Source: Falsiroseomonas oleicola
Lineage (GTDB): Bacteria; Pseudomonadota; Alphaproteobacteria; Acetobacterales; Acetobacteraceae
DNA length: 64,000 bases
Reading direction: 5' to 3'
Assembly: GCF_019029495.1 (NCBI RefSeq)
Contig: NZ_JAERQM010000002.1
Span: forward strand, 558,001 to 622,000
Part shown: in pieces, positions 1 through 64,000 of the stretch
Position numbering within the stretch: position 1 is the first letter of the stretch
How the letters are laid out: every line of letters starts with the position of its first letter
The notes under the pieces: generated by a model
Seen by the model: only the letters and a program-made list of their open reading frames with translations
The model's database searches: none
Told to the model about the DNA's origin: nothing
Position numbers and translations under genes: made by a program

Positions 1-1421
1 GCCATGGCATCGAGGTGGAATTGCAGCCGCTCCGCCCGCAGCGCGACATCGTGCCACAGATTGTCGAACTCGCCAGGGTCGGTGGCGTGGTCGAAGATCT
101 CGCCCATGGGATGGCCGTGATAGATCACGGATTTATGGCGCCCGTCGAAGACCATGGTGCCGTGGCTGTGATCGCGCCCGGCGCCGATGGCGTCGTGGAA
201 CTCGCAGACCACATGCGGCTTGTGGCGGCCTGGGTCGGCGCGGCCTTCCAGGATCGGCAGCAGCGATTTCCCCTGCACCGTCCACGGGATTTCGATGCCG
301 GCCGCCTCCAGCAATGTCGGCGTGATGTCCACCAGCTCGACCAGCGCGTCGCTGACCAGGCCGGGCGTCACCCGGCCGGGCCAGGACCAGATCATCGGCA
401 CATGGACCAGCCCTTCGAAGAAGCGGCAGCCCTTCAGGACCAGGCCGTGGTCGCCCAGCATCTCGCCATGGTCGGAATGGAACAGCACGATGGTGTCCTG
501 CTCCTGGCCGCTGTCGCGCAGCGCCGCCAGGATGCGGCCGAGCTGCGCATCCAGGTGCTCGATCATGGCGTAGTAGTTCGCCTTCACCTGAAGCGCGTCA
601 TAGCCCTCCGGCACATGGCTCGCGACCTTGTCGTGGTCGCGCTCGGCGGGGGGCGGCGGCTGCTCGGCGTGGCGGATGCGCGGGTCCTGCGGGCGGACCT
701 GCTGCTGGTCGACATTCTGGAAATCCACCCAGCGCTCGCCATCGCTGTCGCGCCACAGCGGCAGGGGCAGGCCGGCGGCATCGACCTTGGCCAGGGCTTC
801 CGGCGGCGCGTCGAAGGGCGCGTGCGGGTCGAAGAAGTTCAGCGACAGGCACCAGGGCGCGTCGCGACGGTCGGTGATGAAGCGGATCGCCATCTCCGCG
901 CACCAGGTCGATTGATGCAGCGCCGCCGGCACGCCGGGGCCGCAGAAGGCGCCCTTGTCGCGGTACAGCGCCTGCGGATCGACGCCCTTCTCATGCCGCA
1001 GCCAATGTTCATAGGCATCGCCCCGCGCCGCATCCGGCGTCGGATGGTGGTTCCAGTGGAAGACGCGGTAGCCGTCATCGACGCGCTGTTCGTGATACTT
1101 CGCGGCGGAGAGGTGCAACTTGCCGATCAGCCCGCAATCATAGCCGGCATCGGCCAGCCGCTTCGTCACCAGCACCTCATGCGCCGGCCAGAAGGCATTG
1201 CCGTTGCGCTGCACCTGATGCGTCGCCGGATACCGCCCGGTCATCATGCTGGCGCGGGAGGGTGTGCAGATGGGCGACTGCGTGTAGCAGCGGGTGAAGG
1301 CGGTGCCGGAGGCGACCAGGCTGTCCATGGCCGGCGTGCGGATATGCGTATTGCCCAGCGCGCCGACCGTGTCCCAGCGCTGCTGGTCGGTGCAGACCCA
1401 GAGGATGTTCGGTCGCTTCAC
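1..1421 (-). CDS. Sulfatase / phosphonate monoester hydrolase family protein (3' end outside window)
   Basis: Alkaline-phosphatase-superfamily hydrolase expected to cleave sulfate or phosphonate esters. The N-terminus reads KRPNILWVCTDQQ, the usual sulfatase metal-binding start with Asp. The formylglycine signature CTPSRA follows at about Cys52; this Cys is oxidised to formylglycine in the family. A later LFHSDHGEMLGDHG segment gives the second metal site. The start is GTG at 1421, overlapping the stop of the upstream tctC-like gene by GTGA, so the two are translationally coupled. The C-terminus runs off the left edge after about 473 codons. Pairing with a Bug receptor suggests that uptake and hydrolysis act on the same organic ester. 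The exact substrate cannot be read from sequence. Confidence 0.9.
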   Translation of the reverse strand, partial: MKRPNILWVCTDQQRWDTVGALGNTHIRTPAMDSLVASGTAFTRCYTQSPICTPSRASMMTGRYPATHQVQRNGNAFWPAHEVLVTKRLADAGYDCGLIGKLHLSAAKYHEQRVDDGYRVFHWNHHPTPDAARGDAYEHWLRHEKGVDPQALYRDKGAFCGPGVPAALHQSTWCAEMAIRFITDRRDAPWCLSLNFFDPHAPFDAPPEALAKVDAAGLPLPLWRDSDGERWVDFQNVDQQQVRPQDPRIRHAEQPPPPAERDHDKVASHVPEGYDALQVKANYYAMIEHLDAQLGRILAALRDSGQEQDTIVLFHSDHGEMLGDHGLVLKGCRFFEGLVHVPMIWSWPGRVTPGLVSDALVELVDITPTLLEAAGIEIPWTVQGKSLLPILEGRADPGRHKPHVVCEFHDAIGAGRDHSHGTMVFDGRHKSVIYHGHPMGEIFDHATDPGEFDNLWHDVALRAERLQFHLDAM

Positions 1422-2404
1422 TGCACCGTCACCCCGGCGGCCGGCACGGCGACGCGCCAGCGGTTGCGTTCGGCGGTCAGATGGCCCTGGAAGTCCGCGG
1501 CACTGCCGACGGCAGGCTCGACGCCCAGGGTCAGCAGCCGTGCCGCCACCTCCTCCACTTGCAGCACCGCCTGGAATTCGGTGTTGAGGCGCGTGGCGAT
1601 GGCATCCGGCGTGGCGGCGGGCATCACCACGCCGAACCAGCCGCTGCTGTCGTAATCCGGCACGCCCAGCTCCCCCAGCGTCGGCAGGTCGGGGAAGGCG
1701 CGGGCGCGGCGGGCGGTGGCGGCGGCCACCGGCACGGCGCGGCCGCTGGCCAGGTTGCCGGCCATATCCAGGGGGCTCGAGATCATCAGGTCGATCCGCC
1801 CGCCGGCGAGGTCCGCCGCCGCCGGACCGCCGCCGCGATAGGGCACATGCAGGATATCGACGCCCGTGCGCAGCTTCAGCAATTCCATCGCCAGATGCGG
1901 CAGGCTGCCATTGCCCGGGCTGCCATAGGTCAGCACGCCGGGCCGCGCCTTCGCCATCTCCGCGATCTCGGGCCATCCCCGCGTTGCCAGCCCGGTGCGG
2001 GAGAAGAGCAGGGAGGGGCTGGTGACCAGCAGGATCACCGGGCGGAAGGCGGCTTCCGGGTCATAGGGCAGATTGGGATAGGCGAATTGCGTGATGACGA
2101 AGGGCGGCGGCGCCAGCAGGATCGTGTAGCCATCCGGCGCTGCCCGCGCTGCCTCCGCCGTGCCGATGACGGAGGCGGCGCCGGCCCTGTTCTCCACCAC
2201 CACCGGCTGGCCGAGGCGCTGCGACAGGTGCTGGCCGGTCAGCGGCGCCGTGGTGTCGGAGGCGCCGCCGGGGGCGAAGGGCACGATGAAGCGGATGGGG
2301 CGGGAGGGCCAGGGCGCCGTGCTTTGTGCCAGGGCTGGCCCCGCCAGGGCGAAGGCCGTCCCGGCCAGCATCGCGCGCCGACCCATAGCCGATTGCGTCG
2401 TCAT
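1418..2404 (-). CDS. Bug/TctC-family tripartite tricarboxylate transporter substrate-binding protein
   Basis: Periplasmic solute-binding protein of about 328 aa. I start it at ATG 2404 because a purine-rich GGAAAGGGAAA stretch lies just upstream and the protein then begins with a twin-arginine-like signal (MGRRAMLAGTAFALAGPALA). The mature protein opens with WPSRPIRFIVPFAPGG, the hallmark of Bug proteins, and later has the family's AAPDGYTILL and LPHLAMELLKLRTG-like segments. Bug receptors deliver carboxylates or other small acids to TctAB membrane partners; no tctA or tctB is in view, so it may be an orphan receptor, as is common in this family. It is the first gene of a leftward pair with the sulfatase and is divergent from a GntR regulator. 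Confidence 0.92.
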   Translation of the reverse strand: MTTQSAMGRRAMLAGTAFALAGPALAQSTAPWPSRPIRFIVPFAPGGASDTTAPLTGQHLSQRLGQPVVVENRAGAASVIGTAEAARAAPDGYTILLAPPPFVITQFAYPNLPYDPEAAFRPVILLVTSPSLLFSRTGLATRGWPEIAEMAKARPGVLTYGSPGNGSLPHLAMELLKLRTGVDILHVPYRGGGPAAADLAGGRIDLMISSPLDMAGNLASGRAVPVAAATARRARAFPDLPTLGELGVPDYDSSGWFGVVMPAATPDAIATRLNTEFQAVLQVEEVAARLLTLGVEPAVGSAADFQGHLTAERNRWRVAVPAAGVTVQ

Positions 2405-2457
2405 GGCGTTTCCCTTTCCTCTCCGGTCCTTGTTTGGTCCACCCCCGTTTGGCAAAG

Positions 2458-2468
2458 TGGCCTGACCA
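2458..2468. promoter_or_regulatory. Candidate GntR (FadR/FCD-type) operator
   Basis: The 121-bp divergent gap between the Bug receptor and the GntR gene contains TGGCCTGACCA, matching seven of eight fixed positions of the TGGT-N3-ACCA site typical of FadR-like GntR regulators. Its position between the two start codons is suitable for autoregulation plus control of the sulfatase/Bug pair. Assignment rests on motif likeness only. Confidence 0.35.
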
Positions 2469-2525
2469 GTTTCGGCATGCTGGCGCCGCCTTGCCAGGAC
2501 TGTCAACCGCCTGGATATCTGCCGG

Positions 2526-3218
2526 ATGCCCTTCCAGCCACTCGAACCCCGCCGCCTGTTCCGCCGCATCGCCGAGCAGATCGCCGCCATGATCGCCGCC
2601 GGCGAATTGCCGCCCGGCAGCCGCCTGCCCTCCGAACGCGACCTGGCACCCCGGCTGAATGTCAGTCGGCCCTCCTTGCGGGAGGCGCTGATCGCGCTGG
2701 AGATCGAGGGGCTGGTCGAGGTGCGCGGCGGGTCCGGCGTCTATGTCCGCGCCGCCGCCCCGGCGCCGTCACGCCCCGCCACGGATGCGCCCGGCCCCTT
2801 CGACGTGCTGGAGGCGCGGCTGCTGGTGGAGCCGGATTGCGCGGCCCTGGCGGCGCGCAGCACGGATGCGGCGGCGCGGGCGGCGGTTGCGGAAGCCTTC
2901 GGCCGGATGCGCGCCGAGACCGTGGCCGGCCGCGTGGGCGATCCGGCGGATCGCGACTTTCACCTGGCCATTGCCGAGGCCTCCGGCAATCCGGTGCTGG
3001 CGCGCATCGTCGGCGAGCTCTGGACGGATCAGGCCGCGCCCGTCGCCTCCCGCCTCACCCGGCTCGCGGTGTCACCGCTGCGGCGCCGGCAGAATCTCGG
3101 CGAGCATGCGCAGATCGCGGAGGCCATCGCGGCGGGCGCGGCGACGGCGGCGCGGGCGGCGATGCGCCGGCACCTTCTGGCGGTGCGGCGTGCCCGGCTG
3201 GCGGCGCTGGCTGGGTGA
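2526..3218 (+). CDS. FadR-subfamily GntR transcriptional regulator
   Basis: A 230-aa regulator. Residues about 8-75 form the winged helix of GntR proteins, with the diagnostic LPPGSRLPSERDLAPRLNVS and SRPSLREALIALEIEGLVEV stretches. Residues about 95-225 form the alpha-helical FCD ligand domain, with DRDFHLAIAEASGNPVL containing the Asp and His expected near its metal/effector site. Members sense small carboxylic acids and usually repress the neighbouring catabolic genes. Being divergent from the Bug receptor and sulfatase, it is most likely their local regulator. Confidence 0.92.
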   Translation: MPFQPLEPRRLFRRIAEQIAAMIAAGELPPGSRLPSERDLAPRLNVSRPSLREALIALEIEGLVEVRGGSGVYVRAAAPAPSRPATDAPGPFDVLEARLLVEPDCAALAARSTDAAARAAVAEAFGRMRAETVAGRVGDPADRDFHLAIAEASGNPVLARIVGELWTDQAAPVASRLTRLAVSPLRRRQNLGEHAQIAEAIAAGAATAARAAMRRHLLAVRRARLAALAG

Positions 3219-3221
3219 GCC

Positions 3222-3878
3222 TCAGGCGGGCTCCTTCTCCCGTTCCGCCATCATGCGCTGATAGGCCGGGCGGGCGTGGCAGGCGGCGATCCAGGCCTTC
3301 ACCTGCGGGGCATTGGCGAAAAGTTCGGGCGCGGGCAGGGCGTAGCGCATCACCTCCGCCACATTGATGTCCGCCACCGTGAAGCGGCCCCCGACCAGGT
3401 AGCCCGTGGCGGCCAGCGCCTGGTCCAGCACCGCGACCGGCGCGCGCAGGGCGGCGACCGCCGCATCGGCCTTCGCCGCATCGCGCTCTGCCGGCGGCTT
3501 GCCGATGCGGTTGTAGAGGATTTCGATGCTGTGCGGCTCGACCTCGGTCGCCGCCCAGAGCGACCACATGCCCATCAACCCATCCTCCGCCGCATCGGCC
3601 GGGCCGAGCGCGCCGCCATATTTGCGGGCGAGGTACAGGTTGATGGCCAGGCTCTCATGCAGAACCAGTTCGACATCGACCAGGGACGGGATATGGCCGT
3701 TCGGATTGACCGCGAGGAATTCGGGCGACCGCGTGTGCATCGGCGCATCCGCCGCATCCGGGTCCGCCAGGCGGTAGGCCTGGATCACCGGCACCTGCCG
3801 GAATTCCAGCCCGGCCTCATGCGCCAGCCAGACATTGCGCGAGGCGCGGGAGCGCAGGCAGCCATAGATGGTCAGCAT
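3222..3878 (-). CDS. Glutathione S-transferase family protein
   Basis: About 218 aa. The N-terminal thioredoxin-like domain begins LTIYGCLRSRASRNVWLAHE and contains NPNGHIPSLVD, the cis-Pro loop that binds glutathione, followed by LHESLAINLYLARKY. The C-terminal helical domain carries FTVADINVAEV, the N-capping box conserved in GSTs. I prefer ATG 3878; a TTG at 3887 overlaps the upstream stop but has its purine-rich stretch too close. It follows the M24 peptidase in a leftward string. Substrate unknown. Confidence 0.88.
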   Translation of the reverse strand: MLTIYGCLRSRASRNVWLAHEAGLEFRQVPVIQAYRLADPDAADAPMHTRSPEFLAVNPNGHIPSLVDVELVLHESLAINLYLARKYGGALGPADAAEDGLMGMWSLWAATEVEPHSIEILYNRIGKPPAERDAAKADAAVAALRAPVAVLDQALAATGYLVGGRFTVADINVAEVMRYALPAPELFANAPQVKAWIAACHARPAYQRMMAEREKEPA

Positions 3879-3883
3879 GGGTT

Positions 3884-5098
3884 TCAATCCTGTCCGAAGG
3901 GATCGTCGACGGATTTCGCCGGCGGCGTCAGCCAGGCCGCACCCGTCTCGGTGATGACGATGTGGTCTTCCAGCCGGATGCCGAATTCGCCGTAGATGGC
4001 GATGGTGGGCTCGATGCTGCCGGTGACGCCAGGGGCGAGGACTTCCTTGCCGCCCTTCACGAAATAGGGCGCCTCATGCACATCCATGCCGATGCCGTGC
4101 CCCGCGCGATGCGGCAGGCCGGGAGTCTTGTGGCCAGGGCCGAAGCCGGCGGCCACCACAACGCCGCGCACCGCATCGTCGATCGCACCGCCGGTGATGC
4201 CCGGTTTCGCCACGGCGATGCCGGCGGCCTGCGCCGCATGGTCCAGGTTCCAGATGTCGCGCTGGCGCTGCGTCGGCGTGCCGAAGACGTAGCTGCGCGT
4301 GATGTCGGAGACATAGCCATGCAGCGGCGCGCCGACATCGATCAGCACCACATCGCCGTCCCGCAGCGTCTGCGGATAGGGCACGCCATGCGGATAGGCC
4401 GTGGCCTCGCCGAAGAGCACGATGGAGAAGGACGGGCCGCCATCGAAGCCGGCCTTGCGATGCGCGGCGGCGAGAAATTCGCCGACCTCCGTCGTGGTCA
4501 CACCCGGGCGCAGCGCGCGGGCGGCGGCGGCCTGGATCGCCAGCGTCATGCCCATGGCCTGGCGCAGCAGCGCCACCTCGTGCTCCGACTTGCGCTGGCG
4601 CAGATGGCTGGTGACGGCGCCGCTGGCGATGAAGCGGTGATTCGGCAGCGCGGCGCGCAGCCCTTCCGCCACGAAGACCCGTGCCATGTCGTCCAGCGCC
4701 ACCGTGCCACCCGCGATGTCGCCGGCGCGCAGGATGTCGCTGAACAGGGCGTAGGGGTCTTCATCCTCCTCCCAGCCAAGCACCGCGCCGGGCAGGGCCA
4801 GCATGGTCTTCAGCTTCTCCACCTCGAATTCCGGGCAGAGATAGGTGAGGGCGCCGCGCACCGGCAGCACGGCGCCGACCGGGCGCTCGGACTGGCCGTG
4901 CTTCAGCCCGGTCAGCCAGGCGAGGTTGGTGGTGCCGTCCAGCCACAGCGCATCGATGCCGAGTTCCGCCATGCGCGCCTGCGCCGCGGCGACGCGCTGT
5001 TCATGCGCTTCGGCGCCGATCGGCGGCACGACATCGCGCTGGTTGGTGATGCGGGCCAGTTCGGTGGCGAAGTCGGACCCGCCGACGCCGATGGTCAT
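3884..5098 (-). CDS. M24-family metallopeptidase (Xaa-Pro aminopeptidase-like)
   Basis: A 404-aa pita-bread-fold peptidase. The N-terminal creatinase-like domain (MAELGIDALWLDGTTNLAWLTG) is followed by the catalytic domain with all five metal ligands: Asp in VLIDVGAP, Asp in YVSDITRSY, His in RAGHGIGMDVHE, Glu in GSIEPTIAI and Glu in RLEDHIVIT. Such enzymes remove N-terminal residues preceding proline or hydrolyse related amides. The start ATG overlaps the stop of the ABC-F gene by ATGA, so the two are co-translated. It cannot be told apart from creatinase or ectoine-type relatives by motif alone. Confidence 0.92.
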   Translation of the reverse strand: MTIGVGGSDFATELARITNQRDVVPPIGAEAHEQRVAAAQARMAELGIDALWLDGTTNLAWLTGLKHGQSERPVGAVLPVRGALTYLCPEFEVEKLKTMLALPGAVLGWEEDEDPYALFSDILRAGDIAGGTVALDDMARVFVAEGLRAALPNHRFIASGAVTSHLRQRKSEHEVALLRQAMGMTLAIQAAAARALRPGVTTTEVGEFLAAAHRKAGFDGGPSFSIVLFGEATAYPHGVPYPQTLRDGDVVLIDVGAPLHGYVSDITRSYVFGTPTQRQRDIWNLDHAAQAAGIAVAKPGITGGAIDDAVRGVVVAAGFGPGHKTPGLPHRAGHGIGMDVHEAPYFVKGGKEVLAPGVTGSIEPTIAIYGEFGIRLEDHIVITETGAAWLTPPAKSVDDPFGQD

Positions 5099-6906
5099 CC
5101 CTCGATCTCCTCGCGCAGCATTTCGAGCCGCAGCCAGTCTTCCTCGGCCGCATCGCGTTCCGCCTGCTTCTTCGCCAGGAGATTGCTGCGGGCGGCGAAG
5201 CCGGGCGGGTCGTTGGTGTAGAGGGCCGGGTCGGCCAGCGCCTTCTGCAGCACGCCGATTTCCCGTTCCAACTGCGCGATGCGCACGGGCAGGGATTCGA
5301 GCGCGTGCTTGTCCTTGAACGACATCTTGGCTTTTGCGGCCAGGCGCGGGGCCTCGACCCCGCTACGCTCGGCCGCTTCCGCCGCGGCGGCGCGCGCCTT
5401 CGCCTGCACGCCACGGCCGCGCTGCGCCACCATGTCGGAATAGCCGCCGGCATAGTCCTGCCAGTGGCCGTTGCCCTCGCTGACGATGACGTTGGTGGCG
5501 ACGCGGTCGAGGAAGTCGCGGTCATGGCTGACGACGATGACGGTGCCCGAATACTCGGCCAGCAGTTCCTGCAACAGGTCGAGCGTTTCGAGGTCGAGGT
5601 CGTTGGTCGGCTCGTCCAGCACCAGCAGGTTCGACGGTGTCGCCAAGGCGCGCGCCAGCATCAACCTGCCCCGCTCGCCACCCGACAGCGCGCTGACCGG
5701 CGTCCGCGCCTGTTCGGGCAGGAACAGAAAGTCCTTCATATAGCCGATGACGTGCTTCACCTCGCCGCCGATCCGCACCACGTCGCCGGAACCGCCGGTC
5801 AGCGCCGATTGCAGGGAGGTTGCGGGGTCCAGGCTGTCCCGCGTCTGGTCCATCGTGACCATCTCGAGGCTCGCGCCCAGCCGCACGCGCCCCTCATCCG
5901 GCTTCAGCGCGCCGGTCAGCAGGTTCAGCAGCGTGGTCTTGCCGGCGCCATTCGGCCCGACGATGCCGACCCGGTCGCCGCGCATGATCCGCGTGGAGAA
6001 ATCGCGCACGACGGGCGGCGCATCGCCATAGGCCTTGGTCACGCCTTCCAGCGCCACCACGAGCGAGCCGGAGGCATCGCCCTCGCTCGCCGCCATCCGC
6101 ACGGCGCCAGGCACCGTCACACGTTCGCGGTGCCGCTTGCGCAGGTCCTGGAGCCCGGCGAGGCGCTTCACATTGCGCTTGCGCCGCGCGGTGACGCCAT
6201 AGCGCAGCCAATGCTCCTCCCGCACGATCTTGCGGGCCAGTTTGTGCGCCTGGGTTTCCTCCTCCTCCAGCACCTGGTCGCGCCAGGCCTCGAAATGCGA
6301 AAAACCCTGATCGAGGCGGCGGGTGGTGCCGCGGTCGAGCCAGACCATGGATTTCGAGAGGCGTTCCAGGAAGCGCCGGTCGTGGCTGATGAGCACCAGC
6401 GCGCTGCGCAGCGGGCCGAGCGCCTGTTCCAGCCATTCGATCGCCGGCAGGTCGAGATGGTTGGTGGGCTCGTCCAGCAGAAGAATATCGGGCTCCGGCG
6501 CCAGCACGCGGGCCAGCGCCGCGCGCCGCGCCTCGCCGCCCGAGAGGTTGGCCGGGTGCTCCTCCCCGGTCAGGCCGAGGCCCTCGATCAGCACCCGCGC
6601 CCGGTGCGGATCGTCGCCCGGGCCGAGGCCGGCGGCGACATAGGCGCCGGTGGTGGCGAAGCCGGCCAGGTCCGGCTCCTGCGGCAGGTAGCGGATGGTC
6701 GCGCCGGGCTGGATGAAGACGGAGCCCGCATCGGAATCGATGATTCCGGCGGCGATCTTCAGCAGGGTGGATTTGCCCGAGCCATTGCGCCCGACCAGCG
6801 CCAGCCGGTCCCCCGCCGAGACGGCGATTTCCGCCCCGTCCAGCAACTGGGTGGAGCCGAGGCGAAGGCGGATGTCACGGAGATGCAGAAGGGGGGGCAG
6901 GGCCAT
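5095..6906 (-). CDS. uup: ABC-F family ATPase, Uup-like
   Basis: A soluble 603-aa protein with two ABC ATPase domains and no membrane segment. Domain 1 (about 1-230) has Walker A GRNGSGKS, signature LSGGEARRA and Walker B LLLDEPTNHLD. Domain 2 (about 285-500) has GPNGAGKT, LSGGERGRL and LVLDEPTNDLD. The last 90 residues are charged and coiled-coil-like (IAQLEREIGVLQKALADP), which in this family marks Uup rather than EttA. ABC-F proteins act on ribosomes or in nucleic-acid transactions; Uup is linked to precise excision of transposons and ribosome rescue. It heads the leftward ABC-F/M24/GST string. Confidence 0.93.
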   Translation of the reverse strand: MALPPLLHLRDIRLRLGSTQLLDGAEIAVSAGDRLALVGRNGSGKSTLLKIAAGIIDSDAGSVFIQPGATIRYLPQEPDLAGFATTGAYVAAGLGPGDDPHRARVLIEGLGLTGEEHPANLSGGEARRAALARVLAPEPDILLLDEPTNHLDLPAIEWLEQALGPLRSALVLISHDRRFLERLSKSMVWLDRGTTRRLDQGFSHFEAWRDQVLEEEETQAHKLARKIVREEHWLRYGVTARRKRNVKRLAGLQDLRKRHRERVTVPGAVRMAASEGDASGSLVVALEGVTKAYGDAPPVVRDFSTRIMRGDRVGIVGPNGAGKTTLLNLLTGALKPDEGRVRLGASLEMVTMDQTRDSLDPATSLQSALTGGSGDVVRIGGEVKHVIGYMKDFLFLPEQARTPVSALSGGERGRLMLARALATPSNLLVLDEPTNDLDLETLDLLQELLAEYSGTVIVVSHDRDFLDRVATNVIVSEGNGHWQDYAGGYSDMVAQRGRGVQAKARAAAAEAAERSGVEAPRLAAKAKMSFKDKHALESLPVRIAQLEREIGVLQKALADPALYTNDPPGFAARSNLLAKKQAERDAAEEDWLRLEMLREEIEG

Positions 6907-6987
6907 GGGCGGGGATTGCGGGGATGCGCGGCGCCCGTCAAGCGCGCATCGCGGGTGGGAGGGGGTGGGACCCTCCCATGCCTGGAG

Positions 6988-7590
6988 TTACGTGGTCTTC
7001 GGATCGATCCAGCCGATATGGCCGTCGCCGCGGCGATAGACCACGTTCAGCCCGTTGGTCGCGCGGTTGCGGAACATCAGCACCGGGACATGCGCCAGAT
7101 CCATGCGCATCACCGCCTCCCCCACCGTCAGGCGATGAATTTCGGCCGGGGTCTCGGCGACCACCGCGGGGTTGTCGCCGGCCTCCTCCATCGCCGGATC
7201 GGGGGTTTCCTCGATCTCCTCCTCCTGCCGCAGCACCACCTGGCGGGCCATCTCGGCCTGTTCCGGCTCGCGCTCGGCGGCCATGCTGCGGGCGTGGTCG
7301 TTCATGCGGCGGCGGTAGCGGCGCAGCCGCTTGGCGACATGCTCGGCCGCCACCGTGAAGGCGCGATGCGCATCGGCGCCTTCCCCCTCGCCGCGCAGGA
7401 ACAGGTTCCGCCCGGCCTTGAGGTTGATGTCGCACAGGAAGGCGTGGCCCTTGGCGTCCCGGCTGAAGGTGACGTTTGCTTCGACGGCGTGGTCGAAATA
7501 CTTGCGGGATATAACGGTCAGCCCGTCACGGACATGCGTTTTCAACGCTTCGCCTGTTTCGACCTGTTTGCCGGCCACGGTGATATGCAT
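6988..7590 (-). CDS. hpf: Ribosome hibernation-promoting factor, long form
   Basis: A 200-aa protein. Residues 1-110 form the S30AE/RaiA fold (MHITVAGKQVETGEALKTHV, and VAAEHVAKRLRRYRRRMNDH). An acidic linker follows, and a C-terminal dimerisation domain (LTVGEAVMRMDLAHVPVLMF ending GHIGWIDPKT) marks the long HPF that joins 70S ribosomes into 100S dimers during starvation. It lies directly downstream of rpoN, the usual position in proteobacteria. The PTS-nitrogen gene ptsN that commonly follows is absent here. Confidence 0.95.
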   Translation of the reverse strand: MHITVAGKQVETGEALKTHVRDGLTVISRKYFDHAVEANVTFSRDAKGHAFLCDINLKAGRNLFLRGEGEGADAHRAFTVAAEHVAKRLRRYRRRMNDHARSMAAEREPEQAEMARQVVLRQEEEIEETPDPAMEEAGDNPAVVAETPAEIHRLTVGEAVMRMDLAHVPVLMFRNRATNGLNVVYRRGDGHIGWIDPKTT

Positions 7591-7662
7591 GCGAGCTTTG
7601 CTCCTTCCTCACCTATGGGGAAGGCCGCGCCCGGGGAAAAGCGGCGTGAACCGCGCCGCGGA

Positions 7663-9147
7663 TCAGGCCGGGACGGCCTTCTCCCGCTTGCGTTGCACGG
7701 ACGATGGAATGCGCAACGCCTCGCGGTATTTGGCCACCGTTCGGCGGGCGATGTCCACTCCCTCCTTGCGCAAACGCTCGACGATTGCGTCATCCGAAAG
7801 CACATCCTCGCTGCTTTCGGCGCCGATCATCTCCCGGATGCGGAAGCGCACCGCCTCGGCCGAATGACTCTCCCCGCCCAAGGTCCCGGCGATGGCAGTG
7901 GTAAAGAAATACTTAAGCTCAAAAGTGCCGCGCGGCGTCGCGATGTATTTGTTGGCGGTGACGCGGCTGACAGTGCTTTCGTGCATCGCCACATATTCGG
8001 CGACGTCGCGCAGGATCAGCGGCCGCAGATGCGCGACGCCGAGGCGGAAGAAGGCGTCCTGCCGGCGGACGATCTCGGCGGCGACCTTCAGGATGGTATT
8101 GGCCCGCTGTTCCAGGGATTTCACCAGCCAGGTGGCCGATTGCAGCCGGTCGGCGATGAAGGCCTTGTCGTCGCGGGTCTTCACGCCGACCACGGCGCGG
8201 GCGTGAAAGCCACGATTGACCAGCACGCGGGGCAGGGTCTCGGGGTTCAGCTCCACCGCCCAGCCGCCATCCGGCAGGCGCTTCATCAGCACATCCGGCA
8301 CCACCGCCATGGCCGGCGGCGCGTCGAAGCTGGCGCCGGGCTTGGGGTCGAGGCGCTTCAGCTCCGCGATCATGTCGGCGAGGTCTTCCGAATCGACCTC
8401 GCAGACCTTCATCAGCCCGCGCAGGTCGCGCCGCGCCAGCATGTCCAGATTGTCCAGCAGCCTTTCCATGCAGGGGTCCAGCCGGTTGCGGTCGGCCAGC
8501 TGCACCGCCAGGCATTCGCGCAGGTCGCGGCAGAACATGCCGACGGGGTCGAGGCGCTGCAGCAGCCGGCGCACGCCCGCCACCTGGGCCTCCGGGCAGC
8601 CCATGGCATTGGCGATCTGCAGGTCGGTGATGGTCATCCGCCCGGCGGGGTCGACCAGCGCCAGCATCTGCGCCGCGATCAGCCGGTCCCGCGCATCGCC
8701 GAAGGTCAGGCGGACCTGTTCGCCGAGGTGCTCGCGGAGCGACTTCCGGCCATCGGCCAGGTCCTCGATATCCGACAGGCTGTCGTCGAAATCGGCCCGT
8801 CCGCCACGTCCGCCGGATTCGGCGAAGCCGCCGCCGCCGCCATCGCTGTCATAGACATTGCCCCAATCGGCATCGAGCGGCGCCGAGGCCTCCGTCGGCA
8901 TCTCGCCGGAGGTGGCGGCGGCGTGGGAATCGAGGTGCTCGGTGGCCGGGGCAGGGTTGTCCTCCGCGGTTCTCGGCAGTTCCGGGCGCTCATCCCGCTC
9001 CAGCAGCGGGTTGCGCTCCAGCTCCTCCTCGACGAAGGCGGAAACTTCGACATTGCTCGATTGCAGCAGCTTGATGGCCTGCCGCAATTGCGGCGTCATC
9101 ACCAGGGACTGCGAATGGCGCAGGTCGAGGCGCGGCCCGAGTGCCAC
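7663..9147 (-). CDS. rpoN: RNA polymerase sigma-54 factor
   Basis: A 494-aa sigma-54. Region I is the activator-interacting, Leu/Gln-rich start (SLVMTPQLRQAIKLLQSSN), followed by an acidic region II. The core-binding domain spans about 110-300 and the DNA-binding part about 310-494, including the HTH (MHESTVSRVTANKY) and the RpoN box ARRTVAKYRE near the C-terminus. It directs transcription from -24/-12 promoters with enhancer-binding ATPases. It sits between lptB and hpf as in many proteobacteria, with short spacers. A strong -24/-12 motif occurs in this window at 58941-58956. Confidence 0.97.
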   Translation of the reverse strand: MALGPRLDLRHSQSLVMTPQLRQAIKLLQSSNVEVSAFVEEELERNPLLERDERPELPRTAEDNPAPATEHLDSHAAATSGEMPTEASAPLDADWGNVYDSDGGGGGFAESGGRGGRADFDDSLSDIEDLADGRKSLREHLGEQVRLTFGDARDRLIAAQMLALVDPAGRMTITDLQIANAMGCPEAQVAGVRRLLQRLDPVGMFCRDLRECLAVQLADRNRLDPCMERLLDNLDMLARRDLRGLMKVCEVDSEDLADMIAELKRLDPKPGASFDAPPAMAVVPDVLMKRLPDGGWAVELNPETLPRVLVNRGFHARAVVGVKTRDDKAFIADRLQSATWLVKSLEQRANTILKVAAEIVRRQDAFFRLGVAHLRPLILRDVAEYVAMHESTVSRVTANKYIATPRGTFELKYFFTTAIAGTLGGESHSAEAVRFRIREMIGAESSEDVLSDDAIVERLRKEGVDIARRTVAKYREALRIPSSVQRKREKAVPA

Positions 9148-9197
9148 GGTCCTCAGTCCCCAACCCGGTTATGCGCGGCCCTGTCCATGGTGCGAGC

Positions 9198-9989
9198 CTA
9201 GAGCGAAAACCTTTCGCCGAGATAGACACGCCGCACACCCTCATGCGCGACGATGTCGCGGGGGTTGCCCTCCATCAGCACCTGGCCGTCATGCAGGATA
9301 TAGGCGCGGTCGATGATCTCCAGCGTCTCCCGCACATTGTGGTCGGTGATGAGCACGCCGAGGCCGCGATCCTTCAGATGTTTTACAAGGTCACGGATCT
9401 CGCCGACGGCGATGGGGTCGATGCCGGCCAGCGGCTCGTCCAGCAGGATATAGCTGGGCTGGGTCGCCAAGGCGCGGGCGATCTCGCAGCGCCGGCGTTC
9501 ACCGCCCGAAAGCGCCAGGGCCGGGGCGCGGCGCAGATGGGCGATGCCGAATTCCGCCAGCAGGCTGTCCAGCATCTGCTCCCGCCGGTCGCGCACCGGC
9601 TCGACCACCTCCAGCGCCGCGCGGATATTGTCTTCCACCGACAGGCCCCGGAAGATCGAGGCCTCCTGCGGCAGGTAGCCGAGGCCGAGGCGGGCGCGGC
9701 GGTACATGGGCAGGAAGGTGACGTCATGGCCATCCATGGTCACCGTGCCTTCATCCGGCTGCACCAGGCCGGTGATCATGTAGAAGGTCGTGGTCTTGCC
9801 GGCGCCATTCGGGCCGAGCAGGCCCACAGCCTCCCCCCGCCGCAGGGTCAGGGAGACATTCCGCACCACCGGCCGCTTCTTGTAGCGCTTGCCCAGGCCG
9901 GTCGCGACCAGGCCACTGTTCTGCGTGGCGAGCCGCACATTCGGGCGGGTTTCGCCGGGGCGATCCGGGCCGTTCATTGGGCCGTTCAT
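9198..9989 (-). CDS. lptB: LPS export ABC transporter ATP-binding protein
   Basis: A 263-aa ABC ATPase that powers extraction of lipopolysaccharide from the inner membrane with LptFG. Walker A is GPNGAGKTT, signature LSGGERRRCEIARAL, Walker B YILLDEPLAGIDP, and the H-loop is ITDHNVRE. These segments are characteristic of LptB. The Pro/Asn-rich N-terminal extension of about 25 residues precedes the conserved SGLVATGLGKRYKKRPVV. Its start overlaps the lptA stop by ATGA. Confidence 0.96.
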   Translation of the reverse strand: MNGPMNGPDRPGETRPNVRLATQNSGLVATGLGKRYKKRPVVRNVSLTLRRGEAVGLLGPNGAGKTTTFYMITGLVQPDEGTVTMDGHDVTFLPMYRRARLGLGYLPQEASIFRGLSVEDNIRAALEVVEPVRDRREQMLDSLLAEFGIAHLRRAPALALSGGERRRCEIARALATQPSYILLDEPLAGIDPIAVGEIRDLVKHLKDRGLGVLITDHNVRETLEIIDRAYILHDGQVLMEGNPRDIVAHEGVRRVYLGERFSL

Positions 9990-10993
9990 CGGGCCGGCGT
10001 CTCGGCCGCGCCCTGGCTCGGCCGTCGCTGCGGCGGCGGGGCGGGGGTGCGTCGGGCCGGGCGTTGTGCCGGCGGCACCGTCGCCTGGCTCGGCTGCTGC
10101 TGCCCCTGAACGATCAGGCCCTGTACGCGGGTGCCTGGCGCCGAAACCAGCCGGGAGACTCCGCTGCGCAGGTTCACGATGGCTTCCTGGCCGTTCAACT
10201 GGTTCTCCCCCCGGGTGATACGCACGCCGCCGACCAGCCGCGCGAGTGCGGTCTGGGGGCTGTACATGCCGCGTTCCCCGCGGACCACCTCATCCGCCGT
10301 GCGGATTTCGACATTGCCATAGGCCTCGACCCGGTCGATCCGGCTGTTCTCCCCGGCGACGGGCAGGCCGGCGACGGGGGGGGCGGCGGGGCGCGCGGGT
10401 GCGGCTGGGGTGGGGGCGCCCTCGGCACCCTCCTCCAGGAAATAGGCGACCAGCGTATCGGCGGCGATGCGGCGGTTGTCGCTGCTGACCACCACGGCGG
10501 CGCCACGCGCCACGGCCATGCGTCGCTGCGGCCAGTATTCCAGGCTGTCGCGGGCGGTGATGCGCTGGTCCGGCGTGGTCAGCGACAGGCCGCTGCCCGA
10601 CAGCACCATGACCGCCTGGTCCATGTCATAGACCGCGCGCTGGCCCTCCGCCGTTTCCGTGGCGGAGGTGACGCGCACATTGCCCTCCGCCTCCAGCCGC
10701 CAGATCTCGCCGCCCGAAAGCGGGCTGTCGCCGGGCTGTCCCGCCGGAGCGGGGGCCTGGGGGCCGCCGCGCGGGCGGTAGCGGGCGATCAGCCGGTCGG
10801 CATCGACGGACACGCCATCGCGCACCGCCCGCGCGGCGCCGCGGGCGACCACCAGCTGGTCCTGCTGGCGCCATTCGATGCCGTCATTGGCGGTGATCTC
10901 GACGGGACCGCCCTGGTTCAGATCCAGGCTCTGCGGCCAGGCCGGGTTCGCCAGCAGCAGCAGCGCCGCCAGCGGCGGCAGCAAGCGCCTCAT
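9986..10993 (-). CDS. lptA: LPS transport periplasmic protein LptA (OstA-like)
   Basis: A 335-aa protein with a signal peptide (MRRLLPPLAALLLLANPAWP) and OstA/LptA beta-jellyroll repeats (VEITANDGIEWRQQDQLVVA, then a second set around IAADTLVAYF and VRGERGMYSPQT). LptA bridges the periplasm for LPS between LptC and LptD. It is longer than the roughly 185-aa E. coli protein, with Pro/Ala-rich inserts and tail, as seen in other alphaproteobacteria. It overlaps lptC and lptB by ATGA at both ends, forming a coupled lptC-lptA-lptB unit. Confidence 0.9.
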   Translation of the reverse strand: MRRLLPPLAALLLLANPAWPQSLDLNQGGPVEITANDGIEWRQQDQLVVARGAARAVRDGVSVDADRLIARYRPRGGPQAPAPAGQPGDSPLSGGEIWRLEAEGNVRVTSATETAEGQRAVYDMDQAVMVLSGSGLSLTTPDQRITARDSLEYWPQRRMAVARGAAVVVSSDNRRIAADTLVAYFLEEGAEGAPTPAAPARPAAPPVAGLPVAGENSRIDRVEAYGNVEIRTADEVVRGERGMYSPQTALARLVGGVRITRGENQLNGQEAIVNLRSGVSRLVSAPGTRVQGLIVQGQQQPSQATVPPAQRPARRTPAPPPQRRPSQGAAETPAR

Positions 10994-11772
10994 TGTCCGC
11001 CCTCCAGCACCGCGCGGGCGCGTCCGGTGAAGATCACCACCTGGCCCCGGTCATACAACCGGAAGCCCTCGGCGGTCAGATTGCCGAAGGGGCCCTGCGC
11101 CGCGACCGGCAGGTCGCCAGAGGCGGCGCCCGCCTTCAGGTCGATCTCCGCGGCCTCGGTCACGAATTGGGTCCCGTCGTCATGATGCACCGTCACCTGC
11201 CCGGCCAGACCCAGCCTGTTGGTCGGGCGATTGAAGCGACCCTCCCGCGATTCGAGGTAGACCCAGGCGCCATCGCCGAGCAGCAGGTCGGCGCGGGGTG
11301 CTGCCAGCGCCACCACATCCTCATTGCCACCCTGGGTCGCGAGGTCGGCGGTGACGGTATAGGGGCGGTCCTGCTCATCCACCCCCTGGTAGCGCGGATC
11401 GACGATGCGCAGCGCGTCGGGCGCGGCCTGCAACACGCGGCGGAAGGCGACGCGACCGCGATCGGCGGCGCTGTCGATCTCCGGCCAGAGAGCCACGGCG
11501 GCCAAAAGGCAGACGGCGGCCAGGGGCAGTATGCGCTTGGCGACGGCCACCAGGATACGCCGCCGCGCCAACTGCCCCGCACTGGGCGCGGTGCGTTCCC
11601 GCGAGGGCGCCAGCATGCGCCGCGCCGGCGGGCGCGAGGCGGCGCCCGGGGCGGCGCTGGGCCGAAGAGAAGTGGGCGGCGGCAGTCTCACGGTGCTTTC
11701 TAGGGCCTTGCTGGGCGAGGGGTCAACGCGCGAAGCGATCCGCGGCGCCTCCCCGGACAAAAAACGTGCCAC
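10990..11772 (-). CDS. lptC: LPS export protein LptC
   Basis: Up to 260 aa. A Pro/Arg-rich N-terminus precedes one transmembrane helix (ILPLAAVCLLAAVALWPEI), then the periplasmic YrbK/LptC domain with the family segment QDRPYTVTADLATQ and, later, DDGTQFVTEAAEIDLKAG. It anchors the LptA bridge to LptB2FG. The start is uncertain: GTG 11772 gives the full frame without a clear ribosome site, while GTG 11691 would give about 233 aa. Followed by lptA with an ATGA overlap. Confidence 0.87.
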   Translation of the reverse strand: MARFLSGEAPRIASRVDPSPSKALESTVRLPPPTSLRPSAAPGAASRPPARRMLAPSRERTAPSAGQLARRRILVAVAKRILPLAAVCLLAAVALWPEIDSAADRGRVAFRRVLQAAPDALRIVDPRYQGVDEQDRPYTVTADLATQGGNEDVVALAAPRADLLLGDGAWVYLESREGRFNRPTNRLGLAGQVTVHHDDGTQFVTEAAEIDLKAGAASGDLPVAAQGPFGNLTAEGFRLYDRGQVVIFTGRARAVLEGGQ

Positions 11773-11846
11773 ATATTGGGTGCGACGGCACCTTCGATGT
11801 CACGTGGCAGTCAGCCTGCCCTCCGCCAGCGCGTCGCGCCGGAGGG

Positions 11847-12470
11847 TCAATGCGCGAAGATGTCCGGGTCCTCATAGCCCAGCAGGTCCAACCGACCGCG
11901 CATGGGCAGGAAGTGGTAGCAGGCCTCGGCAATGTCCAGCCGCCCCTCACGTTCCAGCACCGCCTTCAAGCGGGCCCAGAGCGCATGCAGGTGCAGCACG
12001 TCGGAGGCCGCATAGGTCAGTTGCTCTGGCGTGAGCTCCGGCGCGCCCCAGTCGCTGGACTGCTGCTGCTTCGACAGGTCGACGCCCAGCAGGTCGCGGC
12101 AGAGGTCCTTCAACCCGTGCCGATCCGTGTAGGTGCGGACCAGCTTGGAGGCGATCTTGGTGCAGACCACCGGCGCCACGACCACGCCCAGCGCATTGTA
12201 CAGCGCGGCGACATCGAAGCGCGCGAAGTGGAAGATCTTCAGCACCGCGGGGTCGGCCAGCAGGCGCTTCAGGTTTGGGCAATCCGCGCCACGGCCGCCC
12301 AGCCGCTCCGGCAGGATCTGGACGCAATGGGCGGTGCCGTCGCCGGCCGAAAGCTGCACCAGGCACAGCCGGTCGCGCCGCGGGTCGAGGCCCATGGTCT
12401 CGGTGTCGATGGCGACGGAGGCGCCGAAGTCGATGCCGTCGGGAAGGTCATGTTTATGGAGGCGGATCAT
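11847..12470 (-). CDS. rnd: Ribonuclease D-like DEDDy 3'-5' exonuclease
   Basis: About 207 aa, with only the exonuclease domain; the C-terminal HRDC domains of long RNase D are absent, as is common in alphaproteobacteria. Motifs are Exo I VAIDTETMGL, Exo II KIFHFARFDVAAL and Exo III YAASDVLHLHALW, which supply the four acidic ligands and the Tyr. It is predicted to trim tRNA and other small RNA 3' ends. ATG 12470 (MIRLHKHDLPDG) is preferred over an upstream start. It lies just downstream of tRNA-Leu on the same strand. Confidence 0.93.
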   Translation of the reverse strand: MIRLHKHDLPDGIDFGASVAIDTETMGLDPRRDRLCLVQLSAGDGTAHCVQILPERLGGRGADCPNLKRLLADPAVLKIFHFARFDVAALYNALGVVVAPVVCTKIASKLVRTYTDRHGLKDLCRDLLGVDLSKQQQSSDWGAPELTPEQLTYAASDVLHLHALWARLKAVLEREGRLDIAEACYHFLPMRGRLDLLGYEDPDIFAH

Positions 12471-12520
12471 GGCGTCCCGGGTGAAAAGGGTGGAACCCAC
12501 GCCATGATGATCCCGCTTGG

Positions 12521-12607
<87 letters not shown>

Positions 12608-12757
12608 AAAGGGGCGTCTTCCGACGTGGGGCGGGATTTACGGGCGGGCCTCGGGGCCGTCAAGCGGGGGTCATGCGGTTTCTTGCAATGTCGTGTCGCT
12701 TGGTACGGACCCGGCCGGCGGCGTATAGAAGGGCGGCATGGATATGGAGCGCGGGTG

Positions 12758-13705
12758 ATGCAGGTGGGGCAGGATCGCAAGGTGGCGACGGTGTTCGGCG
12801 GCGCCGGCTTCATCGGACGCTATGTGGTGCAGCGCCTGGCGGCGCAGGGCTATGGCGTGCGGGTCGCCACCCGCCACCCGGCCGCGACGCGCTTCCTGAC
12901 CACCCAGGGGCGGGTCGGGCAGATCGTGCCCTTGCAGGTCTCCGTCACCGACCCGGCGGCGCTGGCCCGGGCTGTGGAGGGGGCGGATGTCGTCATCAAC
13001 CTGGTCGGCATCCTGCATGGCGATTTCGACCGCATCCAGGGCGAGGCGCCCGGCCTGATCGCCGCTGCCGCCAGCAAGGCGGGCGCGCGCCGGATGGTGC
13101 ATCTTTCCGCCATCGGTGCCGATGCGGGCAGCGAAAGCCGCTATGCCCGCAGCAAGGCGGCGGGGGAGGCGGGCGTGCTGGCGGCCTTCCCTGGCGCGAC
13201 CATCCTGCGTCCCTCCGTGGTGTTCGGGGCGGAGGACCAGTTCTTCAACCGCTTCGCCGGCATGGCACAGATGCTGCCCTTCATGCCGGTGGTCTCCGGC
13301 GACAGCCGCTTCCAGCCGGTCTTCGTCGGCGATGTGGCCGATGCGGTGATGGTGGCGCTGAAGGACGATGCGGCGCAGGGCCGCACCTATGAACTCGGCG
13401 GGCCGCGCGTGATGACGATGCGGGAGGTGCTGCGCTTCATCCTGGACACCATCCGGCGTCCGCGCCGAATGGTGGACATGCCGATGGGCCTGATGCGGCT
13501 TCAGGCCGCGGTGCTGGAGAAACTGCCGAGCCCGGCGCTGACCCGCGACCAGCTTCTGCTGCTGGCCAAGGACAATGTGGTGGCGGAGGGCGCGCCGGGC
13601 CTCGCCGCGCTGGGGATTGCGCCGAAATCGGTGGAGGCGGTGGTTCCGGCCTATCTGCGCCGCTTCCGGCCCGGCGGCGGTCGCCGCGACCTCGCGACCG
13701 CATGA
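12758..13705 (+). CDS. Complex I NDUFA9-subunit-family / atypical SDR protein
   Basis: A 315-aa Rossmann protein starting MQVGQDRKVATVFGGAGFIG, whose GGAGFIGR is the NAD(P)-binding loop of atypical SDRs. Other family segments are DVVINLVGIL, HLSAIGAD, YARSKAAGE and FQPVFVGDVADAV. This combination is typical of the NDUFA9-like proteins of alphaproteobacteria, relatives of the mitochondrial complex I accessory subunit and possibly quinone- or NAD-related dehydrogenases. ATG 12758 is chosen because GGAG lies 8 nt upstream. Monocistronic, with a short terminator-like hairpin after it. Confidence 0.88.
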   Translation: MQVGQDRKVATVFGGAGFIGRYVVQRLAAQGYGVRVATRHPAATRFLTTQGRVGQIVPLQVSVTDPAALARAVEGADVVINLVGILHGDFDRIQGEAPGLIAAAASKAGARRMVHLSAIGADAGSESRYARSKAAGEAGVLAAFPGATILRPSVVFGAEDQFFNRFAGMAQMLPFMPVVSGDSRFQPVFVGDVADAVMVALKDDAAQGRTYELGGPRVMTMREVLRFILDTIRRPRRMVDMPMGLMRLQAAVLEKLPSPALTRDQLLLLAKDNVVAEGAPGLAALGIAPKSVEAVVPAYLRRFRPGGGRRDLATA

Positions 13706-13723
13706 GGCCGGATCGGGCCTTTT
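13705..13723 (+). terminator. Short terminator-like hairpin after the NDUFA9-like gene
   Basis: AGGCC-N6-GGCCT followed by TTT starts at the stop codon. The five-pair stem is weak, so termination here is only plausible. Confidence 0.35.
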
Positions 13724-13776
13724 ATGATGGAGGTCCGGGGTGCCTCGAGGTGGGGCGGTAAGGAAAATACGATTTT

Positions 13777-13795
13777 AGGACAGTCATGCTGTCCT
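13777..13795. promoter_or_regulatory. Perfect inverted repeat upstream of gltD
   Basis: AGGACAG-TCATG-CTGTCCT, two perfect 7-bp arms around 5 nt. If TATGCT at 13826-13831 is the -10 of the gltD promoter, the repeat is centred near -52, a usual activator position. A few T residues follow it, so a bidirectional terminator is an alternative reading. Confidence 0.45.
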
Positions 13796-13838
13796 TTCGA
13801 CGCAAAACGGACTCGCATCCGTTGCTATGCTGGTGTAG

Positions 13839-13886
13839 GAGGCTCCCCCGCGCCGCCGCCGGACGGCGCGCGACTCTAGGAGCCTC
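13839..13886 (+). promoter_or_regulatory. Two-part leader hairpin covering the gltD ribosome-binding site
   Basis: The outer stem GAGGCTCC (13839-13846) pairs with GGAGCCTC (13879-13886). The inner stem CGCGCCG (13849-13855) pairs with CGGCGCG (13864-13870). The likely Shine-Dalgarno AGGAG (13878-13882) lies inside the outer stem, 10 nt before the ATG at 13893, so folding would hide it. Confidence 0.5.
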
Positions 13887-13892
13887 GCCGCC

Positions 13893-15332
13893 ATGGCCGA
13901 ACGGATGCTGCAATTCGTGCGCCTCGACCAGCACCAGCCGGACAAGCGTCCGGCCACGGCGCGGCGCGAGGATTTCGCCGAGATCTACAAGGAATTCGAC
14001 CCGGCGGCGGCGAAGGCGCAATCCAGCCGCTGCAGCCAGTGCGGCGTGCCCTTCTGCCAGGTGCATTGCCCGCTGAACAACAATATTCCGGACTGGTTGA
14101 AGCTGACGGCGGAAGGCCGGCTGGAGGAGGCCTATGAGGTCTCCGCCGCCACCAACACTTTTCCGGAGATTTGCGGCCGCATCTGCCCACAGGATCGCCT
14201 GTGCGAGGGCAACTGCGTCATTGAGAAAGATTTTGGCAGCGTCACCATCGGGTCGGTGGAAAAGTACATCACCGACACGGCCTGGGAGATGGGCTGGGTC
14301 AAGGCGCCGAAGCCGCGGCGGGAACTGCCGCAGTCCGTCGGCATCATCGGCGCGGGGCCTGGTGGGCTGGCGGCGGCGGAACGGCTGCGCATGCGCGGCT
14401 ACCAGGTGCATGTCTATGACCGCTACGACCGCGTCGGCGGGCTGATGATCTACGGCATCCCCAACTTCAAACTGGAGAAAGAGGTGGTGCTGCGCCGCTG
14501 GAAGCAGTTCGAGGAAGGCGGCATCCAGTTCCACCTGAACACCGCCGTCGGCCAGGACATCACGCTGGAGGCGCTGCGCCTGAAGCACGACGCCGTGCTG
14601 ATCGCGACCGGCGTCTACAAGGCGCGCGACATGGCCGCGCCGGGCATTGGCCTCGACGGCATCGTGCCGGCGCTGGATTACCTGACCGCCTCGAACCGCG
14701 CCGGGCTGGGGGAGGTTGTGCCCGGCATGGCCAATGGGGCGATGAACGCCGCCGGCAAGCGCGTGGTGGTCATCGGCGGCGGCGACACGGCGATGGATTG
14801 CGTCCGCACCGCGGTGCGCCAGGGCGCCACCTCCGTCACCTGCCTCTATCGGCGCGACAAGGCGAATATGCCGGGCTCGATGCGGGAGGTGTACAACGCC
14901 GAGGAAGAAGGCGTCGTCTTCGAATGGCTCGGCGCGCCGGAGGCCTTCCTGGGCGATGGCGCGGTCACTGCCGTGCGCGCGCACCGCATGCATCTCGGCC
15001 TGCCGGATGCGACCGGCCGCCAGCAGGTGCAGCCGATCCCGGGCAGCGGCTTCGACCTGCCGGCCGATATCGTCATCATGGCACTCGGCTTCGACCCGGA
15101 GGACCTGCCCAAGGCCTTCAACGAGCCGGCCTTGCCGGTGACGAAATGGGGCACGCTGAAGGTGGACCATCGCACGATGATGACGGCGCTGCCGGGCGTC
15201 TTCGCCGCCGGTGACATCGTGCGCGGCGCATCCCTCGTCGTCTGGGCGATCCGCGACGGGCGCGACGCGGCCGAGACCATGCACAGCTATATCGAGCAGA
15301 AGACCGCGGCGCTCGCCGTGGCGGCGGAGTGA
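13893..15332 (+). CDS. gltD: Glutamate synthase (NADPH) small subunit
   Basis: A 479-aa flavoprotein that takes electrons from NADPH and feeds them to GltB for reductive transfer of the glutamine amide to 2-oxoglutarate. The N-terminal region has the Cys-rich iron-sulfur pattern CSQCGVPFCQVHCPLNN and CGRICPQDRLCEGNC. The FAD-binding GIIGAGPGGLAAAERL (about 150) and the NADPH-binding VVVIGGGDTAMDC (about 290) follow, then the C-terminal GVFAAGDIVRG. It precedes gltB, the reverse of the common gltB-gltD order, and shares a GTGA overlap region with it. The leader contains a palindrome and an RBS-covering hairpin, listed separately. Confidence 0.96.
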   Translation: MAERMLQFVRLDQHQPDKRPATARREDFAEIYKEFDPAAAKAQSSRCSQCGVPFCQVHCPLNNNIPDWLKLTAEGRLEEAYEVSAATNTFPEICGRICPQDRLCEGNCVIEKDFGSVTIGSVEKYITDTAWEMGWVKAPKPRRELPQSVGIIGAGPGGLAAAERLRMRGYQVHVYDRYDRVGGLMIYGIPNFKLEKEVVLRRWKQFEEGGIQFHLNTAVGQDITLEALRLKHDAVLIATGVYKARDMAAPGIGLDGIVPALDYLTASNRAGLGEVVPGMANGAMNAAGKRVVVIGGGDTAMDCVRTAVRQGATSVTCLYRRDKANMPGSMREVYNAEEEGVVFEWLGAPEAFLGDGAVTAVRAHRMHLGLPDATGRQQVQPIPGSGFDLPADIVIMALGFDPEDLPKAFNEPALPVTKWGTLKVDHRTMMTALPGVFAAGDIVRGASLVVWAIRDGRDAAETMHSYIEQKTAALAVAAE

Positions 15333-15337
15333 CGACG

Positions 15338-18300
15338 ATGGACAACTACGTCGCAGACTACCAGTCCCAGCACGCGCTGCTGTCGTCCACCGCGCATGTG
15401 GACCTGACGGAGCATGACGCCTGCGGTGTCGGCCTGGTGGCCTCGCTCGATGGCCAGGCGCATCGCAAGGTGGTGCAGGCCGGCATCGATGCGCTGAAGG
15501 CGGTGTGGCACCGCGGCGCGGTGGATGCGGATGGCAAGACCGGCGACGGCGCCGGCATCCATGTCGAGATCCCGCAGGACTTCTTCGCCGAGGTCGTGGA
15601 GCGTGGTGGCGACCGCCTGCGCCCGGGCCGCATCGCGGTGGGCATGGTCTTCCTGCCGAAGACCGATCTCGGCGCGCAGGAGCGCTGCCGGCAGATCGTG
15701 GAATCCGAAATCCTCGCCGCCGGCTACAGCATCTATTCCTGGCGCCAGGTGCCGATCGACGTCGCCTGCATCGGCGAGAAGGCCAATGCGACGCGGCCGG
15801 AGATCGAGCAGATCCTGCTGTGGAATCCGCGCGGCGTCGATGAGGACAGCTACGAGCGCGACATGTTCGTGATCCGCCGCAAGATCGAGAAGCAGGCGAT
15901 CGCGGCGCAGATTCCGGAACTGTACCTCTGTTCGCTGTCCTGCCGCTCCATCGTCTACAAGGGCATGTTCCTCGCGGAGAGCCTGACGGAATTCTACCCG
16001 GACCTGCTGGATGTGCGCTTCGTCTCGCGCTTCGCCATCTACCACCAGCGCTATTCCACCAACACCTTCCCGACCTGGCGGCTGGCGCAGCCCTTCCGCA
16101 TGCTGGCGCATAACGGCGAGATCAACACCGTCCACGGCAACATCAACTGGATGAAGTCGCATGAGACGCGGCTGGCCCATCCTCTGCTCGATGCGCATAT
16201 GGACGACATCAAGCCCATCGTGCAGGCCGGCGGCTCCGACACCGCGACGCTGGACAATGTCTTCGAACTGCTGGTGCGCGGCGGCCGCGACGCGCCGATG
16301 GCGAAGTCCATGCTGATCCCGGAAAGCCTGGGCAGCAACGCGACCATGCCCGACGCGCATCGCGAATTCTTCCTGTACTGCAATGCGGTGATGGAGCCCT
16401 GGGACGGCCCGGCGGCCATCGCGGCGACCGACGGCAAATGGGTGATCGGCGGGCTGGACCGCAACGGCCTGCGCCCGATGCGCTACACCATCACCCATGA
16501 CGGCATCCTGGTCATCGGCTCCGAGACCGGGATGGTGAAGATCGCCGAGGACCGCATTCTTTCCAAGGGCCGCGTCGGCCCTGGGCAGTGCGTCGGCGTG
16601 GAACTGGCGACCGGGCGCTTCTACGGCGATACCGAGCTGAAGGACCGGCTGAGCTCGGGCAAGCCCTTCGGCGAATGGACCAGCCGCACCACGCGCATCG
16701 ACGCCATCGTCAAGACTGGCGCCGATGAGCATGCGGAGCTGACCGGAGAGGCGCTGCGCCGCCGCCAGCTCGCCATGGGCTATACGCTGGAGGAGCTGGA
16801 GACGATCCTGCATCCGATGGTGGAGGAAGCGGCCGAGGCCATCGGCAGCATGGGCGACGACACGCCCATCGCCGTGCTCTCCAGCCAGTATCGCGGCCTT
16901 CACCACTACTTCCGGCAGAGCTTCAGCCAGGTCACCAATCCGCCGATCGACAGCCTGCGTGAGACGCGGGTGATGTCGCTGAAGACGCGGCTCGGCAATC
17001 TGGGCAATATCCTCGATGAGGATCCGACCCAGTGCGACATGCTGATGCTGGACAGCCCGGTGCTGTCCAACGCGGAATTCGCCGCCATGCGCGCCTATAT
17101 GGGCGACACCGCCTGCGTGGTGGATTCCACCTTCCCGGTTTCCGCCGGCGAGCAGGGGCTGCGCGACGCCATCGAGCGCATCCGGCGTGAGGCGGAGGAA
17201 GGTGTGCGCAGCGGCTGCGCGCATGTGATCCTGACCGATGAGGGGCAGTGCGCCGAGCGTGCCGCCATTCCGATGATCCTGGCCGTCGGTGGCGTGCACA
17301 CGCATCTGGTCAAGAACTCGCTGCGCACCTTCACCAGCCTGAACGTTCGCAGCGCCGAATCCATCGACGTGCACTACATCGCCGTGCTGATCGGCGCCGG
17401 CGCCACCACGGTGAATGCCTATCTGGCGCAGGAGAGCATTGCCGACCGGCATCGCCGCGGGTTGTTCGAAGGGCTGTCGCTGAAGGATTGCGTCGGTCGC
17501 TACAAGAAGGCGGTCGATAAGGGGCTGTTGAAGGTGATGTCCAAGATGGGCATCTCCGTCATCTCCTCCTATCGCGGCGGCATGAACTTCGAGGCCATTG
17601 GTCTGTCGCGCGCGCTGGTCGCCGAATTCTTCCCCGGCATCGCCAGCCGCATCTCCGGCATCGGCCTGTCCGGCATCGCGCGCCGCGTGCTGGCGCTGCA
17701 TGCCAAGGCCTGGGATGCGGATGCGGTGACGCTGCCGGTCGGCGGGCTCTACAAGCTGCGCAAGAGCGGCGAGAACCACGCCTTCGACGGCTCGCTGATC
17801 CACACCTTGCAGCGCGCGGTGGAAACCGACAGCTACCAGACCTTCAAGCGCTATTCGGAAGGCGTGCGCCGCCTGCCGCCGGTGGCGCTGCGCGACCTGC
17901 TGGATTTCCGCGCGGAGGGCCGCGTGGCCGTCTCGCTGGAGGAAGTCGAGAGCATCACGGAAATCCGCAAGCGCCTTGTCGCGCCCGGCATTTCGCTCGG
18001 CGCGCTGAGCCCGGAGGCGCATGAGACGCTGTCCATCGCCATGAACCGCATCGGCGCGCGCAGCGACAGCGGCGAGGGCGGCGAGGACCCGGTGCGGGCG
18101 CGGCCGCGCCGCAATGGCGACAATGCGAATTCCGCCATCAAGCAGATCGCCTCGGGCCGCTTCGGCGTCACCGCCGAATACCTGAACAACTGCAAGGAAA
18201 TCGAGATCAAGGTCGCGCAGGGCGCCAAGCCCGGTGAGGGCGGGCAGTTGCCCGGCTTCAAGGTGACGGAACTGATCGCCAAGCTGCGGCATTCCACGCC

Positions 18301-19861
18301 GGGCGTGATGCTCATCAGCCCCCCGCCGCATCACGACATCTATTCGATCGAGGATCTGGCGCAGCTCATCTACGACCTGAAGCAGATCAACCCGGAAGCC
18401 ACCGTCTGCGTGAAGCTGGTGGCGCGCAGCGGCATCGGCACCATCGCCGCCGGCGTGGCCAAGGCGAAGGCGGATGCGATCCTGGTCTCCGGCCATTCCG
18501 GCGGCACGGGAGCTTCCCCGGTCTCCTCCATCAAGCATGCCGGCCTGCCCTGGGAGATGGGGCTGACGGAGACGCATCAGGTGCTGATGCTCAACCGCCT
18601 GCGCCATCGCGTGAAGCTGCGCACCGATGGCGGCATCAAGACCGGCCGCGACGTGGTGATCGCGGCGATGCTCGGCGCCGAGGAATTCGGCATCGGCACG
18701 GCGTCGCTCGTTGCCATGGGCTGCATCATGGTCCGCCAGTGCCACAGCAACACCTGCCCGGTCGGCGTCTGCACGCAGGACGATGCCCTGCGCCAGAAGT
18801 TCGCGGGCACGCCGGAGAAGGTCATCAACCTGTTCAGCTTCGTGGCGGAGGAGGTGCGGGAAATCCTCGCCGGCCTTGGCTTCCGCAAGCTGACGGATGT
18901 GATCGGCCGCACCGACCTGCTGCGCCAGGTCAGCCGTGGCGCGGAGGATCTCGACGACCTCGACCTGAACCCGCTGCTGGTGAAGGCCGATGCCGGCGCG
19001 CATGCCGCCTATTGCACCATCGAGGGCCGCAATGAGGTGCCGGAGACGCTGGATGCCGACATGATCCGCGACGCCGCGGCGCTGTTCGAGCGTGGCGAGA
19101 AGATGCAACTCGCCTACAACATCCGGAACACGCACCGCGCCATCGGCACGAAGATCAGCAGCAAGATCGTCCGCAAGTTCGGGATGGAGGGGCTGCAGCG
19201 CGGCCATCTCACGGTGCGCCTGCGCGGTTCCGCCGGCCAGTCGCTCGGCGCCTTCGCGGTGCGGGGCCTGAAGCTGGAAGTCTTCGGCGATGCCAATGAC
19301 TATGTCGGCAAGGGCCTGTCGGGCGGCACCATCGTGGTGCGTCCGGCGCCGTCTTCCGGCCTCGTCTGGCGCGACAACACAATCGTCGGCAATACCTGCC
19401 TCTATGGCGCGACCGGCGGCGCGCTGTTCGCGGCAGGCCAGGCGGGGGAGCGTTTCGCGGTGCGCAATTCCGGCGCGCTGGCCGTGGTGGAAGGCGTCGG
19501 CGCCAATGGCTGCGAATACATGACGGGTGGCACCGTCGTGAGCCTCGGCCCGGTCGGCGACAATTTCGGCGCCGGCTTTACCGGCGGCATGGCCTTCCTC
19601 TACGACGCGGAAGGCGCCTTCGAGCAGCGGGTGAATCCGGAGACGCTGCGCTGGCGTCGCATCGGCGCCTCCGCCCATTGGGACGGTGTGTTGCGCGAGC
19701 ACATCGCCCGCCATGTCGAGGAAACCGGCAGCCCCTTCGCCAGCCGCCTGCTGAACGACTGGGCGACGGAACGGCTGAACTTCTGGCATGTCGTGCCGAA
19801 GGACTATGCCCGCTACCTGCCGCAGCCGATGGAAGAGGCTGTGGCCATCGCCGCGGAGTGA
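15338..19861 (+). CDS. gltB: Glutamate synthase (NADPH) large subunit
   Basis: About 1507 aa, full family length. The class II glutamine amidotransferase domain begins with the processed Cys in EHDACGVGLVASLDG (about Cys29, after a short propeptide). The central domain and the FMN-binding synthase domain follow (for example PPPHHDIYSIEDLAQLIYDL and KLVARSGIGTIAAGVAKA). The 3Fe-4S Cys cluster is MGCIMVRQCHSNTCPVGVC, and the C-terminal part is the GXGXG beta-helix (GATGGALFAAGQAG). I prefer ATG 15338, with GGAG 8 nt upstream; GTG 15329, overlapping the gltD stop, would add three residues. Confidence 0.97.
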   Translation: MDNYVADYQSQHALLSSTAHVDLTEHDACGVGLVASLDGQAHRKVVQAGIDALKAVWHRGAVDADGKTGDGAGIHVEIPQDFFAEVVERGGDRLRPGRIAVGMVFLPKTDLGAQERCRQIVESEILAAGYSIYSWRQVPIDVACIGEKANATRPEIEQILLWNPRGVDEDSYERDMFVIRRKIEKQAIAAQIPELYLCSLSCRSIVYKGMFLAESLTEFYPDLLDVRFVSRFAIYHQRYSTNTFPTWRLAQPFRMLAHNGEINTVHGNINWMKSHETRLAHPLLDAHMDDIKPIVQAGGSDTATLDNVFELLVRGGRDAPMAKSMLIPESLGSNATMPDAHREFFLYCNAVMEPWDGPAAIAATDGKWVIGGLDRNGLRPMRYTITHDGILVIGSETGMVKIAEDRILSKGRVGPGQCVGVELATGRFYGDTELKDRLSSGKPFGEWTSRTTRIDAIVKTGADEHAELTGEALRRRQLAMGYTLEELETILHPMVEEAAEAIGSMGDDTPIAVLSSQYRGLHHYFRQSFSQVTNPPIDSLRETRVMSLKTRLGNLGNILDEDPTQCDMLMLDSPVLSNAEFAAMRAYMGDTACVVDSTFPVSAGEQGLRDAIERIRREAEEGVRSGCAHVILTDEGQCAERAAIPMILAVGGVHTHLVKNSLRTFTSLNVRSAESIDVHYIAVLIGAGATTVNAYLAQESIADRHRRGLFEGLSLKDCVGRYKKAVDKGLLKVMSKMGISVISSYRGGMNFEAIGLSRALVAEFFPGIASRISGIGLSGIARRVLALHAKAWDADAVTLPVGGLYKLRKSGENHAFDGSLIHTLQRAVETDSYQTFKRYSEGVRRLPPVALRDLLDFRAEGRVAVSLEEVESITEIRKRLVAPGISLGALSPEAHETLSIAMNRIGARSDSGEGGEDPVRARPRRNGDNANSAIKQIASGRFGVTAEYLNNCKEIEIKVAQGAKPGEGGQLPGFKVTELIAKLRHSTPGVMLISPPPHHDIYSIEDLAQLIYDLKQINPEATVCVKLVARSGIGTIAAGVAKAKADAILVSGHSGGTGASPVSSIKHAGLPWEMGLTETHQVLMLNRLRHRVKLRTDGGIKTGRDVVIAAMLGAEEFGIGTASLVAMGCIMVRQCHSNTCPVGVCTQDDALRQKFAGTPEKVINLFSFVAEEVREILAGLGFRKLTDVIGRTDLLRQVSRGAEDLDDLDLNPLLVKADAGAHAAYCTIEGRNEVPETLDADMIRDAAALFERGEKMQLAYNIRNTHRAIGTKISSKIVRKFGMEGLQRGHLTVRLRGSAGQSLGAFAVRGLKLEVFGDANDYVGKGLSGGTIVVRPAPSSGLVWRDNTIVGNTCLYGATGGALFAAGQAGERFAVRNSGALAVVEGVGANGCEYMTGGTVVSLGPVGDNFGAGFTGGMAFLYDAEGAFEQRVNPETLRWRRIGASAHWDGVLREHIARHVEETGSPFASRLLNDWATERLNFWHVVPKDYARYLPQPMEEAVAIAAE

Positions 19862-20970
19862 CTTTCCGCGCGACACGCCGCGCGCTGCTGGCGGCGGCGG
19901 TTCCCGGCTGTGCCTCGGCACAGCCCGGGCTGGTCACGCCACCGGCGGCGCCCGGTGGCGGGCTGCATGCGCGGGCGGCGGCCAAGGGCCTCGCCTTCGG
20001 CGCGGCGCTGGCCACGCGGCACATGGGTGAGCCGGATCTGATGGCGGCCTACCGCGCCGATTGCGGGCTGCTGGTCGCGGAATATGAGATGAAGTGGTCG
20101 CAGCTGGAGCCGGAGGCCGGGCAGCGCCGCTTCCGCCTCGCGGACCAGCTGGTCAGCTTCGCGCGCCGCAATCGCATGGCGCTGCGTGGCCATACCCTGC
20201 TCTGGCATGAAAGTGAGCCGCGCTGGCTCAGCAGCCTGGATGCGCGGGGCACGGCGGCGGCCATGGCGTCGCATGTCGATGCCACGGCGCTGCGCTGGCG
20301 GGGTGCCATCGGCACCTGGGATGTGGTGAATGAGGCGGTGGCGCCGGAACATGGCCGGCCGGATTTCCTGCGCCGCACCTGGCTGCTGAACCGTCTGGGG
20401 CCGGACTACCTGCCGCAGGCCTTCCACATTGCCCGTGCCGCCGATCCCGATGCCCGGCTGGCCTATAACGACTTCGGCATCGAGCACGCCAATCTCTGGT
20501 CGCGCCGGCGGCGGCTGGGCGTGCTCAACCTGTTGCAGGCGCTGCGGCGGGCGGGGGCGCCGGTGCAGGTGCTGGGGGTGCAGGGGCATCTCCAGGCCGG
20601 CCAGCCCTTCGAGGCCTCCGAGTGGCGGGCCTTCCTGGCGGAGGTCGCGGCGCTCGGCCTGACCATCGAGATTACCGAGCTGGATGTGAACTGCGCCGCG
20701 CTGCCGGCCGCCGCGGCGCGGCGCGATGCGCTGGCTGCCGATCTGGTGCGCCGCTTCCTGGATGCGACCCTGGCGGAGCCTGCCGTGCGCAGCGTCATCA
20801 CCTGGGGCCTCAGCGACCGCCACTCCTGGATCCAGCAGGGCCTGCTGGCCGAACATCGCCGGTCCGACAATGCCCGGCCGCGCCCGCTGCCCTATGACGA
20901 GGCGATGCGGCGCAAGCCGATGTGGGCGGCCATCGCTTCGGCCTTCGACGCGGCGCCCCGGCGCGGCTGA
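19858..20970 (+). CDS. GH10 endo-1,4-beta-xylanase, exported
   Basis: A 370-aa glycoside hydrolase of family 10. The GTG start overlaps the gltB stop (GTGA). The first 22 residues (MTFRATRRALLAAAVPGCAS) resemble a Tat or lipoprotein signal. The barrel has the GH10 landmarks: WSQLEPEAGQRRF, RGHTLLWH, acid/base Glu159 in WDVVNEAV, YNDFGIE, QGHLQAG, nucleophile Glu274 in EITELDVN and TWGLSDRHSW. It hydrolyses xylan-type beta-1,4 bonds in the periplasm or outside the cell. Its translational coupling to a housekeeping nitrogen gene is odd and may only reflect compact genome packing. Confidence 0.93.
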   Translation: MTFRATRRALLAAAVPGCASAQPGLVTPPAAPGGGLHARAAAKGLAFGAALATRHMGEPDLMAAYRADCGLLVAEYEMKWSQLEPEAGQRRFRLADQLVSFARRNRMALRGHTLLWHESEPRWLSSLDARGTAAAMASHVDATALRWRGAIGTWDVVNEAVAPEHGRPDFLRRTWLLNRLGPDYLPQAFHIARAADPDARLAYNDFGIEHANLWSRRRRLGVLNLLQALRRAGAPVQVLGVQGHLQAGQPFEASEWRAFLAEVAALGLTIEITELDVNCAALPAAAARRDALAADLVRRFLDATLAEPAVRSVITWGLSDRHSWIQQGLLAEHRRSDNARPRPLPYDEAMRRKPMWAAIASAFDAAPRRG

Positions 20971-21064
20971 ATCGGGCGCGGCTGACCGGGGTCATGGCCG
21001 GGCCGCGGGTTGGCCCCGGCGGCGGCGCGTGTCATATGTCAGGGCGTCTCAAATATAGGCCCGC

Positions 21065-21733
21065 ATGCGGATCCTTTTCCATCTCCCGCTCTCACCCTTC
21101 GCCCGCAAGGTCCGGCTCGCGCTGGCCGAGAAACGGCTACCTTTTGATCTTCGTATCGAAAGGGTCTGGGAAAGGCGGGAGGAGTTCATGACCGTGAACC
21201 CCGCCGGCACCGTGCCCGTGCTCCAGGAGGCGAATGGCCTCTGGATCGCCGATTCCTACGCGATCTGCGAATATCTGGACGAGGCCTATCCGGACAATCC
21301 GCTGCTCGGCCGCACGCTGGCGGAGCGCGCGGAGGTGCGGCGGCTGGTCGCCTGGTTCGACCAGAAGTTCTACGCCGAGGTCACCCGCAACCTGGTCTTC
21401 GAAAAGCAGATGAAGCGGGTGCTCGGCCGCGGCAATCCGGATGCGGCGGCGATGCGCGCGGGCTATGCGAACCTGAAGCCGCATCTGGAATATATCGGCT
21501 GGCTGGCGGAAAGCCGGGCCTGGCTGGCGGGACCGCAGCTCGGCCTCGCCGATCTCGCGGCCGCGGCGCAGCTTTCCGCGCTGGACTATATCGGCGATGT
21601 GGATTGGAGCATCTCGGATGCTGCCAAGGACTGGTATGCGCGGGTGAAGTCCCGCCCCAGCTTCCGCCCGCTGCTCGGCGACCGGGTGACCGGCGTGACG
21701 CCGCCGGCGCATTACGACGACCTGGATTTCTGA
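21065..21733 (+). CDS. fzlA: FtsZ-binding GST-like division protein FzlA
   Basis: A 222-aa GST-fold protein. The start (MRILFHLPLSPFARKVRLAL), the VWERREEFMTVNPAGTVPVL segment, VTRNLVFEKQMKRVLGRG and above all the C-terminal HYDDLDF are, to my recollection, features of FzlA, the alphaproteobacterial protein that binds FtsZ and licenses division via the FtsWI septal synthase. Ordinary GSTs lack the DLDF tail. It stands alone between the xylanase and a secreted hypothetical protein. If the assignment is wrong, it is a generic GST. Confidence 0.85.
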   Translation: MRILFHLPLSPFARKVRLALAEKRLPFDLRIERVWERREEFMTVNPAGTVPVLQEANGLWIADSYAICEYLDEAYPDNPLLGRTLAERAEVRRLVAWFDQKFYAEVTRNLVFEKQMKRVLGRGNPDAAAMRAGYANLKPHLEYIGWLAESRAWLAGPQLGLADLAAAAQLSALDYIGDVDWSISDAAKDWYARVKSRPSFRPLLGDRVTGVTPPAHYDDLDF

Positions 21734-21797
21734 GCGGTAACTTGTCCGGTTCTCGGAACGGTCCGTATGGTGCACCGGATCGCGCCTCGGAGGCTCC

Positions 21798-22523
21798 ATG
21801 CGTCGCCTGTGCCTGTTTCCGCTGCTCGCGCTGCTGATGGCGCTGCGGGTCGCCGTGCCGGAGGCATCGGCGCAGGGGACGCAGACGGTGCGGGGGGCGT
21901 TCACCCTGGGCAGCAAGGTGGTGGCGCTGCCGCCGGGGCCGTGGCGTGTCGTGTATCAGGGCGCGGAGCCGGGGCGGACACGCGATCTCACCGTTCCCAC
22001 CGCGCTGCACCGCGCGGTGCTGGTGCAGGAAGTGGCGGGCCGCGCGGCCGGCGTGATCCTGGCCACCGCTGCCGCGGATGTCGGCACCGTCTGGGACCCG
22101 CATGGCATCTGCACCCGCACCGATGCGCTGCGTCGGCATGTCGAACAGGCGGTGCGCGGCAGCCTGGATTGCCGCGGATTGGTGAACCAGGGCGCCGGCG
22201 CTGGAACCACGACCCCGGCCTGGATGCGCAGCCTTTACAGGCTGGGCGAGGGTCGCCCGGGCTTCATCCCGCCGCGCTGGATCGCGGCCCAGCTGCTGCT
22301 CAGCGAGGACATGCACCTGCTGCGGGTGGACTACCGCTTCGCCCCCGCCGCCTATGCCACCGGCACTGCCCGAAATGCCGCCAACTGGCATGACGGCGTG
22401 CGGACCGCCGAGCAGACCGCCTTCCTGGATCGGCTGGAGACCTTCACCCTCGCCGCGCGCACCGAACTGCGGCGCGGCCTGTATGGCCGCAGCCCCGCCA
22501 CGCCGCTGGCCGGGCCGTTCTGA
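21798..22523 (+). CDS. Secreted protein of unknown function
   Basis: A 241-aa protein not assigned to a family. The signal peptide (RLCLFPLLALLMALRVAVPEASAQ) predicts export. The mature part begins GTQTVRGAFTLGSKVVALPP, contains two Cys (GICTRTD and LDCRG) that could form a disulfide, and ends with LDRLETFTLAARTELRRGLYG. There are no repeats or transmembrane segments beyond the signal. Rightward and convergent with the TPR gene, which ends 3 bp away. Confidence 0.8.
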   Translation: MRRLCLFPLLALLMALRVAVPEASAQGTQTVRGAFTLGSKVVALPPGPWRVVYQGAEPGRTRDLTVPTALHRAVLVQEVAGRAAGVILATAAADVGTVWDPHGICTRTDALRRHVEQAVRGSLDCRGLVNQGAGAGTTTPAWMRSLYRLGEGRPGFIPPRWIAAQLLLSEDMHLLRVDYRFAPAAYATGTARNAANWHDGVRTAEQTAFLDRLETFTLAARTELRRGLYGRSPATPLAGPF

Positions 22524-22526
22524 AAC

Positions 22527-23363
22527 TCAGCGCCGCGCCGGCCCGGCCTCGTTCAAAGCGAGATTCTGCGCCGCGAGGTCGGCGGTGGCGGAAAGCGGCG
22601 CGGCCTCGATGGCACGTTCCCAATCCGCCCGCGCCCCGGCTGCATCACCGCGAAGCTGGCGGATGATGCCGCGTTCCAGCAGCGCCTCGGCATTCGCGGG
22701 TTCCAGCGCCAGGGCACGCTCGATATCGCGGGCGGCCAGTTCGGCGCGGTCGAGATGGCGGTGGGAGGCGGCGCGGAAGACCAGCGCCTCCGCCCGCTCC
22801 GGCTCCAGCGCCAGGGCGCGGTCGAGGTCCTGGATCGCCTCGGCATAGCGCGACAGGCCGCCGAGGGTCACCGCGCGGTCCACCAGCAGGTCCACATCCT
22901 CCGGCACCAGGGTCAGCGCCATGGTGGCGGCGCCATAGGCCCGATTCGGCTCGCCGGCCATCAGCCAGGCCTGGGTTGCCTGGGCGAAGACCGCGGCGCG
23001 GGCCGGGCCGCTGGCCTCCGACAGGCTGGCGAGGCTTTCCAGCCTCTGCGCGGCGGAGGCCGGCTCGCCCATGGCCAGCAGGGCCAAAGCGGTGCATTGC
23101 CGCGCCCCTTCGCCGCCGCCGGCCGCGTCCCAATTCTCGGCGAAGCGGCGGGCGGCCTCGGGGTCGCTGCGCAGCAGGGTCAGGCAACGCTCGAATTCCG
23201 GCGCCTCGGTCAGCCTGGGCGGCGGCTGCGGCGGAGTCGGCAGCGTGTCTTCCGCCGTCATGGCGGTGCGGGGGGTCAGCGTCACCCAGCCGGCCAGACC
23301 CACCGCCGCGAGGGCGGCGGCGGCGAAGGCACCGAGCAGGACGGTTCGGGTCTGGCGTCGCAT
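22527..23363 (-). CDS. Membrane-anchored tetratricopeptide-repeat protein
   Basis: A 278-aa protein. One N-terminal membrane helix (VLLGAFAAAALAAVGLAGWV) is followed by a Pro-rich linker and several TPR-like helical hairpins, clearest in the C-terminal half: AEAIQDLDRALALEPERAEA, AELAARDIERALALEPANAE and GARADWERAIEAAP. TPR proteins act as protein-protein scaffolds, here on the periplasmic side. Divergent from the following reductase; function not readable. Confidence 0.85.
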   Translation of the reverse strand: MRRQTRTVLLGAFAAAALAAVGLAGWVTLTPRTAMTAEDTLPTPPQPPPRLTEAPEFERCLTLLRSDPEAARRFAENWDAAGGGEGARQCTALALLAMGEPASAAQRLESLASLSEASGPARAAVFAQATQAWLMAGEPNRAYGAATMALTLVPEDVDLLVDRAVTLGGLSRYAEAIQDLDRALALEPERAEALVFRAASHRHLDRAELAARDIERALALEPANAEALLERGIIRQLRGDAAGARADWERAIEAAPLSATADLAAQNLALNEAGPARR

Positions 23364-23430
23364 GGCGTCTGATCCTACCCATCACCGTGGCACGACGCCA
23401 GTTGCACGCGGTTTCAGGGGATTTCAGGGC

Positions 23431-24270
23431 ATGCGCATGGTGGTGGCGGGGCTGGGCTATAGCGGCGCGGCGATCGCGGCGGAGGCTTTGGCGGCGGGCT
23501 TTTCCGTGATCGGCACCGCGCGCGATCCGTCCCGGGCGGTGGCGCCGGCCGGGGTGGAATTGTGCGCTTTCGCGGAAGCCGGGCCGGCGATTGCCGCGGC
23601 GACGCATCTGGTGGTGACCGCCGCGCCGGGCGAGGCCGGCTGCCCGGTGCTCGCGGCCCATGCGGCCGCCATTGCAGCCACGTCGGGCCTGCGCTGGATC
23701 GGCTATCTCTCGACCACCGGCGTCTATGGGGATCGGGATGGGGGGGAGGTGAGGGAGGCCACCGCCCCCACGCCGGGCCAGCCGCGCTCCATCGAGCGCC
23801 TGGCGGCGGAAGACGCCTGGCGGCAGGCGGTGGGCGGCGCGGCGCTGGACCTGTTCCGGGTCGGCGGCATCTATGGCCCCGGGCGTTCGCCGCTGGAGGA
23901 TCTGCGGCGCGGAACGGCGCGGCGGGTGGTGAAGCCCGGCCATGCCTTCAGCCGCATCCATCGCGACGACATCGCCCTGGCCGTCGTCACCGCGGCGCGG
24001 CAGGGCGGCCAGGGGCAACGCGTGCTGCACCTGGTGGATGACGAGCCCGCGCCCAATGCGGATGTGGTGGCGGAGGCGGCGCGGCTGCTCGGCGTGACGC
24101 CGCCGCCCGAGATCCCCTTTGCGGAGGCCGCCCAGGCGATGTCGCCCATGGCGCTGTCCTTCTGGGCGGAAAATCGCCGCGTGGCGAATGCCCAGACCAA
24201 GGCGGCGCTGCGCCTGGAATGGCGCTATCCGACCTACCGCGCCGGGCTGGCAGCGATCCTGGCGGGGTAG
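23431..24270 (+). CDS. NAD(P)-dependent epimerase/dehydratase-like SDR (YeeZ-like)
   Basis: A 279-aa protein starting MRMVVAGLGYSGAAIAAEAL, a Rossmann GxGYSG loop characteristic of YeeZ-type atypical SDRs. Further family features are YLSTTGVYGDRDGGEV, FRVGGIYGPGRSPL, the RIHRDDIA motif and HLVDDEPAPNADVV. These proteins bind NAD(P) but often lack the classical Tyr-x3-Lys pair, and their substrates are mostly unknown. The ATG at 23431 starts the Rossmann strand directly. Convergent with the alpha/beta hydrolase, whose stop is 2 bp away. Confidence 0.85.
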   Translation: MRMVVAGLGYSGAAIAAEALAAGFSVIGTARDPSRAVAPAGVELCAFAEAGPAIAAATHLVVTAAPGEAGCPVLAAHAAAIAATSGLRWIGYLSTTGVYGDRDGGEVREATAPTPGQPRSIERLAAEDAWRQAVGGAALDLFRVGGIYGPGRSPLEDLRRGTARRVVKPGHAFSRIHRDDIALAVVTAARQGGQGQRVLHLVDDEPAPNADVVAEAARLLGVTPPPEIPFAEAAQAMSPMALSFWAENRRVANAQTKAALRLEWRYPTYRAGLAAILAG

Positions 24271-24271
24271 G

Positions 24272-25006
24272 TCACACCAGAAGGCTGTCCAAGGTCTCGG
24301 CCAGCAATCGCAGGTCTTCCGGCCGGGACAGGCGGTGGTCGCCATCCTTGATCAGGTGCAGCCGCACATCGCCGCCGGTCAGTGTGTCGACCAGCCGCAG
24401 CGCGTGGCGCCAGGGCACGTCGGGGTCGGCCATGCCCTGCAGGATGCGCACGGGGCAGGGCAGGTCGAGCGGGGTGCCGAGGACGGATTGGTGGCGGCCA
24501 TCCTCGATCAGGGCGCGGGTCACCGGCGTGGGCTCGCCATACTGGCTGGGCAGGTGGATCACCCCCTCCCGCATCACCGCCTGCTTCTGCTCAGCGGAGA
24601 AGGAAGGCCACATCAGCAACTCAGAAAAATCGGGCGCGGGCGCCAGGCCGATGAAGCCGGCGAGGCGCTCGCGTCGCTGCCGCGCCAGCAGCAGCCCGAT
24701 CCAGCCGCCCATGGAGGAGCCGACGAGGATCTGAGGCCCGGTGGTCAGCGCATCGAAGACCGCCAGGGCATCGGCCGCCCATTGGCCGATGGTGCCGTCC
24801 TCGAACCGCCCGGCGCTTTCGCCATGGCCCGAATAATCCAGCCGCAGGAAGGCCTGGCCGCGCGCGGCGCAATGGTCGCGCAGCGCCAGCGCCTTCGACC
24901 CCTGCATGTCGCTGCGATAGCCCGGCAGGAAGACCACGCCGGGGCCGCGCCCCGGCAGCCTTGCCCAGGCCAGTCGGCCATCCAGGCGCCCTGTTTCCTC
25001 GCTCAC
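24272..25006 (-). CDS. Alpha/beta hydrolase, ABHD10-like
   Basis: A 244-aa hydrolase with GVVFLPGYRSDMQGSKA, LRLDYSGHGES, the nucleophile elbow GSSMGG, a late Asp in GMADPDVPW and the catalytic His in KDGDHRLS. This set resembles the bacterial relatives of ABHD10 (acyl-thioesterase or glucuronide esterase activity), but substrate assignment is inference. Its start overlaps the stop of the fumarylacetoacetase-family gene by ATGA, so the two hydrolases are made together. Confidence 0.88.
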   Translation of the reverse strand: MSEETGRLDGRLAWARLPGRGPGVVFLPGYRSDMQGSKALALRDHCAARGQAFLRLDYSGHGESAGRFEDGTIGQWAADALAVFDALTTGPQILVGSSMGGWIGLLLARQRRERLAGFIGLAPAPDFSELLMWPSFSAEQKQAVMREGVIHLPSQYGEPTPVTRALIEDGRHQSVLGTPLDLPCPVRILQGMADPDVPWRHALRLVDTLTGGDVRLHLIKDGDHRLSRPEDLRLLAETLDSLLV

Positions 25007-26163
25007 GCCAGGTAGCCCCGCTTCGCCAGGTTCGCCATCAGCGCGCCGATTCCGAAGGACCAGGGCGGGCAGGAATCGGTGCGGTCCACCTCATTGGCCA
25101 GGGCGCCCAGGCGCGGCGTCGAGATGCGGACCACGTCGCCCGGATGATGGGTGAAGCCCATGCCCGGCGCGCCGCGGTCCTTGCTCGGCGAGAAGGGCGT
25201 GCCGAGGAACAGCACCGCGCCATCGGGGTATTGGTGATGCGCGCCGATCATCTGGCCCACCACCTCCGTCGGGTCGCGGCTGATGGCGCCGATGCGGCCG
25301 GTCTCATGCAGTTCGAAGCCGTCGCGGCCGGTGATGTCGAGCGTCAGCTCGGCCTGCCGCACATCCTCCAGCGCAAAACCTTCGTCGAACAGGCGGATCA
25401 GCGGGCCGAGGGCGCAGGCGGCGTTGTTGTCCTTGGCGCGGCCGAGCAGCAGGGCGCTGCGGCCTTCCACGTCGCGCAGGTTCACGTCATTGCCCAGCGT
25501 CGCGCCGACGATTCTTCCGGACGCATTCACCACCATCACCGCTTCCGGCTCGGGGTTCGACCATTTGCTGCCGGGGTGCACGCCGACCTTGGCGCCGGCG
25601 CCAACGGCCGACAGCACGGGACCCTTCGTAAAAATCTCGGCGTCGGGGCCGATGCCGACTTCCAGGTACTGGCTCCACCAGCCCTTCTCGACCAGGGAGG
25701 CCTTGACCCGCATCGCCTCCGGGCTACCGGGTATGAGACTTGCCAGGTCGTCGCCGATGATGCCGCGCACCTCGGCGCGGATCGCCTCTGCCTGGCTGGC
25801 ATCGCCGCGGCAGCGCTCCTCGATCACCCGTTCCAGCATCGACCGCACATAGGTGACGCCGGCCGCCTTGATGACCTGAAGGTCGATCGGCGCCAGCAGC
25901 CAGGGGCGGGCAGGGTCGTGCGCCGCGTGATGCGCATTGGCCAGCGCCGCCGGCAGATCCAGCGAGGCCGGCACGCCGCGCGCGGCGATCGCGGCGATGG
26001 GGTCCTCGCTGTTCAGCCAGGCGCTGGCGGTGGCGAAGGCGGGCGTCATGTCGAAGGCGGCGCCCTGGCGCAGGGCAAGGACGCTCGGCCCCTCCGGCGT
26101 CATCAGGCGCAGTGCGAAACTCCCCGAATCGAGGTCGGCGGGCAAGGCGGCGTGCTGGGTCAT
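25003..26163 (-). CDS. Fumarylacetoacetate hydrolase family protein
   Basis: A 386-aa FAH-fold protein. The C-terminal two thirds hold the family segments VGIGPDAEIFTKGP, SNPEPEAVMVVNASGRIVGA, LGNDVNLRDVEGR and VLFLGTPFSPSKDRG, with acidic metal ligands. FAH relatives cleave or decarboxylate beta-keto acids in aromatic-compound degradation. The roughly 390-aa length matches a subfamily with a long N-terminal domain, whose substrate I cannot name. It is first of a leftward pair with the ABHD10-like hydrolase. Confidence 0.88.
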   Translation of the reverse strand: MTQHAALPADLDSGSFALRLMTPEGPSVLALRQGAAFDMTPAFATASAWLNSEDPIAAIAARGVPASLDLPAALANAHHAAHDPARPWLLAPIDLQVIKAAGVTYVRSMLERVIEERCRGDASQAEAIRAEVRGIIGDDLASLIPGSPEAMRVKASLVEKGWWSQYLEVGIGPDAEIFTKGPVLSAVGAGAKVGVHPGSKWSNPEPEAVMVVNASGRIVGATLGNDVNLRDVEGRSALLLGRAKDNNAACALGPLIRLFDEGFALEDVRQAELTLDITGRDGFELHETGRIGAISRDPTEVVGQMIGAHHQYPDGAVLFLGTPFSPSKDRGAPGMGFTHHPGDVVRISTPRLGALANEVDRTDSCPPWSFGIGALMANLAKRGYLA

Positions 26164-26453
26164 GACGGGCTGGACTCTCCCTGTTCCGGTCTTTCCGGCA
26201 GCCTAGCCGCAGCGGTCGCGCCTGCCAAAGGCGGCGCGGCGCCGTCACGGATGCAACAGGCGACATGCGCGCGAAACCCGTTTCCCCACCGGCGCGCCAC
26301 CGTCGCGAAACGGTTGGACGGCAGAAGGCCCCTCCGCCCAGGATGGGCATCAGACGAGGAACACGCGCCATGCTGGCCACCGATCGCTACGGGGGTGCAG
26401 ATGGCGCGGGCTGCGTGAGGCGGGCGCCGCGGGCCGTCTGCCGGATTTAATTA
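26164..26453. other. Intergenic stretch with no recognised gene
   Basis: Between the leftward FAH gene and the ArsR promoter. I see no tRNA, terminator or convincing coding frame; a 61-codon open frame here lacks coding character. The last 20 bp turn AT-rich (ATTTAATTAAA) and lead into the ArsR regulatory region. Confidence 0.6.
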
Positions 26454-26507
26454 AACCGAACGGTTGACTCTTTGCGGGGCGATTTTATATTCAACTTCAT
26501 GGTTGAA
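26454..26507 (+). promoter_or_regulatory. ArsR promoter with two matching inverted-repeat operators; transcript probably leaderless
   Basis: The -35 TTGACT (26464-26469) and -10 TATATT (26486-26491) are 16 bp apart. A TAAACC-N4-GGTTGA repeat (26452-26467) overlaps the -35, and a TCAACT-N4-GGTTGA repeat (26491-26506) covers the start site and ATG. The two share geometry and right half-site, with centres 39 bp apart. The expected transcription start is at or next to the A of the ATG at 26499, and no Shine-Dalgarno is visible. Confidence 0.65.
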
Positions 26508-26873
26508 TTACAAACCCCCCGCATCGACACCGCCCATCTGGACAGCGTCTTCCACGCCCTCGGCGACGCCACGCGCCGGCGCATGCTGCGCGAACTGGCT
26601 GGCGGCGCGCGCACGGTCGGCGAGTTGGCAAAGCCCTTTGCCATGTCGCTGGCCGCCGCCTCCAAGCACATCAAGGCGCTGGAACATGCGGGGCTGATCC
26701 GCCGCGAGGTGCGCGGCCGCACCCATCTGTGCCGCCTCGACCCCGGTCCGCTCGCCAGCGCCCATCGCTGGCTGGGCGTCTACGAGCCGTTCTGGACCGA
26801 GCGTCTCGACGTGCTCGAAGGGCTCCTGCGCGAGGAGGATGCCCGCCCCACCCCGAAAGGAGATGACCCATGA
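26499..26873 (+). CDS. ArsR-family winged-helix repressor
   Basis: A 124-aa regulator. The DNA-binding domain spans about 10-90: LDSVFHALGDATRRRMLREL, then ARTVGELAKPFAMSLAAASK with the recognition helix AAASKHIKALEHAGL, and a wing IRREVRGRTHLCRL. The Cys pair of metal-sensing ArsR proteins is absent, and it belongs with the ArsR/SRPBCC pairs in which the second gene binds a hydrophobic ligand. ATG 26499 is chosen because the promoter -10 lies 7 nt upstream. It overlaps the SRPBCC gene by ATGA. Confidence 0.92.
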   Translation: MVELQTPRIDTAHLDSVFHALGDATRRRMLRELAGGARTVGELAKPFAMSLAAASKHIKALEHAGLIRREVRGRTHLCRLDPGPLASAHRWLGVYEPFWTERLDVLEGLLREEDARPTPKGDDP

Positions 26874-27403
26874 ACGACACCGCCCTGCTCGACTTCCATG
26901 GCGTGCTGGTGGAGCCCACCACGCTGCGCATCGAACGCCTTCTGCCCGGCCCGATCGAGCGCATCTGGGCCTATCTGACCGACAGCGACTTGCGTCGCCG
27001 CTGGCTGGCCTCCGGCGCGATGGAACAGCGCCTCGGCGCCAGCACCGAGCTGGTCTGGCGCAACCAGGAGCTGAACGATCCGCCGACCGCGCGCCCGGAA
27101 GGCATGCCGGAGGAACACCGGATGGTGGTGACCGTCACGGAGATCGACCCGCCCCGCCGCCTCGGCATCACCTGGGGTGCCAGCGGCGGCGTGACCTTCA
27201 CGCTGGAGCCAAGGGGGACGCAGGTGCTGCTGACCATCCTGCACCGCCGCGCGCCGGATCGGAACACGCTGCTGAATGTCAGCGCCGGCTGGCACGCGCA
27301 TCTCGACATGCTGGCGGCGGATGTCACCGGGCAGGCGAAGCCCGCGCATTGGGACAATTGGGTGCGGCTGCGCGCGGAATATGACGGGCGCTTCCCGGCC
27401 TGA
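26870..27403 (+). CDS. SRPBCC (AHSA1-like) domain protein
   Basis: A 177-aa START/Bet v 1-fold protein. The motif IERLLPGPIERIWAYLTDSDL and the C-terminal GWHAHLDMLAADVTG are typical of the AHSA1/CalC-like group, which has a hydrophobic ligand cavity. It is coupled to the ArsR gene by ATGA and is probably regulated with it. In such pairs the SRPBCC partner is thought to bind or sequester a small molecule; the ligand is unknown. Confidence 0.9.
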   Translation: MNDTALLDFHGVLVEPTTLRIERLLPGPIERIWAYLTDSDLRRRWLASGAMEQRLGASTELVWRNQELNDPPTARPEGMPEEHRMVVTVTEIDPPRRLGITWGASGGVTFTLEPRGTQVLLTILHRRAPDRNTLLNVSAGWHAHLDMLAADVTGQAKPAHWDNWVRLRAEYDGRFPA

Positions 27404-27433
27404 GCTTCACGCCATCCCCCGGGGCGGTGCAGC

Positions 27434-28051
27434 ATGGCGGTCATGCCCGCGCCGCCCCGCCCCATCCACACCTCCACCCATGCCCGGATTGCGCATGATT
27501 TCTACGCGACGCCCGCCTGGGTGACGGAGGCGCTGCTGCGCCACGTCACGCTGCGCGGACGGGTCTGGGAACCCTGCTGCGGCACCGGCGCCATCGCGGA
27601 GGTGCTGATGCGCCGCGCCTATCCGGTGGAGGCCAGCGACATCGCCGATCATGGCTATGGCCGGACGGGAATCGACCTGCTGGGCTGCACCGAGATGCCG
27701 CCGGGCTGCGGTGCCTTGGTGACCAACCCGCCCTATGGCGATGGCGGTGAGCAGCGGGCGCGGCCGCGCGCGCCTTCCGCCCTGCTGGACCTGTTGCGGC
27801 ATATGCTGGCGCTGACCGCCGTGCGGCAGGCGCAGCTCGCCTTGCTGGTGCGGCTGCAATGGATCGCGGGCCAGCGCGCCGCCGCGCTGATCCAGGCCGC
27901 GCCCTGCACCCATGTCATCGCCCTGACCCGCCGCATCCGCTGGTTCGACCAGGGCGAGGCAACCAATGGCGCGCAGCATCACCATGCCTGGCTGGTCTTC
28001 GACCACGCCCGCAAGCGGCGCGGCCCGCCCGCCTTCCTGTTCGCCGATTGA
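27434..28051 (+). CDS. Class I SAM-dependent methyltransferase with NPPY motif
   Basis: A 205-aa protein. SAM-binding motif I is WEPCCGTGAIAEVL, an acidic motif follows in EASDIADHGYG, and the catalytic motif IV is TNPPYGDGGE. NPPY is used by N6-adenine and some N5-glutamine methyltransferases. The opening HDFYATPAWVTEALL is common in phage-type adenine methyltransferases. There is no target-recognition domain and no restriction partner nearby, so a solitary DNA methylase or a domesticated phage enzyme is possible. Start ATG 27434 is not well supported; 27443 also fits. Confidence 0.78.
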   Translation: MAVMPAPPRPIHTSTHARIAHDFYATPAWVTEALLRHVTLRGRVWEPCCGTGAIAEVLMRRAYPVEASDIADHGYGRTGIDLLGCTEMPPGCGALVTNPPYGDGGEQRARPRAPSALLDLLRHMLALTAVRQAQLALLVRLQWIAGQRAAALIQAAPCTHVIALTRRIRWFDQGEATNGAQHHHAWLVFDHARKRRGPPAFLFAD

Positions 28052-28064
28052 AGGAGTTTTGCTG

Positions 28065-29018
28065 ATGAGCCCGACCGTGCCGATCATCGATGTCGCTGGG
28101 CTGCGCGCGGCTGAGCCGGATGCGCGCCGCGCCGTGGCCGCGGAGCTGGGCGCGGCCTGTCGCGGCGCGGGGTTCTTCCTGGTGACCGGGCATGGCATTC
28201 CCGACTCCACCACCGCCGGGCTGTTCGGCGCCGCGCGGGCGCTGTTCGCGCTGCCGGAGGCGGCGAAGCAGGCGATGTCCATCCGCCGCTCCCCGCATAA
28301 TCGCGGCTATGTCGGCATGTCGGAGGAACAGCTCGACCCGACGAAGCCGGCGGACCGGAAGGAGGCTTTCAATATTGGCCTCGACCTGGCCGCCGATGAT
28401 TCGGAGGTGCTTGCGGGAAAGCCCTTCCGGGGCGTGAACCTGTGGCCGGAGGGCGCGCCGGAATTGCGCACGGCCATCATGGCGCATTTCGACGCGGCCT
28501 GGGCGCTCGGCCGGCTGCTGCATCGCGGCTTCGCGCTGGACCTCGGCATCGCCGAGGACTTTTTCGAGGACAAGCTCGACCGCCCGCTGGCGACGCTGCG
28601 CCTGCTGCACTACCCGGCCGGGGGTGGCGCGGAGGCGGCGCTGGGGGCCGGCGAGCATACCGACTACGGCAATGTCACCGTGCTGGCGACCGATGGCGTG
28701 GCGGGGCTGGAGGTGAAACGCCGCGGTGGGGGCTGGGAGGAGGTGCCGCAGGTGGCGGGCGCCTTCGTCTGCAACATCGGCGACTGCCTGATGCGCTGGA
28801 CCAATGATGTCTATGTCTCGACGCCGCATCGGGTGCGGGCACCGTCGGCGGAGCGCTATTCCGCCGCCTTCTTCCTCGACCCCAATCCGGACACGATGGT
28901 GACGGTGCTGCCCGGCTGCACCGGGCCGGACAACCCGGCCCGCTACCCGCCGGTGACCGGCGCCGACTATCTGCGGGAGAAGCTGGACGCGACCTATGCG
29001 CATCGCCGCGGGTCCTGA
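28065..29018 (+). CDS. Isopenicillin N synthase-like 2-oxoglutarate/Fe(II) oxygenase
   Basis: A 317-aa non-haem iron oxygenase. The N-terminal DIOX_N segment (VPIIDVAGLRA, GFFLVTGHGIP) is followed by the jelly roll with the HxD of GEHTDYGNVTVL, the distal His of STPHRVRAPS and the 2-oxoglutarate Arg/Ser in RYSAAFFLDPN. The superfamily includes IPNS, ACC oxidase and gibberellin oxidases; the substrate is not readable. ATG 28065 is chosen: AAGGAG lies upstream, and the protein then starts MSPTVPIIDV. Confidence 0.9.
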   Translation: MSPTVPIIDVAGLRAAEPDARRAVAAELGAACRGAGFFLVTGHGIPDSTTAGLFGAARALFALPEAAKQAMSIRRSPHNRGYVGMSEEQLDPTKPADRKEAFNIGLDLAADDSEVLAGKPFRGVNLWPEGAPELRTAIMAHFDAAWALGRLLHRGFALDLGIAEDFFEDKLDRPLATLRLLHYPAGGGAEAALGAGEHTDYGNVTVLATDGVAGLEVKRRGGGWEEVPQVAGAFVCNIGDCLMRWTNDVYVSTPHRVRAPSAERYSAAFFLDPNPDTMVTVLPGCTGPDNPARYPPVTGADYLREKLDATYAHRRGS

Positions 29019-29075
29019 TCCATCACCGGCCGGCTGATGGACGCGGTGCGTGGGTGGCGGTAGGAACCGCCTGCC

Positions 29076-30200
29076 ATGACCCTACCCCCCGCCGTGCTCC
29101 AGGTGCTGCCCGCTCTGGCCTCCGGCGGGGTCGAGCGCGGCACCATCGAAATCGCCGAGGCGATCCGCGACGCCGGGCTGCGGCCCATCGTGGCCTCCGC
29201 CGGCGGTTCGCTGGTGACGGAGCTGGAACGGCTGGGCGTTACCCATGTGACGCTGCCACTGGCGACCAAGTCGCCGCTCGGCCTGTGGCGTAACGCGGCG
29301 GCTTTGACGGCACTGGCGCAGGCGGAGGGCGTACGGATCATCCATGCCCGGTCGCGCGCGCCCGCCTGGTCGGCGCTGCTCGCGGCGCGGCGCAGCGGCG
29401 CGGCCTTCGTCACCACCTATCACGGCGCCTATAACGAGAATCTGCCGGGCAAGCGGATCTACAACTCCGTCATGGCGCGCGGCGACCGGGTGATCGCCAT
29501 CAGCCGCTTCATCGCCGACCTGATCCAGGCCCGGCATGGCGTGCCCGAATCCGGCATCCGGCTGATCCCACGCGGCGTCGATCCGCGACGCTTCGACCCG
29601 GCCAGCCTCTCGGCAGAGGCCGTCGCGGCGCAGCGCGCTGAATGGGGCGCGGGGCCGGGCGATGCGGTGATCCTGCTGCCGGCGCGGCTGACGCGCTGGA
29701 AGGGCCAGGCCGTGCTGGTCGAGGCGCTGGCCCATCTGCCACCCACCGCCCGCATCGTGCTGGCGGGCGGCGGCCGCGACAATTTCCGCGACGAATTGCT
29801 GGCCCTGGCCGCGCGCCATGGCGTCGCCGACCGGCTGCGCTTGGCCGGCCATGTGCCCGACCTGGCCCTGGCCATGGCCGCCGCCGATATCGTCGTGCAT
29901 GCCAGCACCGATGCCGAGGCTTTCGGGCGCACGGTGATCGAGGCCCAGGCCATGGCGCGCCCCGTTGTCGCCGCCGATCTCGGCGGGCCGCGCGAGACGG
30001 TGGAGCATGGCGTGACCGGCTGGCGCGTGCCGCCCGGCGATCCCCTGGCGCTGGCGGCGATGCTGGCGTGGGTGCTGGCGATGCCGACGGCCGCGCGGCA
30101 GGCGGTGGGCGATGCAGCCCGCGACTCCGTGCTGCGCCACTACAGCACCGCCGCGATGCAGGCGGCGACCATCGCCGTCTATCGGGAGCTTCTGGGATGA
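29076..30200 (+). CDS. Glycosyltransferase family 4 protein
   Basis: A 374-aa GT-B enzyme. The acceptor domain begins LQVLPALASGGVERGTIEIA, a GG loop typical of GT4. The donor domain contains VILLPARLTRWKGQAVLVEA, then ADIVVHASTDAEAFGRTVIE, the EX7E signature. It probably adds a sugar to an LPS core or exopolysaccharide. It overlaps the following GT9 gene by ATGA, which supports a shared LPS-core role. Confidence 0.92.
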   Translation: MTLPPAVLQVLPALASGGVERGTIEIAEAIRDAGLRPIVASAGGSLVTELERLGVTHVTLPLATKSPLGLWRNAAALTALAQAEGVRIIHARSRAPAWSALLAARRSGAAFVTTYHGAYNENLPGKRIYNSVMARGDRVIAISRFIADLIQARHGVPESGIRLIPRGVDPRRFDPASLSAEAVAAQRAEWGAGPGDAVILLPARLTRWKGQAVLVEALAHLPPTARIVLAGGGRDNFRDELLALAARHGVADRLRLAGHVPDLALAMAAADIVVHASTDAEAFGRTVIEAQAMARPVVAADLGGPRETVEHGVTGWRVPPGDPLALAAMLAWVLAMPTAARQAVGDAARDSVLRHYSTAAMQAATIAVYRELLG

Positions 30201-31117
30201 CCGAGCCTGCCATCCTGGTCATCCGGCTCGGCGCGCTGGGCGATTTCGTGCAGTCCTTCGGCCCCTTCGCCGCGATCCGCGCGCATCACCCCGGCGCGCG
30301 CATCGTGCTGCTGACCACGCCGCCCTTCGCCGACCTCGCCCGGCGCAGCCCCTGGTTCGACGAGGTCTGGGCGGAGGGCCGCCCCTCCTGGCGCGATCCG
30401 CGGGCGGTGCTCGGCCTGCGGCGGAGGTTGCGGGCGGCGCGGTTCGGACGGGTCTACGACCTGCAGACCTCCAGCCGGTCTTCCCGCTATCGCTGGCTGG
30501 TGGGGCTGGGCGTGGAGTGGTCCGGCATCGCGCGCGGTGCTTCGCACCCCCACGCCAACCCCGACCGCGACCGTCTGCACACCATCGAGCGGCAGCGGGA
30601 GCAGTTGGAAGCGGCGGGGATCACGGAATTTCCGCCGCCGGCGCTGGATTGGCTGGATGCGGACCTGTCGGCCTTCGACCTGCCGCCGCGCTTTGTCCTG
30701 CTGGTGCCGGGCGCGTCCCCGCTGCGGCCGGGCAAACGCTGGCCGGAGGCGCGCTTCGCCGAATTCGCCGCCACCAGCTCGCTGCCCTGCGTGGTTCTGG
30801 GTGGCAGGGCGGAGGTGGCCCTGGCCGAGGCTATCGTCGCGGCGGCGCCTGGCACGATCAGCCTGGCCGGCCGCACCGGCTTCGCCGAGATCGCGGCCCT
30901 GGCACGGCGCGCCAGCTTCGCCCTGGGCAATGACACCGGCCCGACCCACCTGATCGCCGCCGCCGGCTGCCCGACGCTCGCTTTGTTCGGCGGCGACAGC
31001 GACCCGGCCCTCTGCGCCCCGCGCGGCCCCGCCGTGGCGGTGCTGCGACACCTGCCACTGGCGGCGCTGGGGCTGGCGGAGGTCAGGGCCGCCATGGCAG
31101 CGCTGCCGGAGCGATAA
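30197..31117 (+). CDS. Glycosyltransferase family 9 (heptosyltransferase-like) protein
   Basis: A 306-aa GT9 protein with the heptosyltransferase N-terminus ILVIRLGALGDFVQSFGPFA, then LVPGASPLRPGKRWPEARFA and FALGNDTGPTHLIAAAGCPT, the donor-binding segment of the WaaC/WaaF family. It is likely to act in LPS inner-core or related glycan synthesis with the coupled GT4. Its last 35 bp overlap the oppositely oriented orphan membrane gene. Confidence 0.92.
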   Translation: MTEPAILVIRLGALGDFVQSFGPFAAIRAHHPGARIVLLTTPPFADLARRSPWFDEVWAEGRPSWRDPRAVLGLRRRLRAARFGRVYDLQTSSRSSRYRWLVGLGVEWSGIARGASHPHANPDRDRLHTIERQREQLEAAGITEFPPPALDWLDADLSAFDLPPRFVLLVPGASPLRPGKRWPEARFAEFAATSSLPCVVLGGRAEVALAEAIVAAAPGTISLAGRTGFAEIAALARRASFALGNDTGPTHLIAAAGCPTLALFGGDSDPALCAPRGPAVAVLRHLPLAALGLAEVRAAMAALPER

Positions 31118-31625
31118 TTTTGAACTTTTTCGTCGGCATCGAGTCAAATGGTTCGATGATGACGAAGATGGCTAAGATCATTAGCGTCGTGAAGGCCCCG
31201 AACCGAAACCAGGTGTCTCGGCTCAGTTTCCGTTTCAAGAATTCAAGGATGGGGTTTTGTTCGGTTTCTGAAGGGGCATCATCAGACCAATGCTTGGATC
31301 TTGGTGGCCGTCCTGATCCGATCTCAATCAGCTTCATCGCCTGGCGTCGGACCGCGAAGACATAGTAATCATAGAGGGCGGTCGTCAGCAAAAAAATGGA
31401 TAGGATCGGCAGCTTTTCGTTGAATAGCGCCTGGCTTGGGACGATTTCCTTGCCGTTGGCAGCAACCGTCGCCGCCGTGCCGAGGAAGCCGATCAGAAGC
31501 CCAAAAGCCCAGCGCGAGGCGGCAGCAACCTCGGCATCAAGCTTTTGCACCATCTCGATGGCTGTTTCGCGCATACGAAATATGAGACAGGACAGCGATG
31601 AGATGTCACCAGGAAAGTTGCGCAT
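31083..31625 (-). CDS. Orphan membrane protein in an AT-richer island
   Basis: Up to 180 aa with about three transmembrane helices (WAFGLLIGFLGTAATVAA, ILSIFLLTTALYDYYVF and FGAFTTLMILAIFVIIE) and a charged loop between the second and third. I recognise no family. Base composition is visibly lower in GC than all neighbours, which suggests recent acquisition. The gene overlaps the 3' end of the GT9 gene convergently. The start is uncertain (ATG 31625 or ATG 31574); neither has a clear ribosome site. Confidence 0.65.
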   Translation of the reverse strand: MRNFPGDISSLSCLIFRMRETAIEMVQKLDAEVAAASRWAFGLLIGFLGTAATVAANGKEIVPSQALFNEKLPILSIFLLTTALYDYYVFAVRRQAMKLIEIGSGRPPRSKHWSDDAPSETEQNPILEFLKRKLSRDTWFRFGAFTTLMILAIFVIIEPFDSMPTKKFKIIAPAALPWRP

Positions 31626-31662
31626 GGCGCCTGCGGCAACCTCCTGATTCCATCAAGGCCTG

Positions 31663-33162
31663 TCAGCCGGCAGGGACGCCGCCATGCGCCCAGGCGCGCA
31701 GCGCCTCCATCTCCACCTCAGACAGCTTTTCGCCCAGGCCGCGCGTGGTGTTGAGCAGGGTGGCGTAGAGCACCCGGGCGAGGCGCGCGGTGCCTTCCGG
31801 CCCCACCGGCTCATGCAGCTTCACATAGCCGCGCATCAGCCAGCGCAGCAGCGCCGTCACCTCCCGCGCCGAGATGTACAGCCCCTGGGCGGCGGCGGCT
31901 TCCGCCAGTTCGGGCGCGGCGCTGACGGGCTCCAGCGGCAAAGCGGCGGCGATGGCGGGCAGCAGGAAGCCGATCTCGGCCGGGGTGAAGGCGGGCAGGT
32001 CATGCGGCAGGCCCTTGGGGTCGCGGGAGCCCCAGAGCAGGTCGCGCAGCAGCAGCGCGGCCTCCATCGCCGCGGCCTCGGGAGTCAGCTCATCCGGTGC
32101 TGAGGGTTCGGAAGCGGGGGGTTGCGGTGTGGGCCGTTCCTCCGCCACCGCCGCGGGCGCGGAGGCCTCCTCCACCGATGGGGCCTCGACCTGTGGGGCC
32201 TCGACCTGTGGGACGGCAGCCGGCTCCGCCTCCGCCTCGGGGGCCGTTTCCTCGGCCGGGGCGCCGCCGCGCTCGGCATCGAAGACCCAGCGCCGGGCGG
32301 GGGGGCCGGAAAGCGACAGCCGCGGATCCTGCGCGCTTTCGATCAGCGCGCCGAGCGAGCCGGCGCCGGCATAGTCGGTCTGCCGCAGCGCCGGAAAGGT
32401 GCGCGGCAGGGTCTGGCCGAGATCGGCCAGGCGCAGCGCACCGGCCGGGCTGCGCGCCAGCGCATCCCGCAGCCAGGCCAGCACCTGGCCACGCAGATCC
32501 GCCGCATCCGGGCCGCGCTGGGGTGGGGCAGGGGTGGGGGCCGCGGCGCTGACCTGGGCGATGGGCAGGTTGCCCATGCCCTCATGCGCGAATTCATCGA
32601 GGCCGACCACCAGGTCCGCAGCCGCCAGATAGGCGGCCTTGGCCGTGTCCTGCGCCAGAATGGTGATGCGCCGGTCATGCGCCCGCAGCCGGGCCAGCGC
32701 CGGCAGGAAGTCGCTGTCGCCCGAGAGCAGCACGAATTCATCGAAGCGCGTGCGGTGGTCCAGCGCCTCCCGGATATCCAGCGCCATCTTCATGTCGGCG
32801 CTGTTCTTCAGCCAGGCGACCGGCGGGCAATCCACCACGTCGAAGCCGGCCTGGACGAAATTGGCGCGGAATTCCGAGAAATAGGCGCGGTTGCGCAGGT
32901 CCCGCGTGGCGCGGTAGCGCGCCACCGGGCGGCCCGGCTGGAAATCATGATATCCGCCGGGATTGAGGTAGCAGCGCCGCACCAGCGTGCGCCGGGTGGC
33001 CGGCGGGCCGCTTTCGCCGCGCCCTTCCAGCCAGGCGAGCCAGGCGTCGGGGCGTTCGCCGAAGGCGTAGGCGGCCCTTTCATCCCATCGCAGCAGCGCC
33101 ATGAAGACATTGTCGAAATCAACGTAGAGCGCCGCGCGGGGCGGCTGTTCTTGTGGGGTCAT
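31663..33162 (-). CDS. NYN-domain putative RNase with OST-HTH (LOTUS-like) domain
   Basis: A 499-aa protein. Residues about 1-190 are a NYN/PIN-like nuclease domain with the conserved acids in AALYVDFDNVFMALL, KNSADMKMALDIRE and VLLSGDSDFLPALARL. Residues about 220-300 resemble an OST-HTH RNA-binding domain (QVLAWLRDALARSPAGALRL to DPRLSLSG). A Pro/Glu-rich linker and a helical C-terminus follow. The architecture predicts an RNA-cleaving or RNA-silencing-like protein (LabA/DUF88-type). ATG 33162 gives the conserved start. Divergent from thrS. Confidence 0.87.
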   Translation of the reverse strand: MTPQEQPPRAALYVDFDNVFMALLRWDERAAYAFGERPDAWLAWLEGRGESGPPATRRTLVRRCYLNPGGYHDFQPGRPVARYRATRDLRNRAYFSEFRANFVQAGFDVVDCPPVAWLKNSADMKMALDIREALDHRTRFDEFVLLSGDSDFLPALARLRAHDRRITILAQDTAKAAYLAAADLVVGLDEFAHEGMGNLPIAQVSAAAPTPAPPQRGPDAADLRGQVLAWLRDALARSPAGALRLADLGQTLPRTFPALRQTDYAGAGSLGALIESAQDPRLSLSGPPARRWVFDAERGGAPAEETAPEAEAEPAAVPQVEAPQVEAPSVEEASAPAAVAEERPTPQPPASEPSAPDELTPEAAAMEAALLLRDLLWGSRDPKGLPHDLPAFTPAEIGFLLPAIAAALPLEPVSAAPELAEAAAAQGLYISAREVTALLRWLMRGYVKLHEPVGPEGTARLARVLYATLLNTTRGLGEKLSEVEMEALRAWAHGGVPAG

Positions 33163-33298
33163 GGAGTCATCCGGCCGAAGGAGTGTCGGCATTCTGGTCA
33201 TCAGGGGGCAGTCATGTCGGAAGTCGCCTTGACGGCAAGGCGGCAGGCTGGTCATGGTCCGCGCCCTTTATGGCACAGACCAGGAGCCTTGTATCCCG

Positions 33299-35260
33299 AT
33301 GCCCGCGATCACCCTGCCTGACGGTTCTGTCCGCGACTTCGCCGGGCCCGTCTCGGGCACGACGGTCGCCGCCGGCATAGGCCCCGGCCTGGCCAAGGCC
33401 GCCCTCGCCATGATGGTGGACGGCGTGCTGCGCGACCTGTCGGACGAGATTTCGGCCGATGCCAGCCTGCGCTTCATCACCCGCCGCGACCCCGAGGCGC
33501 TGGAGATGATCCGCCACGACACCGCCCATGTGCTGGCGGAGGCGGTGCAGGACCTGTTTCCGGGCACCCAGGTGACGATTGGCCCGACCATCGAGAACGG
33601 CTTCTATTACGACTTTTTCCGCAATCAGCCCTTCAGCGTCGAGGACTTCGCCGCGATCGAAGGGCGGATGCGGGAGATCGTCGCCCGAAATGCCGCGTTC
33701 AAGCGCAGTGTGGTTTCGCGTGCGGAAGCCACTTCGCTGTTCGAGAAGAAGGGCGAGGCCTTCAAGGTCGAGCTGATCCGCGACCTGCCGGAGGGCGTGG
33801 AGATCAGCCTCTACAGCCAGGGCGACTGGATCGACCTTTGCCGCGGGCCGCATATGCGCTCCACCGGCGATGTCGGCACCGCCTTCAAGCTGACCAAGGT
33901 CGCCGGCGCCTATTGGCGCGGCAAGTCCGAGAACCCGGTGCTGAGCCGCATCTACGGCACCGCCTGGCGCGACCAGAAGGAGCTGGATGCCTACCTCCTT
34001 CAGGTCGAGGAGGCGGAAAAGCGCGACCACCGCCGCATCGGCAAGGAAATGGGCCTGTTCCATCTCCAGGAGGAAGCCACCGGCAGCGTCTTCTGGCACC
34101 CGAAGGGCTGGAAGCTGTACCGGACGGTGGAAGACTATATGCGTCGCCGCCTGGACCAGGCCGACTACCAGGAGGTGAAGACACCGCAGCTGGTGGACCG
34201 CCGGTTGTGGGAGGAATCGGGGCATTGGGAGAAATTCCGCCACGCCATGTTCCTCGCCAAGGTCGAGGACAAGGACGAGGCGGACCGCACCTATGCGCTG
34301 AAGCCGATGAACTGCCCCTGCCATGTGCAGATCTTCAACCAGGGCGTCCGCAGCTACCGCGAACTGCCGCTGCGCATGGCCGAATTCGGCGCCTGCCACC
34401 GCTTCGAGCCTTCGGGCGCGCTGCACGGGATCATGCGCGTGCGCGCCTTCACCCAGGACGATGCGCATATCTTCTGCGAGGAGCACCAGATCGCGGATGA
34501 GACGGTGCAGTTCGTGGCGCTGCTGTCGGGCGTCTACCGCGACCTCGGCTTTTCCGAGTTCCGGGTGAAGTTCTCGGATCGCCCCGCGGTGCGGGCCGGC
34601 GACGACGCCACCTGGGACCGGGCCGAGGGCGCGCTGAAGGAGGCCTGCGCCGTCGCCGGCGTGGCGTATGAGCTGAACCCGGGGGAGGGCGCCTTCTACG
34701 GCCCGAAGCTGGAATTCGTGCTGCGCGACGCCATCGGCCGCGACTGGCAATGCGGTACCCTGCAGGTGGACTTCGTGCTGCCGGAGCGGCTGGATGCTGT
34801 CTATGCGGCGGAGGATGGCACCCGCAAGCGGCCGGTCATGCTGCACCGGGCGATCCTGGGCAGCTTCGAGCGCTTCCTCGGCATCCTGATCGAGCAGCAT
34901 GCGGGGCGCTTCCCGCTGTGGCTGGCGCCGGTGCAGGTGGTCGTGGCGACCATCGTCTCGGATGCCGACGATTATGCGCGCAAGGCGGCGGCGGCGCTCG
35001 CCAAGGCCGGGCTGCGGGTGGAGCTCGACCTGCGGAACGAAAAGATCAACCGCAAGGTGCCGGACCACATCGCCCAGCGCGTGCCGGTGCTGGCCGTGGT
35101 CGGGCGGCGGGAGGCGGAGGAGGGCATGCTGGTCCTGCGCCGCCTTCCGGGGCGGGAGCAGGAGAGCCTGCCGCTTGCAGAGGCAGTCGCCCGGCTGGTG
35201 GCGGAAGCCACGGCGCCGGACCTGGCCGAGGCCGCAATGGCGGATATTGCGGCGCAATAA
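33299..35260 (+). CDS. thrS: Threonyl-tRNA synthetase
   Basis: A 653-aa class II synthetase. TGS domain ([15 protein letters not shown]), editing domain with the Hxxx[12 protein letters not shown] and the Cys/His end DLCRGPHM, then the catalytic core with motif 2 ([20 protein letters not shown]), zinc ligand Cys in [11 protein letters not shown] and motif 3 ([15 protein letters not shown]), then the anticodon-binding domain. AGGAG precedes ATG 33299. The full editing domain is present, so it should clear Ser-tRNA(Thr). Confidence 0.97.
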
Positions 35261-35278
35261 TGCCATATTTTACGGAGT

Positions 35279-35297
35279 CGCGCGCCCGTGGCGCGCG
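35279..35297 (+). other. GC-rich hairpin between thrS and infC
   Basis: CGCGCGCC-CGT-GGCGCGCG forms a perfect 8-bp stem just after thrS, without a T-run. It could pause or attenuate read-through into infC. A weak promoter (TTGCTT at 35306, CATAAC at 35329, 17-bp spacer) follows it. Confidence 0.35.
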
Positions 35298-35372
35298 GCG
35301 CCCGCTTGCTTCGGCGGGGTCGCATCGCCATAACAAGCCCGATTACGCCTTGAACGACGACAGGAGAGCGCT

Positions 35373-35912
35373 ATAGCCCGAGGTCCGATGCCCGCCCAGT
35401 TGCCGACGCGCGACGGCCCGCGGGTCAATGAAGACATCCGTGTACCCCAGGTCCGCCTGATCGATCAGGACGGTGAAATGATCGGGGTGATGTCGGCGCG
35501 CGATGCACTGCTGCGGGCTTATGAGGTCGGCCTTGACCTGCTCGAGATCAGCCCGAATGCCGTCCCGCCGGTCTGCAAGATCACGGATTACGGCAAGTAC
35601 AAATATGAACAGCAGAAGAAGGCCAACGAGGCGCGCAAGCGCCAGAAGGTTGTCGAGCTGAAGGAAATCAAGGTTCGTCCGAATATCGACGACCACGATT
35701 ACGACGTGAAGATGCGCCAGATGAAGGAATTCATCGGCGAGGGCGACAAGGTGAAGGTCACGCTCCGCTTCCGCGGCCGCGAGATGGCGCATCAGGACCT
35801 CGGCCTGAAGGTGCTGGACCGGATCCGGACGGAGCTGGCGGAGGCCACGAAGGTGGAATCCATGCCGCGCCTGGAAAATCGCCAGATGATCATGGTGCTC
35901 GCGCCGAAATAG
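35373..35912 (+). CDS. infC: Translation initiation factor IF-3, probably starting at ATA
   Basis: About 179 aa. The N-domain ([20 protein letters not shown]), the basic linker ([20 protein letters not shown]) and the C-domain ([20 protein letters not shown]) are all present. AGGAG at 35362-35366 lies 6 nt before an in-frame ATA at 35373, whereas the first ATG (35388) is 21 nt away and has only a weak GAGG. IF-3 genes are known to start at rare codons (AUU in E. coli) because IF-3 rejects them, giving autoregulation. If ATG is used, the protein is 174 aa. Confidence 0.95.
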
Positions 35913-36158
35913 GCGCCTGGACGTTTGGCTCCCTTCTGGCTGGTCCGCGCCCCGCGCGGGGCAGCCAATGGGGCAGGCGGCTGGCGCGCCGCTTGACCCG
36001 CCCGGTCCCGGGGGGGTAGGAAGCGCCGATCAGGTCACCCCTGATGCATTGGTCGGCCCGCCTCGTGCGGATCGGCTCCGTCGCTCCGCGAAGGCTCGCG
36101 CAGCGGCGCGATTTCGTTTGGGGTGAGCGCAGGGACCGCAAGGGGTGTTTCCGCCACG

Positions 36159-37544
36159 ATGTTCGAGGCGTTGGGCAACAGGCTGACAGGGGTTTTCGAC
36201 AAGCTGCGCCGTCGTGGCGCGCTGTCGGATGCCGATGTCCAGGAGGCGCTGCGGGAAGTCCGCATCGCGCTGCTGGAAGCCGACGTCGCCCTGCCGGTGG
36301 TGAAGGACCTGGTGAACCGCGTGCGCGACCGCGCCGTGGGCCAGGAAGTCATCCGCAGCGTCTCCCCTGCCCAACAGGTCATCAAGATCGTCAACGACGC
36401 GCTGGTTGAGGCGCTGGGTGGTGGCGAAGGCGATGACGGCAAGCGCGGCATCGACCTGAATGCGCCGTCCCCGTTGCCGATCCTGATGGTCGGCCTCCAG
36501 GGCTCCGGCAAGACCACGACCTCCGGCAAGATCGCGCTGCGGCTGCGGGTGCGGGATCGCAAGAAGGTCCTGCTGGCCTCGCTCGACGTGCATCGCCCGG
36601 CGGCGCAGTTGCAGTTGCAGCAATTGGCGGATCGCGCCGAGGTCACCTGCCTGCCGATCGTCATGGGCCAGCGGCCGCTGGAGATCGCGGCGCGTGCCAT
36701 GGACGTGGCGCGGCGCGAGTTGTTCGACGTGGTCATCCTCGACACGGCGGGCCGCCTTTCCATCGACGCCGAGTTGATGGCCGAAGTGGCCGCGGTGAAG
36801 GCATTCGCAAAACCGCATGAGACGCTGCTGGTGGTCGATGCCATGACCGGCCAGGACGCGGTGCAGACGGCGCGCGCCTTCAACGAACAGGTCGGCGTCA
36901 CCGGCATCGTCATGACGCGCGTCGATGGCGATGCGCGCGGTGGCGCGGCACTGTCCATGCGGGCCGTCACCGGCGCGCCGATCAAGCTGCTGGGTGCCGG
37001 CGAGAAGCTGGATGCGCTGGAAGACTTCCATCCCGACCGCATCGCCAACCGCATCCTCGGCATGGGCGACATCGTCTCCCTCGTCGAGCGTGCGGCGGAG
37101 ACCATCGACCAGGCCGAGGCGGAAAAGCTCGCCAAGAAGATGCAGAAGGGGTCTTTCGACCTCGAGGACTATGCCCAGCAGATCAAGCAGATCGGCAAGA
37201 TGGGCTCGCTCTCCGGCATCCTCGGCATGCTGCCCGGCATCGGCAAGATGAAGGCGCAGATCGAGAACGCCAATCTTGACCAGTCCATGTTGAAGCGCCA
37301 GTCGGCGATCATCTCCTCGATGACGATGAAGGAACGGCGCAAGCCGGATCTCATCAAGGCATCGCGGAAGAAGCGCATCGCCGCCGGCTCCGGCACCACG
37401 GTGCAGGAAGTGAATCGCCTGCTGAAGCAGTTCGACGACATGTCGGACATGATGAAGCGGATGAACAAGATGGGCCAGAAGGGGATGATGCGCGGCGGTC
37501 TCGCCTCGCTGATGCCCGGCCTTGGTAACAAACGACCGTTTTGA
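36159..37544 (+). CDS. ffh: Signal recognition particle protein
   Basis: A 461-aa SRP GTPase that targets membrane proteins. The N domain starts [20 protein letters not shown]. The G domain has [15 protein letters not shown] (P-loop), [27 protein letters not shown] and [14 protein letters not shown]. The Met-rich M domain ([20 protein letters not shown]) binds 4.5S RNA and signal peptides. ATG 36159 is chosen over an upstream frame extension. It begins the ffh-rpsP-rimM-trmD-rplS string. Confidence 0.97.
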
Positions 37545-37566
37545 AGATCAGGAGAAGGTAACCCTC

Positions 37567-37908
37567 ATGGGCCTCAAGATCCGCCTCGCGCGCGCCGGCG
37601 CCAAGAAGCGCCCCTACTACCACATCGTGGTGGCGGACAGCCGCAGCCCGCGCGACGGCCGCTTCATCGAGAAGCTGGGCAGCTACAACCCGATGCTGCC
37701 CTCCGACCATCCGGAGCGGGTGCGTCTGTTCGCCGAGCGCATCGCGCATTGGAAGTCGGTCGGCGCGCTGCCGACCGATCGCGTCGCCAAGTTCCTCGGC
37801 CATGCCGGCCTCGCGCCGATGCCGGTCTTCGCCGAGCAGCCGAAGCAGTCGCTGCCGAAGAAGAAGGCGCAGGAACGCGCCGCCGCCAACGCCGCCGCGG
37901 CGGGCTGA
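37567..37908 (+). CDS. rpsP: 30S ribosomal protein S16
   Basis: A 113-aa protein with the S16 start [20 protein letters not shown] and the [13 protein letters not shown] segment; the C-terminus is Lys/Ala-rich. AGGAGAAGG precedes the ATG. It lies 22 bp after ffh in the standard ribosome-maturation operon. Confidence 0.98.
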
Positions 37909-37931
37909 GGCAGGACAGGGGGCCTTAGGCC

Positions 37932-38456
37932 GTGGCGCGGGTGAAACGGGTGCTGGTGGGGGAGATCGGGCGGCCGCATGGCGTGCGCGGCCTGCTGCGC
38001 CTGCGCGCCTTCACCGCCGACCCGATGGCCATCGCCAATTACGGTCCCCTGACCGATGCCGAAGGCACGCGCCGCATCGCGCTGACCGCCCTGCCGGACG
38101 GGCTCGCCCGTATCGAGGGAGTGGCGGATCGCGACCAGGCCGCGAAGCTGACCGGCATCAAGCTCTATGCCGAACGCGACCGCCTGCCGCCGCCTGAGGA
38201 TCCGGAGGAGTTCTTCCTCTGTGACCTGGAGGGGCTGCCCGCACTGACCGAGGACGGCGCCACGCTGGGCACCATCCGCGCGGTGGAGGATCACGGCGCC
38301 GGGGCCTTCCTGGTGATCGATGGCCCGGCCGGGGAAGTGCTGCTGCCTTTCACGAAGAAGGTGGTGCCGGTGGTGGATATCGCCGCGGGCCGGGTGGTGG
38401 TCGCACCGCCGGCCGAGGTGATCGTCGCCCCGCAAGCCGGGGAGGACGCGGCGTGA
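37932..38456 (+). CDS. rimM: Ribosome maturation factor RimM
   Basis: A 174-aa 30S assembly factor that acts on the 16S rRNA head with S19. The N-terminal RimM barrel has [20 protein letters not shown]. The PRC-barrel-like C-domain follows ([12 protein letters not shown], then [20 protein letters not shown]). Start GTG 37932; the stop overlaps the trmD GTG by GTGA. Confidence 0.96.
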
Positions 38457-39211
38457 GCTGGCGGGCCACCATCCTGACCCTTTTCCCGGAGATGTTCCCC
38501 GGCCCGCTCGGTCTGTCCCTCGCGGGCAAGGCGTTGCGGGAGGGGCGCTGGGCGCTGGAGGCGATGGATATCCGCGGCTTCGCCACGGACAGGCACCGCA
38601 CGGTGGACGACACCCCCTTCGGTGGCGGCGCCGGCATGGTGATGCGGCCGGATGTGCTGGACGCGGCCTGCGAAGCGGCGACGGCGGCCAATCCCGACGC
38701 GCCGCTGGTCTATCTGACGCCCCGCGGGCGGCTGCTGGACCAGGCGCTGGTTCGTGACCTGTCGGCCGGTCCCGGCGTGGTGGTGCTGTGTGGTCGCTAC
38801 GAAGGCGTCGACCAGCGGGTGATCGAGGCCCGGAACATGGTCGAGGTCTCCGCCGGGGACTTCGTGCTGTCCGGCGGCGAACCCGCGGCGCTGCTGCTGC
38901 TCGATGCCTGCATCCGGCTGCTGCCGGGGGTGATGGGCGGGGCGGCCAGCGCGGCGGAGGAAAGCCACGGCGCCGAGGGCCTGCTGGAATACCCGCATTA
39001 TACCCGCCCTGCCGAATGGCAGGGCCGGCGCGTGCCGGACGTGCTGCTCTCCGGCCACCATGCCGAGGTCGCACGCTGGCGCCGCGCCGAGGCGGAGGCC
39101 GCGACCCGCGCGCGGCGGCCGGACCTCTGGGACCAATTCTCCCGCCGCATGGCGGAACAACAGAACACGGCCAAGGCGGGGCGGCTGGACGGCCACCCGG
39201 CCGCCGCCTAG
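38453..39211 (+). CDS. trmD: tRNA (guanine37-N1)-methyltransferase
   Basis: A 252-aa SPOUT methyltransferase. The features are [20 protein letters not shown], the [16 protein letters not shown] loop, and the trefoil-knot SAM site [14 protein letters not shown] and [15 protein letters not shown], then the C-terminal [20 protein letters not shown]. It modifies G37 to prevent frameshifting. Start GTG, coupled to rimM. Confidence 0.97.
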
Positions 39212-39236
39212 ATGCAATGATTGGAAGGAACCACCG

Positions 39237-39620
39237 ATGAACCTGCTCCAGCAGTTCGAGGCCGCCCAGCAGGCGCGCCTCTCCGCCAACCGGGCGACCC
39301 CGGCCTTCGATGCGGGCGATACCGTCCGCGTCATGGTGAAGGTCGTGGAAGGCGAGCGCACGCGTATCCAGGCCTATGAAGGCGTCTGCATCGCCCGCAG
39401 CAACCGCGGCCTGAACAGCAACTTCACCGTGCGCAAGCTGTCCTATGGCGAGGGCGTGGAGCGCATCTTCCCGCTCTATTCGCCGAATGTGGCGGAGATC
39501 ATCGTGGTCCGCCGCGGCAAGGTGCGGCGCGCCAAGCTGTATTACCTGCGTGGCCGGACCGGCAAGTCCGCGCGCATCGAGGAGCGGGCGCGCGACAAGC
39601 GCGAAACCGCGGCAGCCTGA
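39237..39620 (+). CDS. rplS: 50S ribosomal protein L19
   Basis: A 127-aa protein with [40 protein letters not shown] and [20 protein letters not shown], all L19 hallmarks. ATG 39237 follows GGAAGG. It closes the operon, with a strong hairpin directly downstream. Confidence 0.98.
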
Positions 39621-39629
39621 TCCGGCATC

Positions 39630-39656
39630 GGCCCCGCCAATGATGGCGGGGCCTTT
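39630..39656 (+). terminator. Rho-independent terminator after rplS
   Basis: A perfect 10-bp stem, GGCCCCGCCA-ATGA-TGGCGGGGCC, followed by TTT, 10 bp after the rplS stop and before leuC. Confidence 0.75.
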
Positions 39657-39689
39657 GGGCTGGGGGGCGAGAAGGCAAAGGGGAAAGCG

Positions 39690-41114
<1,425 letters not shown>

Positions 41115-41115
41115 G

Positions 41116-41733
41116 ATGCGGGCTTTCACCACACTCACCGGCGTGGCCGCGCCGATGCCGGCCGCCAATATCGACACCGACAAGATCATCCCGGCGCGCT
41201 TCCTGAAGACCATCGCCCGCACCGGCCTGGGCAAGAGCCTCTTCGCCAATATGCGCTACCGGGAGGACGGGTCGGAGAATCCCGACTTCGTCCTGAACCA
41301 GGAGCCGTATCGCCACGCGGAAATCCTGATCGCCTTCGACAATTTCGGCTGCGGCTCCTCCCGCGAACATGCGCCCTGGGCGCTGCTGGATTTCGGCATC
41401 CGCTGCGTCATCGCGCCGGATTTCGCCGATATCTTCCATTCCAACAGCTTCAAGAACGGCGTGCTGCCGGTGGCCCTGCCGCGCGCGGTCTGCGAGCAGT
41501 TGATGGAAGATGCGCGGATGGGCGGCAATGCGCGCCTGACGGTGGATCTGGAACGCCAGGTGGTGGTGCGCCCCAACGGCGAGGAAATTCCCTTCCAGAT
41601 CGACCCCTTCCGCCGCCACCTGCTGCTGAACGGCCTGGACGATATCGGCCAGACGCTTCAGCACGCCCCGGCGATCGACAGCTTCGAGGCGAAGCAGCGC
41701 GCCGCCCAGCCCTGGCTGTATGCCGAGGCCTGA
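41116..41733 (+). CDS. leuD: 3-isopropylmalate dehydratase small subunit
   Basis: A 205-aa swivel domain partner of LeuC. It contains [16 protein letters not shown] and [20 protein letters not shown], the GSSREH substrate loop, and [20 protein letters not shown] 41116 is almost contiguous with leuC. Confidence 0.97.
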
Positions 41734-41808
41734 GACCAAGGACCTGCCTGACCGGCTCTGGCGGCGCCTGGGCGGTCGGGCAGGGTCTTTCCGACTCCCC
41801 TGACCAGG

Positions 41809-42933
41809 ATGAACGCCAAGATGCCCGCCAACAAAAAGCTCCTCATCCTGCCCGGCGACGGCATCGGGCCGGAAGTGATGCGCGAAGTGCGCCGCATCAT
41901 CGACTGGATGGACCGCCGTCGCAGCGTGACCTTCGACATCAATGAGGGCCTGGTCGGCGGCGCCGCGCTGGACGCTACCGGCTCTCCCTGCCCGGATGAG
42001 ACGGTGGCCGCGGCCAGCGCCGCCGATGCGGTGCTGTTCGGCTCCGTCGGCGGCCCGAAATGGGACAGCCTGCCCTTCGACCAGCGGCCGGAACTCGGCA
42101 TTTTGCGGCTGCGCAAGGATCTGCAGCTCTTCGCCAATCTGCGCCCGGCCGTGGTGCTGGCCCCGCTGGTGGAGGCTTCCGCCCTGCGGGCCGATCTCGT
42201 CCGCGGCCTCGACATCATGATCGTGCGCGAGACGACCGGCGGCATCTATTTCGGCGAGCCGCGCGGCATCCATGTGAATGAGCAGGGCAAGCGCGTCGGC
42301 ATCGACACCGAGGTCTATTCCGAGGACGAGATTTCCCGCGTTGCCCGCGTGGCCTTCGACCTGGCGCGCAAGCGCCGCAACAAGGTGACGAGCGTCGAGA
42401 AGGCGAATGTCATGCAGTCCGGCCGCTTGTGGCGCGCCGTGGTGGGTGAGGTCGGCAAGGCCGAATACCCCGACGTCGAGCTGGAGCACATGTATGCCGA
42501 CAACTGCGCCATGCAGCTGGCCAGCCGGCCGAAGCAGTTCGACGTGGTGCTCGGCGGCAACCTGTTCGGCGACGTGCTGTCGGACCTCGCGGCGGCGCTG
42601 ACGGGCTCGCTCGGCATGTTGCCCTCCGCCACCATCGGCGCCGTGCAGGCCGATGGCCGCCGCCATGCGCTGTACGAGCCGATCCATGGCAGCGCGCCGG
42701 ATATCGCCGGCAAGGGCATCGCCAATCCCTGCGCGCAGATCCTGTCCTTCGCCATGCTGCTGCGCCTGTCCTTCGACATGGATGAGGATGCGACGCTGAT
42801 CGAGAAGTCGGTCGAGAAGGTGCTGGCCGGCGGCCTGCGCACCGCCGACATCATGGCCCCGGGCATGGCCCGCGTCGGCACCACGGTGATGGGCGAGGCG
42901 GTGCTGCGGGAGCTGGAGAAGCTCTCCGCCTGA
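41809..42933 (+). CDS. leuB: 3-isopropylmalate dehydrogenase
   Basis: A 374-aa NAD-dependent decarboxylating dehydrogenase (third step of leucine-specific synthesis). It contains [38 protein letters not shown] and [20 protein letters not shown] with the metal Asp residues, and [15 protein letters not shown]. The start may be ATG 41809 or ATG 41821; the latter has AGGA at better spacing. A strong terminator follows. Confidence 0.97.
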
Positions 42934-42961
42934 CCTCAGAAGCACTTGAATCGCAAGCAAC

Positions 42962-42999
42962 AAATCCGCCGGACGCGATCGCGCCGGCGGATTTTTTTT
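42962..42999 (+). terminator. Strong Rho-independent terminator after leuB
   Basis: An 11-bp stem, AAATCCGCCGG paired with CCGGCGGATTT, with a loop containing CGCGATCGCG and a run of eight T residues. This is the clearest terminator in the window. Confidence 0.92.
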
Positions 43000-43066
43000 G
43001 CCCTGGAATCTGTCTCCGCGGGGTTGCGTCCCCCCGGCTCCCCCGCTATTTACCGGCACCTGCGCG

Positions 43067-43143
43067 GGACCCGTAGCTCAATTGGATAGAGCACCAGACT
43101 ACGGATCTGGGGGTTAGGAGTTCGAATCTCTTCGGGTCCGCCA
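43067..43143 (+). tRNA. tRNA-Arg (anticodon ACG); probable prophage attachment gene
   Basis: The acceptor GGACCCG pairs with CGGGTCC, the D-arm contains AGCTCAATTGGATAGAGC, the anticodon stem-loop is CCAGA-CTACGGA-TCTGG with ACG, and the T-loop TTCGAAT and encoded CCA follow. It reads CGN Arg codons by inosine. A leftward integrase gene starts the foreign DNA 80 bp downstream, so the 3' half of this tRNA is the likely attachment core; the matching copy should lie beyond the right edge. Confidence 0.97.
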
Positions 43144-43179
43144 GGTTTTCCAATCCCTTAGCGACGGCCGGCTGTCAGC

Positions 43180-43223
43180 CTGTTGCACAATGGTTGCAGA
43201 ACGTCTGAGGCGTTGTGCAACAG
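43180..43223. repeat. 11-bp inverted repeat between tRNA-Arg and integrase stop
   Basis: CTGTTGCACAA (43180-43190) and TTGTGCAACAG (43213-43223) are perfect inverse copies 22 nt apart, ending exactly at the integrase stop codon. It could be an integrase arm-type binding site near the attachment junction or a stabilising hairpin for the integrase transcript. Confidence 0.8.
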
Positions 43224-44435
43224 CTATCGGCGGCGCGGCGCCATGGGGATAACGCTTGGGCCGGGCGCCGCCTCCCACGCATCCATCGCCAGGGCGGCCA
43301 CGTCACGCCGGCGGGGCAGGTAGGTGTCGATGATCGCCTGCGTGTAGTCGATCTTCCAGCCGGCGATGGCGGCGATCTGCGGCACGGTGGCGCCGGCCAG
43401 TGCCATCTGCACTACCCCGGTCCGCCGCAGGTCTCGGCGTTGCAGATCCAGAATCAGCCCGGCGCGGATGATGGCCTTGGCCTTGGCGCGGCCGTCACGG
43501 TTGCGGGGCAGGCCGCCGCGGGCGCGCATCGCCTGCCGCGCCAGGCGCAGGTTCACCCGATCAATCACCCGGTCCCAGGTTCGCGAGAAATTCCGACGGC
43601 TCCAGGGCAGGCCGGTGGGGCTGGGCAGCAGCAGCGTGGATGCTGAGGTGCCCTTCCGGATTCGCGGCGGCGCAGGTTCCGGCCGCAGCATCTCCTCGGC
43701 CAGGACGGCATGGCACGGCACGTCCAGCAGCGCGCCCGTCTTGGCCTGGCGCAGCCGGATCCAGGTGCGCCCCTCCCCAACCCAGACCATCGGCGTGCCC
43801 ATGGCCAGCACATCCGAGAGCCGTTGCACGCTGTACAGCAGCAGCGCCATCGCCTTGCGTACCCGAGGCATGTCCAGCTCGCTGGCGATCTGCAGCACGG
43901 CATCAATGTGATGCTGCGGCCAGACCTGGTCGCGAGGGCGTGTGTCGAACATCTCGAACCCCTCCACCGGGTTCTGCGCCAGTTCCGGCAGTTGCAGCTC
44001 ATCCTTCCCGTAGTTCAGCACCAGGCGGAGGGTGCGGAGGATGGCGTTGCCGCGGAAGGGGCGATCCCGGTAGCCGGCGTGGAACACCGCCACGGCCTTC
44101 CGGGTAATGCCGGCCAGGGGCACAGCTTCCCAGGCCTCGCGCAGGATCTCGATATGGTCGGCATATTCCGCCTTGGTCCTCGGCGCCTTTTTGCCGTAGC
44201 CGGTGCTGCCCAGGTACAGCGCGGCCAGTTCCCCGAAGCTGCCGGTCGGCGGGCGGCGCGGAGCCTCTGGCGCTTCGCGGGCGGTGGACAGGGCCACGGC
44301 CTGGTCGCGCGTCATGCCGTCCCGCTCCCGGCCCAGCAGGGCGCCGGATCGGCGGTGGTAGAAGTCGGTCGTGGTGGTTCCGTCCGCCAGCTTACGCCTG
44401 ACGGCGTTGAGCCCGCTGCTTACCGGCCTGGGCAT
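43224..44435 (-). CDS. int: Phage tyrosine-recombinase integrase
   Basis: A 403-aa recombinase; ATG 44435 is chosen because GGGAG lies 6 nt upstream. An N-terminal arm-binding region and a SAM-like core-binding domain (about 65-150) precede the catalytic domain. The catalytic residues are Arg205 (SVQRLSDVL), Lys232 (RQAKTG), Arg337 (RRDLRRTG), Trp360 (IAGW) and nucleophile Tyr372 (DTYLPRR). The usual His of box II is Arg334 and the second His is Trp360, which is tolerated in some phage integrases. It is the last gene of the leftward operon. Confidence 0.95.
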   Translation of the reverse strand: MPRPVSSGLNAVRRKLADGTTTTDFYHRRSGALLGRERDGMTRDQAVALSTAREAPEAPRRPPTGSFGELAALYLGSTGYGKKAPRTKAEYADHIEILREAWEAVPLAGITRKAVAVFHAGYRDRPFRGNAILRTLRLVLNYGKDELQLPELAQNPVEGFEMFDTRPRDQVWPQHHIDAVLQIASELDMPRVRKAMALLLYSVQRLSDVLAMGTPMVWVGEGRTWIRLRQAKTGALLDVPCHAVLAEEMLRPEPAPPRIRKGTSASTLLLPSPTGLPWSRRNFSRTWDRVIDRVNLRLARQAMRARGGLPRNRDGRAKAKAIIRAGLILDLQRRDLRRTGVVQMALAGATVPQIAAIAGWKIDYTQAIIDTYLPRRRDVAALAMDAWEAAPGPSVIPMAPRRR

Positions 44436-44745
44436 TCTGCGCTCCCGCAATGGCTGCCGCCTCCGCGCCCGCCCGCATCGCGGCCGCGACCTCGGGGGGC
44501 GATGGGCAGAGGCCGGAGGCCTGGTCGGCCGCAGCGTCCAGCGCCCGGCGGTCCCATGTCAACCGCTGGCCCTCGGCGCCGCGAAGCCGGGGCGGCGGCC
44601 ATTCCCCCCGGGCGACCTCGCCCAGGAAGGTGTCGAGCGAGACGCCGAGATAGGCCGCCGCCTCCTCGCGCGACAGATAGCGGGGCTCCATACCCGGCGG
44701 CAGCGCGGCCCTGCGGCCGGCGCCAGGTGTGGCGCGAGCGGTCAT
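44392..44745 (-). CDS. Small HTH protein, excisionase/AlpA-like
   Basis: A 117-aa protein whose middle reads RYLSREEAAAYLGVSLDTFL, then RGEWPPPRLRGAEGQRLTWD, the HTH_17/MerR-like fold of excisionases and AlpA regulators. Its 3' end overlaps the integrase start by about 44 bp and its start overlaps the next gene upstream by ATGA. The position beside int suggests directionality control of excision. Confidence 0.8.
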   Translation of the reverse strand: MTARATPGAGRRAALPPGMEPRYLSREEAAAYLGVSLDTFLGEVARGEWPPPRLRGAEGQRLTWDRRALDAAADQASGLCPSPPEVAAAMRAGAEAAAIAGAQNAQAGKQRAQRRQA

Positions 44746-45083
44746 TTGGCCCCCGTCAGCCGCGCCAGCAGCGTCCGGATGCTGCGCTTGCCGGCCAGGG
44801 GCTGGCCGGTGGCGCGGGCGGCGGTGATGGAGAGGTCCAGCAGCCGCTCGGCGCAGGCGATGGCCTCGGCGGCGCGCTGATTCTCGGCGGCACGGGTGGT
44901 GCCGGCTGCGCGATCGCTGGCCTCGTAATGCGTGTCGGCACGGTCGCGGCAGGCCTGCTCGGCGGCGCGGAGGCCGGCCAGGAAGGCGCGGGCCAGAGGC
45001 TCGGATGCGGCACGCAGCTCCCTGGCCTGCTGGATCACGCGGGCGGCGCGGGCGTCGCCGTGGATGGGGCTAGGGTTAGGCAT
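44742..45083 (-). CDS. Phage protein of unknown function
   Basis: About 113 aa, helical and Ala/Arg-rich (AARVIQQARELRAASEPLAR, and AEAIACAERLLDLSITAARA). No family recognised. ATG 45083 is chosen because GAGG lies 6 nt upstream; ATG 45101 is an alternative. Overlaps the genes on both sides in the leftward operon. Confidence 0.65.
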   Translation of the reverse strand: MPNPSPIHGDARAARVIQQARELRAASEPLARAFLAGLRAAEQACRDRADTHYEASDRAAGTTRAAENQRAAEAIACAERLLDLSITAARATGQPLAGKRSIRTLLARLTGAK

Positions 45084-45408
45084 CGGCTGCCTCATATCCA
45101 TCGCAGAGCCCTGCGGCTGTGCTGACCGTGGCGTCTCCGGCTGCGATATGCTCTGGCGTGGTGTCCTGATGGCACCAACGGTAAGCGGAAGGGTCTCCCG
45201 GCATCCATTTCACCAGCGACGCGGGCACGTTGGTCGCGGGCGCAGTGCCCCAGTACCGACAGGTGGCGCAGCTACGCCTGTCGGCTTGGTCACCGCGGAT
45301 GGGGTTGGCGGCCGGCGTCACGGGCACCACCCCTGCCGCCGGCAGTTGTCGCAGCCTGGACTGACGCGGAGGCACCCGGACCACGGGTTGAAGGTGTGGT
45401 CGGTCCAT
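45076..45408 (-). CDS. Small Cys-containing phage protein, possible zinc binder
   Basis: A 110-aa protein with CATCRYWG, then [15 protein letters not shown] and GLCDGYE. The Cys-x2-Cys plus later Cys/His residues suggest a small metal-binding fold. The CxxCRYW-type motif recurs in small phage ORFs, but I cannot name a function. The first 40 residues have weak coding character, so the true start may be internal. Confidence 0.6.
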
Positions 45409-45430
45409 TCGATCTTGCTGTCCTGGCCCA

Positions 45431-46603
45431 TCACACCCTCATCGGCATGAGGACCGCGATCGCGTCATCCTCCTGGATCAGCGCCGGCGTGTCGCTCGCC
45501 TTGATCTGCGCGCGGAATCCGTTCGGCAGGGCGGCGCAGAGGTCGCGCAGGTAGCGGGCCTGGATGCTAAGGGGCGGCCCGCCCGGCGCCTCCCACACCG
45601 CCACGGTGTCCGACAGGTCGATCGTCGCCTCGCCGGCATCCAGCGAGGCGCCTTGCAGGGTCACGCCCAGGCCGTCCTCGGCCGCGCCGAGCCGCACCGG
45701 CTTGGCCTTGCCCTCGCCCATGATGCTGACCGTGGTGATGTGCTTGGCGAGCGTCCCCGGGGCGGGCACATGCAGCACGGTGCCGCCCGGCGCGGGAATC
45801 ACCCGGTCGTATTCCGGGAACTGGCCGTCGATCAGCTTGCTGTCCATCTGCCAGTCCCGGCCGGCGACCGACAGCAGGTTGTCGGTGGCGGTCACCTCCA
45901 CCGCGGCGCCGGTCGCCTCGCCCTCCAGCAGCGCCGCCAGGGCGCCGCAGGTGGCGCGGGGCACGATCATGCCGGGCATGTCCGCCGGCGCCGCTGCCGA
46001 GGCGCGGGCATCCGCCAGCGCCACGAACAGGCGGTGCCCATCGGTGGCGCTGCCTGCCAGGATTCGGGTGGCGCCATCCTGCCGCAGGTGCAGATAGATG
46101 CCGTTGAGGTAGTAGCGGGCGGTCTCCGTGGAGATCGCATGCGCCGGCCGGGTCAGCAGGCGGCGCAGCTCGGCGGCGTCCACCTCCCAGGCCTTGCCGC
46201 GCTTGCGGGTGACGCTCGGGAAGTCCTCCACCGGCAGGGTCATCAGCCGCGCGCGGAGGCTGCCGATGCGCAGAATGAGCGCGTCGCCATCGCAGTCCAT
46301 CGTCAGTGTCGCCGTCTCGGCCGAGTCCGCCGACGCCACCAGTCCCATCAGGCGCTCGGCATTGACGGTGGCCGGCGACAGGTCGCCGTCGGCATCGGTG
46401 GAGGCGGTGACGTGGATCTCCATGTCCGTGCCGGTCACGGTCAGCCGGCCGCCGGTCGCGGCGATCAGCACGTTGGCGAGGATGGGCACGGTGGCCTTGC
46501 GCTCCGCGCCCTGGTTGGCGGCGGCCAGCACGGCGCGGAGATCTTCGGCGGTCAGTTGCACTTCGCCACCGGGCTCGGCGGCGGGCTTGCGGCGGGCGGT
46601 CAT
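45431..46603 (-). CDS. Phage-encoded DNA polymerase III beta subunit (sliding clamp)
   Basis: A 390-aa DnaN homologue. The three-domain clamp is recognisable: [20 protein letters not shown] at the N-terminus with [17 protein letters not shown], then [18 protein letters not shown] in domain 2 with [14 protein letters not shown], then the [11 protein letters not shown] segment, and the C-terminal AVLMPMRV, matching the MPMR end of bacterial clamps. It encircles DNA to tether polymerase. It is not the chromosomal dnaN: it lies within the prophage leftward operon and overlaps the ParB-like gene by ATGA. It probably supports phage replication. Confidence 0.93.
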
Positions 46604-48834
46604 GGTGCGATCCTTCGGCCTTCGCGCATGCGCTTGCGGGCCTCCGCGTTGTCCAGGCGGCGACGGGCGGCCTTGCCGATGGGAGTGGTCACCCAGGTGG
46701 CGTATTTGGCGTGGCGGTCGCACAGCTTGTGGCAGACGGTCGTGCCCTCATCCCGGCAGATCGTCTCGCCGTCCCAGCCGCAGGTGACCGGGTCGCGTGG
46801 CGCGTCGAACACGGTGGCGTCGGCGGCGCGCTGGGCCTCGTGCTGCTGGCGCGTCGCGCGCGCGGCGTCGTCCACGATCCAGCGGTCGTAGGCGGCGCGG
46901 CGGTCGCAGGCGTGCTGGCAGTGATCCTCGGCGCGGGCGGGGCAGGGGCTGGCGCCATCCCAGGGGCAGGCGCGCGGGGCCTCGGGCGGTGGCGCGGGCG
47001 GCGGCTCAGGCGCGCGGGCCAGGCCTAGCCGGCGCATCTGGGCCTGCCAGGTGGCCAGCGCGCAGTCCTCGGCCGTGTCGCCGTCGCTGGTCCTCCAGCC
47101 GCAATGGCAGCGGTCGGCGCCGGCGGCGCGGTCGCAGGGCGCGGGCTCGGGCTCCAGCTCCGGCAGGGGCGCGCCGAAGGCGGTCTCGGCCAGGTGCATG
47201 TTCGGGGTGTTGCCGGTCAGGGCGGCGCGCATGGTGCCGACCTTGCCGGGCTTGATCTCGGCGGCCTGGGCCAGCTCGCGCAGCGTGTCGGCGGAGAGGG
47301 TGGCCAGCAGGTCCGCGCGATCGAGGCGCGGCATCACGGCGCCGGCGCCGACCAGCATGCCGATCCATTCCGCGGCGGGGCCGCTGCCATTGCCAGCCTT
47401 GGTCTGGTCGCAGATCAGGATGCGGGCGACGGCCTCCCGCGCGATGTGGTCGAGCATCTCGCGATGACGGCGCGCGTCGGGCTCGGCGAAGGCGGCGAAG
47501 GTGGCGGCGGCGATATCCTCGAAATCCGTGCGGCCGTATTTGTTGCCACGCTCGCCGTGGACGGTCAGGTTGCGGGCGGACAGGGCCAGCAGCAGCAGGG
47601 CGAGGGCGGGCGTGGCGGGCGCCGGGCGGTCGCGGAGCGCGGCGCGCAGGGCATCGGTGCGCAGCTCCGCCAGCAGTTGGCGGCCCGCCTCGGTCAGGCG
47701 CGGCTTGGGTGCGGGCGGCGGCGGCGGTTCGTCGGCCTCGCCGGCGTCGGCATCATCATCATCATCATGGTCATCGCCGCGCCCGGCGTCGGGCTCCGGC
47801 GTGTCCTCGGCCGGCGGTGTGTCGTGGCCGGCGGGCAGGGGCGCCTTGACCCTTGTCGCGGGGCGTTCGGTGGCGGGGGCGCGGGCGGCCTCGGACCGGA
47901 CATCGCCGTTCGCGTCGACCCACACGAAACCCGTGATGCCCCGTGGCATCTTCGCATCGCCGAAGGTCCAGCCGCCGGTGTGCTGCCAGCCCTTGGGCAG
48001 CTTCGCGTCGCCGTGCTTGTCGACGGTCGCAATCTGCAACCGGCCGCGCGAATCCTCCACGCGCTTGGCCAGGGCGGCGCGCTGCGCCTCCATGAAGCCC
48101 TCGATGTCCGTGGTGGCGAATTGGGCGGGCGTGCCGGGCTCGGCGAACAGATCCTCCTCGAACACCACGCCGGCGAGGTCCGTGTCGAAGATCGCGCGCT
48201 CGCGGAAGATGCGCCGCTGGCTGCAGGCGTGGGCGATGAAGTGCCAGGCGGGCTCATGGCCCTCCGGCGTCTTGGCCATGGCGGCGGCCTGCACGTCGAG
48301 CGGGGCCATGGCCATGATGGCCAGGTAGTCGGCGTGCGGCATGCCATGCGCCTCGATGGCGGCCAGCACGGTGGGGTGCAGCCGGGACAGTTTGTCGAGG
48401 CGCCTGGCCAGGCGTTGCGACAGGCCCAGGGCCTCGGCGGCCATGTCCAGCGTCCAGCCGAGATCCTGCAACTGCCGGATCGCGCGCCACTGGTCGACGG
48501 GCGCGAGGGCGGCGCGCTGGATGTTCGCGGCGGCCTCGATCGCGGTGGCGTCGGCATCCGTCAGGTCGGCGCGCTCGACGGCGGCGATGGTCTCCAGCTC
48601 GGCGGCCTTGGCGGCGGCAAGGCGGCGGCGCCCGTCGACCAGCAGCCACAGCGCGGCGTCGGCGGGATGCGGGCGCACGATGATGGGCACCAGCAGGCCG
48701 AGCGCCTGGACGGTGGACAGCAGGTTGGCGTCCTGCTGCGCCGTCGCGCGCACCCGGCGCAGCCCATCCTCCGGCACCACGATGGAGGCGAGGGGGATGG
48801 TGAGGGCGAGGCCGCTGTTGGGGCGGGCGGTCAT
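46600..48834 (-). CDS. ParB-like protein with Asp-rich linker and Cys-rich C-terminal repeats
   Basis: A 744-aa protein. Residues about 1-200 form a ParB/Srx nuclease-like domain plus HTH: IPLASIVVPEDGLRRV, LWLLVDGRRRLAAAKAAELE (GxRR box), ADLTDADATAIEAAANIQRA and LDMAAEALGLSQRLARRLDK. A central domain follows, then an acidic linker around residue 330 (GRGDDHDDDDDADAG) and a helical region. The C-terminus holds two copies of a C-x7-C-x7-C-x3-C module (from Cys623 and Cys685, period 62) and a degenerate third (from about 567). The Cys modules probably bind zinc. ATG 48834 gives the conserved start. Confidence 0.85.
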   Translation of the reverse strand: MTARPNSGLALTIPLASIVVPEDGLRRVRATAQQDANLLSTVQALGLLVPIIVRPHPADAALWLLVDGRRRLAAAKAAELETIAAVERADLTDADATAIEAAANIQRAALAPVDQWRAIRQLQDLGWTLDMAAEALGLSQRLARRLDKLSRLHPTVLAAIEAHGMPHADYLAIMAMAPLDVQAAAMAKTPEGHEPAWHFIAHACSQRRIFRERAIFDTDLAGVVFEEDLFAEPGTPAQFATTDIEGFMEAQRAALAKRVEDSRGRLQIATVDKHGDAKLPKGWQHTGGWTFGDAKMPRGITGFVWVDANGDVRSEAARAPATERPATRVKAPLPAGHDTPPAEDTPEPDAGRGDDHDDDDDADAGEADEPPPPPAPKPRLTEAGRQLLAELRTDALRAALRDRPAPATPALALLLLALSARNLTVHGERGNKYGRTDFEDIAAATFAAFAEPDARRHREMLDHIAREAVARILICDQTKAGNGSGPAAEWIGMLVGAGAVMPRLDRADLLATLSADTLRELAQAAEIKPGKVGTMRAALTGNTPNMHLAETAFGAPLPELEPEPAPCDRAAGADRCHCGWRTSDGDTAEDCALATWQAQMRRLGLARAPEPPPAPPPEAPRACPWDGASPCPARAEDHCQHACDRRAAYDRWIVDDAARATRQQHEAQRAADATVFDAPRDPVTCGWDGETICRDEGTTVCHKLCDRHAKYATWVTTPIGKAARRRLDNAEARKRMREGRRIAP

Positions 48835-49031
48835 GGCGTCGGGCTCTCCGGTGCGAGGGTCAGGCCGGTGCCGGCCAGCAGCTCCCGGGCTGTGTCGATG
48901 CGGTCCTGCCGCGTGGCGTCGTCGTGCAGCACGACCAGGATGGTCGGGGTGCCGAGGCGGCGACGGCCGGGGATGGGGAAGGGTGGCAGCAACTCGGCGG
49001 GCTCGGGCGGCCAGGGGCGGCGCGGGGTCAT
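48831..49031 (-). CDS. Small phage protein
   Basis: A 66-aa protein (MTPRRPWPPEPAELLPPFPI, then TILVVLHDDATRQDRIDTAR). No family recognised. Overlaps both neighbours by ATGA, consistent with a real gene in the coupled operon. Confidence 0.6.
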   Translation of the reverse strand: MTPRRPWPPEPAELLPPFPIPGRRRLGTPTILVVLHDDATRQDRIDTARELLAGTGLTLAPESPTP

Positions 49032-49381
49032 CGGCGTGGGGCCGCCTCGGCCAGCAGGTCGCGGGCCATGCGGCTGGCGGCCAGGTGGTTGGTGCCGGCC
49101 TCGATCGCCGCGGCGATGGCCTGGCCGACGCGCTGCGCCCGGCCGCGCAGCAGGGCCAGCGCCTCCGCCGGCATGCGGCAGGACAGCAGCGCGGCGATGC
49201 TGGCCAGGGCCAGGCGCTCGTCACCCGTCAGGGCCAGCGCGGTCACGGCTGGTGAAGCTGGCCGCTCGGGCCGCTGGGCGTGGCGGGCGGGCGCTGGATC
49301 CAGCAACCGCGCCTCGGGGGCGGCGTGGGCTCGGCGGTCGGCGCGGTGGGGTGTGGCGGGCGCGAAGAGGGATGATTGCAT
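49028..49381 (-). CDS. Phage protein of unknown function
   Basis: About 117 aa from ATG 49381 (MQSSLFAPATPHRADRRAHA). The C-terminal half is helical (ERLALASIAALLSCRMPAEA, GQAIAAAIEAGTNHLAASRM). Coupled by ATGA to the next gene. Function unknown. Confidence 0.6.
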   Translation of the reverse strand: MQSSLFAPATPHRADRRAHAAPEARLLDPAPARHAQRPERPASPAVTALALTGDERLALASIAALLSCRMPAEALALLRGRAQRVGQAIAAAIEAGTNHLAASRMARDLLAEAAPRR

Positions 49382-49470
49382 CGGGCGCTGCTCCGGGCGT
49401 GGAAAACGCGGGCGAACCACCCGCAATGGGGCCAGCGGCAGGTGGTGCAGGGGCGGGTGGGCGCGAACAT
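49243..49470 (-). CDS. Possible small Cys-motif protein overlapping its neighbour
   Basis: A 75-codon frame starting TGATG after the GcrA-like gene: MFAPTRPCTTCRWPHCGW. The opening Cys-x2-Cys-x4-Cys resembles a small zinc-binding motif. It overlaps the neighbouring unknown gene by 139 bp in another frame, and its Pro/Arg-rich C-terminus has poor coding character, so perhaps only the beginning is translated or it is not a gene. Confidence 0.35.
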   Translation of the reverse strand: MFAPTRPCTTCRWPHCGWFARVFHARSSARCNHPSSRPPHPTAPTAEPTPPPRRGCWIQRPPATPSGPSGQLHQP

Positions 49471-49901
49471 CAGGCGCGCGCCTTGTCGCGGTCGGCGCTG
49501 GCGAGGTCGTCGCGTAGGATGGCGGCGACGGTCACGGCGCGATCCGGCGGCCAGCCGAAATACTCGGCGAGGTAGCTGGCGTCGGTGCTGGGCCTGCGCA
49601 GCAGAACGCGCGCCTCCGCGATATCCTGCGGCCACAGGCCGTCCAGCGCCGGGTCCTGCGGCAGGTCCTTGGCGGCGCGCGGGCCGCGCGGGCGATGGCG
49701 CCGGTTGGGCAGGCGGAGGCGGCGCGCGGCCTGCCAGCGGAGCGCGTCGGGTGCCGGAACATCCGGGCCGGGCAGGGCGGACAGGCGCTGGCGGATTTCG
49801 GGCACGGTCAGGTCCTTGGCGGGCCAGAGGGTGCGCAGCAGCGCCGCGCGCTCCGGCGTCAGCCAATCGGGCTGCTGGGCGGCGGGGCGGGCGCGGGTCA
49901 T
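49470..49901 (-). CDS. GcrA/SANT-like phage DNA-binding protein (short paralogue)
   Basis: A 143-aa protein. Residues about 12-68 resemble the SANT/GcrA-type domain (DWLTPERAALLRTLWPAKDL, then WQAARRLRLPNR). Residues 93-143 are a module ending FGWPPDRAVTVAAILRDDLA and SADRDKARA. The module is 55 percent identical (28 of 51) to one in the next gene upstream, so the two arose by tandem duplication. ATG 49901 overlaps the upstream stop by ATGA. Probably a phage transcription factor. Confidence 0.75.
   Translation of the reverse strand: MTRARPAAQQPDWLTPERAALLRTLWPAKDLTVPEIRQRLSALPGPDVPAPDALRWQAARRLRLPNRRHRPRGPRAAKDLPQDPALDGLWPQDIAEARVLLRRPSTDASYLAEYFGWPPDRAVTVAAILRDDLASADRDKARA
49478..49504. repeat. 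27-bp direct repeat, copy 1
   Basis: 27 identical bases shared with 50119-50145. Both lie in the sequence coding for the ASADRDKA end of the shared module of the two GcrA-like paralogues, and are the best-preserved trace of the duplication. Confidence 0.85.
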
Positions 49902-51118
49902 GCGGCACCTGCCGTGCGCGCCAACAGGCGCCACTCGGCGATCCAGGTGCTGACGGTGGCCAGCGGGATGCCGAAGTCCGCGGCAATGTCGCGGGCGGTG
50001 CCGCCGCCCGCGAACATCGCGCGGGCCTCCGCCTTGTCCGGGTGCTCGGCCGGCAGGTCGGCGCGTCGCCCGGTGCCATGGCGGCCGTGCTCGGGGCGCG
50101 CTGGCGGCGCGGCGGCAGGCGCCTTGTCGCGGTCGGCGCTGGCGATTTCGTCGAGCAGCTCGGCGGCGATCCGCTTGGCATCCGGCGGCGCCCAGCCAAA
50201 CCACTGGGCGAGCTTTTCGTGGTCGCAACTGGAATTCCGCATCATCTCCCGCGCCTCCGCGACGTCCTTCGGCAGGATGGCCGGCGGCGGGGCCTCGGCC
50301 TTCGGCGGCTTCGGGGCAGGGCTGGGCCTGGCGGTGCCGGGCGCCTTGCTGACCGGTTCCGGCCTGGCGCGCGCGGGCGGCGGCGTCGCGGGGCGGCGCA
50401 GCCCCATCTTGGCCGCCTGGATGCCGGCCCGCTTCGCGGTGACGGTCGGGCCGGGCTCCGCATTGATGGCGGCCGTGATGTCCTGGATGGGGTCGCCGGC
50501 CGGGTAGCGCGCCGTCAGGATGGCGCGGCGCGCCTCGGTCCAGGTGGTGCCGGTGCGGCGCGGGCTATCCATTGGCGCAGGCCGCGGCTTGGGGGGGGCA
50601 CTGCCCCGGCCGGCGGGGCTTCCACCCGCTGCGCCCCGGCCGTGGGGGGAGGGTTCGGCGGGCGGGCTCTGCCCGATTCCGCCCTCGGCCGTGCAAGCGG
50701 CGTGGGCGGTTTCCGCCTCGGGCGGCGGGCTCTCCGCCGCCGGGGCCGGGGCGGCCGGCGGGGCGGAGGGCAGGGTGGTGTGGTCGGCGGCGGCCAGGTC
50801 GGCGGCCATCTGAGCGCCGGTGATGTTGAGGGCGTTGGCCAGGATGCTCGCGGCCGATGGCCCTGCCTCGGCCGGCAGGACGACGCAGGTGGCGTCGTGC
50901 ATGTCCGTCGGGCCGAGGGCCGCCGGGGCGGGCGGCGGCGGGGCGCTGGCGACAAAAAGGGCGCGCATCGTCGCGAGCGAGGGCGCGGGATCGGCGGGCA
51001 GGGTCTCCGCGATCAGCTCGGCGCCGATCAGCGCGGCGCCGAGGTAGTGGCGGGCGGCGTCGGGCGCGCCGTCATACAGGCGGCGGAGGGTGGCCAGCCG
51101 GTGGGTGGCGGGGGTCAT
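49898..51118 (-). CDS. GcrA/SANT-like phage DNA-binding protein (long paralogue)
   Basis: A 406-aa protein. Residues 1-130 are helical (LATLRRLYDGAPDAARHYLG), then a Pro/Ala-rich linker. A SANT/GcrA-like domain follows (GTTWTEARRAILTARYPAGD, AKMGLRRP), then a second Pro-rich linker and the module shared with the short paralogue (DVAEAREMMRNSS, LAQWFGWAPPDAKRIAAELL). The protein ends with an HTH (GTARDIAADFGIPLATVSTW). With two putative DNA-binding parts it is a likely regulator. ATG 51118. Confidence 0.75.
   Translation of the reverse strand: MTPATHRLATLRRLYDGAPDAARHYLGAALIGAELIAETLPADPAPSLATMRALFVASAPPPPAPAALGPTDMHDATCVVLPAEAGPSAASILANALNITGAQMAADLAAADHTTLPSAPPAAPAPAAESPPPEAETAHAACTAEGGIGQSPPAEPSPHGRGAAGGSPAGRGSAPPKPRPAPMDSPRRTGTTWTEARRAILTARYPAGDPIQDITAAINAEPGPTVTAKRAGIQAAKMGLRRPATPPPARARPEPVSKAPGTARPSPAPKPPKAEAPPPAILPKDVAEAREMMRNSSCDHEKLAQWFGWAPPDAKRIAAELLDEIASADRDKAPAAAPPARPEHGRHGTGRRADLPAEHPDKAEARAMFAGGGTARDIAADFGIPLATVSTWIAEWRLLARTAGAA
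50119..50145. repeat. 27-bp direct repeat, copy 2
   Basis: Identical to 49478-49504; lies inside the long GcrA-like gene. Confidence 0.85.
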
Positions 51119-51768
51119 GGCGTCATGCCTTGGACGATGATGCCTACGCCGAGCGCGACCTCGATGGCTGCCGCGCCCAGCAGGATCAGCGCGGCGAGGG
51201 CCAGATCCCGCGCGGTGCGGGCAGGTCGCGGGCCAGCAGGCGGGCGGTGGCCTGGGCGGGATAGGGGGCATCGGCCACCTGTGGCGCGAGGCGCTGGCAG
51301 GTCTCCGCCACCTGCCGAAGCTGCTGCGCCAGCGTCTGGCCCCAGGCGCGGGACGGGCGATGTTCCGGCGGCAGGGCTGCCGCCAATTGCTCGATCGCCT
51401 CCGCCGAGATCAGCAGGGCGTCGGCATGGTAGGGCGGTGGGACCTGCGGCAGGTGGTGCAGCAGCATGGTCAGCCGGGCCAGGGTGCGGGTGAGGTCGGG
51501 CATGGCTGGTTACTCCGGCCGGCAAAGCGGCGATGCGGGTCAGGGCCTCGGCGGCCATCTGGCCGATGCGGGCCAGGGTCTGATCCGCCTGTTCGGCGGT
51601 GCAGAGCTGGATGGCGACGGTGCGGGCGTAGGCCACGCCGGCCGCGTAGCGGTGCTGGCTGACCTGGAGGGGCGTGGTGGTGCGATCCAGGTCAGCCTGG
51701 ATGCTCTCCTCCAGTTGCCAGTTCCAATCGAGGCATTCCGGCGGAGGGGCAAAGGTGAAGCGGGTCAT
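51115..51768 (-). CDS. Phage protein, frame continues through another gene (possible frameshift)
   Basis: The first about 90 codons (MTRFTFAPPPECLDWNWQLE, HRYAAGVAYARTVAIQLCTA) look like a real gene, coupled by ATGA to the MazG-like gene. From about 51500 leftward the frame turns His/Pro/Gly-rich and overlaps the better frame 51186-51503. It then ends with a convincing membrane helix (ALILLGAAAIEVALGVGIIV) and an ATGA overlap with the next gene. The tail may belong to a separate small membrane gene, or a frameshift has merged the two. Confidence 0.5.
   Translation of the reverse strand: MTRFTFAPPPECLDWNWQLEESIQADLDRTTTPLQVSQHRYAAGVAYARTVAIQLCTAEQADQTLARIGQMAAEALTRIAALPAGVTSHARPHPHPGPADHAAAPPAAGPTALPCRRPADLGGGDRAIGGSPAAGTSPVPRLGPDAGAAASAGGGDLPAPRATGGRCPLSRPGHRPPAGPRPARTARDLALAALILLGAAAIEVALGVGIIVQGMTP
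51186..51503 (-). CDS. Phage protein of unknown function
   Basis: A 105-aa protein with good coding character: MPDLTRTLARLTMLLHHLPQ, LLISAEAIEQLAAALPPEHR, LAQQLRQVAETCQRLAPQVA. It lies wholly inside a longer frame (51115-51768), but its own amino-acid pattern is the more natural of the two over this stretch. No family recognised. Confidence 0.6.
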   Translation of the reverse strand: MPDLTRTLARLTMLLHHLPQVPPPYHADALLISAEAIEQLAAALPPEHRPSRAWGQTLAQQLRQVAETCQRLAPQVADAPYPAQATARLLARDLPAPRGIWPSPR

Positions 51769-52328
51769 GGCGCCGGCGCCCCAGGCGCCGCCACGTAGCC
51801 GATCTTGGCGGAAGTGCGGTCGAACTTGCGGCGGATCGCCGTGGCCAGGTCGATGCCGGCGGCCTGCGCCATCAGGTCGAGATAGATGGCGCAGTCGGCG
51901 ATTTCGTCGGCCATCTTGGTGCAAAGCGCGTCTTCGGTTTCCGCGTTGAATCGGCCGAGGCCGTCGCGCACCCGGTTCAGCTTCTTGGCGATGTTCGCGG
52001 CCTCGCCGAGTTCGCCGAGGGTCGCGGTCATCCAGTCCGACAGGGACCAGTCGTGGAGCCGGTGGCCAAAGCCGTTCGGCGCCTCGCAGCGCGTGCGGTT
52101 TTCGACGCCGAATGCCCTAAGGTCGAAGCCGGGCTGGCGCGCGGCCGGGAGGTGCGGGGCGACGGCTTCCAGCACGCGCCGCACGTCGGCGATGTGGCCG
52201 GGGCCGGGCCTGCCGCCGTGGAAGGTGTCCGCATGCTCGCGCGCCATCGGCGTCATCAGCGCCAGGGCGGCGGCTTCGAGGATGTGGGGCGGCCAGGCGG
52301 GCGCCACGGGCGGGGTGCGTTCTGACAT
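51765..52328 (-). CDS. MazG-like nucleotide pyrophosphohydrolase family protein
   Basis: A 187-aa protein. The C-terminal half reads WMTATLGELGEAANIAKKLN, then CTKMADEIADCAIYLDLMAQ and LATAIRRKFDRTSAKIGY, the EExxE/ExxD helical pattern of MazG-like all-alpha NTP pyrophosphatases. In phages these clean nucleotide pools or blunt host alarm signals. ATG 52328 overlaps the upstream stop by TGATG. Confidence 0.8.
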   Translation of the reverse strand: MSERTPPVAPAWPPHILEAAALALMTPMAREHADTFHGGRPGPGHIADVRRVLEAVAPHLPAARQPGFDLRAFGVENRTRCEAPNGFGHRLHDWSLSDWMTATLGELGEAANIAKKLNRVRDGLGRFNAETEDALCTKMADEIADCAIYLDLMAQAAGIDLATAIRRKFDRTSAKIGYVAAPGAPAP

Positions 52329-52717
52329 CACAGCGCGGCCTCCCCAACCGCGATCGCGGCGCGGGCGGCGCGCCAGGTGGCGAGGGTTTGGGGGCCGATG
52401 TCCTGGGCGCGGGCCAGGGCGCTGTCAGGACCCGCCGGGCATTGGGTGGTCAGCAGCAGGTCGAAGGAGCGCAGGGCCTCCAGCATCTGCTGCACCACAT
52501 CCGCCGGGATACCGGGCTGGCGCGGGGCGGCCAGGGCCTGGGCCGTGGCGCGGGGCAGTGGCGGGATGGTGAGGTGGGGCGCGAGGTGCGCGGAGCCGGC
52601 ATTGCTGCCGTAGCGCCATTCGCGGCCCTCGCCCGCCGGGCTGGGCCAGAAGGCGGGGCGGGCAAGGCCGGCGCCGGCCACGAGCTGCGTGCCGGGTGGG
52701 GGTGTGCGGGTGGGCAT
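52328..52717 (-). CDS. Phage protein of unknown function, first gene of leftward operon
   Basis: A 129-aa protein with a Pro/Gly-rich N-terminus and a helical C-terminus (PADVVQQMLEALRSFDLLLT, TLATWRAARAAIAV). GGAGG sits 5 nt before ATG 52717. Directly downstream of two repressor operators. Function unknown. Confidence 0.65.
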   Translation of the reverse strand: MPTRTPPPGTQLVAGAGLARPAFWPSPAGEGREWRYGSNAGSAHLAPHLTIPPLPRATAQALAAPRQPGIPADVVQQMLEALRSFDLLLTTQCPAGPDSALARAQDIGPQTLATWRAARAAIAVGEAAL

Positions 52718-52749
52718 GGACGCCTCCGTCTGGGGACGGGGGCAAAAAT

Positions 52750-52764
52750 GTCACGCAACGTGAC
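52750..52764. promoter_or_regulatory. Phage repressor operator OL1 (GTCAC-N5-GTGAC)
   Basis: GTCAC-GCAAC-GTGAC, a perfect 5-bp dyad, 33 bp upstream of the first leftward gene. One of four related sites around the repressor gene. Confidence 0.8.
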
Positions 52765-52781
52765 GGGGTGCAATATGAAAT

Positions 52782-52796
52782 GTCACGCGCAGTGAC
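52782..52796. promoter_or_regulatory. Phage repressor operator OL2 (GTCAC-N5-GTGAC)
   Basis: GTCAC-GCGCA-GTGAC, 32 bp (about three helical turns) from OL1. CATATT (complement of 52772-52777) beside it could be the leftward -10, which would put the site over the promoter. Confidence 0.8.
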
Positions 52797-52810
52797 GTAA
52801 GAAGATTCGC

Positions 52811-53371
52811 CTAGGCGGCCGGATGTCGCTTTGGCGGGTCATTCTTTGGCGTCTTCTTGCCTGACCTTCCGGAGCCGGGTGGGCGCCCGCGTTTCCGGCC
52901 TGGCCGCGGTGCGGCGGTTTGGTGTTCCTTCATCCCGGCCGGCGGCTTCGGTGTCTCGTGCAAGGCGGTATCGTTCCGGCGCGGCGCGGCGGCGGCGGAG
53001 GGTGCCCGCGGATCGACGGCCTGGCGCCGCTCCGCCGCCATAGGCCAGCTCGCGACCGGGCCGTCCATGACGGCGCCCATGCGGGCGCATGCTTCTTCTA
53101 AGTCATTCATAATGCCGAATTCTATGTGTCGGCGGTTGCCGAGCATGACCCATTCCATCGGGATGCCGATCTCTTGGGCGCGCGCGAGGGCCAGCACATC
53201 CGGCTTGCGCGTGCCGCCTTCCCAGTTGGCCAATGCGGTTCGGCTGGCGCCTATCTGCTTGGCGAGTTGGTCCTGGCTGAGGCGCATTGCCTCCCGCGCC
53301 GCCGCAAGGCGTAGGCCTGCCTGGCGCAGTTGCTCGGTGGCGCCGGCGGGGCGCGTTGTCGTTTTCGGCAT
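52811..53371 (-). CDS. CI-like XRE-family repressor with AT-hook-like tail
   Basis: A 186-aa repressor. Residues about 10-75 form an XRE helix-turn-helix: GLRLAAAREAMRLSQDQLAK, then QIGASRTALANWEGGTRKPD with the recognition helix RTALANWE. A middle region follows (GIPMEWVMLGNRRHIEFGIM), then a basic C-terminus with GRKRGRPPGSGR, an AT-hook core (RGRP). There is no LexA-like Ser/Lys peptidase domain, so induction would not be by self-cleavage. ATG 53371. It sits between pairs of matching operators and is divergent from the Cro-like gene. Confidence 0.88.
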   Translation of the reverse strand: MPKTTTRPAGATEQLRQAGLRLAAAREAMRLSQDQLAKQIGASRTALANWEGGTRKPDVLALARAQEIGIPMEWVMLGNRRHIEFGIMNDLEEACARMGAVMDGPVASWPMAAERRQAVDPRAPSAAAAPRRNDTALHETPKPPAGMKEHQTAAPRPGRKRGRPPGSGRSGKKTPKNDPPKRHPAA

Positions 53372-53386
53372 GCCACAGGTTGTGAC
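53372..53386. promoter_or_regulatory. Phage repressor operator OR2, degenerate (GCCAC-N5-GTGAC)
   Basis: GCCAC-AGGTT-GTGAC, one mismatch to the other three sites, immediately upstream of the repressor ATG. It is suited to autoregulation. Confidence 0.55.
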
Positions 53387-53441
53387 GCTGGTGCCGCAGC
53401 GCAGCACGACCCGCTTTGACTCGGGATGGTGATTGACGAAT

Positions 53442-53456
53442 GTCACGCTATGTGAC
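53442..53456. promoter_or_regulatory. Phage repressor operator OR1 (GTCAC-N5-GTGAC) in the Cro-like promoter
   Basis: GTCAC-GCTAT-GTGAC lies between a possible -35 TTGACG (53433-53438) and -10 TATGAT (53458-53463; 19-bp spacer, longer than ideal) of the rightward gene, so binding would block it. Confidence 0.75.
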
Positions 53457-53470
53457 GTATGATGCGGGCC

Positions 53471-53707
53471 ATGACCGATGCAGACCTCATTGACGCCCTC
53501 GGTGGCGCGACGACTTGCGCGAGGCTGCTGGGGCTTGCCCGGGGGCGCGTGGCGATGTGGCGCACGCGGGGGGCGATTCCCGCCGAGCATCATTTGGCCC
53601 TCTGGCGGATCGCATTGGAGCGAGAGATTGGCTGGGCGCCGCCGAATGCGGACGCCCTTCGGCAGTTGCTCGCCCGGCCCGGAATGGACCAGGCGAGGGT
53701 CGCCTAA
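53471..53707 (+). CDS. Cro/YdaS-like small HTH protein
   Basis: About 78 aa (MTDADLIDALGGATTCARLL, then RGRVAMWRTRGAIPAEHHLA), the YdaS/Cro pattern in which a helix with GG precedes the HTH. ATG 53471 is preferred: the -10 candidate TATGAT ends 7 nt upstream and there is no Shine-Dalgarno, so the message may be leaderless; ATG 53459 or 53462 are alternatives. Divergent from the repressor and the natural antagonist in the switch. Confidence 0.8.
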   Translation: MTDADLIDALGGATTCARLLGLARGRVAMWRTRGAIPAEHHLALWRIALEREIGWAPPNADALRQLLARPGMDQARVA

Positions 53708-54033
53708 TCATGCCGCCGCCCAGCCATCGCGCTCAGCAGCAGGATGCAGACCGCCGCGAGCGCCGCCAGCAGGCCGCGCATGGCGAGGTCCGTGTCCCAG
53801 CCGGTGCGCGGCGGCCGAACCTCGGGGCAAAAGCGCCGGGCGGCTTCGAGGGCGGCCTGGCTGCCTCGGGGTGGCGGGTTGAGGCGGTCGACGGTGCATC
53901 GCCATTGCATCTCGGCCTCGGCGGCGGTGGGCTGCTGCGGGCCGGGCGGCCGTGCCTCCAGCAACCAGACGATGGCCAGCACCGCGGCGCCAGCGGCGGC
54001 GAGGCGGCCAATCCATGTGGCAAAGTCCTGCAT
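53704..54033 (-). CDS. Small phage membrane protein
   Basis: A 109-aa protein with an N-terminal helix (IGRLAAAGAAVLAIVWLLEA) and a C-terminal one (RGLLAALAAVCILLLSAMAG), and one Cys on each side of the middle segment. Its stop overlaps the Cro-like gene tail-to-tail. No family recognised. Confidence 0.65.
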   Translation of the reverse strand: MQDFATWIGRLAAAGAAVLAIVWLLEARPPGPQQPTAAEAEMQWRCTVDRLNPPPRGSQAALEAARRFCPEVRPPRTGWDTDLAMRGLLAALAAVCILLLSAMAGRRHD

Positions 54034-54039
54034 CGCCGG

Positions 54040-54576
54040 TCATCCCTGCCGCCGGCTGGCGTAGTAGCGGGCATTGGACTCGGCGCGGCTGACCGCGTCG
54101 GCCTCCGCCAGCTGGTGCCCCTGCTGGCGGGTGCGGATCATCTCGGCGACCGCCGCGTCGGCGATCTCGGGCGCGTGTTTCTCGCGCAGGCGGGCGGCGA
54201 TGGGGGCCATTTCGCGGCGCATCTCCTCCGCCTCTGCCAGCGCCGCCAGCTTCGCCAGATGGGCGGTGGCCGCCGCCGTTTCGCGTTGCAGCGCGCCGGC
54301 CGCCGCGTCGAAGCGGGCGGCGGCGGTGGCCAGCAGCAGAATCAGCAGCCCGGCAAAGCCGCCGGCATAGGCCAGGTCGTGCAAGGCCGGGTGCCACCAC
54401 AGGCGGATGACGATCGCGCCGAGGATCGTCAGTGCGGCGATGGTCTGGGTGATGCGGGCGAGCGTGGTCAGGCCGGTGATGTCCGGGTTGTCGCCGCCGC
54501 TGTTGAACAGGGCGCGGATTCCGAAAAACAGGATGGCGACGGTGCCGAGGCCGATGGCCAGGGTCATGAGTTCCAT
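54040..54576 (-). CDS. Phage membrane protein with coiled-coil C-terminus
   Basis: A 178-aa protein with three membrane helices (LAIGLGTVAILFFGIRALF, ITQTIAALTILGAIVIRLWW and AGGFAGLLILLLATAAARF), then an Ala/Glu-rich helical tail (AHLAKLAALAEAEEMRREMA). ATG 54576 follows GGAGGA. Paired with the downstream small membrane gene. Superinfection exclusion is one possibility, but nothing shows it. Confidence 0.7.
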   Translation of the reverse strand: MELMTLAIGLGTVAILFFGIRALFNSGGDNPDITGLTTLARITQTIAALTILGAIVIRLWWHPALHDLAYAGGFAGLLILLLATAAARFDAAAGALQRETAAATAHLAKLAALAEAEEMRREMAPIAARLREKHAPEIADAAVAEMIRTRQQGHQLAEADAVSRAESNARYYASRRQG

Positions 54577-54639
54577 GGGGCAGTCCTCCATTGCGGGGGC
54601 GCCACGATAGCCGGGATTGCGCATGGCGCGCATCCAAGC

Positions 54640-54658
54640 GCGTCAACACAGATGACGC
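54640..54658. promoter_or_regulatory. Inverted repeat GCGTCA-N7-TGACGC in a divergent promoter gap
   Basis: Perfect 6-bp arms between the leftward membrane genes and the rightward replication operon, flanked by direct copies of GCATCCAA (54630 and 54657). The half-site TGACG is shared with the repressor operators but the spacing differs, so it may belong to another regulator. Confidence 0.5.
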
Positions 54659-54688
54659 ATCCAAACAATGTTCGGGGGAGTGATCGCG

Positions 54689-55192
54689 ATGCCGGGTGAC
54701 TCGCTGGCGGACTGGGAAAAGTCCGGGCTGAAGGTGGTGGTGCGCCAGACCATCGACAATCTCGGCGGCTGGGATGTGGCGGAGGGGGTCGCCGGGCACG
54801 GCCGGGGGCATCTGCACGGGTTCACCAATGTGCATGCCTCCGCGTTTCTGCGGATCGATGACGCGGTGCGGCTGGATCGGGCGGCGGTGCAGGTCGGGCA
54901 TCGGCCGCTGATCGTGGGGTTGATGGCGCGGCAGGTGGGGTATGTGGCGGTGCCGGTGCCGACGGGCGGCGAGTGCCTGTCCCGCGCGATGGCGGAGACG
55001 GTGCGCGCCTGCGCGGAGGCCGCCGCGTTGCAGCTGGAGGCGGCGGCGGATGGGGCGCTGACGGATGCGGAGCGCGCCGGGATCGGCGGGCCGCTGGATG
55101 CGCTGATCGCCGCGGCGATGGAGGCAAGGGCGGTGCTGGCGGGGCCGAAGCTGGCGAGCTTTCCGGGGTTCGGGAAGGTGGCGCGGCCGTGA
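54689..55192 (+). CDS. CII-like/YdaS-type phage regulator (tentative)
   Basis: About 167 aa. ATG 54689 is chosen because GGGGGAG lies 8 nt upstream. The pattern VVVRQTIDNLGGWDVAEGVA, then HASAFLRIDDAVRLDRAAVQ and RPLIVGLMARQVGYVAVPVP follows the layout of small phage regulators that read helix-GG-helix, then a segment equivalent to FMPxDVxxxLE. The C-terminus is helical. First gene of the rightward operon; the next three overlap by GTGA or ATGA. Confidence 0.55.
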   Translation: MPGDSLADWEKSGLKVVVRQTIDNLGGWDVAEGVAGHGRGHLHGFTNVHASAFLRIDDAVRLDRAAVQVGHRPLIVGLMARQVGYVAVPVPTGGECLSRAMAETVRACAEAAALQLEAAADGALTDAERAGIGGPLDALIAAAMEARAVLAGPKLASFPGFGKVARP

Positions 55193-55512
55193 CAGCGGCC
55201 GATCTCGAAGCCGAAGCGCGCTACGACGCGGCGGCGGTGCTGCTGCAACTGGAAGGCGGCGGGAACCTCTGGGGTGCGGAGGTGCTGCTGGAATTCGCGG
55301 CGCGGCGGGACAAGGGGTTTGCGCCGGCGCTGGCGCAGTTTCGCGCGGGCGATGTGGCGGGCGGCGCGGATCGGATGTGGGACCTGCTGGGTTCCGTCGC
55401 GCGGGTTGTGGTTTCCGGCCAGTCGCCGTCGCGCACCGTCACCTTCCTGAAAGCGACAGCCCTTGGCAAGACTGAGGCCTTGGCGATCGGCGGCGAGGTG
55501 CTGGCGCGATGA
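55189..55512 (+). CDS. Small phage protein in replication operon
   Basis: A 107-aa helical protein (LEAEARYDAAAVLLQLEGGG, RRDKGFAPALAQFRAGDVAG). GTG start overlapping the previous stop. Function unknown; perhaps an accessory factor for the downstream ATPase. Confidence 0.65.
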   Translation: MTAADLEAEARYDAAAVLLQLEGGGNLWGAEVLLEFAARRDKGFAPALAQFRAGDVAGGADRMWDLLGSVARVVVSGQSPSRTVTFLKATALGKTEALAIGGEVLAR

Positions 55513-56174
55513 TCGGCGATCCGGAGGGCGTGTTTCGGCATTGGCAGCGCGGCTCCGCGCCCTGGCTGCGTGATCGGCTTGGTCCGACGTGGTGGCGGTT
55601 CCGGGATGTGCTTGCGTTGGCGCCTGTTCGGGCGGTCGGTGCGTATCATTTCGAGGTGCTGCCCGCAGGCGCGGCGGAGGCGCGAAATGTGCGGCCTATC
55701 GTTGCGGTCCGGGCGGGCATTCCTGATCGCTGGATGGTGGTCGGCGACGACGGCTTCGGGATCGCCTACCCCGCCGAGTTTGCCGACCCAGTCAGCGGGC
55801 TCCCACGCGATCACGAAGAGATCGACCTTTGCTGCCTGCTGTCGGGGGCGGAGGTTGTGGACCTGCTGGCCTGCGATTTCCGCCTTTCCAGGCCGCCCCG
55901 TGCCTTGACGGGCATGGCCTCCGCGCTCGGCGATCCGCATGGGGAGGTGGCGATGCGGGCGACCGAATCCGCGCCGCTGCGCGTCGCCGCCAGCGTGGCG
56001 GATGTGCTGTTCGGTGGGCGGGTCGCGGTGCTGCCGCTGGGCGATGATGCGGCGCGCGCGGCCTATCTGCGCGGGGCGGCGGCGGTGACGGCGCCGGACC
56101 TGGCCTCGGCGCGGGCGATGAAGAAACTGCTGGAGGTGCCTGTGGCGATGCCAAAGCTGTTCGTCGCGGCATGA
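55509..56174 (+). CDS. Phage protein of unknown function upstream of the replication ATPase
   Basis: A 221-aa protein of mixed alpha/beta character (YHFEVLPAGAAEARNVRPIV, then GRVAVLPLGDDAARAAYLRG near the C-terminus, followed by a helix-rich end). It may correspond to a primase-like or Toprim-related part split from the ATPase, but no catalytic motif is clear to me. Coupled by ATGA on both sides. Confidence 0.65.
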   Translation: MIGDPEGVFRHWQRGSAPWLRDRLGPTWWRFRDVLALAPVRAVGAYHFEVLPAGAAEARNVRPIVAVRAGIPDRWMVVGDDGFGIAYPAEFADPVSGLPRDHEEIDLCCLLSGAEVVDLLACDFRLSRPPRALTGMASALGDPHGEVAMRATESAPLRVAASVADVLFGGRVAVLPLGDDAARAAYLRGAAAVTAPDLASARAMKKLLEVPVAMPKLFVAA

Positions 56175-58018
56175 CCTCCTCCGAAAAAATCGTGCCCTTC
56201 GGGGAGATGGAGCGCGCCGCGAAGAAGGAACGCCGCAAGCGCGCGCGGGAAGCTGACGACGCGCCGGAGGATGGCGGCGACGGCGGCGAGGGCGGGCGGA
56301 TCGTCGTCGATTGGGATGGCTGCCCCGTCACCTGTATCGGGCACGGCAAGGGGGTGTATTTCTTCCTCGATTCCTCGGGGCAGTTCCGGGAGCTGCGCTC
56401 GCGCGATCTGTTCGGCAAGCCGGAGCTGCTGGCGATGTTCGGCGGCGATGACCGCTGGCTGAAGAAGCATTTCTTCGCGCTGGGGGATGATGGCCGGAAG
56501 CGGGTTTCGGTGAGTGGTGCGGCGCAGGCGCTGCAACGGCGCTGCCATGTGATGGGCGTCTTCGATCCCGAGGTGGTGGAGATTCGTCAGCCCGGCATCT
56601 GGGCGGATGAGGCGGGGCGGCCGGTGGCGCATCTCGGCGATGTGCTGGCGATGCCGGATGGGTCGCTGGTCGATGCCGGCGGACGGCATGACGGCGTGAT
56701 CTATGAGCGGCGCGGTGCGGCGCCCCGGCCGGCGCGGCCCTGCGCGGCGGCGGAGATCGCGCATCTGTTGGAGCGGATCCAGGACATCTGGCTTTTTCGA
56801 GACGGGCCGGCGGGGGCGATGCTGGTGCTCGGCCATGTCGCGATGGCGCTGCTGGGTGCGGCGGCGGAGTGGCGCGCGAACCTGTTCCTGCTGGGTGATT
56901 CGGGCTCGGGCAAATCCGAGTTGATGGCGCTGATGCGCGCCTTGCAGATCGTGCATGTCTACAGCAACGACACCTCCCGCGCCGGGCTTGTCGCGCGCAT
57001 CACGATGCGGCCGGGGCCGATCCATGTCGAAGAGGCGGTGCAGGGTGACAAGGGTGGCGCGAAGGAGCTGCTGAACCTGATGCTGCCGGCGACGGGCGGC
57101 AAGGGATCGGAGGGGTATCGCGCGCGGGCCGATGGCACGGGGCGTGGCTTCCGGGTGCTCGGCGCGGTGTGTTTCGCCGCGATCCATCCGCCGCCGATGC
57201 AGGTGGAACACCGCAACCGCTTCACCGAAATCAACCTGATGCCGCCGCGCGACGGGCAGAGCGCGAAGGAGTCGATCTCCGAATTGCGCAGCCATGCGCG
57301 CAAGCTGGCGCCGGCCCTGTTCGGGCGCGTGCTGGCGGGCTTTCCGCGCTGGGTGGCGACGCTGGCGACGCTGCGCGGGGCGCTGCTGCGGCATGGATGC
57401 TCGCCACGGGATTCGGACCAGCTCGGCTCGCTGCTGGCGGGGTGGTGGATTTTGTCGTCGGACGCGCTGCCCTCGGAGGCGGAGGCGAAGGGGCTGGTGG
57501 CGATGTGCGCGGCCTACATTCCCGAGCAGGCGATGGTGCGGGAGGAATCGGCGGCGCGGCGCGCCTGGCTGGCGCTGGCCACCACCTCCGTCACGCTGCG
57601 ATCCGGCACGCAAAGGCGGCAGATCGGGGAGCTGGTGCGGGATGCGCTGCGCGAGGATATCGGGCTGGCCTCGGCGGCGGAGACTGAGTTGCGACAATGG
57701 GGGATGCGAACGGACAGCCTCTCGCCGGAGGATGCGGTTCGGCTGCTGCGGGACATCGATGACACGCAGGTCCGCAAATGGCCGCTGGTCGGGGTGTGGT
57801 TCGGGCGCAAGCATTCGGAGTTGCAGCGGCTGTTCGACAAGACGGCGAGCCCTGGGGAGGCCTGGTGGCGGGCGATGCAGTCGCAGCCGGGGGCGTGGCG
57901 CGGGCTGAAGAATATCCGGATCGGGGATGTGGCGAGCGGGGCTTTCTTCGTGTCCCGCGATGCGCTGGGCGGGCTGCCCCCCGCGCCCCCGGAAGGGGAG
58001 GCGCCTCCGGTTTTGTGA
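56171..58018 (+). CDS. Phage replication ATPase/helicase (DUF927/D5-like)
   Basis: A 615-aa protein. The N-terminal third is a mixed domain (GKGVYFFLDSSGQFRELRSR); the P-loop ATPase domain is central: Walker A LLGDSGSGKSELM at about 240, Walker B-like GPIHVEEAVQG and an Arg-rich sensor region (FTEINLMPPRDGQSAKE). The C-terminal part is helical. This matches D5/DUF927-type phage helicase-loader or replicative ATPases. It sits directly upstream of an iteron array with an AT-rich stretch, the usual neighbour of a replication initiator. Confidence 0.8.
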   Translation: MTSSEKIVPFGEMERAAKKERRKRAREADDAPEDGGDGGEGGRIVVDWDGCPVTCIGHGKGVYFFLDSSGQFRELRSRDLFGKPELLAMFGGDDRWLKKHFFALGDDGRKRVSVSGAAQALQRRCHVMGVFDPEVVEIRQPGIWADEAGRPVAHLGDVLAMPDGSLVDAGGRHDGVIYERRGAAPRPARPCAAAEIAHLLERIQDIWLFRDGPAGAMLVLGHVAMALLGAAAEWRANLFLLGDSGSGKSELMALMRALQIVHVYSNDTSRAGLVARITMRPGPIHVEEAVQGDKGGAKELLNLMLPATGGKGSEGYRARADGTGRGFRVLGAVCFAAIHPPPMQVEHRNRFTEINLMPPRDGQSAKESISELRSHARKLAPALFGRVLAGFPRWVATLATLRGALLRHGCSPRDSDQLGSLLAGWWILSSDALPSEAEAKGLVAMCAAYIPEQAMVREESAARRAWLALATTSVTLRSGTQRRQIGELVRDALREDIGLASAAETELRQWGMRTDSLSPEDAVRLLRDIDDTQVRKWPLVGVWFGRKHSELQRLFDKTASPGEAWWRAMQSQPGAWRGLKNIRIGDVASGAFFVSRDALGGLPPAPPEGEAPPVL

Positions 58019-58230
58019 GACGGCTCACGCGGGCTCACAGCGAAACGCCAGTCGTAGCAACGGGTGTGAGTTTGTGAGTTTGTGAGGTCGCGCGCGCGTA
58101 GGCGCGAAGGTCGGAAGGGCAGGGCCGGCTTTGTTGGTGTGCTTAAGGGGTGGCAACTCACAAACTCACAAACTCACAATATCAATATAAATGAATGAAT
58201 AGAGATAGTTAGCTTGTGAGTTGGTGTGAG
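58014..58230. repeat. Iteron array with AT-rich segment; candidate phage replication origin
   Basis: The 8-mer TGTGAGTT occurs in tandem at 58065 and 58073 with a variant at 58081. It occurs as three perfect inverted tandem copies (AACTCACA) at 58155, 58163 and 58171, and again directly at 58215 with a variant at 58225. Related TGTGAG (58014) and two GGCTCAC (58022, 58032) flank the set. Between the inverted block and 58215 lies a roughly 34-bp AT-rich run, striking in this GC-rich DNA. The layout fits an iteron origin with an unwinding element. Confidence 0.8.
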
Positions 58231-58260
58231 GCGGCGTGAGGTTTCGGAAAGGGGCGGGCG

Positions 58261-58788
58261 ATGAAGCGGGTGGCGATGGCGGGCGTGGTGGCAGGCGAGG
58301 CCTTCGTGCTGGCGGAGGATGCGAAGTCGGCCAGTCTGGCAGGGGCTTGCGAGGTGCGGGCCAGGGTGCGGCACGCGCATATCATCGATGAGCTGGCGGA
58401 GGATGGGCGGCTGCGCGCGCACCAGGTGGCGGCGGCGCGGGACATCGAGGCCTATGTCGCGGGATGGATCGTGCCGATCGGGCGCAGCTCGGGCGGGATG
58501 GCGGAGCGGGTGGATGGGGGCGGGGCGGCGGGCGGCGGGGAGCCGGCGTCGGTGCGGCTGCGGGCGGCGCGGTATCGGGCCTGGGCGGAGTGGGCGGAGG
58601 GGCAGAGGGTCAAGCCGGAGCTGAGCCTGCTGACCATCACGCTCAAGCTTTGCGTGGATGGGTGGACGCCTCGCGCGATCCGGCGGGAGTACGGGATGGA
58701 TGACGGGCGGGCGCTGCGGCTGATCCAGGAAGGCCTGCTGCACTACGCGGACTTGGCGGGGTGGGTGGAGGACCGCGAAGCCGCTTGA
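58261..58788 (+). CDS. Phage protein of unknown function, possible late regulator
   Basis: A 175-aa protein. The C-terminal half has LSLLTITLKLCVDGWTPRAI, then RREYGMDDGRALRLIQEGLL, which could be an HTH. It lies between the origin candidate and the packaging genes, where phages often place a late-gene activator. No family recognised. Confidence 0.65.
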   Translation: MKRVAMAGVVAGEAFVLAEDAKSASLAGACEVRARVRHAHIIDELAEDGRLRAHQVAAARDIEAYVAGWIVPIGRSSGGMAERVDGGGAAGGGEPASVRLRAARYRAWAEWAEGQRVKPELSLLTITLKLCVDGWTPRAIRREYGMDDGRALRLIQEGLLHYADLAGWVEDREAA

Positions 58789-58834
58789 CGCGGCACGGCA
58801 CGAAGGGGTATCGGTTCGGCATGATGGAGTTGCG

Positions 58835-58862
58835 CGCCCGGCCGGGGAAATTCGGCCGGGCG
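58835..58862 (+). terminator. Strong GC hairpin after the 58261 gene
   Basis: CGCCCGGCC pairs with GGCCGGGCG around a 10-nt loop; no long T-run. It may end or pause early rightward transcription before the packaging genes. Confidence 0.4.
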
Positions 58863-58881
58863 TTCGCGTTTGCGGGCCTCC

Positions 58882-58921
58882 ATGTCGCATTTGGCCCTTT
58901 ACAAGGCCGAATGTCGCATTT
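58882..58921. repeat. Two direct copies of ATGTCGCATTT upstream of terS
   Basis: 11-bp copies at 58882-58892 and 58911-58921, 29 bp apart. They lie just upstream of the sigma-54-like promoter and 135-175 bp before terS, so they could be activator sites or terminase (cos/pac) recognition repeats. Confidence 0.6.
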
Positions 58922-58940
58922 CGGGCTTGACGGCCTCTGG

Positions 58941-58956
58941 TTGGCACGCCGCTTGC
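58941..58956 (+). promoter_or_regulatory. Sigma-54 (-24/-12) promoter motif before the packaging genes
   Basis: TTGGCACG-CCGC-TTGC matches the sigma-54 consensus TTGGCACR-N4-TTGCW in all but the last, least strict, base, with correct GG-to-GC spacing and pointing toward terS 100 bp downstream. Phage use of host RpoN would be unusual; chance occurrence is possible. Confidence 0.5.
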
Positions 58957-59055
58957 CGGCGGTGGGTCCCTCTGGCGCTCCGGCTAATACGGTGAGAATG
59001 CCCGCCCGGGTTCGGCAGTGGGGTGGTTCAGAAAAACGGTTCAGTGGGGTTCAGC

Positions 59056-59598
59056 ATGGCGGGGGAGGTTAAGCCTGCCGTCGGCGTCGTCACCAAGGCG
59101 CGCTATGCCGAGCATCGCGGGTGCTCCGCCGCCTACATCTCCAAGCTCATCCGGCAGGAGCGGTTGGCGGCGCCGGCGCTGATGGCCAACGGGCGCATCA
59201 ACGTCATCCTGGCGGACCAGATGCTGGGCGCGCCCGGCGCCGACGAGCTGGAATTCGCGCCCGCCGCGGCGCTGCCCACATCATCCCCCATCTCCGCCCG
59301 CGCCGAGCGGGAGTACGCGCAGGCGCGCATCGCCCGGGTGCGGGCCGATGAGATGGAGGGCCTGCGGCTGACGCGGGCCAGTGTCGAGGCGCGCGTATTC
59401 GACCTGCTGCGCCGTCTACGCGATGAGCTGCTGGCCTGGCCCGAGACCATCGCGCCGCAGTTGGTGCCGATGACCAGCGACCGCCTGGTCGCCGATGCCT
59501 TGCGCACGGACCTCGAAGACAAGCTGACCCGCCTCGCCGAGAACCTGGAGGATCTAGCCCGCCATGAGCCCGCCGCCGAGGATGGCGGCGCCGCCTGA
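59056..59598 (+). CDS. Terminase small subunit (Nu1-like)
   Basis: A 180-aa protein. The N-terminal HTH (KARYAEHRGCSAAYISKLIR, then MANGRINVILADQML) is typical of Nu1/gpNu1-type DNA-recognition subunits. A helical C-terminus (REYAQARIARVRADEMEGLR) mediates assembly and binds the large subunit. ATG 59056 is chosen over the GTG at 59023. Overlaps terL by 35 bp. Confidence 0.88.
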   Translation: MAGEVKPAVGVVTKARYAEHRGCSAAYISKLIRQERLAAPALMANGRINVILADQMLGAPGADELEFAPAAALPTSSPISARAEREYAQARIARVRADEMEGLRLTRASVEARVFDLLRRLRDELLAWPETIAPQLVPMTSDRLVADALRTDLEDKLTRLAENLEDLARHEPAAEDGGAA

Positions 59599-61618
59599 AG
59601 CCACTGCCGTCTTCGGCGCAGCGGCGCGGGCGCTGCGCCCGAACCCGCGACGCAACGTCGCCGAATGGGCCGAGGCGGAGCGCGTGGTCTCGGCGGAGTC
59701 GGGCTCCCCCTGGCCGGGCCGGTGGAGCACGGCGCGCGTGCCCTACCTGCGCGAGATCATGAAGAAGTTGAGCCTCTCCCACCCCGCCAGGCGCGTCACC
59801 TTCCGCAAGTCGGCGCAGATCGGTGGCAGCGAGTGCGGCGTCAACATGCTGGGCCAGATCATGGCCGAGACGCCGGCGCCGGTGCTGGTGGTGCTGCCGA
59901 CCGATGGCGAGGCGGCCGACTACAACCGCCTGAAGCTGGACCCGACGATCCGCGAAACCCCCGCACTACGCAGCCAGGTGAAGGACCAGACCAGCCGGGA
60001 TGAACGGGGGTCGACCAGCTTCTTCAAGCGGTTCCCGGGCGGCTACCTGCAACTGGTCGGCGCGAACACGCCGAAGAAGCTGGAGATGCGGACCGCGCGG
60101 GTGATCCTGTTCGAGGAAATCTCGAAGTATCCGCGAAATGTCGAGGGGCGCGGCAGCCCCATCAAGCTCGCCCTGTCGCGGACCGACATGTACACCGGCC
60201 GCGAGAAGATCTTCGATTGCTCCACCCCGCATGTGAAGGGGCAGTGCGAGGTATCCTCGGAATACGAGCTGGGCAGCAAGGCCGCCTTCCATGTGCCCTG
60301 CCCGCATTGCGGCTTCGGCCAGGAACTGTTGTTCGCCAACCTGCGCTTCGACAGCGAGGCGGATGAGCCGGACAGCGCGGAATATTTCTGCCAGTCGCCG
60401 CTGTGTGGGGAGGCCATCGCGCCGCACCAAAAGGAAGCGATGATGACGGCCGGCGCCTGGGTGCATGAGCGACCGGAGCTGGAGAACATCCACCCGAGCT
60501 ACCGGATCAACATCCTGTACTCGCCGGTGGTGCCCTGGGTGGATGTGGCGCGCCGGTACCAGAAGGCGCGGAAGGACCCGACCGGCGGGTTGCGGCCGTT
60601 CTACCAGCAGGCGCTCGGCGAGCCCTGGGACGAAGCCTTTGACCTGCCGAAGGCGGACATCCTGCTGGCCCGTGGCGACGCCTGGCCGGTCAAGCGCATC
60701 CCACCCGGGGTGCTGTTCCTGGCCGGCGGCACCGACGTGCAGGGCAATCGCCTGGTCTGGGCGGTGTGGGGCTTCGACCGCAACTTCGGCCAGTGGCTGA
60801 TCGAGACGGGCGAGCTGCACGGCGATCCGACGCAGGACCTGGTCTGGCGCCAGCATGAGGCCCTGCTGGGCCGAAGCTGGCGCGATGCCTGGGGGCGGGA
60901 GGTCAGGCCGCGTAGCTGGGGAATCGACTCGGGCTACCTGTCCGGCCACGTCTATCGGCACGTCCTGATGCAGGCCGGACGCCACCCGTTCCAGGTCATG
61001 GCGTTGGACGGCCGCGAAAAATGGGGCCTGCCGCCCATCGGTAAGGAAAGCTGGCGCCCGGTCCGTTCGCCGGGCCAGGAACACATCCCGCCGGAACAAC
61101 TGCCGAAGTGTCCGATCTATCCGGTGGGCACCTGGGACCTGAAGTCGGAACTTGCCTCCGCGATCCGGCTGACGGAGCGCGGTCCGGGGCCGGAAGGCTG
61201 GTCGCCCGGCGCGCTGCGCTGGAACGGCCAGATGGTGGACCGGGCCTGGATCGAAGAATTGCTCGCCGAGCGATTCATGGAGGACCCGAAGACCGGAAAG
61301 CGGGTCTGGGCGCGGCTCGCCGCCCGCAACGAGGCCTGGGACCTGGCCGTCTATACCCGCGCCCAGGCGCGGGCGATGTCGATGTCCCTGACCGCCGAGG
61401 ACTGGGATGCGCTGATCGCGGAGACACAGGGCGCCCCCGAAGCCGCGCAGGGCGACCTGCTGGCCATGGTGACGCCCAGCCTGAAGGCGGAGGCCGAGGC
61501 CGCGAGGCGCGGGCAGGCGGAGCGCGAGAGACTCAACGAGGCGGAGCCCGAGGCGCCGCCGCCCAACATGACCGCGTGGGGCCCCGCACCGAGCTGGACG
61601 GGAGGCGCCGCCTGGTGA
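59564..61618 (+). CDS. Terminase large subunit, GpA family
   Basis: A 684-aa DNA-packaging motor. The ATPase part has a Walker A-like RKSAQIGGSE and Walker B VILFEEI. A zinc-finger-like CPHCGFGQELLF paired with CQSPLCGEAI follows, then the nuclease domain with acidic residues (AGGTDVQGNRLVWAVWGFDR, WGIDSGYLSGHVYRHV). The layout matches lambda gpA, so a cos-type packaging mechanism is likely. It couples to TerS and precedes gpW and portal as in lambda. Confidence 0.94.
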   Translation: MSPPPRMAAPPEATAVFGAAARALRPNPRRNVAEWAEAERVVSAESGSPWPGRWSTARVPYLREIMKKLSLSHPARRVTFRKSAQIGGSECGVNMLGQIMAETPAPVLVVLPTDGEAADYNRLKLDPTIRETPALRSQVKDQTSRDERGSTSFFKRFPGGYLQLVGANTPKKLEMRTARVILFEEISKYPRNVEGRGSPIKLALSRTDMYTGREKIFDCSTPHVKGQCEVSSEYELGSKAAFHVPCPHCGFGQELLFANLRFDSEADEPDSAEYFCQSPLCGEAIAPHQKEAMMTAGAWVHERPELENIHPSYRINILYSPVVPWVDVARRYQKARKDPTGGLRPFYQQALGEPWDEAFDLPKADILLARGDAWPVKRIPPGVLFLAGGTDVQGNRLVWAVWGFDRNFGQWLIETGELHGDPTQDLVWRQHEALLGRSWRDAWGREVRPRSWGIDSGYLSGHVYRHVLMQAGRHPFQVMALDGREKWGLPPIGKESWRPVRSPGQEHIPPEQLPKCPIYPVGTWDLKSELASAIRLTERGPGPEGWSPGALRWNGQMVDRAWIEELLAERFMEDPKTGKRVWARLAARNEAWDLAVYTRAQARAMSMSLTAEDWDALIAETQGAPEAAQGDLLAMVTPSLKAEAEAARRGQAERERLNEAEPEAPPPNMTAWGPAPSWTGGAAW

Positions 61619-61627
61619 GGACCCCGC

Positions 61628-61846
61628 ATGACCGCCTTCACCCTGGCCCATCTGACCGCGATGAAAACGCAGTACGCCCGTGGCGTGCTGCGCGTGACGA
61701 CGCCGGATGGCACCACGGTGCAGTACGAGAGCCTGGACGCCCTCGGCCGCGCCATTTCGATGGTGGAGGCCGAGCTGGTCAGCGCCGGCCTGCTGACCCC
61801 GCCCGGCGGCCCGGGCGTGCGCTATGCGACCTGGGATCGGGGGTGA
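61628..61846 (+). CDS. gpW-like head-tail connector protein
   Basis: A 72-aa protein (LAHLTAMKTQYARGVLRVTT, then GTTVQYESLDALGRAISMVE) with the helix-hairpin-helix pattern of gpW, which sits at the portal neck. Position between TerL and portal is the lambda order. Confidence 0.88.
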   Translation: MTAFTLAHLTAMKTQYARGVLRVTTPDGTTVQYESLDALGRAISMVEAELVSAGLLTPPGGPGVRYATWDRG

Positions 61847-61849
61847 GGC

Positions 61850-63328
61850 ATGCCGGTCCTGGAACGCCTGATCGAATGGTTCAGCCCCGCCGCGGCGCAT
61901 GAGCGGGCGGTGCACCGCGCGCAGCTGGCGCAGATTCGCGGCTACGCGGCCGGGGAATCGGGGCGGCTGACGCAGGACTGGCAGCCCACGGGGCTGTCGC
62001 CCAACCAGGTCTTGCAGGCCGGCGCGCCGCTGATGCTGCGCCGGGTGCGGGACCTGGGGCGCAACAATGCCTGGGCCGCCGCCGCCCTGCGCCGCCTGCC
62101 TGCCGCCATCGTCGGCACGCAGGTGACGGCCAGCGTGGCCGAGAAGGGCAAGCGGGTGCGCCAGGCGGTGGCGGATGACTGGTCGTGGTTCCGCGAACAG
62201 GGCAATGCCAGCGGTGCCCGCGCGGCCAACTGGGATGCCGAGGTCGCGCGCATGGTGCGCACCATCGTGGAGACGGGCGATTGCCTGGTGGTGTGGAACT
62301 TCCGCCCCTCCGCCGAGAATCGCCGCATCCCGCTGACCTGGCGGGCGCTGCCGCCGGATTACATCGATGCGCTGCGCATCCAGCCGCAGGGCCGCGACAA
62401 CACGGTGATCGGCGGGGCGGAGGTCGACCCGGACGGGGTGACGGTGGGCTGGTGGCTGTATGACCGGCATCCGCTGGACACCATCAACGCCCGCCTGCCG
62501 CAAAGCCGGTTCTACCCGGCCGATCAGGTGGACCTGCTGCACGAAGCGCTGTGGCTGGGCCAGCGGCGCGGCGTGCCCTGGTTGTCGCCGGTGGCCGTCG
62601 ATATCGATGACATGGCCCAGAACGACAAGGCCGCCATCTGGAAGGCCCGCATGGCGTCCAGCCTCGCTTTGGTGCGCACCCGCGCGGGTGTGGCCGGGAC
62701 GCCGCTTGGTGCGCCCGGCAAGGATACGAAAGGGCGGGACACGTTGCAGCTTTCGCCGGCGGCGGTGCTGGACGTTGCGCCGGGCGAGACCGTTTCTCAG
62801 ATCACGCCGCCGCCCGACGAGAACTTCCGGATGTTCTGGGACACGCGGATATTCGCCATCGCGGCGGGTATCGGCCTGCCGGCGCACATGATTTCGGGTG
62901 ACCTTTCCAAGGCCAACTACAGCAGCCTGCGCGAGGGCAAGCTGTTGTTCTGGGACCTGGTCGACCAGTGGCAGTGGCACATGGTCTACGACCAGTTGCT
63001 GCGCGGCGCCTGGCGCCGGTTCGGGGAGGCACGCTTCGCGGCGGGCCGGACCACGGGCGGCATCGCGCCGGCCGTCGAATGGGCCTTCCCGAAGCGCCCC
63101 TGGGTGGACCCGAAAAAGGACATCGAGGCGGTGGAAGCCGAACTCGACCTGGGCCTGACCACCTGGCCCGATGCGGTCGCCGCGCGCGGCATGGATCCGG
63201 AAGATCAGGCGGCGCGGATCGAGGAATGGAACGAAAGGCTGGTGGGCCTGGGCATGCCGGTGGGGCGTGGCCGGGTGCAGCGGCCGAAATCCACGACCGG
63301 GACGGCGCAGCCGGAAGGTGGCGCGTGA
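61850..63328 (+). CDS. Phage portal protein, lambda family
   Basis: A 492-aa portal forming the dodecameric DNA channel. Lambda-family stretches: RVRDLGRNNAWAAAALRRLP, VRTIVETGDCLVVWNFRPS, GRDNTVIGGAEVDPDGVTVG, LWLGQRRGVPWLSPVAVDID and AHMISGDLSKANYSSLREGK. ATG 61850 begins 3 bp after gpW. Confidence 0.94.
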   Translation: MPVLERLIEWFSPAAAHERAVHRAQLAQIRGYAAGESGRLTQDWQPTGLSPNQVLQAGAPLMLRRVRDLGRNNAWAAAALRRLPAAIVGTQVTASVAEKGKRVRQAVADDWSWFREQGNASGARAANWDAEVARMVRTIVETGDCLVVWNFRPSAENRRIPLTWRALPPDYIDALRIQPQGRDNTVIGGAEVDPDGVTVGWWLYDRHPLDTINARLPQSRFYPADQVDLLHEALWLGQRRGVPWLSPVAVDIDDMAQNDKAAIWKARMASSLALVRTRAGVAGTPLGAPGKDTKGRDTLQLSPAAVLDVAPGETVSQITPPPDENFRMFWDTRIFAIAAGIGLPAHMISGDLSKANYSSLREGKLLFWDLVDQWQWHMVYDQLLRGAWRRFGEARFAAGRTTGGIAPAVEWAFPKRPWVDPKKDIEAVEAELDLGLTTWPDAVAARGMDPEDQAARIEEWNERLVGLGMPVGRGRVQRPKSTTGTAQPEGGA

Positions 63329-63360
63329 AGCCGCCGCCGCTGAACTGAGAGGACAGAGAC

Positions 63361-64000
63361 ATGCCCGAAGCCCAGGCGGCGCCGGAAGGCGCGGTGCTGA
63401 CCCGTCGCGCGCCGCGCGCGGGCGACAATGCCGTGCGCCTGCTGGCGGATGCGGCGCTGGCCTTCGCCCCGGCCAGCTACAATGCCGATACGGGCGAGGT
63501 CGACGTGGTGTGGTCCACCGGCGCGGCCGTGCGGCGCTTCGACTGGTGGGACGGCACCTATTACGACGAGGAGCTGGACCTGGCCGGCGCGGACCTGTCG
63601 CGTTTCCAGGCCGGGGCGCCGCTGCTGCTGGACCACTGGGCTGAAGTCCGGAACCTGGTCGGCAGCATCGCCCCCGGCAGTGCCCGAGTCGAAGGCAACC
63701 AGGGCACGGCCCGGCTGCGCTTCGACCGTACCAGCGAGGAGGGCCAGATGGCGGAGGCCAAGGTGGCCGCCGGCCATCTGCGCCACGTCTCGATCGGCTA
63801 CCGGGTGCAGACCTGGGAAAAGATCGAGGCGCAGGGCCAGGTGCCGCGCTGGATCGCGCGCGCCTGGATCCCGCACGAGGTCAGCTTCGTGCCGGTCCCC
63901 GCCGATGCGGGCGCCGGCACGCGGAGCGCCTGCGGCGCGCCGCCGCAACCCGAACCCACCACCACCACCCGGGCGCCCGGCGCCCATATCCCGGAGGGGC
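63361..64000 (+). CDS. Prohead protease (HK97/S78-like), perhaps fused to capsid; 3' end outside window
   Basis: 213 codons are in view. VWSTGAAVRRFDWWDGTYYD, then the catalytic His in APLLLDHWAEVRNLVGSI and Ser in RHVSIGYRVQTWEK fit HK97-type prohead proteases. The Pro/Thr-rich stretch at the end (PQPEPTTTTRAPG) looks like a linker, as in protease/major-capsid fusions of alphaproteobacterial phages. AGGAC precedes the ATG. Confidence 0.85.
   Translation, partial: MPEAQAAPEGAVLTRRAPRAGDNAVRLLADAALAFAPASYNADTGEVDVVWSTGAAVRRFDWWDGTYYDEELDLAGADLSRFQAGAPLLLDHWAEVRNLVGSIAPGSARVEGNQGTARLRFDRTSEEGQMAEAKVAAGHLRHVSIGYRVQTWEKIEAQGQVPRWIARAWIPHEVSFVPVPADAGAGTRSACGAPPQPEPTTTTRAPGAHIPEG

What the first reader, a model, noticed from the sequence alone, without database searches (positions are those of the whole stretch)
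46600..48834. ParB-like protein with duplicated C-x7-C-x7-C-x3-C modules and an Asp-run linker
The ParB/HTH domain is fused to a long C-terminus containing two Cys-rich modules with identical spacing (period 62 residues) and a degenerate third copy. I know of no ParB-family member with such a tail. It is translationally coupled to the clamp gene, hinting at a phage replication or partition complex rather than classical ParABS (no parA is present).
Basis: partly seen in the sequence, partly recalled or inferred. Interest (0 to 1): 0.8.

Follow-up and report, generated by a model that had tools for sequence, protein, structure and literature searches.

The report
Phage ParB with metal-finger tail
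A temperate phage sitting in this bacterial genome encodes a DNA-binding ParB-like protein whose end carries three clusters of four cysteines that probably hold metal ions; this tail is a rare, apparently new add-on to a known protein family, and its job is not yet known.

Summary
The 744-aa protein (window 46600-48834, minus strand) has a ParB fold and two C-x7-C-x7-C-x3-C modules 62 residues apart. The "degenerate third copy" is a distinct module (C-x8-C-x1-C-x12-C) with its own conservation.

All 12 tail cysteines are kept in a Falsiroseomonas selenitidurans prophage homologue (58% tail identity). Synechococcus phage MinM1 keeps one module of each kind.

The gene lies in a complete-looking 40.8-kb prophage in tRNA-Arg. 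Its ~560-residue body belongs to an orphan-ParB group of plasmids and phages near NCBIfam NF010406. Of 62 distinct complete C-termini that I collected, 55 have no Cys4 module and 7 have one; 3 of those 7 carry a third, different Cys4 finger at the same place. The 7 all come from phages or prophage-like regions. Pfam, PHROGs and PDB sequences gave no convincing match to the tail.

The clamp interpretation is not supported: no clamp gene was found in the other three Cys-tailed elements searched. No parA is present.

Best reading: a nucleotide-gated phage DNA clamp or regulator with appended metal-stabilised fingers that add DNA or partner contacts. It is a new variant of a known kind; metal binding and function are inferred.

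The parts
46600..48834 (-). parB-like gene, 744 aa (P0001)
   Evidence: ParB_N Pfam, PHROG ParB-like families, TIGR00180 above cut-off, Foldseek to ParB/KorB/Noc
48517..48738 (-). ParB_N (ParB-CTPase fold), residues 33-106; Box I GLLVP 46-50, Box II GRRR 68-71, Box III ANIQR 103-107
   Evidence: boxes compared with PDB ParBs and counted over 45 members
48346..48501 (-). HTH / middle helical DNA-binding region, residues about 112-163
   Evidence: AlphaFold2 helices with pLDDT about 90; homology to ParB middle domain in PDB alignments
47710..47862 (-). low-confidence acidic linker with Asp run, residues about 325-375
47200..47694 (-). second folded all-helical domain, residues about 381-545, ending before the FGAPxP motif; residues about 505-540 resemble a SAP motif (weak lead)
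   Evidence: SAP E 0.015 in one homologue, below cut-off; no SAP hit listed for the 25 members of A4
47062..47136 (-). Cys module A: C567, C576, C578, C591
   Evidence: conserved in F. selenitidurans, MinM1 and G047
46906..46968 (-). Cys module B1: C623, C631, C639, C643
   Evidence: conserved in F. selenitidurans
46720..46782 (-). Cys module B2: C685, C693, C701, C705, followed by a basic helical end
   Evidence: conserved in F. selenitidurans and (C-x7-C-x7-C-x2-C) MinM1
45431..46603 (-). DNA polymerase III beta-clamp gene, ATG overlaps the parB stop (ATGA)
   Evidence: phrog_947 E 5.1e-56, Pfam DNA_pol3_beta domains, overlap
43098..43148 (.). attL: 51-bp exact repeat with 83929-83979 (beyond the window; contig C12 641929-641979), overlapping the 3' part of tRNA-Arg 43067-43143
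43224..44450 (-). tyrosine integrase
   Evidence: phrog_1 E 4.6e-20
56171..58018 (+). primase-helicase-like gene of the same phage lineage
   Evidence: phrog_21086, phrog_35358; 62% identity to MinM1 over 551 aa
59564..61618 (+). terminase large subunit
   Evidence: phrog_15 E 8.6e-173
61850..63328 (+). portal protein
   Evidence: phrog_21 E 3.1e-65

Best explanation
It is an orphan (parA-less) ParB-fold protein of a temperate phage. The N-terminal ParB-CTPase fold plus HTH binds phage DNA and probably closes as a nucleotide-bound clamp; a second helical domain after a flexible acidic linker sits where canonical ParBs have their dimerisation domain. In this phage group the protein has been extended by two kinds of Cys4 module (A and a duplicated B) that most likely each bind one structural zinc ion and add DNA or partner contacts, so the protein works as an early-region DNA clamp/regulator or DNA organiser rather than as a segregation protein. 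Shown: fold, homology, module conservation, phage context, absence of parA in the prophage. Inferred: nucleotide binding, clamp closure, metal binding, what the fingers touch, biological role.
For: ParB_N and TIGR00180 above their cut-offs. AlphaFold2 model of the body, 324 residues with pLDDT 90 or more, matches C. crescentus ParB, RK2 KorB and Noc (best E 9.6e-9; 31 chains with E up to 0.001). Nucleotide-box residues G46, G68, R71, N104 and R107 are invariant in 45 of 45 members. All 12 tail Cys kept in F. selenitidurans against 95 of 173 other aligned tail residues; module A plus one B in MinM1; A alone in G047. Cys4 tails of a third type (C-x2-C-x5-C-x5-C) occur at the same place in three further members. 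Count over 62 distinct complete C-termini: ABB 2, AB 1, A 1, C 3, none 55. The seven come from: the window prophage, the F. selenitidurans contig sharing terminase, portal and primase, phage MinM1, the G047 contig with terminase, connector and repressor genes, G799 and G807 near a primase of the lineage (the G799 protein's tail also appears in an IMG/VR contig, L267), and an IMG/VR contig. No PF13614 parA in the prophage.
Against: No metal, nucleotide or DNA binding was measured. The window protein lacks both glutamates needed for CTP hydrolysis in B. subtilis ParB (Arg69 in GxRR, Ala103 in xNxxR), although RK2 KorB hydrolyses CTP with GARR. Nucleotide identity cannot be read from sequence (PMC12704722 section 9). 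Tail models are poor: mean pLDDT 61 alone and 40-84 per ten-residue block in the full model, so no finger geometry is shown. No parS-like repeated palindrome was found. 55 of 62 relatives do without such a tail, so it is not needed for the core function.
Confidence: 0.55

Rival explanations
1. Replication-complex reading of the first reader: ParB and the phage sliding clamp act as one complex, with the Cys tail as the contact.
For: ATGA overlap with the clamp gene; clamp not far downstream of a ParB-like gene in Gordonia phage BBQValindra; a primase gene in the same prophage.
Against: No clamp found in three other elements with Cys-tailed ParBs; none seen next to parB in 25 IMG/VR loci at the sensitivity of blastp E 1e-8; the Gordonia ParB has no Cys tail; the next gene in F. 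selenitidurans is DUF5131; the parB start overlaps its upstream ORF equally.
Confidence: 0.08
2. Partition protein: the phage has a plasmid-like stage and this is its ParB, working with an unrecognised or host ParA.
For: Body related to NF010406 'plasmid partitioning protein' (25 of 25 members of A4 match) and to plasmid proteins of Agrobacterium and Rhizobium (446 records).
Against: No PF13614 ParA in the prophage; integrase and 51-bp att repeat show it integrates in tRNA-Arg; no clustered parS-like palindrome; NF010406 cut-off not reached by the window protein (246 against 640 bits).
Confidence: 0.12
3. The Cys modules ligate an iron-sulphur cluster (redox or DNA-damage sensor on the clamp) instead of zinc.
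For: Four-Cys sets of three spacings; spacing alone does not tell zinc from iron-sulphur (general knowledge, no call).
Against: Conserved polar and Trp/Gly-rich surroundings (C-x-CGW; C-x-W-x-G) look like small structural zinc sites (judgement, no call); no redox partner seen.
Confidence: 0.12
4. Anti-restriction or host-takeover protein: the clamp coats incoming or replicating phage DNA, and the changing Cys fingers follow an arms race.
For: Three different finger types at one position among close relatives; PMC12704722 suggests anti-defence roles for prophage ParB fusions (passages).
Against: No defence-related neighbour was tested or seen; padloc was not searched.
Confidence: 0.1

Closest known systems
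NF010406 / PRK13832 'plasmid partitioning protein' (alphaproteobacterial plasmids)
   Same: Same long body: residues 23-341 in the best stretch, E 7e-73; plasmid homologue in Rhizobium.
   Different: 246 bits against a cut-off of 640; none of the plasmid/ICE-like members that I looked at has a Cys4 tail; phage instead of plasmid context.
RK2 KorB and BisD of ICEclc (ParB-fold clamps that regulate genes; BisD known to me only from listings and a reference title)
   Same: ParB fold plus HTH, no dedicated partition role, non-GERR phosphate motif as in KorB (GARR); Foldseek hit to KorB.
   Different: Body extends to about 560 residues with a second helical domain; Cys4 tail; target sites unknown.
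ParB-CTPase fold fusion proteins of the survey PMC12704722 (abstract, outline, passages and section 9 seen)
   Same: Orphan ParB fold of mobile elements fused to lineage-specific domains.
   Different: The word zinc occurs there only in the reference list; the fused domains named in the passages seen (DUF3850, DUF4417, methyltransferases, HNH and others) do not include this tail.
Gordonia phage ParB-like proteins (for example BBQValindra gp50)
   Same: Phage ParB-like, 497 aa, clamp gene nearby.
   Different: Similar only over about residues 3-169 of MinM1's protein; no Cys in the C-terminal part but one.

Membership tests
ParB-CTPase fold (PF02195 ParB_N) | profile score above the curated cut-off | tested here: met
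   30.6 bits against 26.3
ParB-CTPase fold (PF02195 ParB_N) | GxxR phosphate motif and C-motif loop | tested here: met
   G68, R71 invariant in 45 of 45; GLLVP loop
ParB-CTPase fold (PF02195 ParB_N) | binds a nucleotide | not testable with these tools
   needs DRaCALA or ITC
ParB/RepB/Spo0J (TIGR00180) | score above cut-off | tested here: met
   65.9 bits against 58.45
canonical ParABS ParB | parA beside it | tested here: not met
   12 PF13614 matches in the genome, none in the prophage
canonical ParABS ParB | catalytic Glu in GERR and ENxxR | tested here: not met
   GRRR and ANIQR in the window protein; E in 4 of 45 and 37 of 45 members at the two places
canonical ParABS ParB | parS sites | tested here: inconclusive
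   only GC-rich palindromes without a clear cluster
NF010406 / PRK13832 | score above the subfamily cut-off | tested here: not met
   246.1 against 640 bits; treated as a relative, not a member
known zinc-finger or ribbon families | profile or sequence match of the Cys tail | tested here: not met
   tail alone: Pfam only PF13400 at E 0.022, below cut-off, PHROGs only phrog_18965 at E 0.025; PDB by A5 profile no hit up to E 10, module A one chance-level hit E 0.93
zinc-binding module | bound metal | not testable with these tools
   needs ICP-MS or a structure

The most novel reading that the evidence does not exclude
One phage ParB clamp family has an interchangeable C-terminal docking site at which different small Cys4 metal fingers (A, A+B, A+B+B, C-type) have been added more than once, turning a generic nucleotide-gated DNA clamp into phage-specific devices; the fingers define what the sliding clamp recruits or bridges.
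Probability: 0.3. Interest if true: 0.65.

Novelty: new variant of a known kind. Interest (0 to 1): 0.45.

Why it matters
Nucleotide-gated ParB clamps are now known to work beyond DNA segregation, but what their added domains do is mostly open. A natural series of one phage clamp with no finger, one, two or three Cys4 fingers, and with fingers of different kinds at one position, makes the question of how such clamps gain new partners directly testable by swapping or removing tails in laboratory strains. It also shows that gene overlap (parB-clamp) is a poor guide to function here.

Tried and rejected
Clamp partnership: rejected as a conserved feature. Full-length protein patterns in viral contigs and genome contigs: no relatives for the window protein; alignment A1 and module B profile in viral contigs: none; P0003 gave one distant ParB (L072). 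Module B profile in 385 class genomes and 397 family genomes: 11 and 26 genomes with E up to 0.01, but apart from G000 and G195 the best was E 2.9e-4 and the 34 or so weak loci were not examined one by one. Module A profile in 200 family genomes: 13 genomes, only G000, G195 and G047 strong; the next (G086, E 3.8e-5) lies in an ABC-transporter gene and is chance. Module A DNA pattern in viral contigs: 45 stretches; none of the frames matched the ParB profile at E up to 10 and most were under 100 codons; the four frames over 150 codons were not followed. H26 (fecal phage, E 0.09): not supported by an ORF of that kind. Distant blastn of the tail in phages: none. Tail in plasmids by tblastn: none. 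Tail structure search in BFVD: no match with E up to 0.001. Palindromes for parS: nothing convincing. SAP motif: weak, not supported in the A4 scan. Rows dropped: L013, L015, L017 and L026 left out of A4 (partial, interrupted or without a start codon); L190 left out of the tree because its record holds only the C-terminal half; four of the 45-row tree's placements (L029, L013, L010 long branches) are unsure. The 62 C-termini are not a random sample: queries included Cys-tailed members, some rows are near-identical, and the count needs a stop codon and profile end at 520 or more. Papers: searches; I found no paper on this tail or on MinM1 in that open-access library, which lacks most subscription journals; PMC8494293 and PMC11790492 seen as passages only, PMC12409273 not held.
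Full report
What is there. The minus-strand gene at 46600-48834 encodes 744 residues. Its N-terminus is a ParB_N domain above the Pfam cut-off and TIGR00180 above cut-off. The tail has 12 of the protein's 14 cysteines, in three groups of four. Two groups share the exact spacing C-x7-C-x7-C-x3-C at a distance of 62 residues; 0 of 200,000 shuffles of the tail gave two such modules and 381 gave at least one. The profile of the second finds the first. The third group, nearest the body, is not a degenerate copy: it reads C-x3-AG-x3-C-x-CGW followed by a fourth Cys and is invariant at C, A, G, C, C, G, W, C in four proteins.

Where it is. A 51-bp exact repeat at 43098-43148, over the 3' part of tRNA-Arg, recurs at window-scale position 83929 (contig C12 641929), giving an element of 40.8 kb. 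Between them lie an integrase, an excisionase-like HTH gene, the clamp, the parB gene, repressor-like and CII-like genes, a primase-helicase-like gene, terminase, portal, head protease and endolysin genes. Tail genes were not identified by PHROGs among those tested.

Relatives. A search of 200 family genomes found the long body in a few tens of elements. The F. selenitidurans protein keeps 12 of 12 tail Cys against 95 of 173 other aligned tail positions. Synechococcus phage MinM1 has module A and one B module with C-x7-C-x7-C-x2-C. The G047 protein has module A alone. The three first elements are one phage group: terminase 62% (F. selenitidurans) and 75% (MinM1) identical, portal, head protease and primase-helicase also shared. 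The primase finds 34 IMG/VR loci and 30 of 299 genomes of the order. Scanning the neighbourhoods gave more ParBs, three with a different Cys4 tail, PFPCxGCxxxxxCxxxxxC, at the place where the others begin module A. A last viral scan gave 25 loci, 22 with a complete C-terminus; one of them (L267) has the G799 tail, the rest have no Cys4 module and many end with an FGAPxP-like motif and a short acidic tail. In all, 62 distinct complete C-termini: ABB 2, AB 1, A 1, C 3, none 55. Among the 55, L030 has four and L280 and L281 three scattered Cys in the last 110 residues, without a module. On a body tree of 45 rows with the tail left out, window, F. selenitidurans, MinM1, the two C-type proteins and one Cys-free protein form a supported group of six (98/98); G047 sits elsewhere on a long, unsure branch; Cys-tail presence needs at least 3 changes.

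Nucleotide site. G46, G68, R71, N104 and R107 are invariant in 45 of 45. Glu at the GERR place is present in 4 of 45 and at the ENxxR place in 37 of 45; the window protein lacks both. In B. subtilis ParB both Glu are needed for hydrolysis but not for binding or closure (PMC8494293, passages); KorB hydrolyses CTP with GARR (PMC11790492, passages). So binding is likely, hydrolysis open. The survey PMC12704722 states that the bound nucleotide cannot be predicted from sequence (section 9).

Structure. The full model has mean pLDDT 78.6 and pTM 0.45; the body is well folded, the linker and tail are not. The tail alone reaches 61.1. Foldseek places the body with ParB, KorB and Noc and, over longer stretches, with ParB proteins of uncultured phages. 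No fold is claimed for the fingers.

The clamp. parB and the clamp overlap by ATGA, but so do parB and its upstream ORF. The prophage clamp is 39% identical to what is presumably the host's own. Neither the clamp protein nor the profile phrog_947 finds a clamp in the F. selenitidurans parB contig, MinM1 or the G047 parB contig; all of MinM1's annotation was read without one. The profile found the annotated clamp of Gordonia phage BBQValindra only weakly (E 4.8e-4) and the protein search missed it, so a very divergent clamp could be missed. F. selenitidurans has a DUF5131 gene next to parB, MinM1 has one four genes on, and 2 of 25 viral loci have one.

Reading. The core is a known kind: an orphan ParB-fold protein of mobile elements. 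What is new is the tail: Cys4 modules of at least three spacings at one place, only in phage-borne members among those seen, without a match in Pfam, PHROGs or PDB sequences above chance. I hold structural zinc fingers that add DNA or partner contacts to a nucleotide-gated clamp as most likely. Whether the clamp regulates transcription, organises replicating DNA or counters a host system is not decided here.

Noticed in passing
L183:4987-6879, L184:3758-5722, L190:1507-2511: A third Cys4 finger type (C-x2-C-x5-C-x5-C after GHVGPFP) at the same C-terminal place in related phage ParBs.
   Followed up: partly
L004/L102/L291 (ON981384.1, Synechococcus phage MinM1): Its terminase is about 72-75% identical to this alphaproteobacterial prophage's, so the host label Synechococcus deserves a check.
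   Followed up: no
45431-46603: The prophage carries its own beta clamp, 39% identical to the other clamp of the genome (contig C23); relatives of this phage seem not to have one.
   Followed up: partly
L073:12332-13405: DUF5131 (Gp37/Gp68) gene directly after the Cys-tailed parB in F. selenitidurans; the family is also near parB in MinM1 and in 2 of 25 IMG/VR loci.
   Followed up: partly
L091:2510-5498: Gordonia phage BBQValindra has a ParB-like gene three genes before an annotated sliding clamp.
   Followed up: partly
L072:9215-11350: A distant viral ParB-like protein of 712 codons with a cluster of Cys near residues 493-524, not examined.
   Followed up: no
49473-50228 and 49898-51271: Upstream ORFs whose conserved C-terminal stretch (FGWxxDxAxxIAAxLxDExASADRDKA-like) is shared by both and by a MinM1 gene near parB; function unknown.
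   Followed up: no
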